A DNA stretch of 43,723 bases, from the NCBI GenBank assembly GCA_003557505.1, contig PWOH01000047.1, positions 1-43,723 on the forward strand. Direction: 5' to 3'. The translations under genes were made by a program, and so were the position numbers. Shown in pieces: positions 1 through 43,723 of the stretch (the first letter of the stretch is position 1; each line of letters opens with the position of its first letter). Source of the stretch: Mollicutes bacterium. GTDB lineage: Bacteria > Bacillota_I > Bacilli_A > Izemoplasmatales > Izemoplasmataceae. The notes beneath the pieces are model-generated. The model made no database searches. It saw nothing but the letters and a program-made list of their open reading frames with translations, and was not told the DNA's origin.

Positions 1-498
1 ACAACCCTTGGCACATCAAGTGCCATTGTGAATGGGACTGTGATGGGAATTGTAATCATTTATCGCCGTAAATGGCGCTTTATATTCATGCTTGTTCCTA
101 TTTTAGGGATTTCTGTGTTTCTTGATTTTTGGGATCTGTTAGTATTTTCCCATTTTGATCTCACTGCACTTAATATGATATTCCGATTACTTATTTTCGT
201 GGTTGGAACCTTTGTTATTACCTTTGGCCTTAGCTTGATTATTCTTTCAGATTTTCCAGCAGGAGTATTTGATGAGTTAATGGTCATGTTTATGGATATT
301 TTTAAAACAAAAAGTGTATTTTACACCCGCCTTGGTGTTGAACTGCTTGCGATTGTCCTTGCAATATTATTTGGGTTCCTGGCGAATATCGGGTTAGGTG
401 CTGTCAACTATGGCAGTGTTTTGTTGGCGATACTTTTAGCCCCGATACTTTCCTGGCAAATGCGATGGATAGGAGCGTTCATTTATGAAAGACCTTGA
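1..498 (+). CDS. YczE/YyaS/YitT-type integral membrane protein (5' end outside window)
   Basis: The reading frame is open from base 1, so the start lies upstream of the window and only the C-terminal 165 residues are visible. They are mostly hydrophobic, with about four membrane segments separated by short basic loops such as YRRKWRF. The segment GTSSAIVNGTVMGIVIIYRRKW aligns with [22 protein letters not shown] of the next gene, and both carry a P/A-G-x-x-E-L-M-x-x-x-M-x-I-F-K-T-K motif. The two are therefore paralogues arranged in tandem. The family is predicted to be a small membrane protein of unknown biochemical function; Bacillus YczE is linked to lipopeptide production. The gene ends inside the start of the next, which suggests translational coupling. 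Function in this operon is not known. Confidence 0.8.
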   Translation, partial: TTLGTSSAIVNGTVMGIVIIYRRKWRFIFMLVPILGISVFLDFWDLLVFSHFDLTALNMIFRLLIFVVGTFVITFGLSLIILSDFPAGVFDELMVMFMDIFKTKSVFYTRLGVELLAIVLAILFGFLANIGLGAVNYGSVLLAILLAPILSWQMRWIGAFIYERP

Positions 499-1138
499 CA
501 TGAAAGATCTGCAATTTAAATGGAAAGACAGTCTCATATACTTAGTCGGTGCTTTTATCACCGCATTAGGCGTAGTTTTATTATTAAAAAGTAACTTAGG
601 TGTAACCAGTTGGGATGTATTGCATACCGCAATATACACCGTAACGCCTCTGACGTTTGGGACGTCATTGTTCATTGTTTCAATGCTGATTACGTTATTT
701 GTGATTTTTTATCATAAAGACTGGAGATATTTGTTTTTGATTGTTCCTTTTGTGTTGGTAGGATTATTTCTTGATTTGTTCAATGAAATCCTGCTTGTTG
801 ATTTTATCCCCAAAGGGTATGGTCAGTTAGCATCGTTTGTTTTTGGATTGATCCTTTTGCCTGCCGGTGCGACCATGTTGATTATGAGTCGCTATCCAGC
901 GGGAATTTATGAAGAGCTTATGCTTGTGTTGATGAAAATATTTAAAACGAAAAATATCGCCGCTGTGCGTTTCTTTATGGAACTCACCCCCGTATTGATC
1001 GGGGTTTCGCTTACCGCTATTATGGTCGGTGATTTAGGACAACTGCATTTTGGAACACCCATTACAGTTATTTTAGCAGGACCGTTACTACAATTATATA
1101 TTAAAATATACAGGAGGCTAACTGATGGAAATCAATAA
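485..1138 (+). CDS. YczE/YyaS/YitT-type integral membrane protein, second copy
   Basis: This 217-residue protein has about five to six predicted membrane helices and is homologous to the preceding gene (shared motif ending in MKIFKTKN near residues 148-157). An AGGAG at 471-475 lies 9 bases before the ATG at 485, which supports this start over the in-frame ATG at 500. It overlaps the upstream gene by 14 bases, and its own last 14 bases overlap deoC. The unit YczE-YczE-deoC-deoD is thus probably one transcript with coupled translation. The family has no established substrate. Placement with deoxynucleoside catabolic genes raises, but does not prove, a role in uptake or sensing of a related compound. 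Confidence 0.8.
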
Positions 1139-1784
1139 ATTGATTGACCATACATACCTTAAAGCATTTGGTACCAAAGAAGACATTGACAAAATTTTAG
1201 AAGAGGCCATCACTTATGATTTTAAGAGTGTTTGTCTCAACCCTGCGTGGGTTGAATACGCCGTAGAAAGTTTAAAAAAGAGTGATGTACTCGTTTGTAC
1301 GGTGATTGGATTCCCACTTGGAGCCAATACAACTGAAACGAAAGTTTATGAAACAACGGATGCCTTAAAAAAAGGTGCCCATGAGATTGATATGGTACTT
1401 AACATCGGATGGGTTAAAGAAGGCCGTTTTGATCTGGTGCAAAAAGAAATTGAAGCGGTTAAAGAAGCCTGTCACAACAATGTACTCAAAGTTATCTTAG
1501 AGACATGCTACCTAGATAAATCAGAAATTGAAAGTGCCGCTAAAGCCGCAATCGATGCCGGCGCGGATTTCATTAAAACATCCACTGGATTCGGCACTGG
1601 TGGTGCTACCGAAGAAGATGTTCGTTTAATGCGTCGCATCGCCAAGGATAAAGGGGTCAAAGCCAGTGGTGGCGTTAGAAATCTTGAAGACTTGCAAAAA
1701 ATGGTTGATGCGGGCGCGAGCCGTATCGGGGCTTCAAGCGGTGTCAGCATTATGCAAGGAACAACCAGTAAAGAAAATTATTAG
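1125..1784 (+). CDS. deoC: Deoxyribose-phosphate aldolase
   Basis: DeoC cleaves 2-deoxyribose 5-phosphate to glyceraldehyde 3-phosphate and acetaldehyde, the last step of deoxynucleoside catabolism in the cytoplasm. The 219-residue protein has the normal length of the family and covers the full TIM barrel. Visible active-site residues are Asp89 (EIDMVLNIG), the Schiff-base lysine Lys151 in FIKTSTGFG and the second lysine Lys179 in VKASGGVR. An AGGAGG at 1112-1117 lies inside the end of the upstream gene and precedes the ATG at a normal distance. deoD follows after 11 bases, so phosphorolysis and aldol cleavage are co-expressed. Confidence 0.97.
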
Positions 1785-1795
1785 GAGGGTTACTT

Positions 1796-2506
1796 ATGGC
1801 AACACCACACATTAACGCAAAAAAAGGAGATATCGCTAAAACGGTATTAATGCCTGGCGATCCACTCCGCGCTAAATTTATCGCAGACAACTTTTTAGAC
1901 AATGTCAAATCTTTCAATACCGTTCGTAACATGTTTGGGTATACCGGAACCTATAAAGGCAAGCCCATCAGTGTCATGGGCAGTGGAATGGGCATGCCAA
2001 GTATCGGCATCTATTCGTATGAGTTATACAATTTCTTCGATGTAGAACGCATTGTACGCATCGGCTCATGTGGTGCCTATACCGATGAAATTGACCTTTA
2101 TGATGTTTTATTAGCGACAAGTGCATACAGCGAATCTTCATACGCCAAGGTTCAATCAGGTAGTTATGACAGTGAATATACCTATCCAACGGCCTCACTT
2201 AATGAGAATATCGAAGCAAACGCCAAGTCACTAGACATTCCAATCCGTAAAGGGGTTATTCACAGTAGCGATGTCTTTTACCGTGAAAATTTCGATGACT
2301 ATAAAACGATTTATAAAAATCACAATGCTATAGCCGTAGAAATGGAATCATTCGCGTTATTCCATAACGCCAATGTCTCTAATAAAGAAGCGGCTTGTAT
2401 CTTGACTGTTTCTGATTCATTGGTCACCAAAGAGGCTACGAGCGCAGATGAGCGTCAAAACGCCTTCACGAAGATGATGGAGATTGCGTTGTCACTCGCT
2501 GAGTAA
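1796..2506 (+). CDS. deoD: Purine nucleoside phosphorylase, DeoD type
   Basis: This enzyme phosphorolyses purine (deoxy)nucleosides to the base and (deoxy)ribose 1-phosphate. The 236-residue length and the sequence fit the hexameric DeoD family: His5 in TPHINAKKGD, the phosphate-binding MPGDPLRAK loop at 19-27, the VEMES nucleoside-binding segment at 181-185 and the catalytic Asp207 in TVSDS. A GGAGG precedes the ATG. It is the last gene of the operon and is followed directly by a strong terminator. With deoC and the distant pdp gene at 11359 it forms a complete set for feeding nucleosides into glycolysis; a phosphopentomutase would also be needed and is not in the window. Confidence 0.97.
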   Translation: MATPHINAKKGDIAKTVLMPGDPLRAKFIADNFLDNVKSFNTVRNMFGYTGTYKGKPISVMGSGMGMPSIGIYSYELYNFFDVERIVRIGSCGAYTDEIDLYDVLLATSAYSESSYAKVQSGSYDSEYTYPTASLNENIEANAKSLDIPIRKGVIHSSDVFYRENFDDYKTIYKNHNAIAVEMESFALFHNANVSNKEAACILTVSDSLVTKEATSADERQNAFTKMMEIALSLAE

Positions 2507-2510
2507 ACAA

Positions 2511-2533
2511 AAAAGTGCTGAGGCACTTTTTTT
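2511..2533 (+). terminator. Rho-independent terminator of the deo operon
   Basis: An 8-bp stem AAAAGTGC (2511-2518) / GCACTTTT (2523-2530) with a TGAG loop is followed by a T run, five bases after the deoD stop codon. Confidence 0.9.
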
Positions 2534-2548
2534 ACGACTAAACACTTT

Positions 2549-2578
2549 TTCACATTATTTAAAGACACATGATACAAT
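2549..2578 (+). promoter_or_regulatory. Probable sigma-A promoter of the M16 peptidase pair
   Basis: TTCACA (2549-2554) and TACAAT (2573-2578) are spaced by 18 bases, just after the deo terminator and 38 bases before the ATG of the next gene. Confidence 0.6.
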
Positions 2579-2616
2579 AAATTTGTGTCTACTTCACCTT
2601 AAACAGGAGGAATCGC

Positions 2617-3867
2617 ATGGAATTCAAAACCACGACAATAAAAGATATACCGATTCATTTCGTTAAAACCAAGCAGTTTAAGTCCATGCAAATAGAAGTC
2701 CGTTTTTTTGATGATCTTGATGCAGACACTGTAACAGCGAGACATTTGATGTTGGCGATGTTAAAAGCGAAAACCCAACAATATTCTACTCGTAAACAAC
2801 TCAGCAAACATCTTGAAAGTCTTTATGACACGCATTTATCTGCGCAATCGATGAAACTGGGCAAGAAACATATCAATCAGTTCGTATTAACGTTTCCTAA
2901 TCCTAAGTACACACAGCAGTCATTACTTGATGCAGTGATTGATTTATTGGATGAAATATTATTTAACCCTGCTTTCGACCAAACAACGCTCGATGAAGAA
3001 AAGCAGTTTCTCCACGATTACTTTGCGGCGGAATATGCCAATAAAACCCGCTATGCCGCAAAACGATATTATGAACACATGTACAAAGGCCATCCGTATA
3101 ATGTCAATGCTTTAGGCGTCGAAACGAACATTACAGATGTAGGACTTGAGGATATCAAACTCGCTTATTCCAACATGATCAACAACAACCCTGTCTTAAT
3201 CAGTGTCAGCGGTGATTTTGACGAAAAAGACCTTGTGAGTAAACTCAGTGAATTGCCTTTCTCACAAGGTAAGGCTTTGCCAAAAGATTTGTTTATTCGT
3301 CATGATTTCAAAACGTTGAATGATGTAAAAGAAACCATGGAACTTTCACAGGACCGTTTGTTTATGGCCATAAAAAGTGATATTTATTTTAAAGACGATG
3401 ATTATTTCATATTAAATGTTTTTAACGCCTTATTCGGTGAAGGGTCTGAAGCGATGTTGTTTCAAGAAGTCAGAGAAAATCAATCACTCGCTTATTATAT
3501 CCATTCTTCCTACGCACCGTTTTCCTCATTGATTACAGTTGTTTCGGGGATGGATGACAAAAACATTGAAAAAGCGAAAGCGATTATTAAAGAGATCTTA
3601 AGTAATATCCAATCGGGCCATTTTGATGAGGAAGCATTAGAACTTGCCAAAAAACACCGTATTTCATTACTTAAAAAAAGTTACGACAATATCCGCAGTC
3701 TTTCTTTGAAAGGGTTACGCAATGCGTTGTTTGATGTTCCGTTTGATGAGCAACGTCAATTAGAGGCTTACCAAGCAGTAAGCAAACGTGATATTATGCG
3801 CGTCGCCCAAAAACTCAGAATCGTTTTTTCATACGTGCTAGGGAGTGATGATCATGGAAAAGATTGA
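2617..3867 (+). CDS. M16 family peptidase-like protein, YmfF type, without zinc motif
   Basis: A 416-residue protein of the pitrilysin (M16) fold. The C-terminal half has the family segment VFNALFGEGSEAMLFQEVREN followed by SLAYYIHSSYAPF. The N-terminal half has no HxxEH zinc motif, so the protein is unlikely to be a protease by itself. In Bacillus the pair YmfF/YmfH shows the same split, and M16 enzymes often work as a catalytic plus non-catalytic pair. AGGAGG at 2604-2609 supports the start. The end overlaps the next gene by 14 bases, which indicates coupled, equimolar synthesis. Substrate unknown. Confidence 0.82.
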   Translation: MEFKTTTIKDIPIHFVKTKQFKSMQIEVRFFDDLDADTVTARHLMLAMLKAKTQQYSTRKQLSKHLESLYDTHLSAQSMKLGKKHINQFVLTFPNPKYTQQSLLDAVIDLLDEILFNPAFDQTTLDEEKQFLHDYFAAEYANKTRYAAKRYYEHMYKGHPYNVNALGVETNITDVGLEDIKLAYSNMINNNPVLISVSGDFDEKDLVSKLSELPFSQGKALPKDLFIRHDFKTLNDVKETMELSQDRLFMAIKSDIYFKDDDYFILNVFNALFGEGSEAMLFQEVRENQSLAYYIHSSYAPFSSLITVVSGMDDKNIEKAKAIIKEILSNIQSGHFDEEALELAKKHRISLLKKSYDNIRSLSLKGLRNALFDVPFDEQRQLEAYQAVSKRDIMRVAQKLRIVFSYVLGSDDHGKD

Positions 3868-5128
3868 GTATAAGGCATATGAGGAAACCGTTTATAAAAC
3901 CCAGTTAAAAAACCGCTTGAATGTTTACTTTATCCATAAACCAGGCTTTTCAAAGTCGTATGTTACGATCAGTGCGCCGATTGGTTCAATTAACCAAGCT
4001 TATAAAGATGATAAAGGAATGACGCACATGGTGCCTAAAGGCGTTGCGCATTTTTTGGAACATAAAGTGTTTGAAAAAGACGGAGAAGATATTTCCAAAG
4101 CATTTTCCATGGATGAAGCTCAAATCAATGCTTTTACAGAACACAATCAAACAACCTATTTGTTTAGTGCCACCAATGAACTCATCCGTAACACCCAGCG
4201 TTTGATCAATATGTTTTTCTTTCCGGATTTTACTGACCAAGGCGTTGAAAAAGAAAAAAATATTATTCAAGAAGAACTCAACATGTATATAGATGATCCT
4301 TTATATAAGCAGTATCATACTCTTATCAACAATATGTATCACAGCCACCCTATTAAGGATGATATTTTAGGGACGGCATCATCCATTCAATCGATTACTA
4401 AAAAAGATTTAAAAGCAATGCATGAAGCCTATTATCAACCGGAAAAAGCCAACGTTGTTATTATTAGCAGTGCCAATGTCAAATCAGTATTCGAAGCGCT
4501 TGAAAACAACGTTGAACTGCCACAACCAACTGCTTTACAACCCGTTGATACCTTAGCGGAAGAACCTGAAAATATTCCTAAAGATTTGGATACTATTATC
4601 CTTGATGTCAAAAAACCTTCTGTATTGATAGGGATTAAGTTCATCCCTGTTTATGACAATGCGTTGCAACGCATCAAAGAATCACTTGCGCTTTCAATAT
4701 TTATGGACTTGACCCTTGGGAAAAGTTCCGATCATTATGAAAACTTACTACAAAAAGGGGTTATTAATGATACCTACGGGCTTGAGCTTGCTTATGAGAA
4801 AGAATATGCTTATGCGTTAATTGGCTCGGAATCAAGTAACCCTGAGGCTGCCTATCAAGCATTAAAAGAGATATTAAGAGACATCGGTGCTATCACGATT
4901 GATCCCCAGGATTTTGAACGAATGAAAAAACAACTACTAGGGAATTTTATGATGGGGCTTGATGCTCAAGAATCGCTAGCGCACCAATTTACTGATTATA
5001 TTCAAAATGATGTTTATTTCTATGACGTTTTAAAAATTGCCTCTGATATAACCTTGGAAGAAGTGCAAGCACAGCGCCATAAATTTAATATGGCCAACAT
5101 TTCCACCCTTATCGGTAAACCTAAGTAA
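3854..5128 (+). CDS. M16 family zinc peptidase, YmfH type
   Basis: A 424-residue pitrilysin-family protein. The inverted zinc motif is present as HFLEH (His66, Glu69, His70), with the third ligand probably among the glutamates of IIQEELNMY near 140-141, about 70 residues downstream as expected. This is therefore the likely catalytic partner of the preceding gene. Three start codons are in frame (GTG 3845, ATG 3848, ATG 3854). AGGGAG at 3840-3845 is ideally spaced, 8 bases, only for 3854. No signal peptide is visible, so it acts in the cytoplasm. No terminator is evident downstream before the dps promoter. Confidence 0.88.
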   Translation: MEKIEYKAYEETVYKTQLKNRLNVYFIHKPGFSKSYVTISAPIGSINQAYKDDKGMTHMVPKGVAHFLEHKVFEKDGEDISKAFSMDEAQINAFTEHNQTTYLFSATNELIRNTQRLINMFFFPDFTDQGVEKEKNIIQEELNMYIDDPLYKQYHTLINNMYHSHPIKDDILGTASSIQSITKKDLKAMHEAYYQPEKANVVIISSANVKSVFEALENNVELPQPTALQPVDTLAEEPENIPKDLDTIILDVKKPSVLIGIKFIPVYDNALQRIKESLALSIFMDLTLGKSSDHYENLLQKGVINDTYGLELAYEKEYAYALIGSESSNPEAAYQALKEILRDIGAITIDPQDFERMKKQLLGNFMMGLDAQESLAHQFTDYIQNDVYFYDVLKIASDITLEEVQAQRHKFNMANISTLIGKPK

Positions 5129-5146
5129 AATTATTAAATGAAATGG

Positions 5147-5175
5147 TTGCAAAATTGTAACAATTACAATATAAT
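5147..5175 (+). promoter_or_regulatory. dps promoter
   Basis: TTGCAA (5147-5152) and a consensus TATAAT (5170-5175) are separated by exactly 17 bases, about 38 bases before the ATG of dps. Confidence 0.85.
5154..5170 (+). promoter_or_regulatory. PerR-box-like operator in the dps promoter
   Basis: The perfect dyad ATTGTAA-CAA-TTACAAT fills the spacer between the -35 and -10 boxes. Its core TTGTAACAATTACAA matches the PerR consensus TTATAATNATTATAA at 11 of 14 defined positions. PerR represses the Dps homologue mrgA in Bacillus, so peroxide control is likely; binding by a Fur relative is possible. Confidence 0.65.
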
Positions 5176-5212
5176 ATAGATAGTTAAGAAAATCTTAAGG
5201 AGGAACATAATA

Positions 5213-5650
5213 ATGAGTAAAAAAGTTGAACTATTGAACCAACTGACTGCAGATCTTGCAGTCGCATTCGTTAAATTCCACAATTTACACTGGAACGTTA
5301 CAGGTGAGCGTTTCAAAGAGGTGCATGAATATGCAGAAGAGCTTTACGATGCACTTAATGAACAATACGATGAAGTTGCAGAACGCGTTAAAATGCTTGG
5401 TGAATTCCCACCTGCGTCTATGAAAGCGTATCTAGAGACAACAAAAATCGAAGAATTAACGAACAAAGACTACACCATTTTAGAAACTAACGAACTACTC
5501 TTAGAAACATTAAAATATTTACGTAGTCTTGCAACGGATGCACGTAATGTTGCTGATGAAGAAGGCGACTTTGCGACAGTTGCAATGCTTGAGGATATCG
5601 TTGGTGTTTATTGCAAACACGTATGGTTCCTTTCTCAAATGGTTAAATAA
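5213..5650 (+). CDS. dps: Dps/MrgA-family miniferritin
   Basis: A 145-residue four-helix protein of the Dps family. These assemble as 12-mers that oxidise and store iron with hydrogen peroxide and protect DNA. The diagnostic first helix KFHNLHWNVTGERF carries the ferroxidase histidine (NLHWNV, near residue 26). The second helix contains the acidic ligands in YAEELYDALNEQYDEVAERV. An AAGGAGG sits 8 bases before the ATG. The gene is monocistronic, with its own near-consensus promoter and terminator. The operator in the promoter fits induction by peroxide or iron limitation. The N-terminus is short and not lysine-rich, so direct DNA binding is doubtful. Confidence 0.93.
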   Translation: MSKKVELLNQLTADLAVAFVKFHNLHWNVTGERFKEVHEYAEELYDALNEQYDEVAERVKMLGEFPPASMKAYLETTKIEELTNKDYTILETNELLLETLKYLRSLATDARNVADEEGDFATVAMLEDIVGVYCKHVWFLSQMVK

Positions 5651-5660
5651 CATTGTACTT

Positions 5661-5687
5661 AAAGCACTCCAGCCGGAGTGCTTTTTT
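5661..5687 (+). terminator. Terminator of dps
   Basis: AAAGCACTCC (5661-5670) pairs perfectly with GGAGTGCTTT (5675-5684) around an AGCC loop, followed by T residues. Confidence 0.93.
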
Positions 5688-5753
5688 ATAACTATGTTTT
5701 GCTATAAATACTCAATAAATGTCAAGAGCTACCAATACTGGTAGGCTAAATTG

Positions 5754-5782
5754 TTTGGAGAAAACAAGGAATTTGTTATAAT
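5754..5782 (+). promoter_or_regulatory. Extended -10 promoter of the GDPD gene
   Basis: TGT-TATAAT (TG at 5774-5775, hexamer 5777-5782) with a weak TTTGGA (5754-5759) at a 17-base spacing. An imperfect hairpin, CTACCA-ATAC-TGGTAG at 5729-5744, lies just upstream. Confidence 0.65.
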
Positions 5783-5802
5783 TACTTTGAAAGGATGATA
5801 TT

Positions 5803-7626
5803 ATGAAACAACGTTTTATTGAAACTTATGGCTTAATTAAAGTAAACTTCAAAACGTTGATTCTTTTTGAAATGATTTACCGTATTATTGGTGCTATCGC
5901 TATTTTCCCCATTTTAAGTGGTTTGTTTTTTCTCTCTATTCGCTTAAGTGGGCATCGATTCATTACCAACTCGCTAATGTATGATTACCTTACCAATCCG
6001 ACGACAATCCTTACCTTACTTGTGATGCTTTTCATTATTGGGGTTTATATTGCTTATGAAATGGTTGTCCTGAGTATCTTATTTCATTATTCTCGTGAAG
6101 AGAAGAAAGTTTCATTAAAAGATTTGCTGAACTTGTCGTTAAAAAACTTACGTCGTATCGTTCGTAAATTCCATTTTATGCTCGTAATTTTTGCGATTAT
6201 ATTTTTTATTACCGTCAATTTAATTCATATCAGCGGGATCGCATCAACGTTGAGTCTACCACAGTTTATTACTGACAATATGTTTTCTGAACCGCTTTTT
6301 ATCACGTTGAGTTTAACATTTTCTTTTGTGTTGTTTGTGTTATTTTTAGAAAATATTTTCTCAATGAATGTACTAACTTTAGAAGATAAACCCTTTAAAC
6401 ATTCTTACAAGCGGATACGTAAATTGCTTAAAGGTGAACGCCTTAAAATTATCATGGATTTTGCGGTGTTAAATACTTTGATAAACGTTTTGTTTTATGC
6501 TGTTTATACATTGGTTATTTTACTTATATCAGTCTTTATTTTCATCACTCGAGGTCAAGCTGTTGTCTTAGGTGCACTATTAACGGTTCTTTATACCGTT
6601 TATTTAGTCATTGCAGCTATTGCGAGTTTTATTGTTTTACCCCTTAATTATGCGTGGATGAGCGAATGGTATCACTCCAAAACATCCAAAGATCAACGTG
6701 CGCCTTTACCGACGTTGACTCAGAAGGATATCGATATATTCTCATTCCGTTTTGCCAAACCGATTATTGCTTCAATTATGATTTTCGCTTTAATTTTTAA
6801 TGGAGTGACTGTTTATGCAACGGTGGCTCGACGTGGGGGGTTAGACTTTTTTAATCGTCCAGAAGTTGTGGCCCATCGCGGGAGTTCTATGCGTGCCCCT
6901 GAAAACACCATGGCTGCCATTGACCTTGCAATCGAAGAAAACAGTGATGGTGTTGAAATTGATGTTCAGTTCACATCGGATGGTGTTCCTATCTTGTTTC
7001 ACGACAGCCGCATTGCAAGAACAACGGATTCGCAACTTAACAGAAGAATATCCGATTTAACCTACGAGGAGGTTCAAGCCCTTGATGCGGGGAGCTGGTT
7101 TTCCTCTGAGTTTGAAGGAGAGCGTATTCCGACATTAGCAGAAGCCTTAGAAGCCATTAAAGGAAATGCTGTTGCCTATATAGATATGAAAGCTTATACC
7201 CGTGAAGCAACTGAAAAAGTCGTAGAGATTGTTGAAGCATTGGGTATGGAAAATGATGTCAAAATTCTCAGCTTTAACTCAGCGCAATTAAGACAATTCA
7301 AAGCATTAAATGAAGACATTGAAACCATTTATCTTGTCATTAGTTTCTATGGATCCATTTCTGCACTTATCGATATAGACTATGTTGATAATTATGGTTT
7401 TCAAAAATCAATCATCATCAATAACCCTAGTTATGCCGAACGTATTCGTTCCGAAGGGAAGGGACTATATGTTTGGACCGTTAATTCAGAGTCCAATCTA
7501 GAAAATGTTCGCAACATCGGGGTTGATGGTGTCATTACTGATGATCCTATCCTTGCCCGTGAAGTGGCTTATCAAACTTATAGTAATCCATCCTTTACCC
7601 AGTTGATGCGTGATCTATTTAATTAA
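5803..7626 (+). CDS. Membrane-anchored glycerophosphodiester phosphodiesterase
   Basis: A 607-residue two-domain protein. Residues 1 to about 340 hold multiple membrane helices of the GDPD-associated membrane domain. Residues about 355-600 form a TIM-barrel GDPD domain that hydrolyses glycerophosphodiesters to glycerol 3-phosphate and an alcohol. Active-site residues are visible: His358 and Arg359 in VVAHRGSS, Glu385 and Asp387 in VEIDVQF, and His400 in LFHDS; the C-terminal YVWTVNS and DGVITDDP motifs are also typical. Since the last helix precedes the catalytic domain, it may face outside and recycle phospholipid head groups. AAAGGATG precedes the ATG. The next gene starts 24 bases downstream and is probably co-transcribed. 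Confidence 0.93.
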   Translation: MKQRFIETYGLIKVNFKTLILFEMIYRIIGAIAIFPILSGLFFLSIRLSGHRFITNSLMYDYLTNPTTILTLLVMLFIIGVYIAYEMVVLSILFHYSREEKKVSLKDLLNLSLKNLRRIVRKFHFMLVIFAIIFFITVNLIHISGIASTLSLPQFITDNMFSEPLFITLSLTFSFVLFVLFLENIFSMNVLTLEDKPFKHSYKRIRKLLKGERLKIIMDFAVLNTLINVLFYAVYTLVILLISVFIFITRGQAVVLGALLTVLYTVYLVIAAIASFIVLPLNYAWMSEWYHSKTSKDQRAPLPTLTQKDIDIFSFRFAKPIIASIMIFALIFNGVTVYATVARRGGLDFFNRPEVVAHRGSSMRAPENTMAAIDLAIEENSDGVEIDVQFTSDGVPILFHDSRIARTTDSQLNRRISDLTYEEVQALDAGSWFSSEFEGERIPTLAEALEAIKGNAVAYIDMKAYTREATEKVVEIVEALGMENDVKILSFNSAQLRQFKALNEDIETIYLVISFYGSISALIDIDYVDNYGFQKSIIINNPSYAERIRSEGKGLYVWTVNSESNLENVRNIGVDGVITDDPILAREVAYQTYSNPSFTQLMRDLFN

Positions 7627-7650
7627 ATAACATAGTTAGGAGATAACGTT

Positions 7651-8493
7651 ATGAATGACCAAGTTAAGCAATTAATTGTAAAAAAACGAATGTCGGAGAT
7701 GACAATCCTTAGTGGTTTGATTGTGTTAGCTATTGCATTTGCAATTTATCAAATGACAGAAGCAATTCTTGTAAGTGGAGTCAGCGCAGTTGTGGGATTT
7801 TTATTAATATTTTTTGGGAACTCCAACTTTTCGCATTTGCGTGAAACGTTCAAAGAACAGTTTATATCTGATCTCCTGAAGGAATGGATGAAAGATGGAA
7901 GCTATAACCCTGGAATCGGCTTATCACAAATTCAGGTTGTCGCAAGTGAATTTTTTGATAATCCCCACACTTTTCATTCCGAAGGACTCATCACCGGCGC
8001 AGTTGATAAAATTCCCTTTCTATCGAGTGATATCACGCTTCAAAGAACCGATAACAAAAAAGAAAATCCCTATTTTTCCGGTAGAATGTTCATCTTTCAA
8101 TTTAACCACGCCTTCAATTTTTCACTACAACTGCTGCAAGATCAAAAAGCCCAACCAAAAAGAGATTACCGTAAAAGTAAAACACTTAATGACTTACTTC
8201 ACAATCGTTTCAATTGTTATTCAACGAATGTCAAAGAAGCGAGAAAACTACTGAATGCTGAGTGTCGAGATGCTCTTTTAAGCTTGGATAATAATCATTA
8301 TAACAGCATAAATATTTCCTTTGTTGAGTCAAAATTGTTTCTCGCCTTTAATCACCAACAAGATACCTTTAACTTCCGCTTTTTAAAAAGGCTAAATACA
8401 AAACAACTCATCAATTTTCAACACGATATAGAACTCATTCACGTGTTATTGGATGAAGTAAGACATAACCCAGAAATTTTTACACATTTTTAA
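7651..8493 (+). CDS. Membrane protein of unknown function, DUF3137-like
   Basis: A 280-residue protein with two adjacent hydrophobic segments (about residues 18-36 and 38-55) followed by a soluble domain of about 220 residues. The pattern of two N-terminal helices, a segment ITLQRTDNKKENPYFSGRMF and a C-terminal ELIHVLLDEVR helix resembles DUF3137 proteins, but I assign this from pattern only. TAGGAG lies 10 bases before the ATG. It probably shares the transcript of the GDPD gene. No catalytic motif is apparent, so I give no function. Confidence 0.75.
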   Translation: MNDQVKQLIVKKRMSEMTILSGLIVLAIAFAIYQMTEAILVSGVSAVVGFLLIFFGNSNFSHLRETFKEQFISDLLKEWMKDGSYNPGIGLSQIQVVASEFFDNPHTFHSEGLITGAVDKIPFLSSDITLQRTDNKKENPYFSGRMFIFQFNHAFNFSLQLLQDQKAQPKRDYRKSKTLNDLLHNRFNCYSTNVKEARKLLNAECRDALLSLDNNHYNSINISFVESKLFLAFNHQQDTFNFRFLKRLNTKQLINFQHDIELIHVLLDEVRHNPEIFTHF

Positions 8494-8527
8494 AACTCTA
8501 CATTAAATAAAAATGTATATCAAAGCG

Positions 8528-8567
8528 AGAGAAAACCACACTTAAACCAAGGTTTTCTCTTGTTTTT
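8528..8567 (+). terminator. Terminator after the DUF3137-like gene
   Basis: AGAGAAAACC (8528-8537) pairs perfectly with GGTTTTCTCT (8551-8560) across a 13-base loop, followed by TGTTTTT. Confidence 0.85.
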
Positions 8568-8635
8568 ATGCTTGGTATTACAAGGCTTTGATAAAAAACT
8601 AAAAAACCATGAACTAAATACCCCTTTTATGCACT

Positions 8636-8664
8636 GTGACACCTTCATGAACTTTAGGTACAAT
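8636..8664 (+). promoter_or_regulatory. Promoter of ssb
   Basis: GTGACA (8636-8641) and TACAAT (8659-8664), 17-base spacer. The -10 box covers the upstream in-frame ATG at 8663, which rules that codon out as the start of ssb. Confidence 0.75.
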
Positions 8665-8686
8665 GAGCACATGGAAGGAGGTAGAC

Positions 8687-9013
8687 ATGGTAAATCAAGT
8701 GATATTAGTCGGTAGACTTGTCTATGATCCAGAACTTAGATCAACCGATGATGGCAAGAAAGTCACGACAATAACCTTGGCACTGCAGCGTAGTTTTAAA
8801 AGTTCTGAAACTGGAACCTATGAGACGGACTTTATTCGATGTACCTTATGGAGTGGCATCGCTGAAAACACGGTCCAATATTGCAAGAAAGGTTCTACTG
8901 TAGGTGTTAAAGCAAGGTTAGCGCAGCGTTTTTATGAGATTGATGAAGAAAAATCATTCTCATACCCTGAAGTTATTGCAGAAAAGATTACATTTATTAA
9001 CACTAAAAACTAA
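8687..9013 (+). CDS. ssb: Single-stranded DNA-binding protein, short type without acidic tail
   Basis: A 108-residue OB-fold protein. The N-terminus [20 protein letters not shown] and the later [22 protein letters not shown] and VIAEKITFI segments are typical of bacterial SSB. It stops right after the OB fold (FINTKN) and lacks the linker and the acidic DDxIPF tip that recruits repair and replication partners. In this it resembles the accessory SsbB of Bacillus rather than the essential SsbA. AGGAGG at 8675-8680 fixes the start at 8687. It is monocistronic with its own promoter and terminator. A second, full-length ssb is expected elsewhere in the genome. Confidence 0.9.
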
Positions 9014-9040
9014 ACCCTCGTTTGAAACTCCCCCTTCATA

Positions 9041-9067
9041 AAAAACGCCTTCAAGGCGTTTTTTTCC
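9041..9067 (+). terminator. Terminator of ssb
   Basis: AAAAACGCCT (9041-9050) / AGGCGTTTTT (9054-9063) with a TCA loop and T tail. Confidence 0.9.
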
Positions 9068-9077
9068 TTAGGGGCTA

Positions 9078-9086
9078 TGTTATAAT
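9078..9086 (+). promoter_or_regulatory. Extended -10 promoter of thyA
   Basis: TGT-TATAAT with hexamer at 9081-9086. The -35 region would fall inside the T tail of the preceding terminator and shows no good match, so recognition should rest on the extended -10. Confidence 0.6.
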
Positions 9087-9108
9087 TATGGATGAAAGAG
9101 GTGATACC

Positions 9109-9987
9109 ATGAAACAATATCATGAATTTTTACAACATATTTTGAATCACGGGAGCCCTAAAGATGATCGTACCCAAACCGGGACAATCTCTACATTCGG
9201 CTACCAAATGCGCTTTGATCTTAACCAAGGATTTCCCTTGGTCACGACAAAAAAAGTGCATCTCAAGAGTGTAATTTATGAACTATTATGGTTTATTAAA
9301 GGCGATACCAATATACAGTATTTGACGCAAAACGGTGTGAGAATATGGAATGAGTGGCCCTATCAAAAGTATAAAAAAAGCGATGCCTATGAAGGAGAAA
9401 CGATGCAGACATTCATTGATAAGATTAATACGGATGATGCCTTTGCAAAAACCTGGGGTGATCTCGGACCTGTATATGGCAAACAGTGGCGTGCGTTTGA
9501 AGGTAAGAACCGTTCAATCGATCAATTAAAGGTTTTACTGGATGAAATTAAAAATAATCCCCATTCAAGACGATTGATTGTTAACAGCTGGAATGCACCG
9601 CTTGTAGAGGAAATGGCGTTACCACCTTGTCATATGATGATGCAGTTTTATGTCAACGATGGTAAACTTTCCGCACAACTATATCAACGCAGTGCCGATG
9701 CTTTCTTAGGTGTCCCATTTAATATTGCTTCATACGCACTTTTAACGCAAATGATTGCCCATGCACTAGATTTGAAACTTGGTGAGTTTGTCCATACAAT
9801 TGGGGATGCGCATATTTATAACAACCATATTGAACAAGTAAAGACTCAACTTAAACGTAAACCTTATCCGTTACCAACGATGACAATCAACCCGGATAAA
9901 AAAGATATTTTTGCGATGGAATACGATGATTTCACCTTATCAAACTATCAACATCATCCGCACATCAAAGGGAAGGTGAGTGTTTAA
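9109..9987 (+). CDS. thyA: Thymidylate synthase
   Basis: ThyA methylates dUMP to dTMP with methylene-tetrahydrofolate, giving dihydrofolate. At 292 residues it lies between the E. coli and Lactobacillus casei lengths, with extra residues around 85-115. Conserved elements are DDRTQTGT near 19-26, the phosphate-binding arginines in HSRRLIV, the catalytic Cys174 in [13 protein letters not shown], the [19 protein letters not shown] helix and the GDAHIYNNH segment. The ATG at 9109 is preceded by AGAGGTGA; the upstream extension to 9022 is the ssb terminator region and is not coding. The stop codon overlaps the folA ATG as TAATG, so the two cycle enzymes are coupled. Confidence 0.97.
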
Positions 9988-10484
9988 TGGTTGCACTTAT
10001 TGTCGCCATGGATAAACAACAAACCATAGGCAAAAATAATGCCTTACCATGGCATTTCAAAGAAGACTTGCAATACTTCAAACAAAAAACCTTGCATAAA
10101 ACGGTTTTGATGGGACGCAAAACCTATGAATCGATTGTCGATAAGTTAGGTAAGCCTTTGCCTAAAAGAGATAATATCGTGCTTACTAGACAATCCAAGT
10201 CCTTTGAAGGTGCACGGGTTATTCATAACATTAAAGCCTATTTAGAAACGATTCCTAACGATATGGAAGTGTTTATTATAGGTGGGAAAGAAGTGTATGA
10301 ACAAAGCTTGCCTTTCGTTGATGTTTTATATATTACCCATATTAATGATGTTTATGATGGTGATACTACGTTTCCTGAAATTGACTTCCAACACTATCAG
10401 CTCGTTAAAAAAGAAGAAAAACCCCCGTTAACATTCGCAGTTTACGTCCGAAAGGGAGTGCAGTATGATCACGATACTCTTTAG
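9987..10484 (+). CDS. folA: Dihydrofolate reductase
   Basis: FolA reduces the dihydrofolate made by ThyA back to tetrahydrofolate with NADPH. The 165-residue sequence has the normal family length, with the LPWHFKEDLQYFK active-site helix (Asp27), MGRKTYES for NADPH binding, the IVLTRQ strand and the FIIGGKEVYE glycine pair. The ATG overlaps the thyA stop codon, and its 3' end overlaps plsC by 20 bases. This makes thyA-folA-plsC a tightly packed operon. The pairing thyA-folA is common; addition of an acyltransferase is a local arrangement. Confidence 0.97.
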   Translation: MVALIVAMDKQQTIGKNNALPWHFKEDLQYFKQKTLHKTVLMGRKTYESIVDKLGKPLPKRDNIVLTRQSKSFEGARVIHNIKAYLETIPNDMEVFIIGGKEVYEQSLPFVDVLYITHINDVYDGDTTFPEIDFQHYQLVKKEEKPPLTFAVYVRKGVQYDHDTL

Positions 10485-11286
10485 TCTTTTTGTTATTGTA
10501 TTTACGCTTATCTATGGGTATTTGTTTGATGCTTTCACGTTAAGCCTACTTAGTATCATTTATTGGCTTTTAGCTTTCTTGTTGGGCTTTGTAACAACGT
10601 TCGTTTTATTGTTAATCAGAATGCATTTATACGGTCGTTTCCAAAAAGGCGATCAAACCAAAAACATGAAAAACCATCAGTTTGTGCATAATATCATGCG
10701 TCTTGTCACAAGACTACTGCGTTTAAAAGTTCATGCGAGTGGACTAAAGAATATTCCTGCAAAACCTTTTATTATGATAGGTAATCATCAAAGTAATTAT
10801 GATATTATTGCGGTAAAACCCTTTATAAAAAACCAACCGCTTATCTTTGTGGCGAAAAAATCATTGTTTAAATGGCCAGTGCTTGGTCGTCTTGTTGCGT
10901 TGTTAGGCAATATACCGATTAACCGCTTAACCGATAGAAGTGCCATAGAAGCGATTGTCAATGGAATCAAACAGTATAAAAGCGGAGTGCCAGTCGTAAT
11001 ATATCCTGAAGGAAAACGAAGTTTTTCCAATGAAATGATCGATTTTAAACCGGGTGCGTTTAAACTTGCTATGAAGCCCAAAGCACCTATTCTTGTCGTA
11101 TCAATTTATAATTTTCATAAAACATGGCAATGGTGGCCTTTTAAACGTCAAAATGTCTATATTCACTTTCATCCATTGCTTGAATATGAAGATTATCAAT
11201 CCATGAATACCCAAGAACTTTCCAAAGTTGTTAAAGCAACCATTCAAGAACAACTTAATACTTTCAAAGAAATGGACACAAAGTAA
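10465..11286 (+). CDS. plsC: 1-acyl-sn-glycerol-3-phosphate acyltransferase (PlsC family)
   Basis: A 273-residue membrane enzyme that probably acylates lysophosphatidic acid to phosphatidic acid in phospholipid synthesis. One or two hydrophobic segments lie at residues 2-55. The four family motifs are seen in order: NHQSNYD (the HX4D catalytic motif), the GNIPINR segment, YPEGKRS (the EGTR-type substrate motif) and a proline-containing KPKAPILVVSI. AGGGAG within folA precedes the ATG. It is the last gene of the thyA operon. Exact acyl acceptor cannot be fixed from sequence. Confidence 0.9.
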   Translation: MITILFSLFVIVFTLIYGYLFDAFTLSLLSIIYWLLAFLLGFVTTFVLLLIRMHLYGRFQKGDQTKNMKNHQFVHNIMRLVTRLLRLKVHASGLKNIPAKPFIMIGNHQSNYDIIAVKPFIKNQPLIFVAKKSLFKWPVLGRLVALLGNIPINRLTDRSAIEAIVNGIKQYKSGVPVVIYPEGKRSFSNEMIDFKPGAFKLAMKPKAPILVVSIYNFHKTWQWWPFKRQNVYIHFHPLLEYEDYQSMNTQELSKVVKATIQEQLNTFKEMDTK

Positions 11287-11295
11287 TGCGAAAAG

Positions 11296-11320
11296 CGTGA
11301 TTTTGTGGTAAAATATCACG
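11296..11320 (+). promoter_or_regulatory. Extended -10 promoter overlapped by an inverted repeat, upstream of pdp
   Basis: TGG-TAAAAT (hexamer 11309-11314) lies inside the dyad CGTGATTTT (11296-11304) / AATATCACG (11312-11320), whose outer six bases are perfectly symmetric. There is no T tail, so this looks more like an operator than a terminator. Confidence 0.5.
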
Positions 11321-11358
11321 TTATACAAAATGATTATGTGAAATGAAGGAGTGATACC

Positions 11359-12651
11359 ATGAGAATGGTTGACATTATTGAGAAAAAACGCGATAACCAT
11401 CCCTTAAGTAAAAAAGAAATTGATTTTTTTGTAGAAGGCTATACACAAGGCCATATCCCTGATTATCAAGTCAGTGCACTATTGATGGCAATCTATTTTA
11501 ATTCAATGGATGACGATGAGGCCACACATTTCACCAATGCGATATTAAATAGTGGCGATATTATTGATTTATCCAGTATTGAAGGCATTAAAGTCGATAA
11601 ACATTCCACGGGGGGTGTCGGTGATAAGACAACACTAGTGCTTGGACCACTCGTCGCGGCTTGCGGTGCTAAGTTTGCAAAACTGAGCGGGAGAGGTTTA
11701 GGTCATACCGGTGGGACACTTGATAAATTAGAAAGTATTGAAGGCTTTAATATTTCGTTGTCAAATGAAGCCTTTATTGATCAGGTGAATAAACTTAACC
11801 TTGCGGTTGCTGGACAGACTAGTTCACTAGCACCTGCTGATAAAGCGCTTTATGCATTGCGCGATGTCACCGGAACGGTACCGAGTATTCCGCTAATTGC
11901 GGCTTCTATCATGAGTAAAAAACTTGCGAGTGGTGCCGATGTGATTGTCTTAGATGTGAAAATCGGCGAAGGGGCTTTTATGAAAACCCTAGAAGAAGCC
12001 CGAGAACTTGCTAGAATTATGGTTAAAATTGGGAAAAACTTTGATAAAAAAGTCGTTGCATTTATTACAGACATGTCTGAACCTTTAGGCTTTGCAGTCG
12101 GGAATAAACTTGAAGTCTTAGAAGCAATTCGTACCTTACAAGGCAATGGACCCAAAGATCTTCAAGAACTCTCTGTTGAAATAGGTGCTCACTTGGTGCA
12201 TCAAGCGGGTCTTGTGGAAAACTTAAAAGAAGCGCGTAAAATGATCAATGAAAAAATAAGTTCTTTGGAAGCTTCTGATAAATTTAAAGCGCTGGTTGAA
12301 GCTCAAAATGGAACATATCCTAATCTTGAAGATTACATTAAAACAAAAGGCATTGTTGCCGTAAAAGCGGAATCATCTGGATATATCAAGTCACTTAATG
12401 CGCTTGATATTGGACTTTCTGCGATGCGTTTGGGTGCCGGCAGAACCACAAAAGATGACAAAATTGATGCCGATGTTGGGATTGTTCTCAACAAAAAAGT
12501 CGGCAACAAAGTTGAAAAAGGTGAAGACCTTGCCTATGTATATACAAATAAAGAAAACATTGACGAAGAACTTAAAACGGTGCTTAATGCCTTTACTATA
12601 AGTGAAGAACCGGTTGAAGATAATCCTTTAATTTATGAAGTGATTGAATAA
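11359..12651 (+). CDS. pdp: Pyrimidine-nucleoside phosphorylase
   Basis: The enzyme phosphorolyses thymidine, deoxyuridine or uridine to the base and (deoxy)ribose 1-phosphate. Length (430 residues) and order of domains fit the NP-II family: an alpha-helical N-terminal domain, the phosphate-binding DKHSTGGVGDKTTL loop near 75-88, the KLSGRGLGHTGGTLDKLE segment, and the C-terminal domain. AAGGAG at 11346-11351 is 7 bases before the ATG. It is followed by its own terminator, so it is expressed alone and may be regulated through the repeat over its promoter. It complements deoC and deoD in nucleoside salvage. Confidence 0.95.
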   Translation: MRMVDIIEKKRDNHPLSKKEIDFFVEGYTQGHIPDYQVSALLMAIYFNSMDDDEATHFTNAILNSGDIIDLSSIEGIKVDKHSTGGVGDKTTLVLGPLVAACGAKFAKLSGRGLGHTGGTLDKLESIEGFNISLSNEAFIDQVNKLNLAVAGQTSSLAPADKALYALRDVTGTVPSIPLIAASIMSKKLASGADVIVLDVKIGEGAFMKTLEEARELARIMVKIGKNFDKKVVAFITDMSEPLGFAVGNKLEVLEAIRTLQGNGPKDLQELSVEIGAHLVHQAGLVENLKEARKMINEKISSLEASDKFKALVEAQNGTYPNLEDYIKTKGIVAVKAESSGYIKSLNALDIGLSAMRLGAGRTTKDDKIDADVGIVLNKKVGNKVEKGEDLAYVYTNKENIDEELKTVLNAFTISEEPVEDNPLIYEVIE

Positions 12652-12658
12652 TTGATTA

Positions 12659-12686
12659 AGAGACGCGATTTCGCGTCTCTTTCTTT
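12659..12686 (+). terminator. Terminator of pdp
   Basis: AGAGACGCGA (12659-12668) and TCGCGTCTCT (12671-12680) are perfectly complementary; the innermost pairs probably open to form the loop. A T-rich tail follows. Confidence 0.9.
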
Positions 12687-12693
12687 ATAATTT

Positions 12694-12702
12694 TGATATA
12701 AT
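12694..12702 (+). promoter_or_regulatory. Extended -10 promoter of the VOC gene
   Basis: TGA-TATAAT with hexamer at 12697-12702, right after the pdp terminator; no clear -35 box. Confidence 0.6.
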
Positions 12703-12720
12703 GAAGATGGAGGGATGCAT

Positions 12721-13074
12721 ATGAAAGATGTAATTCATTTTTATAAGACGTATGATTTAGAAAGTGTCAAGAAGTTCTATGGTGATGTATTGAATCTTAA
12801 ATTATACAAAGATCAAGGAAAATGTTTGATTTATGAGCTCGGCGGCTATGGAAAAATTGGGTTTTGCACCCATCATCCTGAGCATCATGCCAATTCCACT
12901 TGCATCACGTTTGTTTATGAACGGAAATCAGACGTAGAAAAAATGTACAACCATTTAAAAAGTCGTGCGCACGAAGTCACCAAACCAACATTAAATGATG
13001 CATTTAAGATTTATCATTTTTTTGCAAAAGATGACGATGGACACATGCTGGAGTTTCAAGTGTTTTTAAATTAG
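12721..13074 (+). CDS. VOC (glyoxalase/dioxygenase fold) protein
   Basis: A 117-residue protein made of one vicinal-oxygen-chelate module pair. The segment FYKTYDLESVKKFYGDVLNLKLY at the start and DDDGHMLEFQVF at the end are the standard beta-alpha-beta landmarks; the terminal Glu is a usual metal ligand. Histidine-rich FCTHHPEHH lies in the middle. The ATG at 12721 has GGAGGG 6 bases upstream; the ATG at 12715 abuts that site and is rejected. Members include metal-dependent lyases, dioxygenases and resistance proteins, and the substrate cannot be deduced here. It is monocistronic. Confidence 0.85.
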   Translation: MKDVIHFYKTYDLESVKKFYGDVLNLKLYKDQGKCLIYELGGYGKIGFCTHHPEHHANSTCITFVYERKSDVEKMYNHLKSRAHEVTKPTLNDAFKIYHFFAKDDDGHMLEFQVFLN

Positions 13075-13082
13075 TATTTTAG

Positions 13083-13110
13083 TTGTCTTCACCATGCATT
13101 ATGATATACT
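13083..13110 (+). promoter_or_regulatory. Promoter of the TPP riboswitch-thiT unit
   Basis: TTGTCT (13083-13088) and TGA-TATACT (hexamer 13105-13110), 16-base spacer. Transcription should start near 13117, a few bases before the riboswitch P1 stem. Confidence 0.65.
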
Positions 13111-13120
13111 ATACATGTCG

Positions 13121-13228
13121 TTAAAATCAGGGGAGCTTAGAGAACTAGGCTGAGACATTCTTGACACTAGAATGAAACCTTACCTGATCTGGGTAATGCC
13201 AGCGTAGGATGTATAACTTGATTTTTAA
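13121..13228 (+). ncRNA. TPP (thi-box) riboswitch
   Basis: The conserved THI-box parts are present in order: GGGGAGC, GGCTGAGA (pyrimidine sensor), then ACCTGATCTGGGTAATGCC and AGCGTAGG (pyrophosphate sensor). P1 can form between TTAAAATCA (13121-13129) and TGATTTTTAA (13219-13228). An intrinsic terminator follows directly, so thiamine pyrophosphate should stop transcription before thiT. Confidence 0.96.
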
Positions 13229-13256
13229 GTTTTGTCCACGTGGACAAAACTTTTTT
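13227..13256 (+). terminator. Riboswitch expression-platform terminator
   Basis: A perfect palindrome of 26 bases (13227-13252, arms AAGTTTTGTCCA / TGGACAAAACTT) is followed by six T. AACTT at 13215-13219 could instead pair with AAGTT at 13227-13231, giving an antiterminator that also takes up the 3' strand of P1; that part is inference. Confidence 0.9.
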
Positions 13257-13276
13257 ACTTTTTAAGGAGTGATTTT

Positions 13277-13948
13277 ATGGATGTTACTATAACTATTGAT
13301 TTAGGAATGTGGATTGCAATTGCTATTTTGGCTTTTCTAGCTACGACTGCATTAGGGTATTTTCTTGCTCAATGGCAATTCCACAAAAATACCGAAAGAA
13401 AACCATTAACCACAAAAGATATAACAGAGGTTGCCATATTTGTGGCACTTGCCTTTATTATCGAAGTGCTGGTATCATGGGTTCCCAGACAACCTATGGG
13501 TGGAAGTATCACGATTTCGCTGGTACCTTTGATTGTCTTGGCATATCGTAAAGGGTTTATCATCACATTGTATGCAGGTATCATTTTTGGCATACTAAAT
13601 TGGATGTTGGCTGGCTTTGCGATTTATGTTCATTGGATGGAAGGCCCGCTTGATTATATACTTGCCAGTGGTGCTGTTTCATTGAGTGCGCTCGTATTTA
13701 GAAAGTATCGCGAAAGTGCGAAATATTTTGCGATTGCTGCTATTGTCGGTGGGTTTGGACGTTATTTCATGCATTTCCTCTCAGGAATAATTTTCTTTAG
13801 AGAATTCGCCGCTGAAGGACGTCATTGGCTGATTCATTCCATTATTTATAATGGAACTTATATGATTCCGACCATTATACTTGTCAGTATTCTTTCATGG
13901 GCCCTTTATACAAAAATGCACGATGTTTTAGAACAAGATTTGATTTAA
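13277..13948 (+). CDS. thiT: Thiamine transporter S component (ThiT/YuaJ family)
   Basis: A 223-residue membrane protein with an N-terminal helix plus about six more. The segment PMGGSITISLVPLIVLAYRKG is the ThiT signature, and the GGFGRYFMHFLSGIIFF and HSIIYNGTYMIP segments carry residues typical of the thiamine pocket. ThiT binds thiamine outside and delivers it through a shared ECF ATPase module, which is not in this window. AAGGAG lies before ATG 13277; the frame upstream is riboswitch terminator and is untranslated. Control by the TPP riboswitch strongly supports the thiamine specificity. The extra N-terminal helix (about residues 10-30) is longer than usual. Confidence 0.93.
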   Translation: MDVTITIDLGMWIAIAILAFLATTALGYFLAQWQFHKNTERKPLTTKDITEVAIFVALAFIIEVLVSWVPRQPMGGSITISLVPLIVLAYRKGFIITLYAGIIFGILNWMLAGFAIYVHWMEGPLDYILASGAVSLSALVFRKYRESAKYFAIAAIVGGFGRYFMHFLSGIIFFREFAAEGRHWLIHSIIYNGTYMIPTIILVSILSWALYTKMHDVLEQDLI

Positions 13949-13977
13949 TAAGAACCGTCCCCGGTTTTAAACGACAC

Positions 13978-14004
13978 AAAGAGACTTGAGAAAGTCTCTT
14001 TTTT
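13978..14004 (+). terminator. Terminator of thiT
   Basis: AAAGAGACTT (13978-13987) / AAGTCTCTTT (13992-14001) with a GAGA loop and T tail. Confidence 0.9.
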
Positions 14005-14029
14005 ATGTTTTAAGATTATCGCTTTATTG

Positions 14030-14035
14030 TATAAT
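14030..14035 (+). promoter_or_regulatory. -10 box of the glgAC promoter
   Basis: A consensus TATAAT 19 bases before the glgA ATG. The -35 region is poor (GTTTTA at 14007-14012), so confidence is limited. Confidence 0.45.
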
Positions 14036-14053
14036 AGAGGTGGAGGTGAGCAT

Positions 14054-15475
14054 ATGAAAATAATGTTTGTAGGTAGTGAAGCAACACCATTTTGTAAAAC
14101 TGGTGGTCTTGCTGATGTGCTTGGAAGTTTACCACAGGCACTCAATAAGCTAGGTCATGAGGTATCACTTGTTTTACCCAAACATAAAGTGATTAAGGAT
14201 AAATTTTCTAATTCAATCGAACCACTTGGGCAAAGTAGTGTGCGTATTCACACGAAAGAAGAATATGTTGGCTTTGAAATGTTAGTTCATGAAGGCATTA
14301 AGGTCTATCTTATTGACAATGAGTATTACTTTGGCTATCGTGAAAATCTTTATGGAGATTTTGACGATGGAGAAAGATACGGATATTTTGCACAAAGTGT
14401 CATCAAACTGATTACTTTTTTAAATAAGGACTTTGACATTTTACACTTACATGATTGGCAAACCGGATTGATTCCTTATATCAAAAAAACGATGAACGAT
14501 CCCAAACTTGATGCTATCAAAACCGTCTTCACAATTCATAATATTGCTTATCAAGGCCGTTTTGACAAAGAACTATTTCCCTATTTAAATGTGCCTTACT
14601 CATCGGAAATCGAACATGATGGTGTTATTAACTTTTTGAAAACCGCAATTGTAACCAGCGATTATATCTCAACTGTTTCTCCGACCTATGCGGAAGAAAT
14701 CACCTATGCATACTTTGGTTATGGGATGGAAAGCCTGCTTAAGGATAGGACCCATGTTTTAAAAGGCATCCTCAACGGGATTGATTACAATGTATTTTCC
14801 CCTTCGAAGGATGTCTTTATTGAGAAACCTTTTTCCCTAAGGAATTATATAAAAGGTAAAACAGAAAATACGGTTGCATTACTTAAAACATTTCATCTGC
14901 CAGAAGATACGAAAGTGCCGATTATCGGTATTGTATCGAGATTAACCGAACAAAAAGGATTTAATCTTTTAGAAGAAGTCATTGAAGATCATCTTGCCAA
15001 TAAACGGTTTAAATTGATTGTGCTTGGAACCGGCGATTACCATATAGAACAACACTTTGAATATCTTAAACGCAAATACCCTAAACAGGTGGGATTGTAT
15101 CTAGGGTATAACGATACCATCGCCAGAAAAATCTATGCAGGCAGCGACTTTTTCCTTATGCCCTCTCGCTATGAACCGTGTGGATTATCCCAGTTGATTT
15201 CTCTTTCTTACGGAACATTACCGATTGTGAGACAAACCGGAGGGTTAAAAGATTCAATTATTCCTTATAATAAATTTACCAAAGAAGGTACAGGCTTTGG
15301 TTTTCAAAACTTCGATGCCGGAGATTTAAATCACGCCATTACCCAAGCACTCGATGCCTATAAAAACAAAGAGACATTGAAACGCCTGCGTCGCAGTGCC
15401 ATGCAAGAAGACTTCTCATGGGAAGAAAGCGCCAAACAATACATCGAACTATATCAGGAAGTTAAAGGAGGCTAA
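14054..15475 (+). CDS. glgA: Glycogen synthase (ADP-glucose, GT5)
   Basis: GlgA extends alpha-1,4-glucan chains with ADP-glucose. The 473-residue protein has the typical two-domain GT5 layout. The ADP-glucose-binding KTGGLADV loop is at residues 15-22, the LHDWQTG segment lies in the first domain, and the C-terminal half has SRLTEQKGFNLL, LGTGDY and the ExFEPCG-like MPSRYEPCGLSQL motif with its catalytic glutamate. GGAGGTGA precedes the ATG at 14054. The stop codon lies 3 bases before glgC, so synthesis of ADP-glucose and its use are coupled. Branching enzyme and phosphorylase genes are not here. Confidence 0.96.
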   Translation: MKIMFVGSEATPFCKTGGLADVLGSLPQALNKLGHEVSLVLPKHKVIKDKFSNSIEPLGQSSVRIHTKEEYVGFEMLVHEGIKVYLIDNEYYFGYRENLYGDFDDGERYGYFAQSVIKLITFLNKDFDILHLHDWQTGLIPYIKKTMNDPKLDAIKTVFTIHNIAYQGRFDKELFPYLNVPYSSEIEHDGVINFLKTAIVTSDYISTVSPTYAEEITYAYFGYGMESLLKDRTHVLKGILNGIDYNVFSPSKDVFIEKPFSLRNYIKGKTENTVALLKTFHLPEDTKVPIIGIVSRLTEQKGFNLLEEVIEDHLANKRFKLIVLGTGDYHIEQHFEYLKRKYPKQVGLYLGYNDTIARKIYAGSDFFLMPSRYEPCGLSQLISLSYGTLPIVRQTGGLKDSIIPYNKFTKEGTGFGFQNFDAGDLNHAITQALDAYKNKETLKRLRRSAMQEDFSWEESAKQYIELYQEVKGG

Positions 15476-15478
15476 TCG

Positions 15479-16702
15479 ATGGAAACGTTGGCATTAATAC
15501 TCGCAGGGGGTAGAGGTTCCCGCCTCGATCTGTTGAGTGAAAAACGCGTCAAACCGGCCGTGCCATTTGCCGGGAAATATCGTATCATTGATTTTACATT
15601 AAGCAATTGTTCAAACTCAGGCATTTATCACATTGGCATTCTCACACAGTACTTACCACTAAGTCTTAATGAACATATCGGAACAGGAAAACCATGGGAC
15701 TTAGACAGAAGAGACACCTCACTAACCCTACTACAACCGTATAAAGAGTGGTATAGTGGCACCGCAGACAGTGTCCTTCAAAATCTTGATTATATCAAAC
15801 GCGCCAATCCGAAAAATGTCATTATTTTATCGGGTGATCATGTGTACAAGATGGATTACCGTAAAATGATCGAAAAACACAACGCCAAAGGTGCTAATTT
15901 GACAATCGCTGTTCAAGAAGTTCCGATGGAAGATACCAATCGTTACGGTATTTTACGAACAAATAAAAATGACAAAATTATTGAGTTCCAAGAGAAACCC
16001 GAAAAGACAGATTCAAATCTTGCGTCAATGGGTATTTATGTTTTTGAAACGCAAACGCTGATTAAAGTACTTGAAACCGTTAAAGACCCTAATTTAGACT
16101 TTGGAAAACATATCATTCCATATCTCATCGGTGGGGAAGTATACAGTTATACCTTTAATGGCTACTGGAAAGATGTGGGAACCTATGATGCATATTTGGA
16201 AGCGAACATTGAACTAACTTCAACTGTCGATCAAGTACCGTTGGATATGTATGATCGTAGATGGCGAATCTACACTCGTAGTGAAGAAATGCCCGCAGTA
16301 AAGATTGGTTCAAAGAGTGTTATTCATCAAGCTCTGATTTCCAATGGCTCGATTGTGGCTGGTAACGTTGAGCGTAGTGTGCTCTCCCCCGGTGTGATTG
16401 TACATCCTGGCGCGACTGTTAAAAACAGCGTGATTTTAAATGACACCGAAATCTTACCTGGTGCGGTGGTTGAGAACGCCATCATCGATAAAAATGTAAC
16501 CATCGGCTTTGATGCCGTGGTAGGTCATGGCGATGATTATACCGCTAATCAGGAAAGACCCGATATTTTACAAAGTGGAATCAATGTCATTGCCAAAGGC
16601 GTTAACGTCCCTGATAAAACCATTATTGAAAGAAACTGTCGCATCTTTGCATCAGCGGCGTTTAACAGCCTATCAATTAAAAGTGGCACCACGCTTAAAT
16701 AA
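15479..16702 (+). CDS. glgC: Glucose-1-phosphate adenylyltransferase (ADP-glucose pyrophosphorylase)
   Basis: GlgC makes ADP-glucose from ATP and glucose 1-phosphate, the committed step of bacterial glycogen synthesis. The 407-residue protein has an N-terminal nucleotidyltransferase domain with LAGGRGSRL near residues 8-16 and the KPAVPFAGKYRIIDF substrate motif, the GTADSVLQN and SGDHVYKMDY segments, the EFQEKP loop and the NGYWKDVGT segment. A C-terminal left-handed beta-helix with hexapeptide-like repeats follows (about 285-400). AAAGGAGG is well spaced to the ATG. No GlgD partner gene is adjacent, so a homotetramer is likely. It is the last gene of the pair. Confidence 0.96.
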   Translation: METLALILAGGRGSRLDLLSEKRVKPAVPFAGKYRIIDFTLSNCSNSGIYHIGILTQYLPLSLNEHIGTGKPWDLDRRDTSLTLLQPYKEWYSGTADSVLQNLDYIKRANPKNVIILSGDHVYKMDYRKMIEKHNAKGANLTIAVQEVPMEDTNRYGILRTNKNDKIIEFQEKPEKTDSNLASMGIYVFETQTLIKVLETVKDPNLDFGKHIIPYLIGGEVYSYTFNGYWKDVGTYDAYLEANIELTSTVDQVPLDMYDRRWRIYTRSEEMPAVKIGSKSVIHQALISNGSIVAGNVERSVLSPGVIVHPGATVKNSVILNDTEILPGAVVENAIIDKNVTIGFDAVVGHGDDYTANQERPDILQSGINVIAKGVNVPDKTIIERNCRIFASAAFNSLSIKSGTTLK

Positions 16703-16707
16703 TAAAA

Positions 16708-16743
16708 AAAAAGAAATTACACTTTTTGTGTGATTTCTTTTAT
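16708..16743. terminator. Shared bidirectional terminator between glgC and recU
   Basis: AAAGAAATTACAC (16710-16722) and GTGTGATTTCTTT (16728-16740) form a 13-bp stem with one wobble pair. An A run on the left and T run on the right let it work in both directions. The recU stop codon (complement of TTA at 16717-16719) lies inside the stem. Confidence 0.85.
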
Positions 16744-17307
16744 ATAGGCATCAACGGCTTTAATGTAATCAATACGTGGTAAAAACGCTTCTTTAATCGG
16801 ATACCCATGTTCTTTGATTTCTTCAATAGTAATCGATTTGCGCCCACCGTTATGTTCGCGGTTAATAAATGTTTCTAAAGTGGGATAAGTTAATAAATAA
16901 GTCATATCCTCACTATGTAAATAGACTAATAAAAACGCAATGCCACCATGATGGTGGACACTTTGTAAATGATTAATTTGGTGGCCATGAATATTTTTGA
17001 GTGGAAATGAAGTTTTATTACGGCTTTCCTTCACATCAAAGTCAATGTAATGGCCTTTATAGATTCCATTGTAGTCAGTGGTCGAAGGGGTCCTATAATA
17101 AGCTTCTTTAATGCGTGCTTTTTGCCGGGATGGATAATCTACATTGACAATTTGGATGGGGATTGGTTTTTTGTGGACATTGGCGATGTCGTGTTCACGA
17201 TAGTAATTATTGGCATCGTCAATGAGTTTTTCAAATGTCATCCCACGATTCTTGACACTGACTTTTTGTTTGGAAGGCCGTTTTTTTGGCATAGGATATT
17301 TAATCAT
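16717..17307 (-). CDS. recU: Holliday junction resolvase RecU
   Basis: RecU cleaves four-way DNA junctions in recombination and chromosome segregation of Firmicutes and some Mollicutes. The 196-residue protein shows the whole signature: NRGMTFEKLI, HKKPIPIQIVNVDYP, the catalytic STTDYNGIYKGHYIDFDVKE block with its acidic residues and lysine, and SFPLKNIHGHQINHL. AGGTGA lies 5 bases before the ATG. It is the only minus-strand gene in the first 42 kb, placed between convergent glgC and divergent rnjA. In Bacillus recU adjoins the penicillin-binding protein gene ponA; no such gene is present here. Confidence 0.95.
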   Translation of the reverse strand: MIKYPMPKKRPSKQKVSVKNRGMTFEKLIDDANNYYREHDIANVHKKPIPIQIVNVDYPSRQKARIKEAYYRTPSTTDYNGIYKGHYIDFDVKESRNKTSFPLKNIHGHQINHLQSVHHHGGIAFLLVYLHSEDMTYLLTYPTLETFINREHNGGRKSITIEEIKEHGYPIKEAFLPRIDYIKAVDAYIKEITQKV

Positions 17308-17332
17308 TGTATCACCTAATTATAGTTTAACA

Positions 17333-17355
17333 CATGAAATGAAGTTTCTTTCATG
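17333..17355. promoter_or_regulatory. Inverted repeat between recU and rnjA
   Basis: CATGAAA (17333-17339) and TTTCATG (17349-17355) are a perfect 7-base dyad with a 9-base centre, in the 155-base divergent region. It might be an operator; no factor can be named. Confidence 0.3.
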
Positions 17356-17402
17356 AGAATATCGGAATATTTTTCACCCGCTGTTTAAAAATTGACGCAA
17401 TA

Positions 17403-17411
17403 TGTTATAAT
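17403..17411 (+). promoter_or_regulatory. Extended -10 promoter of rnjA
   Basis: TGT-TATAAT with hexamer at 17406-17411. A TTGACG at 17392-17397 is too close to serve this box and would fit only a poor TTAGAT at 17415-17420. Confidence 0.55.
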
Positions 17412-17462
17412 GTTTTAGATATATAAAACCATTAAATTTATACAAACAAAGGAGGTGTCACT

Positions 17463-19139
17463 GTGAGTCGAATAGATTTTTTCGCCCTTGGCGGATTAGG
17501 GGAAGACGGCAAAAACATGTACTGTCTTGAAATCGATAATGAAATATTTGTGCTTGATGCCGGATTAAAATATCCTACGGATGAACTATATGGTGTAGAT
17601 GCAATTCTTCCCGATTTTTCATATCTGAACAAAAATAAAAACCGTATCAAGGGAATCTTTTTATCACACGGACACGAAGACCACATTGGGGCAATGCCCA
17701 AATTATTAAAGGAAATCAATGTTCCCGTATACGGAACGTATTTTACGATGGCCTTATTAGAGGACACCCTCAAAGAACAAAAAGTTCCCACTGAAGGGAA
17801 AAAGTTCCAAACCATTACTAAAGATAGCATCATCAATTTTAAAAACGTTACGATTTCATTTTTTCAAACAACGCACTCGATTCCGGAGAGTGTCGGCATC
17901 GCGATTGAAACGCAAGATGGTGTATTAGTTTACGCACCGGATTATACGTTTGATCAAAACGTTGAGGCTACCTATCGTACTAGCTTTGATCGTTTGAGTG
18001 CAATTGCCGGAAAAAAAGTACTGGCTTTATTCACGGAATCGTTGAACGCCGATTCCCCAGGACATATCGGAGCTTCTAAAAAGCTCGATCATACATTGAA
18101 TCAAGCTTTCATGAAATCAAACAGCCGAATGGTTGTGACGTGTTTTTCAACTGATATTTACCGTATTCAAAAAGTTGTTAATATCGCCCTTCGGTATCAA
18201 CGTAATATTGCGATAATCGGGCGTAAAGCCCAACGTATGGTGGATATTGCGATAAACCTGGGCGTTCTTAAAATACCTGAAGAACGTCTCAAACAATTGA
18301 AATTTATTGATGAAAAAAATAAAAATGAACTGAAAGATACCGTGGTTTTGGTCACGGGTGAACGCCATGAACCATTTTATATGTTACAACGTATGGTTCG
18401 CAAAGTCGACAGATTGATTCACTTGAATGAATCTGATGATGTCATTATGATGACACCACCGATTCCTGGTACCGAGAAAATTGCAGCTCGCACCTTAGAT
18501 ACGCTATATCGTAACGATATCAATCTCGTGAAAATTGATAAAGATATGTTGCCTTCTGCACATGCGTCTTCTGAAGACATCAAATTGATGACCAATATCT
18601 TAAGCCCACGCTATATCGTACCAATTATTGGTGAATATCGTCATTTTTATGCGGTCAAACAAATTGGAAAACAGCTTGATTATAAAGAAAAAGACGTTAT
18701 TGAAATTGAAAATGGTGAAGTCATTCGTTTTGAAAATGGTGACCATAAAGGGACTGTGAATCGCATAAAAACAAGTGATATCCTTGTGGATGGGATATTA
18801 GATAGCGACTTAAGTGAAGTCGTCCTCAAAGACCGTGAAATCTTATCTCAAGATGGTGTCATGCTAGTTATTGCCCATATCGATGCAAAGAAAAAGCAAA
18901 CTATCGATGATCCTGAAATCATTTCAAGAGGCTTTGTGTTTATGAAAGAAAATGAAACTTTAATTAGCGAAGTCAATGATATTTACCATAAAGTCGCTAA
19001 CGAAATGTTTAATAACCGTTATTTTGATTATCGTTTGTTTAAAGAAAAACTTCGTGATTCAGTTTCTAAACACCTCTTTAACAGCACTTCAAGACGTCCG
19101 ATTGTGATTCCGGTCTTGATTGATGTGAGCAAAGGTTAA
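17463..19139 (+). CDS. rnjA: Ribonuclease J
   Basis: RNase J is a 5'-3' exonuclease and endonuclease of RNA turnover. The 558-residue protein has the metallo-beta-lactamase core with SHGHEDHIGAMP (zinc ligands His69, His71, Asp73 and His74), the later ligand strands THSIPESV and YAPDYTFDQ, and the beta-CASP domain with FSTDIYRIQ, TGERHEP and the SAHASSEDIKLM segment. The C-terminal RNase J domain completes the normal length of about 555 residues. Translation starts at GTG 17463, 7 bases after AGGAGG. A NUDIX gene follows 1 base after the stop. Bacillus has two paralogues, J1 and J2; only one is visible here. Confidence 0.95.
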   Translation: MSRIDFFALGGLGEDGKNMYCLEIDNEIFVLDAGLKYPTDELYGVDAILPDFSYLNKNKNRIKGIFLSHGHEDHIGAMPKLLKEINVPVYGTYFTMALLEDTLKEQKVPTEGKKFQTITKDSIINFKNVTISFFQTTHSIPESVGIAIETQDGVLVYAPDYTFDQNVEATYRTSFDRLSAIAGKKVLALFTESLNADSPGHIGASKKLDHTLNQAFMKSNSRMVVTCFSTDIYRIQKVVNIALRYQRNIAIIGRKAQRMVDIAINLGVLKIPEERLKQLKFIDEKNKNELKDTVVLVTGERHEPFYMLQRMVRKVDRLIHLNESDDVIMMTPPIPGTEKIAARTLDTLYRNDINLVKIDKDMLPSAHASSEDIKLMTNILSPRYIVPIIGEYRHFYAVKQIGKQLDYKEKDVIEIENGEVIRFENGDHKGTVNRIKTSDILVDGILDSDLSEVVLKDREILSQDGVMLVIAHIDAKKKQTIDDPEIISRGFVFMKENETLISEVNDIYHKVANEMFNNRYFDYRLFKEKLRDSVSKHLFNSTSRRPIVIPVLIDVSKG

Positions 19140-19140
19140 T

Positions 19141-19620
19141 ATGGAAATAGAAATAATTGAAGACAATCTTGATATCGAAAAGTTATCGCATATATCTCCT
19201 AACATAGGAGCTAGAGCCGTCTTCTTTGTCAATGATAAATTATGTTTGGTGCATTACAAAAAAGCTGATCGCTACACCTTGCCCGGTGGAGGGGTAAACG
19301 AAGGTGAAAGTCTTGAAGCCGCATTAAAGCGTGAAGTACTAGAAGAAACAGGTTATCATGTTATTTCAAACAAAAAGACGCTAACAATTAAAGAGTATTT
19401 TACCGATTCAGTGTGGCACCATCATTACTTTTTTGTGGAAGTTGATACCACAAAACATTCTCAAAGCCTTACTGAAGAAGAACAATTTGAAGGCCTAATT
19501 CCTGTATTTAAGCCGTTAAATGAAGTGTTAGAGCTTTTTGCCTTTCAAGATTCAAATGATCCTTACCACACAAATATCAACAAACGCGAATTACTTGGAT
19601 TGATGCATAGTTTGGAATAA
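19141..19620 (+). CDS. NUDIX hydrolase
   Basis: A 159-residue protein with the complete Nudix box G-x5-E-x7-REVLEETG starting at LPGGGVNEGESLEAALKREV (about residues 47-66). Such enzymes hydrolyse nucleoside diphosphates linked to another group; the substrate cannot be read from the box. The C-terminus (TEEEQFEGLIPVFKPLNEVLELF) is typical of small one-domain members. The gene begins one base after the rnjA stop and has only a weak AAAGG site, so its translation probably depends on ribosomes leaving rnjA. A link to RNA 5'-end processing is suggested by the neighbour but not shown. Confidence 0.9.
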   Translation: MEIEIIEDNLDIEKLSHISPNIGARAVFFVNDKLCLVHYKKADRYTLPGGGVNEGESLEAALKREVLEETGYHVISNKKTLTIKEYFTDSVWHHHYFFVEVDTTKHSQSLTEEEQFEGLIPVFKPLNEVLELFAFQDSNDPYHTNINKRELLGLMHSLE

Positions 19621-19652
19621 CCATTGCAAGGTGTATAATTTTTGTGTTACAG

Positions 19653-19680
19653 TTTACAAACGTAACCGATGTGTTATAAT
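19653..19680 (+). promoter_or_regulatory. Strong promoter of tig
   Basis: TTTACA (19653-19658), 16-base spacer and TGT-TATAAT (hexamer 19675-19680), combining -35 and extended -10. A second TATAAT at 19634-19639 may mark a tandem promoter. Confidence 0.8.
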
Positions 19681-19717
19681 TAACAAGGATTAATTTTATG
19701 GAGGTATTTTATTTACT

Positions 19718-21004
19718 ATGGCAAATATTGAAGAACTACCAAAAGCACGCGTGAAAGTCACAATCGACGTTTCACCAGAGCAATTCGAAGAAGGACTAGA
19801 CAAAGCGTTCGAAAAAATCAAAGACGAAGTTGAAATTAAAGGATTTAGAAAAGGCAAAGTCACTCGTTCTGTCTACGAACAACACAAAGGTGTGGAATCA
19901 CTTTATGAAGAAGCACTGAATCACGTTATTCAAGAAACATACACGCAAGCGATTATGGAAAACCAACTACAAGTTGTGAGCCAACCAAAAATCGATCTTG
20001 ACATCAATAATGTGAAAAAAGGCGAACCATTTACGTACACAGCAACTGTCGCCGTAAAACCTGAGGTAACACTTGGGGATTACAAAGGACTCGAATATGA
20101 AGAGCCTTCTGATGAAGTAACAGATGAAGAAGTAAATGCTGAAATTCAAAAGCTTCGCGAGCAAAACAGTGAACTGATTGTCAAAGAAGAAGGTGCGCTT
20201 GAAGAAGGCGACACCGCCGTATTTGATTTTGAAGGATTCATTGACGGTGAAGCATTTGAAGGCGGAAAAGCGGAAAACCATGAACTTGAAATTGGCAGCG
20301 GTCAATTCATTCCTGGATTCGAAGAACAAATGGTTGGTATGAAACCAGGCGAAGAAAAAGAAGTTAATGTTTCTTTCCCAGAAGATTACCAAGCCGAACA
20401 CTTAAAAGGTAAAGAAGCAGTATTCAAAACAAAGCTTCACGAAGTAAAGGTCAAAGAAGTACCTGAACTAAACGATGAATTTGTCAAAGACCTTGACAAA
20501 GAAAACGTTGAAACCGTTGAAGCACTTAAAAAGGATACGCGCGAAACACTTGAAAACCAAAAGCGTGAAGCTAACAAAAACAAAGCGGTTGATTTCGCAG
20601 TTGACCAAGCCAGCAAAAACGCTGAAATGGAAATTGCTGAGGAAATGATTGTTGAAGAGAAAAACCGTATGATGGACAACACCAAACAACAAGCGCAACA
20701 ATACGGTCTTGATCTAGATACATACCTACAATTAACCGGTATGGATAAAGAACAATTTGAAAGCAACCTCATGAAAGATGCTGAACGTTCAATTCGTTAT
20801 AACCTAACCATTGATGCGATTAGCAAAGAAGAAGGCATTAGCGCATCTGAAGATGAAATCAACAATAAATTTGAAGAACTTGCCACCCAACACAACATGG
20901 ACCTTGAACAAGTCAAATCTCAAGTAAACCCACAAGCGGTGGAACAAGAAGTTGTTTTCAGAAAAACCATTGATTTCCTTGTGGATTCATTGGCAAAGAA
21001 ATAA
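19718..21004 (+). CDS. tig: Trigger factor
   Basis: Trigger factor is the ribosome-bound chaperone with prolyl isomerase activity. The 428-residue protein has the three usual parts. The N-terminal ribosome-binding domain carries the GFRKGKVTRSVYEQ signature near residues 44-57. The FKBP-type domain runs over about 150-245 (GDTAVFDFEGFIDGEAFEGG, IPGFEEQMVGMKPGEEKE). The rest is a long helical C-terminal arm rich in Glu, Lys and Gln. GGAGG precedes the ATG. It opens the conserved block tig-lon-engB; in Bacillus clpX follows tig but here it is absent. Its strong promoter suits an abundant protein. Confidence 0.97.
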   Translation: MANIEELPKARVKVTIDVSPEQFEEGLDKAFEKIKDEVEIKGFRKGKVTRSVYEQHKGVESLYEEALNHVIQETYTQAIMENQLQVVSQPKIDLDINNVKKGEPFTYTATVAVKPEVTLGDYKGLEYEEPSDEVTDEEVNAEIQKLREQNSELIVKEEGALEEGDTAVFDFEGFIDGEAFEGGKAENHELEIGSGQFIPGFEEQMVGMKPGEEKEVNVSFPEDYQAEHLKGKEAVFKTKLHEVKVKEVPELNDEFVKDLDKENVETVEALKKDTRETLENQKREANKNKAVDFAVDQASKNAEMEIAEEMIVEEKNRMMDNTKQQAQQYGLDLDTYLQLTGMDKEQFESNLMKDAERSIRYNLTIDAISKEEGISASEDEINNKFEELATQHNMDLEQVKSQVNPQAVEQEVVFRKTIDFLVDSLAKK

Positions 21005-21011
21005 ACATCTA

Positions 21012-21037
21012 AAAACACTTCTTCGGAAGTGTTTTTT
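21012..21037 (+). terminator. Terminator of tig
   Basis: AAAACACTTC (21012-21021), stable TTCG loop, GAAGTGTTTT (21026-21035) and T tail. Confidence 0.92.
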
Positions 21038-21054
21038 AAAGAAGTGAGGCTATT

Positions 21055-21870
21055 ATGATTAAATTGGCTGTATTTGATTTAGATGACACGTTGTTAACCC
21101 CGCAAAAGACACTCCCTCAACAAACCATTGATGCGATAACTAAACTGAAAGATCAGGGTACACAACTTGCTATTGCTACGGGACGCAATTACGAAATGGC
21201 CAAACCGTTCGCCCAAATGCTCGGCATTGAAGGACCCATTATTTGTGATAATGGCGCCTTGATAAAAACAGTTAAAACCGGTGAATCTTTGCAAAAACGT
21301 TTTGTCGATAAAAGCGCCCAATCATATGTCATTGATTATGCCCTTAAGCATAATCATCTTTTCATCGTCTACACAACAGAAGGGTTATTCACACCAAGTC
21401 AACAACGTATCGATGTATACGAATCGTGGAATGAACGCTTTCCATCATCACCGACAACATTAATACTTTCTAATGACATAACGAAAATGAAACGTATGGA
21501 TGCCTATAAGATTGTTACTGTCATTGAAGATCCTGATGTATTAAAAAAAGTCTATTCAACCTTTAAAACAATTGACAACGCCCATGCGACACAAAGCTCA
21601 AGAAACTTTATCGATATCGTTGAAAAAGACGTTAACAAAGGCGCGGGTATCAAATTCCTGATGGAATATTATCAAGTTTCACCACAGGAGATACTTGTGT
21701 TTGGTGATTCTGATAACGACAGTGAAATGCTTGCTTTGGCAGAGCATTCGTATGCTATGAAAAATGCAACAAAAGCCGCTAAACATTATGCCAAACACAT
21801 CACCGATAAAAACGCGGTTGAAGGTGGCGTCCGTGATACGCTTAAGCAGTATTATCTCAATTCAGATTGA
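21055..21870 (+). CDS. Cof-type HAD-superfamily phosphatase
   Basis: A 271-residue protein of the HAD IIB (Cof) family, which dephosphorylates small sugar phosphates or cofactors such as flavin mononucleotide. HAD motif I is AVFDLDDTLL at residues 4-13 with Asp8 as nucleophile and Asp10 as acid. Motif II is in LAIATGRN, motif III is the lysine of EKDVNKGAGIKFLM, and motif IV is FGDSDNDSEML. The GTGAGG site precedes the ATG. It starts only 17 bases after the tig terminator, so it may be read through from the tig promoter; no separate promoter is obvious. Substrate unknown. Confidence 0.9.
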   Translation: MIKLAVFDLDDTLLTPQKTLPQQTIDAITKLKDQGTQLAIATGRNYEMAKPFAQMLGIEGPIICDNGALIKTVKTGESLQKRFVDKSAQSYVIDYALKHNHLFIVYTTEGLFTPSQQRIDVYESWNERFPSSPTTLILSNDITKMKRMDAYKIVTVIEDPDVLKKVYSTFKTIDNAHATQSSRNFIDIVEKDVNKGAGIKFLMEYYQVSPQEILVFGDSDNDSEMLALAEHSYAMKNATKAAKHYAKHITDKNAVEGGVRDTLKQYYLNSD

Positions 21871-21941
21871 GCAACAATGAGTATCACAAATAGGCCCTTA
21901 AAATTGGGTTTATTCAATCAGTGTTTATTTGAGTATTTAAA

Positions 21942-21970
21942 TTGAAAGATTCGCTAAAATACGGTATATT
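21942..21970 (+). promoter_or_regulatory. Promoter of lon
   Basis: TTGAAA (21942-21947), 17-base spacer and TATATT (21965-21970), 58 bases before the lon start. No CIRCE or CtsR-type repeat is seen around it. Confidence 0.7.
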
Positions 21971-22028
21971 ATAGTAAACACAAAAAGCACTATATCGCAC
22001 TTAAATGTTCAAAAAAGAGGTGAACACA

Positions 22029-24353
22029 ATGTATAACGCAACAGAAAGCAAAAATGGCACATTACCAGGTATTGCCATAAGAGGGTTAGCCCCTTTTCCA
22101 AATACAGACGTACGTACCGAAGTTGGACGTAGTTTATCAAAATCAGCATTGTTAGAAGCCGAGAGAAAGCATGATTCTCATGTTCTTTTACTCGTGCAAA
22201 AAAATCCCAATGTTGAAGATCCAACGCAAGAGGATATGCTTACATATGGTATTGTTGCAAAAATAGGCATCAAAATCAAATTGCCAAATGGTAATTTTAA
22301 AGTTAAATTCGATCCGATTGTCAGAGCGGAAATCCAGTCATTTGAAACAAATGATTCTTTCTTTATGGTCAACTTTGAAACTAGACCTCCCGAACAAGAT
22401 AACATTGATGAAGAAGTCGCATTGGTGCGCATGATTGTTAAACAAGTCATGGAGAACGCCCAATCGATTTTACATAACCCTAAACAATGTATTGAGGCGG
22501 TCCAATCTGGAATATCATCGGATAAACTTGCCGATAAACTGGCGAGCAACTTAAAAGTTGCTGAAAATCATAAGTTTAAATACTTAGAAACCGCCAGTAT
22601 CGAAAAACGCTTGAATTATTTACTTCAGGATATCGAAAAAGAACGTCATATGAGTGAAATCGAAGAGAAAATCAATCGGACAGTCAAAAAGAACATTGAT
22701 GAAAACCAACGGGAATATTATCTTCGCGAAAAATTAAGAGCTATTCAAGAAGAACTCGGTGACAAAGCGAAAAAAGAAAGTGAAATCGAAAGTCTTCGTA
22801 ATCAAATCAAAGACAAGAAAATGCCTAAACACATTGAGGAAAAGGCCTTATATGAACTTTCACGTTATGAAAGTCTGCCTTCTTCAAGTGGTGAGAGCGG
22901 CGTTATTCGTACTTATCTTGACTTTTTAGTCGAACTGCCATGGAGTGAAACCAGCGAAGATGAAACCGACATCAACAAAGCGGAAGCCTCACTGGAAGAA
23001 ACGCACTATGGCCTAGAAAAAGTCAAGGAACGTATCATTGAATATCTTGCGGTTAAACTATTAACAGGGAAAAATCCCCAAACGATTTTATGTCTTGTTG
23101 GTCCACCAGGGGTAGGGAAAACATCCTTGGCCCAATCGATTGCCAAATCTCTAAACCGAGAATTTGTTAAACAGTCCCTCGGTGGAATTAAAGACGAAAG
23201 TGAAATTCGTGGACACCGAAGAACTTATCTAGGGGCTTTGCCTGGGCGTATTTTACAAGGCATGAAAAAAGCGAAAGTCTTAAATCCATTATTCTTACTT
23301 GACGAAATTGACAAACTCGGTAGTGATTACAAAGGGGATCCAAACTCAGCGATGCTTGAAGTCCTTGACCCTGAACAAAACGCAAAATTTTCTGATCATT
23401 ACTTAGAAGATTCTTATGATCTCTCACAAGTGTTATTTATTACGACCGCCAATTATCTGGGCAACATTCCTGGACCATTGCGTGATCGTATGGAAATTAT
23501 TGAACTCTCAAGCTATACCGAAATTGAAAAATTCAATATCGCCAAAAAACACTTAATTCGCAAACAATTGGAAAAACATGGATTAGACCCTGACAAACTG
23601 ACTATTGATGATGAAGCGGTCATGCAAATGGTTCGTGAATATACACGTGAAGCCGGTGTTCGTCAACTTGACCGTTTATTTGGAACCATTATCCGTAAAG
23701 CCATCAAAAAAATCCTTGGTGACAAAGTAGAACATGTCCATGTCAAAGCCGACGGACTAAAAGAGTATCTCGGTAAAGCGAAATATACAAACCACATTGC
23801 CGATAAAGAACCACAAGTTGGCGTTGCCACAGGCCTTGCTTATACGCAATTTGGTGGCGACACCCTACCAGTGGAAGTTGCTTATTACAAGGGCACTGGC
23901 AAACTATCACTCACAGGTCAGCTTGGCGATGTGATGAAAGAAAGTGCTGAAGCGGCACTCTCATACATTAAAGCCAACAATGAAAAATACAACATTGATA
24001 AAGATATTTTTGAAAAAACCAATGTGCACGTTCACGTACCTGAAGGTGCGATTCCTAAAGATGGGCCTTCAGCCGGGGTAACGATTGCCCTTGCACTTAT
24101 CAGTGCTCTGACCCAACGTAAAGTCGATCACACAGTCGGTATGACAGGTGAAATTACCTTACGCGGTCGTGTGCTACCAATCGGTGGACTCAAAGAAAAA
24201 GCGATTGCAGCGCATCGCAGTGGACTTAAAACCATTCTTATTCCAAAAGAGAATGAACGCGACATCGAAGACATCCCTCAAGAAGTCCAAGATGCCCTTA
24301 CCATCCACATGGTTGAAAACATTGATGATATCGCAAAACACGCACTAATATAA
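22029..24353 (+). CDS. lon: ATP-dependent protease Lon
   Basis: Lon unfolds and degrades damaged and regulatory proteins in the cytoplasm. The 774-residue protein has the N-terminal substrate domain, the AAA+ module with Walker A GPPGVGKT at 358-365 and Walker [12 protein letters not shown], and the C-terminal Ser-Lys protease domain. The dyad is Ser681 in DGPSAGVT and Lys724 in [20 protein letters not shown] at 22016-22022 fixes the start at 22029; the in-frame ATG at 22005 lies before this site. It is followed by a terminator and then engB, the same order as lonA-ysxC in Bacillus. Confidence 0.97.
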
Positions 24354-24360
24354 CCTTATT

Positions 24361-24390
24361 AGAGACAACGATGATTTCGTTGTCTCTTTT
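24361..24390 (+). terminator. Terminator of lon
   Basis: AGAGACAACGA (24361-24371) / TCGTTGTCTCT (24377-24387), five-base loop, T tail. Confidence 0.92.
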
Positions 24391-24399
24391 GATTATTCA

Positions 24400-24428
24400 T
24401 TGCCTTTTGAATCAATATTGTGTACAAT
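24400..24428 (+). promoter_or_regulatory. Promoter of engB
   Basis: TTGCCT (24400-24405) and TACAAT (24423-24428) with a 17-base spacer. Confidence 0.65.
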
Positions 24429-24448
24429 ACCTTGTGAGGTGAATACCT

Positions 24449-25030
24449 ATGATTATAAAATCTGTCGATAAACCGATAACGATTGTTGATGAAACACACT
24501 ATCCACAAGGACCATTGCCCGAAGTACTGTTCGTCGGACGCAGCAATGTTGGCAAAAGTTCTTTAATTAATTCCTTGCTCGGTCGTAAAAATATTGCTTA
24601 TACGTCTCAAAACCCAGGGAAGACCCAAACATTAAACTTTTATTTAATTAATGAAACCTTTTATTTAGTTGATGTTCCGGGTTATGGTTATGCACGGGTC
24701 TCAAAAACAATGCGCGAACAATTCGCACAAATGATTGAACAATACCTTTCATCCCGTCAAAATCTCAAACATGTCTTTGTGCTTGTAGATTTGCGTCACA
24801 GTGTCAGTGAAGACGATATGATGATGACACAATATTTGGATTATTTAGGTATACCCTATACCATCATCGCCACCAAAGCGGATAAAATTTCAACCAATAA
24901 ACGTCCGCGCCATATGAAAGTCTTACAAACCGAGCTTTCACTGGATACAACCACAGAAATTATCCCTTATTCAGCGATTACACACGAAAATAAAGAATTG
25001 ATTTTAGCCCGTATTGAAAGCTATCTTTAA
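24449..25030 (+). CDS. engB: Ribosome biogenesis GTPase YsxC/EngB
   Basis: EngB is an essential GTPase of large-subunit assembly. The 193-residue protein has the normal length. The G motifs are clear: G1 GRSNVGKSSL near residues 30-39, the G2 region NPGKTQTLNFY, G3 DVPGYGYA and G4 TKADKIS. GAGGTGA precedes the ATG. It has its own promoter and no clear T-tailed terminator at the end. The valS leader promoter starts only about 6 bases after its stop codon. Confidence 0.96.
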   Translation: MIIKSVDKPITIVDETHYPQGPLPEVLFVGRSNVGKSSLINSLLGRKNIAYTSQNPGKTQTLNFYLINETFYLVDVPGYGYARVSKTMREQFAQMIEQYLSSRQNLKHVFVLVDLRHSVSEDDMMMTQYLDYLGIPYTIIATKADKISTNKRPRHMKVLQTELSLDTTTEIIPYSAITHENKELILARIESYL

Positions 25031-25035
25031 AATAC

Positions 25036-25064
25036 TTGAAAAGCCTTTAAGGCTATGATAATAT
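25036..25064 (+). promoter_or_regulatory. Promoter of the valS T-box leader, with a palindrome in the spacer
   Basis: TTGAAA (25036-25041), 17-base spacer, TGA-TAATAT (hexamer 25059-25064). The spacer holds the perfect palindrome AGCCTT-T-AAGGCT (25042-25054), without a T tail. Confidence 0.55.
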
Positions 25065-25070
25065 AGGCAT

Positions 25071-25290
25071 AACTACAATGAAGAGGAAGAGTAATTGTGA
25101 ACGTCTTAAAGAGAGTCGGTGGGGCTGTGAACCGATAGACACACACAGTGAAGGTAGCCTTAGAGTAGGCAGGATGAATCAAGTAGTTCTGTTCGTTGGC
25201 GGCGTTAACGCACTTGAGTGCCAATACTACGAGTATTGGAATAAAGGTGGTACCGCGACTCAGTCGTCCTTGTTTACAAGGACTTTTTTT
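25071..25290 (+). ncRNA. T-box leader, valine-specific
   Basis: The T-box sequence AAAGGTGGTACCGCG (25243-25257) is canonical and its TGGT bulge would pair with a tRNA ending in ACCA. Stem I contains GTGAAG-GTA-GCC; the GTA at 25154-25156, one base after GAA, is the likely specifier, a valine codon. The leader ends in an intrinsic terminator (25266-25290), so uncharged valine tRNA should permit valS transcription. Confidence 0.93.
25266..25290 (+). terminator. T-box regulated terminator
   Basis: GTCCTTG (25266-25272) / CAAGGAC (25277-25283), TTTA loop and seven T. Confidence 0.92.
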
Positions 25291-25317
25291 ATTATATAAA
25301 TTATTGGGAGTGATTCT

Positions 25318-27921
25318 ATGGACATGGCAAAAAAGTATGATCATAAACACGTTGAAGCCAACAAATACCAAACTTGGAAAGAAAACGGTTATTTTAAGAG
25401 TGGTGACACCTCTAAAAAACCCTACACAATTGTGATTCCACCGCCGAATGTCACAGGAAAACTCCATTTAGGACACGCCTGGGACAATACCTTACAAGAT
25501 ATCATCATTCGTCAAAAACGCATGGCTGGTTATGATGCGTTATATCTTCCGGGCATGGATCATGCCGGTATAGCAACGCAAGCTAAAGTTGATGCTTTAC
25601 TGAGAGAACGTGGTGAAGACCGTTTTTCTTTAGGGCGGGAACAGTTTTTAAAAGAGGCATGGGCCTGGAAAGAAGAATATGCTAAATTTATCCGTGAACA
25701 ATGGGCGGCATTAGGCATTAGCGTTGATTATGACAAGGAACGTTTCACCTTGGATGATGGGTGCAGTGACGCGGTTAAAACTGTCTTTTTCCGTTTGTAT
25801 GAAAAAGGCTTGATTTACCGCAAAGAACGCATTATTAACTGGGATGTCGAAGCTAAAACTGCCCTGTCAAATATTGAAGTTGAACATAAAGAAGTAGAAG
25901 GAGCCCTTTATTACTTCAAATATATGTTAGAAGATCATAGTGATTATATTTTAATCGCTACAACTCGTCCGGAAACAATCTTTGCGGATACAGCGGTTAT
26001 TGTTCATCCTGAAGATGAAGAACGTAAAAAATTCGTCGGTAAACGGGTGTTAATCCCAGGTACAAAGACAAGTGTATTGGTCATTGAAGATGATTATGTT
26101 AATCGTGAGTTTGGGACCGGTGCACTGAAGGTGACCCCGGCCCATGACCCCAATGACTTTGAAATTGGTGAACGTCATAATCTTGAAATGCCACATTGTA
26201 TGCATGAAGATGGCACGATGAATAAACTCGCACACAAATACGAAGGCATGGAACGCTTTGAGTGCCGTAGGACACTTGTGAAAGACTTGGAAAATGCTGG
26301 CCTTATGACCCATAAGGAAACACACATTCACAGTATCGGACATTCTGAACGTACTGATGTCATTGTTGAACCACGTTTATCAAAACAGTGGTTTGTTGAT
26401 ATGAAACCCCTCGCTGAAAAAGCACTAAAAGATTCCAGTGCTTCATTTGTTCCACCGCGTTTTGAAAAAATCTTCCGTCGTTGGATGGAAGATATCCAAG
26501 ATTGGTGTATTTCAAGACAACTGTGGTGGGGACACCGTATTCCTGCGTATTATAAAGGAGACGATGTTTATGTCGGAGACAATCCACCCGCCGGCTATGT
26601 CCAAGATGAAGATGTCTTAGACACTTGGTTCTCCAGTGCTTTGTGGCCATTTTCAACTTTGGGATGGCCCAACGAAACAAAAGATTTTAAGCGTTATTAT
26701 CCAGGCGATACGATGGTTACGGGCTATGATATTATTTTCTTTTGGGTGGCCCGTATGATTTTCCAAGGCTTGGAGTTCACGGGTAAAACCCCATTTAAAA
26801 ACGTCTTAATTCACGGCTTAATTCGCGATGAACAAGGCCGTAAAATGTCGAAGTCTCTGGGCAATGGCGTTGATCCAATGGACATTAAAGCACAATATGG
26901 AATCGATACTTTACGTTATTTCCTGACCACCAATAGTGCGCCTGGACAAGACCTGCGTTTTGAAATTGAAAAAGTTGAATCCAGTTGGAACTACATCAAC
27001 AAACTATGGAATATTTCGCGTTTTATGTTGATGCATATTGAAGGCATGACTGCTGAGGAGTTAACATTTGATGTGAATAATCTTGAACTTAAAGACCGTT
27101 ATATTCTCTCAAGATTAAACAGTACGATTAAAGAAGTTAACCGCAATTATGACCGGTTTGAGTTTGGTGAAGCGGCAAAAGCGTTATACAAATTCAGTTG
27201 GGATGAAGTTGCATCTTGGTATGTTGAAACATCAAAGATTGCCTTAGAATCTGACAATGGCACCAAAAATTCTACTACCAAAGCGATTATGTATCATGTT
27301 TGGGTCAACACGTTAAAGATGTTGCACCCATTTATGCCTTTTGTTACAGAAGAAATTTATCAATTACTTCCCCACAAAGAAACCAGCAGCATCATGATTG
27401 CCTCGTGGCCAACTGTAGAGGATGAACACATCGACACGCAAAGTGAAAAAGCATTTGATTCACTTAAAAACTTGATCACACGCATTAGGAACGTTAGAAA
27501 TGAATACGATGTTTCCATGAAGCAAACAATTGATATACTCATTGAGACTGATCCGAAAACACAAAAAACATTCAATGATAATCTCGATATCATCAAGCGT
27601 TTCACCAATCCACAGACCATAACAATGGATACTCAAGTGCCACACTCCAACGATAATTTGTCCTTTGTTGAAGCGGCATTTACCATCTATATCCCTCTCG
27701 GTGACTTGGTAGATTTAGAAGCTGAACTTGCCAAACAAAGAAATGAAGAAAAACGATTATACGGCGAAATCAACCGAGCGAAAGGCATGCTGAATAATGA
27801 AAAATTTGTAGCGAAAGCGCCGAAAGAAAAAGTGGCAGCGGAAAGGGAAAAACTTCAAAGCTATGAAAAACAACTCGACAATGTACAAAAGCGAATCAAA
27901 GAACTTGAAACAACCGTTTAG
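25318..27921 (+). CDS. valS: Valine-tRNA ligase
   Basis: ValRS charges valine tRNA. The 867-residue class I synthetase has HLGH at 50-53 (PPPNVTGKLHLGHAW), an editing (CP1) domain with the TTRPETIFADTAVIVHPED segment, KMSKS at 509-513, the anticodon-binding domain and a C-terminal coiled coil of about 65 residues rich in Glu, Lys and Arg. GGGAG at 25306-25310 is 7 bases before the ATG at 25318, which favours it over the ATG at 25324. The valine T-box upstream confirms the amino acid. folC overlaps its 3' end. Confidence 0.98.
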   Translation: MDMAKKYDHKHVEANKYQTWKENGYFKSGDTSKKPYTIVIPPPNVTGKLHLGHAWDNTLQDIIIRQKRMAGYDALYLPGMDHAGIATQAKVDALLRERGEDRFSLGREQFLKEAWAWKEEYAKFIREQWAALGISVDYDKERFTLDDGCSDAVKTVFFRLYEKGLIYRKERIINWDVEAKTALSNIEVEHKEVEGALYYFKYMLEDHSDYILIATTRPETIFADTAVIVHPEDEERKKFVGKRVLIPGTKTSVLVIEDDYVNREFGTGALKVTPAHDPNDFEIGERHNLEMPHCMHEDGTMNKLAHKYEGMERFECRRTLVKDLENAGLMTHKETHIHSIGHSERTDVIVEPRLSKQWFVDMKPLAEKALKDSSASFVPPRFEKIFRRWMEDIQDWCISRQLWWGHRIPAYYKGDDVYVGDNPPAGYVQDEDVLDTWFSSALWPFSTLGWPNETKDFKRYYPGDTMVTGYDIIFFWVARMIFQGLEFTGKTPFKNVLIHGLIRDEQGRKMSKSLGNGVDPMDIKAQYGIDTLRYFLTTNSAPGQDLRFEIEKVESSWNYINKLWNISRFMLMHIEGMTAEELTFDVNNLELKDRYILSRLNSTIKEVNRNYDRFEFGEAAKALYKFSWDEVASWYVETSKIALESDNGTKNSTTKAIMYHVWVNTLKMLHPFMPFVTEEIYQLLPHKETSSIMIASWPTVEDEHIDTQSEKAFDSLKNLITRIRNVRNEYDVSMKQTIDILIETDPKTQKTFNDNLDIIKRFTNPQTITMDTQVPHSNDNLSFVEAAFTIYIPLGDLVDLEAELAKQRNEEKRLYGEINRAKGMLNNEKFVAKAPKEKVAAEREKLQSYEKQLDNVQKRIKELETTV

Positions 27922-29176
27922 TCATTTGAGTGAGGCACAAAAGTGGATTGAATCGGTTGAAAAATTCGGTGAAAAATACGACCTTATTCGTATGGAAAAT
28001 GCTTGTGCAATGCTTGATAACCCCCAAAACAGCTTTAAATCAGTCCATATCGGTGGAACTAATGGCAAGGGTTCAACCTTGCAATATCTCAATCAAATTC
28101 TGATTGAAAGTGGCTATGAAGTAGGGACTTTTACAAGTCCCTACATAGTCCATTTCAATGAACGCATTACCATTAGTAACGCAATGATCAGTGATGAGGA
28201 TTTACTACACTATATTAATGTTATATACCAACTGCAAGATGACTATAAACGTCAGTATAATGATCAAATCACCTTTTTTGAACTCGTCACACTCATTAGT
28301 TTTTTGTATTTTGAAGCTAAACAACCAGATATTGTATTGTATGAAGTCGGTCTGGGTGGCAGTTTGGATGCGACGAATGTCATCACCCCTTTACTCGCGA
28401 TTATTACCTCAATTGGCTATGATCACATGGGGGTTTTAGGCAATACATTAGAAAGCATTGCCAAAAACAAGCTTGGTATTGTAAAAGAAAATATTCCTTT
28501 AGTCACTGGAATCACCCAAGAAACGCTGTTTTCACTATTTAATTTGTATACGAATAAATTAGGAGGAACTGTCACTTTCACACACAATATTCGCCCGGAT
28601 GCTGTTGTTTATGAACACCCAACATCATTTCAACTAAACAATACACAATATACTCTCAACATGCCGGGTGAGCATCAAATACGTAATGCGATAGTTGCGC
28701 TTGAAGCCGCGCGTGTATTAAAAGAACATTTCGGCTTTGTCATCGAGACACCCCATAAAGTCAATGGTTTAAAGAAAGCTCATATGCCTGGTCGTTTTGA
28801 AAGTTTTAAAGGTGTGATCCTTGATGGTGCCCATAATATTAACGGACTTGAAGCCTCTTTACAGACGCTTCAGACATATTATCCCGAAACCTTAAAAACC
28901 ATTGTCTTTACTGTTATGGCCGATAAAGATTATAAACCGATGCTTGATTTGCTGGATAAATACGCAGATAACATTGTTTTCACGCAAATTCCTATCCTAC
29001 GTAGTGAAAAAGCTAAAACGCTTTATCATAAAAGCCAGCATCCCAACAAAGTCTATTTTGAAGACTATCAAGCTGCTTACGCACATGTAAAAACATTAAA
29101 AGACCATATCGTCCTTATCACAGGCTCTTTATATTTTATAAGTATGATTCGCCACCATATTATCGCAAATACCTAA
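27863..29176 (+). CDS. folC: Folylpolyglutamate synthase / dihydrofolate synthase
   Basis: FolC adds glutamates to folate and in many bacteria to dihydropteroate. The 437-residue protein has the Mur-ligase fold: the P-loop IGGTNGKGST, the GLGGSLDATNV segment, the ITSIGYDHMGVLGNT region and PGRFE followed by DGAHN. The start is uncertain: ATG 27863 and ATG 27881 both lie inside valS and neither has a clear ribosome binding site, so translation probably relies on valS coupling. The valS-folC pair is conserved in Firmicutes. It supplies folates for the ThyA/FolA cycle encoded upstream. Confidence 0.93.
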   Translation: MKNNSTMYKSESKNLKQPFSHLSEAQKWIESVEKFGEKYDLIRMENACAMLDNPQNSFKSVHIGGTNGKGSTLQYLNQILIESGYEVGTFTSPYIVHFNERITISNAMISDEDLLHYINVIYQLQDDYKRQYNDQITFFELVTLISFLYFEAKQPDIVLYEVGLGGSLDATNVITPLLAIITSIGYDHMGVLGNTLESIAKNKLGIVKENIPLVTGITQETLFSLFNLYTNKLGGTVTFTHNIRPDAVVYEHPTSFQLNNTQYTLNMPGEHQIRNAIVALEAARVLKEHFGFVIETPHKVNGLKKAHMPGRFESFKGVILDGAHNINGLEASLQTLQTYYPETLKTIVFTVMADKDYKPMLDLLDKYADNIVFTQIPILRSEKAKTLYHKSQHPNKVYFEDYQAAYAHVKTLKDHIVLITGSLYFISMIRHHIIANT

Positions 29177-29199
29177 AGCATTCATTGGAATGCTTTTTC
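29175..29199 (+). terminator. Terminator of valS-folC
   Basis: AAAGCATTC (29175-29183) / GAATGCTTT (29188-29196), ATTG loop, T tail. The stem starts within the folC stop codon. Confidence 0.88.
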
Positions 29200-29222
29200 T
29201 TTAGGATTAAAGACCCAAAATA

Positions 29223-29231
29223 TGGTAAAAT
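29223..29231 (+). promoter_or_regulatory. Extended -10 promoter of the phospholipase D gene
   Basis: TGG-TAAAAT with hexamer at 29226-29231; no -35 match at normal spacing. Confidence 0.5.
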
Positions 29232-29256
29232 AATACTGACAAAGGGAGGGAAGCAC

Positions 29257-30648
29257 ATGCGAAATATCATAAAAGTAATTACGATAGGGTTTTTATTATT
29301 TTTAAGCTATACATTTGTCTTTGGTTTTATCGTGTTTAATCTCCCACTTATAAGTCCTTCTGAACTTAGTTATGACTATCGTGAGATGTTGGTTGAATCA
29401 TCTGAGCCTACATATGCCTATGTATTGGAAGATAAAAAAATCGCCATTGATGCCAGATTAGCTTTGATTAAAGAAGCAGAAGAGACCATCAATATTTCAT
29501 ATTATACGATTCATGGTGGGACAGCGCGCAATCTGTTTTTTGGAGCACTCTTGGAAAAAGCCGATGCAGGGATAGAAGTCAATATTATCATTGATCACAT
29601 GTTTTATTATCAAACTAGAGATGCAGCCATCTATTACGAAGTCATGATGGCCCATGAGAATATCGATGTTAAATTGTATGAACCCTACAATCCTTTTTTA
29701 CCCTACACAATACAAAACCGACTTCATGATAAGTTAATCATGATTGATGATTCTTATGGCATCATCGGTGGTAGAAATATTGGTGATCGCTATTATGAAG
29801 TTGAAACGGACTATGAAAGAAAAACATTTGATCGTGACGTGTTGATATTCGGAGAAGGCTCACATTCAACCGTATCGGCAATGAATGATTATTATGAGTT
29901 GTTGTTCAATCATGATTTTTCCGTTTTGCAATCAGCCCAAATGACCGATGAGCATCGCGAAATGAAATCATTTTTAGTGGATAAATTTTTAGCGTATCAA
30001 GTGCACAATGATTTGAATGAAACCCTTGATGTTTTACACAATGATGCCATCCCCGTTAAAAACGCAACCTTCATGCATAGTCCTCTTGATCGCATGCACA
30101 AACATCCAGTCATTGTTGAAACGTTATCACAAATGGCGGAGTCTTATGATGAATGGTTTATCCAATCACCTTATATTATTTTTTCCTCATTAATGAAAGA
30201 TTATCTTCCTGATTCTAGTGATAAAGAAATTACATTCTTATCGAATAATCCGGCAGCGAGTACCAATTTGTTTGCTATGTCAGGGTATAACCGTCATAAA
30301 CCTCATTTAAGTGAAGTGGGGACGCTTTATGAGTTTCAACATGAACACTCACTCCATGGCAAAAGCTTTATTTTTGGACGTGAAGTCAGTGTTATTGGCT
30401 CACTTAACCTTGACCCTCGCAGCACCACCTTATCAACAGAGAGTGTCATGGTTTTATACGGTGAAGCCTTTACAGAAGCGTTTTATGATGATGTAATCAA
30501 TTGGTATTTAGAACGGTCCTTAGAAATTGATACTGAAGGCAATGTGATAGATAACCCTAATGTTGAACATTATGAAATTACCACCGCAAAACGTATTGCA
30601 ATACGCATTGCAGGCATATTCACTTATTTCTTTGATTCGATGCTTTAG
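29257..30648 (+). CDS. Phospholipase D family protein, ClsC/cardiolipin synthase-like
   Basis: A 463-residue protein with one N-terminal membrane helix (about residues 5-27) and two PLD domains. The first HKD motif is HDKLIMIDDSYGIIGGRN and the second HGKSFIFGREVSVIGSLNLDPRS, so both catalytic His-Lys sets are complete. The NLDPRS ending resembles ClsC (YmdC) of E. coli more than Firmicute ClsA, which has two long N-terminal helices. It may condense phosphatidylglycerol into cardiolipin or cleave a phosphodiester; this is inference. GGGAGGG precedes ATG 29257. Three genes follow closely in the same direction. Confidence 0.88.
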   Translation: MRNIIKVITIGFLLFLSYTFVFGFIVFNLPLISPSELSYDYREMLVESSEPTYAYVLEDKKIAIDARLALIKEAEETINISYYTIHGGTARNLFFGALLEKADAGIEVNIIIDHMFYYQTRDAAIYYEVMMAHENIDVKLYEPYNPFLPYTIQNRLHDKLIMIDDSYGIIGGRNIGDRYYEVETDYERKTFDRDVLIFGEGSHSTVSAMNDYYELLFNHDFSVLQSAQMTDEHREMKSFLVDKFLAYQVHNDLNETLDVLHNDAIPVKNATFMHSPLDRMHKHPVIVETLSQMAESYDEWFIQSPYIIFSSLMKDYLPDSSDKEITFLSNNPAASTNLFAMSGYNRHKPHLSEVGTLYEFQHEHSLHGKSFIFGREVSVIGSLNLDPRSTTLSTESVMVLYGEAFTEAFYDDVINWYLERSLEIDTEGNVIDNPNVEHYEITTAKRIAIRIAGIFTYFFDSML

Positions 30649-30657
30649 GAGGCTATT

Positions 30658-31554
30658 ATGGATATACTTATTAAGCACTATTTAACGCATTCAGGACGTG
30701 CCCTCGAACAGGCAAGATTTGCTTATTGGTTTGAAAAGGGTAGTAAAGAAGCGGTTATTGATGCCTTAAAATCTTATCAGAATGCTGATGGAGGTTTTGG
30801 TCATGGCTTAGAACCTGATTTTCTTAATCCCAATAGCAATCCTATTGACACTTGGACCGCTTGTAATATATTAGAAGAAATTGCGATTGATACAAACCAT
30901 GAGATGATGCAACGGTTACTTGGCTACTTATTAAGAACGCCCCATAAAGAAAATTGGCACTATTACTTTAGAATCCCATCCAACAACGATTATCCACATG
31001 CTCCGTGGTGGCATTATACAATGGATAATGCCATTGAGGGTTATAATCCGAGTGCTTCACTTTTAGGCTTTTTATTCAAACACCTTTCCAAAGAAAACGA
31101 CCAGTATGAATTGATTACCAAAGCCCTTAACAAAGCCATAGAATACTTTATTGAAAACGATGTTGAAGAAATGCATGAACTACGTTGTTTCAATGAACTT
31201 TATCGTTATACAAAGAATCGTCGTGACAATAAGGCTTTTCGCCGGAAACTTAGAGGCCAAAATTTACGTGTTTTAGCGCGTGATACTACCAAATGGTTTA
31301 CCACCTATTGTACGCGTCCATCACAGCTTTTTATCGCACCAGATGTTCCCGGTGCAAAGGAAGCATCAGCTTTAATAGATAAAGAAATTCAGTTAATGAT
31401 AAAAAATCGCAATCAAGAGGGTGTTTTTGATATCAACTGGTCATGGGAGCAATATGAAGAACATTTTCGCATTGCTAAACGTCAATGGATGGGCATCATT
31501 GCGTTTGAAACATTGAAACGAGCGCACCTATTTAACATAAATACTAAATTATGA
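30658..31554 (+). CDS. Alpha-toroid (terpenoid cyclase / prenyltransferase-like) protein of unknown function
   Basis: A 298-residue soluble protein. The sequence SYQNADGGFGHGLEPDF (about residues 40-56) is the repeat signature of the squalene-hopene cyclase / prenyltransferase alpha-toroid fold, and YGVFDINWSW-like repeats recur near the C-terminus (EGVFDINWSWEQY). There is no DxDD cyclase motif and the protein is half the size of a real cyclase, so a terpene reaction should not be assumed. TTAGGAGG lies within the preceding stop region, and the gap to the phospholipase D gene is 9 bases, indicating an operon. Possible roles such as carbohydrate or lipid binding are open. Confidence 0.75.
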   Translation: MDILIKHYLTHSGRALEQARFAYWFEKGSKEAVIDALKSYQNADGGFGHGLEPDFLNPNSNPIDTWTACNILEEIAIDTNHEMMQRLLGYLLRTPHKENWHYYFRIPSNNDYPHAPWWHYTMDNAIEGYNPSASLLGFLFKHLSKENDQYELITKALNKAIEYFIENDVEEMHELRCFNELYRYTKNRRDNKAFRRKLRGQNLRVLARDTTKWFTTYCTRPSQLFIAPDVPGAKEASALIDKEIQLMIKNRNQEGVFDINWSWEQYEEHFRIAKRQWMGIIAFETLKRAHLFNINTKL

Positions 31555-31563
31555 GGAGATACT

Positions 31564-31602
31564 ATGATCATTCATGGATTAAGGCCACTGCGCCGTCGAT
31601 AA
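31564..31602 (+). CDS. Putative 12-residue leader peptide
   Basis: A complete micro-ORF, MIIHGLRPLRRR and TAA stop, with AGGAG at 31554-31558, 5 bases before its ATG. Its stop is 2 bases before a hairpin that masks the ribosome binding site of the next gene. The Arg-Arg-Arg end fits the R/K-x-R/K pattern at which macrolide-bound ribosomes stall in several known resistance leaders. The ORF may instead be chance or a decayed gene start; no experiment is available. Confidence 0.5.
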   Translation: MIIHGLRPLRRR

Positions 31603-31604
31603 GA

Positions 31605-31639
31605 CTCTCTTTAACATCAAATAATAAAATTAAGGAGAG
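31605..31639 (+). promoter_or_regulatory. Ribosome-binding-site sequestering hairpin (putative translational attenuator)
   Basis: CTCTCTTTAA (31605-31614) pairs over ten positions, one of them G-U, with TTAAGGAGAG (31630-31639), which contains the AAGGAG site for the ATG at 31645. The loop is 15 bases. There is no T run, so control would be at translation. TTAAGG also occurs inside the leader ORF (31579-31584) and could compete for the left arm. Confidence 0.6.
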
Positions 31640-31644
31640 CACAT

Positions 31645-32295
31645 ATGAACGTTCCCAATCATCTTATAAAACAAAAGTTACAGAATGTATTTTTTATTCT
31701 CGGTAGTAACTGCGGGGGTAAATCCAGTATGGCCAAAGCCTTGGCTGAAAAGCATGACATGGTTTTATATAGCGCCGACGAACATTACTGGAATCACCGT
31801 AAACAAACAGATTCGGCTGTAGAGGTCAATATGAACCGACCGTTTCATGGCTGGGATGAATATTTTTCTCGTAATCCTCGAGATCAAGCGAAGTGGTTAC
31901 TGCGTTGTAAAGATGAGGAGATTCCCTATATTCTTTGCGATTTAATGGTACTTGCATCGTCTACTGATAAGAAAATTATTGTCGACACGCATAACATGGG
32001 AGATTTAGCGAAGGAAATTACCAATTATAATCGTGTGATTTATCTTTATGCCGATGAAGAGACTGTTCGAAATGATTTTTTTGAAAGAGAAGATAAATTG
32101 CCCCTGCTAAAAGTGATTCAAACCAAAACAACACATCCAGATAAAGCCCTTAACAATTTACTTGAAACGGTATCACTCATTGCACGAAGCGAAATTGATG
32201 AAGCATTATCATCTAATTTCAAAACCCATCAACGCACACTCAACATATCGTTCGAAGAGCGTATGACCCTTGTAGAAAAACATTTTAAGTTATAA
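31645..32295 (+). CDS. P-loop kinase-like protein of unknown substrate
   Basis: A 216-residue protein with Walker A GSNCGGKSS at residues 20-28 close to the N-terminus, then SADEHYW and a hydrophobic strand with KIIVDTH that may be Walker B. The layout resembles nucleotide/nucleoside or antibiotic kinases of the P-loop fold (adenylate, shikimate or chloramphenicol phosphotransferase type), but no substrate motif is recognised. AAGGAG at 31633-31638 is the ribosome binding site and is buried in the hairpin described at 31605-31639. The product is thus likely made only when the hairpin opens. It is the last gene of the phospholipase D - toroid cluster and ends in a strong terminator. Confidence 0.75.
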   Translation: MNVPNHLIKQKLQNVFFILGSNCGGKSSMAKALAEKHDMVLYSADEHYWNHRKQTDSAVEVNMNRPFHGWDEYFSRNPRDQAKWLLRCKDEEIPYILCDLMVLASSTDKKIIVDTHNMGDLAKEITNYNRVIYLYADEETVRNDFFEREDKLPLLKVIQTKTTHPDKALNNLLETVSLIARSEIDEALSSNFKTHQRTLNISFEERMTLVEKHFKL

Positions 32296-32326
32296 TCTAG
32301 GAGGACTTCGGTCCTCCTAGATTTTA
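32294..32326 (+). terminator. Terminator of the kinase gene
   Basis: A 13-bp perfect stem (32294-32306 / 32311-32323) with TTCG loop and T tail; the most stable hairpin in the window. Confidence 0.92.
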
Positions 32327-32369
32327 TGTTTGTAACACTTTGATTAACCGTCTTTAAGGAAGTGAAACC

Positions 32370-33416
32370 ATGAAAACCATTGAAAACCCTAAAAAGTTTG
32401 CACACGATTTATGTGATTGGTACCGTGATAATAAGCGGGATTTACCGTTTAGAAAATCAAAAGATCCCTATAAGATATTTCTCAGTGAACTGATGTTGCA
32501 ACAAACCCAAATCGCGACAATGATTCCTTATTATGAACGGTTTATCGAACGTTTTCCTACTATTAAAGCACTGGCTGAGGCCAATCAAGATGAGGTGCTC
32601 AAATATTGGGAAGGCTTAGGCTATTATTCCCGAGCACGCTATATCCATGAAAGTGCACAAATGATTATGAATACGTATGATGGGATCTTTCCTGAGGCAT
32701 TAAATGATATTGAAGCGTTAAAAGGTGTAGGTCGCTATACTTCTAGAGCGATTCATTCCATTGCTTATGATGAACCATCGGTGGCGGTTGATGGAAATGT
32801 CATGCGGGTGATGAGTCGTGTATTATTGTTTGATGAAGACATACGCAAAACTAAAAACATGCGTCTTATTGAAGATACCTTGAAAAATGTTATAGTCCAT
32901 GAAAAACCTGCCGATTTTACCCAAGCGTTAATGGAACTCGGTGCCCTCGTTTGTAAGAAAAGTCCTTTGTGTGAAGCATGCCCGTTGAAACACCATTGTT
33001 TCGCATACAAACAAAATAGACAAAATGATTACCCTGTTGTCTCAAAATTAAAGGATAAAACAACACATACGTTTAGTGTGATGATTGTTCGTAAGGGTAA
33101 CTGCTATATTTTAAATCAACGTCCACCTAAAGGATTACTTGCAAATATGTATGAGTTCCCTCAATATGAGACATCCAAAAATAACGCGCTGAAACAGCTT
33201 GTTAAGGATTATGAGTTAGTGCTTGATTCAGTCGATACACTGGGCACGATTACTCACATCTTTACCCATAAAATATGGACGATGCATGTTTATGCAGTTA
33301 ATGCGGAAAATGTACCAGACAACCAAATCTATGCATTGAATACATTCCCTCACGCTGTATCCAAGGCCCATTTAAAGATTATTGATCTGTTAAAAGAAAA
33401 AAACCTCCCTTTATAG
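32370..33416 (+). CDS. mutY: A/G-specific adenine DNA glycosylase
   Basis: MutY removes adenine mispaired with 8-oxoguanine. The 348-residue protein has the helix-hairpin-helix glycosylase core with the catalytic glutamate in SELMLQQTQ, the LKGVGRYTSRAI hairpin and the aspartate in VAVDGNVMRV. The iron-sulfur loop CKKSPLCEACPLKHHC has the C-x5-C-x2-C-x5-C spacing. The C-terminal Nudix-like domain (about 230-345) that recognises 8-oxoguanine is present. GGAAGTGA precedes the ATG. radC starts 27 bases downstream with its own ribosome binding site, so the two repair-related genes may be co-transcribed. Confidence 0.95.
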   Translation: MKTIENPKKFAHDLCDWYRDNKRDLPFRKSKDPYKIFLSELMLQQTQIATMIPYYERFIERFPTIKALAEANQDEVLKYWEGLGYYSRARYIHESAQMIMNTYDGIFPEALNDIEALKGVGRYTSRAIHSIAYDEPSVAVDGNVMRVMSRVLLFDEDIRKTKNMRLIEDTLKNVIVHEKPADFTQALMELGALVCKKSPLCEACPLKHHCFAYKQNRQNDYPVVSKLKDKTTHTFSVMIVRKGNCYILNQRPPKGLLANMYEFPQYETSKNNALKQLVKDYELVLDSVDTLGTITHIFTHKIWTMHVYAVNAENVPDNQIYALNTFPHAVSKAHLKIIDLLKEKNLPL

Positions 33417-33443
33417 AATCATTAGGTTAAAGGAGAGGATACA

Positions 33444-34121
33444 ATGTATATCATTAAGGAAATGCCAACGAATGAACGCCCCCGAGAACGATTTTTGCAT
33501 TATGGCCGTGAAGCCTTGTCAAACAAAGAGTTACTAGCAATTATCTTAAGAACCGGGACCCAATCGATGAATGTGTTGGATATGTCTACAGAGATTCTGA
33601 AAAGATTTGACTCAATTCGTGCCATTAATGCATGTAGTGTTAAAGACTTGACATCAATTCGTGGCCTCGGTCCAACCAAAGCCATTCAAGTACTGAGTGC
33701 GCTTGAGTTAGGGAAGCGATTGTATGAAGAACAGTTTAATAAAAACGATATGTTAAACTCTCCTGAAGTCGTTTATGCTTTTATGCGACCAAAAGTCGAA
33801 ATGGAAGAACAGGAAAACTTCTACGTATTATATCTGGATACGAAAGCGAAATTAATCAAAGCGGTCAAATTATTTGTAGGGACACTCTCTAGTGCAATAG
33901 TTCATCCCCGTGAGATATTCAAGCACGCGGTTAAACTTAGTGCGGCTTCCCTTATCATTGTTCACAATCATCCTTCCGGAGATCCAAACCCATCCCATAG
34001 TGATATAGATATTACAAAAATGATCGAAAAAAATGGTCATCTTATGGATATTCAACTGATGGATCATATCATCGTTGGTAAGGGAAAATACTATTCCTTC
34101 AAAGAACACGGGAAAATGTAA
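33444..34121 (+). CDS. radC: RadC family JAMM-domain protein
   Basis: A 225-residue protein with the N-terminal helix-hairpin-helix part (RERFLHYGREALSNKELLAIILRTG, SIRGLGPTKAIQ) and the C-terminal JAMM metallo-domain. The metal motif is complete: VHNHPSGDPNPSHSD (His-x-His and Asp). The family was named for repair but its biochemical role is unsettled. AAAGGAGAGG precedes the ATG. In Bacillus radC is followed by mreBCD and minCD; here the next gene is rplU, after about 190 bases of promoters and leader. Confidence 0.95.
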   Translation: MYIIKEMPTNERPRERFLHYGREALSNKELLAIILRTGTQSMNVLDMSTEILKRFDSIRAINACSVKDLTSIRGLGPTKAIQVLSALELGKRLYEEQFNKNDMLNSPEVVYAFMRPKVEMEEQENFYVLYLDTKAKLIKAVKLFVGTLSSAIVHPREIFKHAVKLSAASLIIVHNHPSGDPNPSHSDIDITKMIEKNGHLMDIQLMDHIIVGKGKYYSFKEHGKM

Positions 34122-34128
34122 TTAATCC

Positions 34129-34157
34129 TTTACACGAGGTACTTGATTGTGTATAAT
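34129..34157 (+). promoter_or_regulatory. Promoter P1 of rplU with a dyad over the -10 box
   Basis: TTTACA (34129-34134), 17-base spacer and TATAAT (34152-34157). The perfect dyad CTTGATT (34142-34148) / AATCAAG (34158-34164) brackets the -10 box. Confidence 0.65.
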
Positions 34158-34187
34158 AATCAAGAATGCAAAGCTATCGCTATATTA

Positions 34188-34216
34188 TTGACAAAACCCT
34201 TGTTATTTGATATTAT
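34188..34216 (+). promoter_or_regulatory. Promoter P2 of rplU
   Basis: Consensus TTGACA (34188-34193), 17-base spacer, TGA-TATTAT (hexamer 34211-34216). Transcription would start just at the leader hairpin. Confidence 0.8.
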
Positions 34217-34220
34217 TTAG

Positions 34221-34284
34221 TCGCTTAGCAGCATACCGCACAGAATGGGTCTTAAGTATAGCAACGCTATCACCCTAATGGCGA
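34221..34284 (+). ncRNA. Ribosomal protein L21 leader
   Basis: The leader folds into a long hairpin: TCGC-TTAG (34221-34228) with CTAA-TG-GCGA (34275-34284), inner GGGT / ACCC (34247-34250, 34272-34275) and ATAGC-AAC-GCTAT (34258-34270). Location before rplU and size match the L21 leader family of Firmicutes, which is thought to bind L21 for feedback control. Assignment is by position and fold, not by covariance search. Confidence 0.7.
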
Positions 34285-34313
34285 GTCTTAACAATATGAG
34301 GAGGTGCTCAAGC

Positions 34314-34622
34314 ATGTACGCAGTTATCGAAACAGGTGGTAAACAATTGCGCGTTACCGAAGGGGAAGAAATCTTTGTAGAAAAGATGGAAGCCGCTGAA
34401 GGTGCTGAAGTTACATTCGACAATGTTTTAATGGTCGGTGGAGACAAATTAACCGTAGGAAATCCTACTGTTGAAGGCGCTAAAGTAACAGCAAAAGTTG
34501 TTAAACATGGTAAACAAAGAAAAATTATCGTGTTTAAATACAAACCTAAAAAGAACTATCGTCGTAAACAAGGCCACAGACAGCCTTACACAAAACTTGA
34601 AATCACAAAAATCGAACAATAA
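34314..34622 (+). CDS. rplU: 50S ribosomal protein L21
   Basis: The 102-residue sequence from [14 protein letters not shown] to KLEITKI is standard L21, with the basic [19 protein letters not shown] segment that contacts 23S rRNA. AGGAGGTG lies 9 bases before the ATG at 34314; the in-frame ATG at 34245 lies inside the leader hairpin and is rejected. In Firmicutes the protease gene prp (ysxB) normally sits between rplU and rpmA. Here only 43 bases separate the two ribosomal genes. Two tandem promoters suit the demand for ribosomal protein. Confidence 0.97.
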
Positions 34623-34665
34623 TCTATACTATAACGCATTTACACACTATCGGAGGTGACGAACA

Positions 34666-34950
34666 ATGTTGATAGATATTCAATTGCAAGCGTTGATGGC
34701 ATCTAAAAAAGGTGTTAGTTCAACTAAAAACGGTCGTGATTCAGAATCTAAACGTCTAGGCGCTAAGCGTGCAGACGGTCAAAAATGTACAGCCGGTTCC
34801 ATTATTTATCGTCAGCGCGGTACCAAAATCCATCCAGGAGTTAACGTAGGTATTGGCGGAGATGATACACTATTCAGTAAAATTGATGGCGTCGTCCGAT
34901 TCGAACGTATTGGAAGAGACAAGAAACGCGCTTCAGTTTACCCAGAATAA
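34666..34950 (+). CDS. rpmA: 50S ribosomal protein L27 with an atypical N-terminal extension
   Basis: The 94-residue protein has the full L27 core ([24 protein letters not shown], then [14 protein letters not shown]). GGAGGTGA 6 bases before ATG 34666 shows that translation starts with an 11-residue extension [11 protein letters not shown]. In Firmicutes the extension ends in a LQFF-type motif that protease Prp cuts before the ASKKG/AHKK end needed at the peptidyl transferase centre. Here the two aromatic residues are missing (LQALM) and no prp gene is next to it. An internal ATG at 34696 would give MASKKG directly, but has no ribosome binding site. Confidence 0.97.
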
Positions 34951-34954
34951 TACT

Positions 34955-34987
34955 ATGGCAAACAGTGATACTGTTTGCCATTTTTAT
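34955..34987 (+). terminator. Terminator of rplU-rpmA
   Basis: ATGGCAAACAGT (34955-34966) / ACTGTTTGCCAT (34970-34981), GAT loop, T tail. Confidence 0.93.
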
Positions 34988-35003
34988 TGTCTACATGTAT
35001 AAT
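34975..35003 (+). promoter_or_regulatory. Promoter of the GNAT-kinase gene, overlapping the terminator
   Basis: TTGCCA (34975-34980), 17-base spacer, TATAAT (34998-35003). The -35 box lies within the right arm of the rpmA terminator. Confidence 0.7.
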
Positions 35004-35033
35004 AAACCTTGAGATTAGATTAAAGGTGACACT

Positions 35034-36032
35034 ATGATTAGACTTGCTAAAACAGCGGATTTGGATGCGATTGATGCCCTAAGTGTTAAGACAATTACTG
35101 CAATGCACCAACAAGGATTGCATCAATGGACAACCAATTATCCCAGAAGCCCTCATTTTAAAGATGACATTAGCCATAACCGCCTGTATATTTACGAAAC
35201 AGACAATAAAATACTTGGTGTTATGGCCCTATATGGAGAAAACGAAGAAAGTTACCGTAATCTATCCTGGATGAAACAACAATCTTTGGTCATACATCGA
35301 ATAATGGTTGATCCAGATGCCAGGGGACAAGGGATTGCCAGCGGTTTTCTTTCTTATGCGATTAACCAGTGCAAAACAGCTAATAAACACTCATTAAAAA
35401 TCGATACCCATCCATCAAATAATGCGATGAATGCCTTATTGAAAAAGCATCAGTTCCAATATATCGGCTATTTAAAAAGTATTCACCGTCTAGCGTATGA
35501 ACGTTTAATTGATTTTTCATTCATGAAAAAGGTGCTTATCTTTGGGAATGCCGGGACCGGTAAAACAACGTTAGCGAGAATGCTTGGGGACAAGTTGAAC
35601 CTCAACGTTTTACATTTGGATACTGTCTACTGGCTTAAAGATTGGCAGTCAATGGATAAGGAACTCTTTAAACAAAAGGTTCGTCGTTATTTAAAGCACC
35701 ATCCTAGGTTTGTCATGGATGGCAATTATACGAACTCTCAGACATTTGAAGACCGTATCCGTATCGCTGATACGATTATTTTACTGAAATACCCAAAACA
35801 AAGCGCTTTAAAAGGTGTTATTGAGCGTGAAAAAGAATACAAGCACCGTTATCGTAGTGATATGGCAACGGGATGTATTGAAGAACTTGATCAAGAGTTT
35901 TTGCAGTATGTCGCATTTTTTGACAAGAAAAAGAAAAAACTAGAAGCTGTGTTAAATAGCTTAAAACATCAAAAAAATATCCTGATTTTTGATTCAAGGG
36001 ATGCGTTGATGCAGTGGTTTAACAGCTTATAA
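35034..36032 (+). CDS. Fusion of a GNAT acetyltransferase and a P-loop kinase
   Basis: A single 332-residue frame with two domains. Residues 1 to about 158 are a GNAT N-acetyltransferase, with the acetyl-CoA-binding motif VDPDARGQGIASGFL and a final LKSIHRLAYER strand. Residues 164-332 are a kinase of the DNA topology modulator/FlaR or adenylate kinase-like type, with Walker A GNAGTGKTT, the LHLDTVYW segment and RFVMDGNYT. The second domain begins with Met (35523) but has no ribosome binding site before it, and there is no stop or frameshift between them. The fusion therefore appears real. AGGTGA precedes the ATG. Substrates unknown. Confidence 0.85.
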   Translation: MIRLAKTADLDAIDALSVKTITAMHQQGLHQWTTNYPRSPHFKDDISHNRLYIYETDNKILGVMALYGENEESYRNLSWMKQQSLVIHRIMVDPDARGQGIASGFLSYAINQCKTANKHSLKIDTHPSNNAMNALLKKHQFQYIGYLKSIHRLAYERLIDFSFMKKVLIFGNAGTGKTTLARMLGDKLNLNVLHLDTVYWLKDWQSMDKELFKQKVRRYLKHHPRFVMDGNYTNSQTFEDRIRIADTIILLKYPKQSALKGVIEREKEYKHRYRSDMATGCIEELDQEFLQYVAFFDKKKKKLEAVLNSLKHQKNILIFDSRDALMQWFNSL

Positions 36033-36042
36033 GGAGAAAAAC

Positions 36043-37326
36043 ATGTTTGTTGATTTAGTTAAACTTACCATTCAAAGTGGAAAAGGCGGCGACGGAATGA
36101 GTGCATTTCGTCGTGAAAAGTATGTCCCGAAAGGTGGGCCATCCGGTGGTGATGGTGGCCGCGGCGGCCATGTTATATTTGAAGGCGACGAAGGATTATC
36201 AACGTTGCTGGAATACCGCTATAATAAACATCGTAAAGCCGATGATGGTGAAGCGGGTAAAAATAAAAAGATGCATGGCGGCAATGGTGAAGATTTGGTA
36301 ATGAAAGTTCCGGTTGGAACGACCATCTTCAATGACAAAACTAATAAAGTTGTTGCGGATATTACCGAACATAAGCAACAAGCCATTGTTTTACAAGGTG
36401 GCCGTGGTGGCCGTGGTAATGTTAAGTTCATGAACTCCAGAAATACGGCGCCTGATATCGCTGAAAAAGGTGAACCCGGACACGAACTGGATATTCGCAT
36501 TGAACTAAAACTGCTTGCAGATGTCGGGTTAATCGGAATGCCAAGTGTTGGGAAAAGTACCCTGATTAGCGCAATTTCTGCATCTAAACCAAAAATTGCT
36601 GATTATCATTTTACAACAATCAAGCCTAATTTAGGCGTTGTTGGTACAACTGATCAGCGTAGTTTTGTGGCGGCCGACTTGCCAGGTCTTATTGAAGGTG
36701 CATCACTCGGACAAGGGCTTGGGACACAGTTTTTACGTCATATTGAAAGAACTCGAGTTATCTTGCATGTTGTTGATATGAGTGCTTTTGAAGGGCGCGA
36801 TCCTTATGAAGACTTTCAAACAATCAATCAAGAATTAATCAATTATAAAAAGGATTTAGAAACGCGTCCACAGATTATCGTAGCTAATAAAATGGATATG
36901 CCGGATGCTGAAGCGAATCTTGAAAAATTCAAAACACAATACCAAGGTGAGGCTGAAATTATTCCTATCAGTGCCTATACGCGTAAGAATATTGATTATC
37001 TCCTCTTAAAAACTGCGGATCTACTTGACTCGATTCCTCAGTCTAGCTTATATGATTCAGATGACTTTGAAGCCTTTGTCACCTATCAGTTTGAAGGCCA
37101 TGAACAACCATACACCATTAAAAAAGGTGATGATGGAATTTATGAAATCGAAGGGGATGGGCTTAAGCGTCTCTTTGAAATGACTGATTTTTCTAAGGAA
37201 GAATCCATTCGTCGTTTTGCACGTCAACTCCGTGGGTTAGGGATTGACCGCGAACTTCGCGATCTAGGTGTTGAACATGGCGATGTAGTGAGAATATTTG
37301 ATGTTTCATTTGAGTTTATTGATTAA
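36043..37326 (+). CDS. obg: GTPase Obg/CgtA
   Basis: Obg binds the large ribosomal subunit and takes part in its assembly and in stress signalling. The 427-residue protein has the glycine-rich OBG domain (residues 1 to about 158, with KGGPSGGDGGRGGHV), the G domain with GMPSVGKSTL, DLPGLIEGAS and NKMD, and a C-terminal OCT domain that ends in DVVRIFDVSFEFID. AAGGAG precedes the ATG, 10 bases after the preceding gene, so both may share a transcript. The order rplU-rpmA-obg is conserved in many bacteria, with the GNAT-kinase as a local insertion. Confidence 0.97.
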   Translation: MFVDLVKLTIQSGKGGDGMSAFRREKYVPKGGPSGGDGGRGGHVIFEGDEGLSTLLEYRYNKHRKADDGEAGKNKKMHGGNGEDLVMKVPVGTTIFNDKTNKVVADITEHKQQAIVLQGGRGGRGNVKFMNSRNTAPDIAEKGEPGHELDIRIELKLLADVGLIGMPSVGKSTLISAISASKPKIADYHFTTIKPNLGVVGTTDQRSFVAADLPGLIEGASLGQGLGTQFLRHIERTRVILHVVDMSAFEGRDPYEDFQTINQELINYKKDLETRPQIIVANKMDMPDAEANLEKFKTQYQGEAEIIPISAYTRKNIDYLLLKTADLLDSIPQSSLYDSDDFEAFVTYQFEGHEQPYTIKKGDDGIYEIEGDGLKRLFEMTDFSKEESIRRFARQLRGLGIDRELRDLGVEHGDVVRIFDVSFEFID

Positions 37327-37382
37327 CTATTAAAAAGACCTTTCTCGAAAGTATTTGATTAAAACGGACAAAAAAAATAGAG

Positions 37383-37413
37383 TAGAGTTATGTTTTTGCA
37401 TAACTCTATTTTT
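37383..37413 (+). terminator. Terminator of obg
   Basis: TAGAGTTATG (37383-37392) / CATAACTCTA (37399-37408), TTTTTG loop and T tail. Confidence 0.9.
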
Positions 37414-37444
37414 GTTATATAAAGGTATTGAGGGGAGGGTTATA

Positions 37445-37522
37445 TTGAAGCGTAAAACAAAGAAACACCGACAGTTCGCATACTATCTATATAAAATAAA
37501 AATTAATTATGGGCGAAATTAA
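37445..37522 (+). CDS. Possible 25-residue basic peptide
   Basis: An ORF with TTG start, MKRKTKKHRQFAYYLYKIKI and then NYGRN, lies in the 326-base gap between obg and mgtE. AGGGGAGGG at 37431-37439 is a very strong and well-spaced ribosome binding site, unusual for noncoding sequence here. Nine of 25 residues are Lys or Arg. No promoter or homologue can be shown, so it may be spurious. The remainder of the gap (37523-37620) is AT-rich and shows nothing else. Confidence 0.25.
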   Translation: MKRKTKKHRQFAYYLYKIKINYGRN

Positions 37523-37620
37523 CTCCTAACACGATAAAAATATATTTTTAACCGTAAATATTATATAATTGAATCATTGATTTTATGGTCTTCAGACTGT
37601 CTAAAACTTGCATTTTGTTG

Positions 37621-37626
37621 TATAAT
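37621..37626 (+). promoter_or_regulatory. -10 box of the mgtE pair
   Basis: Consensus TATAAT 26 bases before the mgtE start; -35 region poor (TGTCTA at 37598-37603). No M-box magnesium riboswitch is recognised upstream. Confidence 0.45.
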
Positions 37627-37652
37627 AGCCGTTGAAAGGATGTGAATCACAT

Positions 37653-39059
37653 ATGAATGAAAACATCGATGATATTGTTCGTATCATTAAGGAAGCCTCA
37701 CCCGGAACTATTCAGGATGAGTTAGAATCATATCATCCTTCTGATGTTGCAGAATGTTTTTCAATTATTAATGATGAAGACGAGATGCATTTGCTAATAA
37801 CGCTTAACCATCATCTATTAGCGGCCATTTTTGCACACCTTAAACCAAAAAAAGTTTCAAAGTTATTGTTAAAAGTTGATAAACCTAAAGCCGGTCGAAT
37901 ATTAGATGCAATGGAAAGAGACGATGCAACCGATGTTTTAAAAATGTTTAGTGCACAAACACGTAAAGCATTACTTGCAACTACCGATGATAACGTAAAA
38001 GTGGAGTTAGAGTCGCTGATTCATTATCCAGAAGAAACTGCTGGATCGATTATGACTACTGATTATATTGATATCCATAAAGATATGGATGTTAAAGATG
38101 CGATGAAAGTTTTGGTTAAAAATTCCGAATCGACGCAAGGCATACAAAGACTTTTTGTATTGGATGATAATAAGTTCTTAGAAGGCATTGTCGAACTTAA
38201 AACATTGATTCAAGCAAGAAGTCCAAGAAAAGTTGAAGATTTTATGTTTACTGATGTTATTACGGCTAAAGTCAATGATGATGTTGAAAATGTCGCTCGA
38301 CTGATGCAAAATTATGGAATATATCTTTTACCAATCGTTAACGAAAGCAATCAACTCTTAGGTGTCATCACTATGGATGACGCCGCCGACATTCTTGATA
38401 TGGAGACCGATGAGGACTATGCGCGCTTTGCGTCAATTTCCAAAGAGGATTCAATCAACAAAAATGTTTGGCGTTCAGCTTTGCATCGTTTGCCTTGGTT
38501 AACATTATTGCTGGCCGTAGGCATGATAGTCAGCGCAATAATATCAGGGTTTGAAGCAACAATTGAACAAATTACAGTTCTTGTCTTTTTTCTTCCTTTA
38601 GTTTTAGACATGTGCGGGAATACGGGGACACAATCTTTGGCGGTAACGGTCCGTGGAATTTCTCGGCAACATTATCAAGACTCTGAGTCACGTAAAAAGC
38701 ATGTTATTAAAGAAATAAAAGTTGGGGCATTAAATGGCCTAGGGATTGGCGGCTTATCATTTATCACCAGTGGTATATTTTTAATCATTGTTGATTTGTT
38801 AGGTATAATTACTTTAACTTATCCACCTTTTTTAATATCATTTAGTATTGGATTAAGTGTTGGACTTGCGTTAATTATTTCAACAGCCTTTGGCGCCATT
38901 GTCCCCTTAACATTGAATCGTTTGAATTTTGATCCTGCCGTTGCGAGTGGTCCATTTATCACAACAATGAGCGACGTGTTTGGGCTACTTATATATTTTG
39001 TTGTTGCTGGTATTATTATATTATGGTTGCCTGAGTTTATTGCTGGAATAGGAGGTTAA
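37653..39059 (+). CDS. mgtE: MgtE family magnesium transporter, first copy
   Basis: A 468-residue protein with the full MgtE layout: N domain (about 1-125), two CBS domains (about 130-255) that sense magnesium, and five membrane helices. The pore motif LDMCGNTGTQSLAVT and the last-helix motif VASGPFITTMSDVFGLL, with the selectivity aspartate, are both present. The start at 37653 has AAGGA about 12 bases upstream, slightly far. A paralogue follows after 3 bases, so both are made from one message. MgtE usually works as a homodimer; tandem copies permit two homodimers or a heterodimer. Confidence 0.95.
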   Translation: MNENIDDIVRIIKEASPGTIQDELESYHPSDVAECFSIINDEDEMHLLITLNHHLLAAIFAHLKPKKVSKLLLKVDKPKAGRILDAMERDDATDVLKMFSAQTRKALLATTDDNVKVELESLIHYPEETAGSIMTTDYIDIHKDMDVKDAMKVLVKNSESTQGIQRLFVLDDNKFLEGIVELKTLIQARSPRKVEDFMFTDVITAKVNDDVENVARLMQNYGIYLLPIVNESNQLLGVITMDDAADILDMETDEDYARFASISKEDSINKNVWRSALHRLPWLTLLLAVGMIVSAIISGFEATIEQITVLVFFLPLVLDMCGNTGTQSLAVTVRGISRQHYQDSESRKKHVIKEIKVGALNGLGIGGLSFITSGIFLIIVDLLGIITLTYPPFLISFSIGLSVGLALIISTAFGAIVPLTLNRLNFDPAVASGPFITTMSDVFGLLIYFVVAGIIILWLPEFIAGIGG

Positions 39060-39062
39060 TAT

Positions 39063-40466
39063 ATGCCTAAACTTACATTAATAAAACGAAATAAACCTAA
39101 AGAAATTGTCGCTATTACCCGTCATGAAAAACGTCAAAAAATATCTCAAAGTAAACTAAATCGTTATCACCCATACGATATTTCTGAAGCGTTGCTTGTG
39201 ATGAGTGAAACGGAACGTCAAAAAGTTTATTCTTGGCTTAATAAAGAAAAACTTGCCAAGGTTTTTGAACATATTAGCGAAGAGCGCGCTGCTGATTTTA
39301 TTCTCGAGCTGGACAAATCATTGGCCGCAGATGTATTGACATTGATGGAAATAGATGATGCAGTTGATATTTTACAACATTTAAAATTTGATGACTCAAC
39401 AGAATTTTTTGTACTCTTGGATGAAACAAAACGGAATCAAATTAGAAAACTCTCAAAATACAAACATCTTACAGCCGGGAGCGAAATGAACAGTGATTTT
39501 ATTAAACTTAATCCCGGAATGGATGTTAAGGATGCTATGAAGTTACTTGTCAGTCAAGCCAACACAATAGAAATGATTGAGACTTTATTTGTTACCGATG
39601 AAAACGATGTTTTAGTTGGGGTCGTCGACCTTAAAGACTTGATTGTTGCAAAACATCCTAAAAAAATCGAGAATATAATGGATTCTAACTTTTATGCGGT
39701 CAATGTACTTGATGGTATTCAAGAGGTCGTAAAAGATATTCAAAAATATGACACATTAGCAATGCCTGTATTAAATGAAGATAAAAAAATAGAAGGTATC
39801 ATTACCATGTATGATGCGATGGACATCATCGAAGAAACAGCCCATGATGATTATGCTAAACTTGCTGGACTTCCAGCTGAGGACGATGTGTATGATTCTG
39901 CTAAAACAAGTGCTAAAAAAAGGCTACCATGGCTTGTTTTACTACTATTTATGAATATGATTGTTTCGACAGTATTGGCTTCTTACGAAGAAACAATTGC
40001 AGCGATTGCGGTTTTAGTTTTGTTTCAGCCATTGATATTAGGAATGGCGGGCAATATAGGAACACAATCTTTAGCTGTTACGATATTAAGAATATCAAGG
40101 GAAACTTTACGGACAAAAGTCAATGTCATCAAACACATTACTAGTGAATTTTTGGTTGGCGTAATTAATGGTGTTATCTTAGGTGTATTAGCGTTTTTAA
40201 CATCATGGATTTTACTTAATATTTTACCATTAGGTCAAATTGACAGTACAATTACTCCATTTAGAGTAGCTGGCGTGGTTGGCTTAAGTGTTGTGAGTTC
40301 TCTAAGTGTCTCAGCGCTATTGGGAAGCCTTATACCTGTAATATTAAACAAACTTCGTGTTGATCCAGCAGTTGCAAGTGGTCCATTTATTACAACCATT
40401 AATGATGTTACCGCACTCATGGTATATTTCACCTTAGCCAGTGTTCTTTTACTAACTTTACTTTAA
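39063..40466 (+). CDS. mgtE: MgtE family magnesium transporter, second copy
   Basis: A 467-residue paralogue of the preceding gene with the same domains. It has a longer basic leader (about residues 1-40), the N domain, CBS pair and five helices with LGMAGNIGTQSLAVT and VASGPFITTINDVTALM. Both ion-pathway motifs are intact, so it should transport magnesium or a related divalent ion. GGAGG in the tail of the first copy precedes the ATG. The two sequences are clearly diverged, which suggests an old duplication with different regulation or ion preference rather than a recent one. Confidence 0.95.
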   Translation: MPKLTLIKRNKPKEIVAITRHEKRQKISQSKLNRYHPYDISEALLVMSETERQKVYSWLNKEKLAKVFEHISEERAADFILELDKSLAADVLTLMEIDDAVDILQHLKFDDSTEFFVLLDETKRNQIRKLSKYKHLTAGSEMNSDFIKLNPGMDVKDAMKLLVSQANTIEMIETLFVTDENDVLVGVVDLKDLIVAKHPKKIENIMDSNFYAVNVLDGIQEVVKDIQKYDTLAMPVLNEDKKIEGIITMYDAMDIIEETAHDDYAKLAGLPAEDDVYDSAKTSAKKRLPWLVLLLFMNMIVSTVLASYEETIAAIAVLVLFQPLILGMAGNIGTQSLAVTILRISRETLRTKVNVIKHITSEFLVGVINGVILGVLAFLTSWILLNILPLGQIDSTITPFRVAGVVGLSVVSSLSVSALLGSLIPVILNKLRVDPAVASGPFITTINDVTALMVYFTLASVLLLTLL

Positions 40467-40501
40467 AAAGTTTATATGCAAACTAAAGAGGAGAAAAGCT
40501 T

Positions 40502-41059
40502 ATGTATAGTTACCTTAAAGGTTACATCACAGAAATTGAACCTGAGAAAATTACACTTGAAGTTAATAACATCGGCTATCACATTATTGTGCCGAATCCT
40601 TTTGAATTTAAAAAAGATGAATCATTAAAGGTATACATCCATCAACACATCCGTGAAGATGCGCATACATTGTTTGGATTTATCTCTATTAAACAAAAAC
40701 GTTTATTCGAACAATTGCTTAGTGTTAAAGGCATCGGTCCTAAAAGTGCTTTGGCTGTATTAGCTGCCGCTGATGTGGAAGGCATTATTCGTGCCATCGA
40801 AATGAGCGACACAAAATACTTAAATCGTTTCCCTGGTATTGGCCCGAAAGCCTCCCAACAGATCGTGCTTGATTTAAAAGGAAAAGTGAAAGTCGATACT
40901 TTAACGGTTAAACCAAGTGGAACAATGGGCGAAGTTGAAGATGCACTACGCGCCCTAGGCTACAAACAACGCGAAATTGACCGTGTGACTAAAAAGCTTG
41001 ATAGCACTAAAGATACGGCTACATTAATAAAAGATGCATTAAAGTTGATCGCGAATTAA
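40502..41059 (+). CDS. ruvA: Holliday junction DNA helicase subunit RuvA
   Basis: RuvA binds four-way junctions as a tetramer and loads the RuvB motor. The 185-residue protein has the OB-fold domain (MYSYLKGYITEIEPEKITLEVNNIGY), two helix-hairpin-helix motifs (LLSVKGIGPKSALAVL and FPGIGPKASQQIVLDLKGK) and the C-terminal three-helix domain (EVEDALRALGYKQREI) that contacts RuvB. AGAGGAG precedes the ATG. In most bacteria ruvB follows; here a different gene follows after one base. Together with recU the window thus carries the binding and the cutting components, but not the motor. Confidence 0.96.
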   Translation: MYSYLKGYITEIEPEKITLEVNNIGYHIIVPNPFEFKKDESLKVYIHQHIREDAHTLFGFISIKQKRLFEQLLSVKGIGPKSALAVLAAADVEGIIRAIEMSDTKYLNRFPGIGPKASQQIVLDLKGKVKVDTLTVKPSGTMGEVEDALRALGYKQREIDRVTKKLDSTKDTATLIKDALKLIAN

Positions 41060-41060
41060 T

Positions 41061-42203
41061 ATGTCGACACATAAAATAATGGATGCCTACAAAAACTATC
41101 AAGCTACATTCCACACATTTTTAACAGGTGATAAGAAAGTCGCATTAGACAAGGCTGCCTTAAAAGTATATGAAACATTAAAATCAGTTAAACTGACAAC
41201 GCCGTTTCTAAGGCACTTAGTCATTGATTTTACCCCTGAAGTATTCGCGCTGCGTCATAAAATTATTACTCAAGACAAACAAGAACATCCTGAACATATT
41301 AATGAGATGGTTATCGAATTGATTAGACTTAGTAATAAATACGCAAGAAACCATGACTATACCTCATATAAACAGGCAATTTTCGAATTAGACAACCTCG
41401 ATGAAACAAGAATCAAATCAGGACTAGCCCAATTAATCAAGATTGATGAGTCTAAACGCAATGCACTTGTTCATAAACATGCCATAACCAATGAAACTTT
41501 CTTTGAAAAACTCCATTCAATCGGTCCGAAACCAAAACACCATGACAAATGGAGGCTATTAAATACATTGGTTAAACGATTTGAGTATGATAATTTCCAA
41601 CAAACCATAATTTTTGAAGACGCAAATACCTTTGAAGACAGCGAAACTATTTTAGATACGAAAGGTAATATAATTGTTCGAACACCAACTATAAACACCA
41701 TGTTTGATTTAAAATTATTTTTACACAAACTATCAAAAGCGCTTATTATTTTTTACCATCAAAGTGATTCCAAAAATATCTTTTTAAGACCTACAAAATT
41801 AACAGCCCTTTCGACAATGGTTGAATCGTTGTTAATCCAAATTGTTTGCACAAAAACTGAGTCTAAATTTCTTCAGCACCTCACCATCTTAGAAAATTCA
41901 TACTTTGCTGGTCATGCTTTATTCGAATTTGATTTGCATCAAGATGGCAATAGTGCTAAAAAAATTTATACCGATCTTATGAATCCTCTATACCGCGTTG
42001 ATGTTGTAGAACATTGGGGCCAGGCATTACTTATCAATAGACAATTATTATCCATGCATTATCGTCCAATTGGCTACATTATGGCTCAAAACCTCAAAAT
42101 AATTCTTAATAAAGAACGCGTCAATAAACGTAAACTAGGTATTTGGTTAAAAGATAACATTTTAACGCGTATTGATGAAGTAGGCATGGATGCTTTAATT
42201 TAG
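41061..42203 (+). CDS. Probable inactive M3 oligopeptidase-like protein
   Basis: A 380-residue protein, cytoplasmic, not matching any common family at first sight. Its C-terminal half follows the layout of oligoendopeptidase F (M3): a PTINTMFDLKLFLHKLSKALI block in the place of the HExGH helix, then TMVESLL with the third-ligand glutamate (Glu255), a FAGHALFEFDLHQ helix and a final WGQALLINRQLL-HYRPIGYIMAQNL segment. The zinc motif is changed to HKLSK (222-226), so the catalytic Glu and second His are lost. The protein is also some 200 residues shorter than PepF. It begins one base after ruvA without its own clear ribosome binding site, so it is probably coupled. Function unknown. Confidence 0.5.
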   Translation: MSTHKIMDAYKNYQATFHTFLTGDKKVALDKAALKVYETLKSVKLTTPFLRHLVIDFTPEVFALRHKIITQDKQEHPEHINEMVIELIRLSNKYARNHDYTSYKQAIFELDNLDETRIKSGLAQLIKIDESKRNALVHKHAITNETFFEKLHSIGPKPKHHDKWRLLNTLVKRFEYDNFQQTIIFEDANTFEDSETILDTKGNIIVRTPTINTMFDLKLFLHKLSKALIIFYHQSDSKNIFLRPTKLTALSTMVESLLIQIVCTKTESKFLQHLTILENSYFAGHALFEFDLHQDGNSAKKIYTDLMNPLYRVDVVEHWGQALLINRQLLSMHYRPIGYIMAQNLKIILNKERVNKRKLGIWLKDNILTRIDEVGMDALI

Positions 42204-42206
42204 TAA

Positions 42207-42252
42207 AAAAACACTCGATATTCAGCTTAAATGCTCAATATCGAGTGTTTTT
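42207..42252. terminator. Shared bidirectional terminator
   Basis: AAAAACACTCGATATT (42207-42222) and AATATCGAGTGTTTTT (42237-42252) form a perfect 16-bp stem between two convergent genes, with A and T runs that let it work on both strands. Confidence 0.9.
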
Positions 42253-42257
42253 AATTT

Positions 42258-43235
42258 TTATTGTCTATAAAGTTCTTTGATTTGATCATGATTTAATCCG
42301 TTTTCAGTGGCTAACATCAATAATATACGTGCTTTAGGGCCTGATAGATTGCCACCAAGAATACAACCGGCTTTAACCAAGTCTTTTCCGCCACCAATAT
42401 AACCATATGTATCAAGGACACGCCCACCAATCGCTCTAGAGACAACGATTACCTCTAAGCCAGCCGTTCGCGCACGCTTAATGCCATCCATCATCATTGC
42501 CGGAACATTACCGCGGCCTAAGGCTTCTAAAACAATTCCCTTATATCCTGATTGTGTATAAAAATCAATAATATCACTATGCATGCCCGCATACACCTTA
42601 ACAAGGCCAACTTTATCATTGAAACCAGCACTGAGTCGATAATCTTTTCGTAATGTCTGCGCTCTATAATAGATAACTTCCTCATCATCAATGATGCCTA
42701 AGGGACCAAACTCAATACTTTTAAACGTATCTAAGTTTAATGTGTGCGTTTTAGTAACTTCACATGCTGCATGAACTTGATAGTTCATCACCACTAAAAC
42801 GCCTCGTCCCTGAGAACGTTCATCCATAATGACTTTAATACTAGAATCTAAATTGGTTAAACCATCATAGCCAAGTTCAGAAGAATTCTTCATTGATCCT
42901 GTTAAAACCACGGGTTTATTCGTTTGTGAAATTGCATCAAGATAAAAGGCTGTTTCCTCAAGTGTATCAGTCCCATGAACAACAATAACCCCTTGGAAAT
43001 CATCATCGTTAAGAAATTTATCAACCTCATGCTTTAATTCATACATTTTTTCAGGTGTGATTGAAGGAGAGGGTAATTTAGAAAACTCAATCCCTACTAA
43101 ATTATCATAATCCGTCCATTCACGTAAAGTAGCTATTAATTCATTGGGAGTAACACCAGGCACAGCACCTTGAAGTTTGGAATTCACCTTCATAGCAATT
43201 GTCCCACCAGTAAATATTAAAGCAACCTTCTTCAT
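42258..43235 (-). CDS. ansA: L-asparaginase
   Basis: Hydrolyses asparagine to aspartate and ammonia. The 325-residue protein has both active-site regions of the family: the N-terminal IFTGGTIAMK with the nucleophilic threonine, and VVHGTDTLEETAFYL with the Thr-Asp pair. No signal peptide is present, so it is a cytoplasmic type I enzyme. GAGGTGA lies 4 bases before the ATG at 43235; the longer in-frame start at 43265 lies upstream of this site. It is monocistronic, convergent with the ruvA unit. Confidence 0.95.
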   Translation of the reverse strand: MKKVALIFTGGTIAMKVNSKLQGAVPGVTPNELIATLREWTDYDNLVGIEFSKLPSPSITPEKMYELKHEVDKFLNDDDFQGVIVVHGTDTLEETAFYLDAISQTNKPVVLTGSMKNSSELGYDGLTNLDSSIKVIMDERSQGRGVLVVMNYQVHAACEVTKTHTLNLDTFKSIEFGPLGIIDDEEVIYYRAQTLRKDYRLSAGFNDKVGLVKVYAGMHSDIIDFYTQSGYKGIVLEALGRGNVPAMMMDGIKRARTAGLEVIVVSRAIGGRVLDTYGYIGGGKDLVKAGCILGGNLSGPKARILLMLATENGLNHDQIKELYRQ

Positions 43236-43255
43236 TAAATCACCTCGTATAATCA

Positions 43256-43264
43256 ATTGTATCA
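43256..43264 (-). promoter_or_regulatory. Extended -10 promoter of ansA
   Basis: On the minus strand TGA-TACAAT (hexamer 43256-43261) lies about 20 bases before the ATG; no good -35 box. Confidence 0.5.
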
Positions 43265-43265
43265 T

Positions 43266-43723
43266 GAAAATAACAATATCTAAGAATCAATCAAATCTTA
43301 ACACTGCATACGCACTTAATTTCAATTTTTGAATATTGGAATTTAGACGCATCACAATTTTAACAATAGATAAAAATGCAAGTTAACATTTACCCACTAA
43401 ACACGCTAAATCCCTTTGTTTGTAGATTGTGACTAGTTAACATAATATATATTATAAGAAGCTAAGCGTTTCAAATAAAAAGTGGTTCTTTTTGTTAATT
43501 ATAGCCTCCACTGATTATGATTGTTATATTTAAACAAGCATTCTAATACATCAGTGTTCAGTAAACGTATTCAAAATCGTTCAATGACTACGTTTATTTT
43601 GCTGTGGTTCTTCTCCTAAAAAATGAGGAAATTAAATGCTCTGAGAACGATTTTTAAAAAGAGTTTGGGTTCTTTATCCTTCAAATAATAAAAAACGCTC
43701 TCAGGGCAAAATTACTATGTTAT
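43266..43723. other. Gene-free AT-rich region at the end of the window
   Basis: No supported ORF on either strand for about 460 bases. GGTTCTT occurs three times (43484, 43606 and 43668) and a long-range stem is possible between GCTCTGAGA (43638-43646) and TCTCAGGGC (43699-43707). No tRNA, riboswitch or mobile-element end is recognised. Confidence 0.6.

Follow-up and report, generated by a model that had tools for sequence, protein, structure and literature searches.

The closest known arrangement to the one described here is the leader of Bacillus tlrB, with those of ErmDL and HflXr also close. In Bacillus subtilis, tlrB (yxjB) encodes a 23S rRNA methyltransferase and is preceded by the leader peptide MIIQFIRYR, on which tylosin stalls the ribosome once the last Arg codon has entered the A site. 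A ribosome stopped at this end of the leader lies over the 5′ arm of a hairpin that would sequester the Shine-Dalgarno (SD) sequence, so that the hairpin does not form; the gene is also subject to transcription termination and NusG-dependent pausing (PMC6851288). ErmDL stalls the ribosome at Arg-Leu-Arg with erythromycin and telithromycin (PMC8298421), and the MefAL leader reads MTASMRLR (PMC10314930). The HflXr leader (rli80) of Listeria monocytogenes, with 14 residues and an RLR motif, is induced by lincomycin and erythromycin and works through transcription termination; the HflXr protein itself is homologous to the ribosome-splitting factor HflX (PMC6310831). The genes behind leaders with the R/K-x-R/K (+x+) motif, as found in the literature, encode rRNA methylases, efflux proteins, and HflXr, and such attenuation leaders reveal which gene a cell switches on under ribosome poisoning.

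The window, i.e., the whole stretch of DNA analyzed here (43,723 nucleotides), is contig C130 of its genome (1.53 Mb, 148 contigs). It contains a candidate leader of this type in front of a P-loop kinase gene, a type of target that would be new, and its counterparts in relatives point to an uncharacterized kinase family in small-genome bacteria. The unit and its upstream neighbor consist of the following features.

30658-31554, + strand: upstream gene, 298 aa, no Pfam match, same direction; syntenic in genome G002, elsewhere outside the unit
31554-31558, + strand: leader SD, AGGAG, starting within the stop codon of the upstream gene
31564-31602, + strand: 12-codon leader ORF, MIIHGLRPLRRR followed by a stop, with a peptide core conserved in relatives
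31591-31599, + strand: predicted +x+ arrest motif Arg10-Arg11-Arg12, matched in position in relatives (motif as in PMC6851288 and PMC8298421)
31605-31614, + strand: 5′ arm of the stem, CTCTCTTTAA, two bases after the leader stop (predicted folding)
31630-31639, + strand: 3′ arm of the stem, TTAAGGAGAG, containing the kinase SD (predicted folding)
31632-31637, + strand: kinase SD, AAGGAG, buried within the 3′ arm
31645-32295, + strand: P-loop kinase of an uncharacterized family, 216 aa, ATG at 31645, with an intact P-loop and a confident structural model
31702-31725, + strand: Walker A motif (P-loop), GSNCGGKS
32294-32323, + strand: intrinsic-terminator-like hairpin just after the kinase, closing the unit

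An earlier note on this DNA had located the micro-ORF with its AGGAG and its three terminal Arg codons, as well as the ten-pair stem that buries the AAGGAG, and those coordinates are exact to the base. As in +x+ translational attenuators, a short ORF with its own SD lies directly 5′ of the gene to be regulated. The window leader contains four Arg codons, the final three consecutive (codons 10 to 12, CGC CGT CGA, RRR). It resembles the tlrB leader in its short length, MII start, R-x-R end, predicted stall when the last Arg codon occupies the A site, and a hairpin that hides the downstream SD and whose 5′ arm a ribosome at the end of the leader would cover; it differs in preceding a P-loop kinase gene instead of a methyltransferase gene, in having a single SD hairpin, and in the conserved RP before the +x+ motif. 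The leaders of ermD (ErmDL) and mefA (MefAL) are likewise short +x+ peptides on which a stalled ribosome alters the RNA structure controlling the next gene, but that gene encodes an rRNA methyltransferase or an efflux pump, and the window leader has RRR rather than RLR and another N terminus. The likeness to HflXr lies in the placement of a +x+ leader before a (here putative) resistance gene other than an rRNA methylase, and the difference lies in the use of transcription termination by HflXr.

Two other readings of the leader region were considered and rejected. Under genetic code 4, the leader, which is in frame with the TGA stop of the upstream gene, would be the C-terminal tail of that gene. 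This was rejected because the genes of the window read through at full length in table 11 and contain 76 TGG codons, because the leader in G002 is in a frame different from that of its upstream gene, and because some other leaders have no upstream gene within reach. Attenuation by transcription termination is the mode of the tlrB second arm, HflXr, and msrD. It was rejected here since no intrinsic terminator separates the leader from the kinase, the sole terminator-like site in 31300-32400 being the one at 32294-32323.

The reading that we favor, with a probability of about 0.72, is that this unit attenuates translation by ribosome stalling in the manner of the macrolide (+x+) leaders, so that a drug bound in the ribosome tunnel induces the kinase. 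With no drug present, ribosomes would translate the 12-codon leader and leave, the 31605-31614/31630-31639 stem would form, the kinase SD would be hidden, and little kinase would be made. We infer that an exit-tunnel drug, most likely of the macrolide type, would stall the ribosome when codon 11 occupies the P site and Arg12 the A site. The leading edge of the stalled ribosome would then reach about position 31610 and break most of the 5′ arm, making the kinase SD accessible and allowing the kinase to be made. The kinase most likely contributes to survival of the drug, whether by phosphorylating the drug itself or through a target linked to the ribosome or to stress. Since the arrest motif and its placement match those of the macrolide leaders (tlrB, ErmDL, and HflXr), an exit-tunnel antibiotic is, by this analogy, the most likely inducer; both the class of inducer and the stall codon are predictions from the leader that can be tested directly. 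One point against an attenuator is that ribosomes stall at only a subset of R/K-x-R/K motifs (PMC6851288).

The two arms of the window stem, CTCTCTTTAA and TTAAGGAGAG, form ten pairs, one of them G-U. The stem is present in the predicted minimum-energy structure (−26.3 kcal/mol, z −2.6; 2 of 200 shuffles are equally stable), and opening the kinase SD costs 7.8 kcal/mol, a value matched by 0.3% of shuffles of the intervening sequence. When a stalled ribosome is placed on the leader in the model, with its edge (P site +16) at about 31610, six of the ten stem pairs are lost, the mean unpaired probability of the kinase SD rises from 0.01 to 0.33, and its opening cost falls from 7.8 to 5.3 kcal/mol. 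This effect is comparatively small because four of the ten pairs lie past the modeled ribosome edge. The partial opening, which leaves the SD 33% rather than fully accessible, counts against an attenuator.

Besides the window, +x+ leaders are found upstream of six kinase homologues, each read from the upstream DNA.

L002: MIHGLRPIRLRTVLQHR, GTG start
L003: MGYKKLRTA
L006: MFNICLYAKLRFFSFN, at L057 11868-11919 (reverse strand coordinates), before a kinase with the GTAYAGK motif
L032: MYICNYRPIKIRNNSL
L033: MFFMNCRPVKIRTSLLN
L034, sister of L032: MILANYRPIKTRNISL

The R/K-x-R/K motif is present in all seven leaders, at residues 10 to 12 in the window, L032, L033, and L034, at residues 9 to 11 in L002 and L006, and at residues 5 to 7 in L003. 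Five of the seven, from three families, share the core RP[ILV][KR]xR, in which residue 10 is Lys in three leaders and Arg in two and Pro at residue 8 is invariant. The window core, HGLRP/RPx[KR]xR, is kept in four other loci with synonymous codon changes. Across the six-codon core, L032 and L033 have no identical codons, five synonymous ones, and one nonsynonymous one; for the window and L002, the respective counts are 0, 4, and 2. These mostly synonymous changes point to selection on the leader peptide. The RP core is missing from the most diverged leaders, those of L003 (KKLR) and L006 (AKLRFFSFN), which keep the +x+ motif alone. The L006 leader may be an independent gain. By eye, the same leader (..KLRFFSFN) resembles ErmDL (..RLRFPTLNQ) past the +x+ motif (LRF...N).

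Since the window leader has four Arg codons and ends in three consecutive ones, arginine limitation could be imagined to stall the ribosome at these codons and induce the kinase. Arginine is not conserved, however: residue 10 is Lys in three leaders, and those of L003 and L006 have a single Arg each. The kinase, for its part, shows no link to arginine metabolism by sequence, fold, or neighborhood, which makes this explanation highly improbable. The earlier note had left drug or amino acid as alternative inducers; the macrolide type is favored by the Lys or Arg at residue 10, the invariant Pro8, and the agreement of the motif with known macrolide arrest motifs, and the amino-acid branch is disfavored by the variable number of Arg codons.

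The leader is not found everywhere. Upstream DNA of two close relatives in the kinase subfamily with the GTNCGGK motif, L004 and L005, contains no leader: L004 has a short 5′ region following a promoter-like TATAAT, and in L005 the kinase lies directly behind a MiaA-like gene. It is also missing from most of the GTAYAGK subfamily, so leader control is not essential for the kinase, a further point against the favored reading. The tree requires about four gains or losses of the leader, which would thus be a regulator that has been repeatedly kept, lost, or gained rather than a fixed part of the kinase gene. The gene neighbors of the leader-kinase unit differ between families, so that leader and kinase stay together while their context changes. 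Conservation in relatives had been put forward in the note as a check on the whole idea. The micro-ORF is indeed found in six other loci and the stems show compensating changes, but the number of Arg codons at its end varies, with Lys substitutions, and L004 and L005 lack the leader.

In folded RNA, all seven leader loci have sequence at or just after the 3′ end of the leader that pairs at or next to the kinase SD. The stems themselves differ in sequence (CTCTCTTTAA/TTAAGGAGAG in the window, CTCTTTATAA/TTATAAGGAG in L032, and CTCTTTTAAAT/ATTTGAAGGAG in L033), with compensating changes between loci that can be read from the sequences. With the ribosome positioned so that the A site holds the last +x+ residue, the modeled stall cuts the SD opening cost at all seven loci, by between 2.0 and 8.4 kcal/mol. 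Compared with shuffles of the intervening sequence, this reduction has a combined P of 1.4e-9 for the seven loci and of 1.2e-6 after leaving out the window, as the discovery case, and L034, as the sister of L032. For L032, L033, and L034, this stall position lowers the opening cost from 7-9 to 0-0.2 kcal/mol, and when stall positions are scanned along the leader, the SD opens as the ribosome arrives at the +x+ motif. The L002 stem lies partly beside the SD and has a shuffle P of just 0.15, which counts against an attenuator. An SD hairpin that a motif-stalled ribosome would open is thus found in the models, partially in the window and weakly in L002. This comparison of peptide, +x+ position, and stem geometry in the seven loci lends strong support to the idea that a stall at the Arg end frees the kinase start by opening the stem. 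As far as sequence and modeling can address them, the device has the features of a +x+ translational attenuator.

A quite different explanation would be that the leader does no more than couple kinase translation to the gene before it, or is an ORF present by chance, and that the stem is a generic element of RNA stability. The window leader shares an operon with the upstream gene, whose stop codon overlaps the leader SD, and stems of such strength near SDs are not rare, with a stronger SD-upstream duplex in 31 of 195 control genes. SD sequestration alone discriminates the kinases weakly (P 0.01 and 0.06). It is the co-occurrence of SD, +x+ peptide, and stem, together with its recurrence in relatives, that stands out. 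In 16 contexts, SD-led genes were scored for a +x+ uORF that has its own SD and ends 10 to 60 nt upstream; 7 of 16 kinases (at most 16) have one, versus 3 of approximately 193 other genes, with one of these three exceptions sitting inside the coding end of a leaderless kinase. By conservative counts, the enrichment has a P of 4e-7, or 4e-6 without the window. Both the combined shuffle test and this enrichment, as well as the recurrence of conserved-peptide leaders despite differing upstream regions and neighbors, speak against coupling or chance, to which we give very little credence. The arrangement of SD, leader, and stem is not due to chance.

The pattern SD-ATG-RPxKxR, run over 395 genomes in which Bacillota from outside the phylum of the window are hardly represented, gave about 40 raw hits, and frames were read where the locus was returned. 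Among those, the only short ORFs directly before a gene are three kinase leaders; the remaining hits that give a short ORF are not placed as leaders. The open-access literature yielded no description of an RPx[KR]xR leader family or of this kinase as a regulated gene.

This exclusive pairing of one leader type with one kinase would also fit a real attenuator that responds to a signal other than a macrolide-type drug, such as another ribosome-targeting antibiotic, an exit-tunnel metabolite, or translation stress, with the kinase as a stress enzyme. The Pro conserved two residues before the +x+ motif and the RPx[KR]xR core as a whole exceed what the +x+ motif needs, and drug-resistance neighbors were not found. 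uORFs that sense several antibiotic classes are known, e.g., Escherichia coli toiL, which controls the TopAI-YjhQ toxin-antitoxin system (PMC12121999). However, the macrolide leaders are closely matched in the +x+ motif, in its placement toward the leader end, and in the SD hairpin, and the most diverged leaders, L003 and L006, retain the +x+ motif but not the RP core. Such a signal is accordingly judged unlikely, and the macrolide-type attenuator remains the preferred reading.

The structural model of the kinase (pLDDT 95.7) has an NMP/shikimate-kinase-like fold; together with the GxxxxGK[ST] motif, this places it among the putative small-molecule P-loop kinases. The invariant residues in the family are G25, K26, and R148, and a putative acceptor pocket lies around D45, W70, R76, E91, and D99. 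No curated family covers the kinase beyond a sub-threshold match to the generic AAA_18; NCBIfam gives sub-threshold P-loop matches only, and a single-query search of PDB sequences gives none. Zeta toxins are P-loop UNAG kinases; the window kinase does not match Pfam Zeta_toxin, and 2 of 22 family members match it weakly (best E 7.7e-6). Chloramphenicol phosphotransferase is a P-loop antibiotic kinase that shares the small P-loop kinase fold class, and the note had mentioned it as a possible parallel. Sequence searches of Pfam, NCBIfam, and PDB do not link the window kinase to it. The best solved structures in a fold search are mostly NMP kinases and shikimate kinases, with a TM of about 0.5 and no chloramphenicol phosphotransferase among the 50 matches listed, and the parallel is unsupported.

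Since a similar switch precedes homologues of the kinase in distant bacteria, it is probably an undescribed P-loop kinase that serves in resistance or in the response to antibiotics or ribosome stress. It could turn out to be a new drug-modifying enzyme or lead to a new ribosome-rescue pathway. A more specific proposal, possible but doubtful, is that it founds a class of P-loop resistance kinases that are switched by RPx[KR]xR leaders, phosphorylate a macrolide or another exit-tunnel drug, and are unrelated in fold to the known macrolide phosphotransferases. No neighboring resistance gene or mobile element that would support a resistance role was found near the kinase.

Kinase homologues show a patchy distribution, with 11 of 61 near relatives and 17 of 90 genomes of the order having one (E 0.001; some of these are weak P-loop matches), and are scattered through the class. 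They fall into two subfamilies, GTNCGGK, which includes the window kinase, and GTAYAGK. None were found in viral and phage collections; the plasmid collection contains one distant match (28% identity, Ruminococcus albus), and the genome contig scan gave one weak archaeal match. In genome G007 (L005 on C112 and L012 on C100), a contig end interrupts the kinase, and a C-terminal part lies on another contig. The GTAYAGK kinase copy at L018 1501-2151 contains one in-frame TGA and is probably broken.

A known RNA family at the leader or stem was rejected: at the gathering threshold, Rfam places only a T-box and an L21 leader in the window, and both lie elsewhere. The T-box leader (RF00230, 144 bits) at 25069-25274 lies directly 5′ of a valyl-tRNA synthetase-like gene (25318-27921), and a T-box is also found in the G002 kinase contig (L053 17039-17244, − strand). 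The L21 ribosomal protein leader (RF00559) at 34223-34298 is a few hundred bases 5′ of the L27 gene (34666-34950). Between the L27 and Obg genes, positions 35034-36029 encode an unusual fusion-like protein with a GNAT acetyltransferase domain followed by a P-loop/AAA segment. Farther downstream, at 37632-40466, there are two consecutive genes for MgtE-type divalent cation transporters with CBS domains, possibly a tandem duplication.
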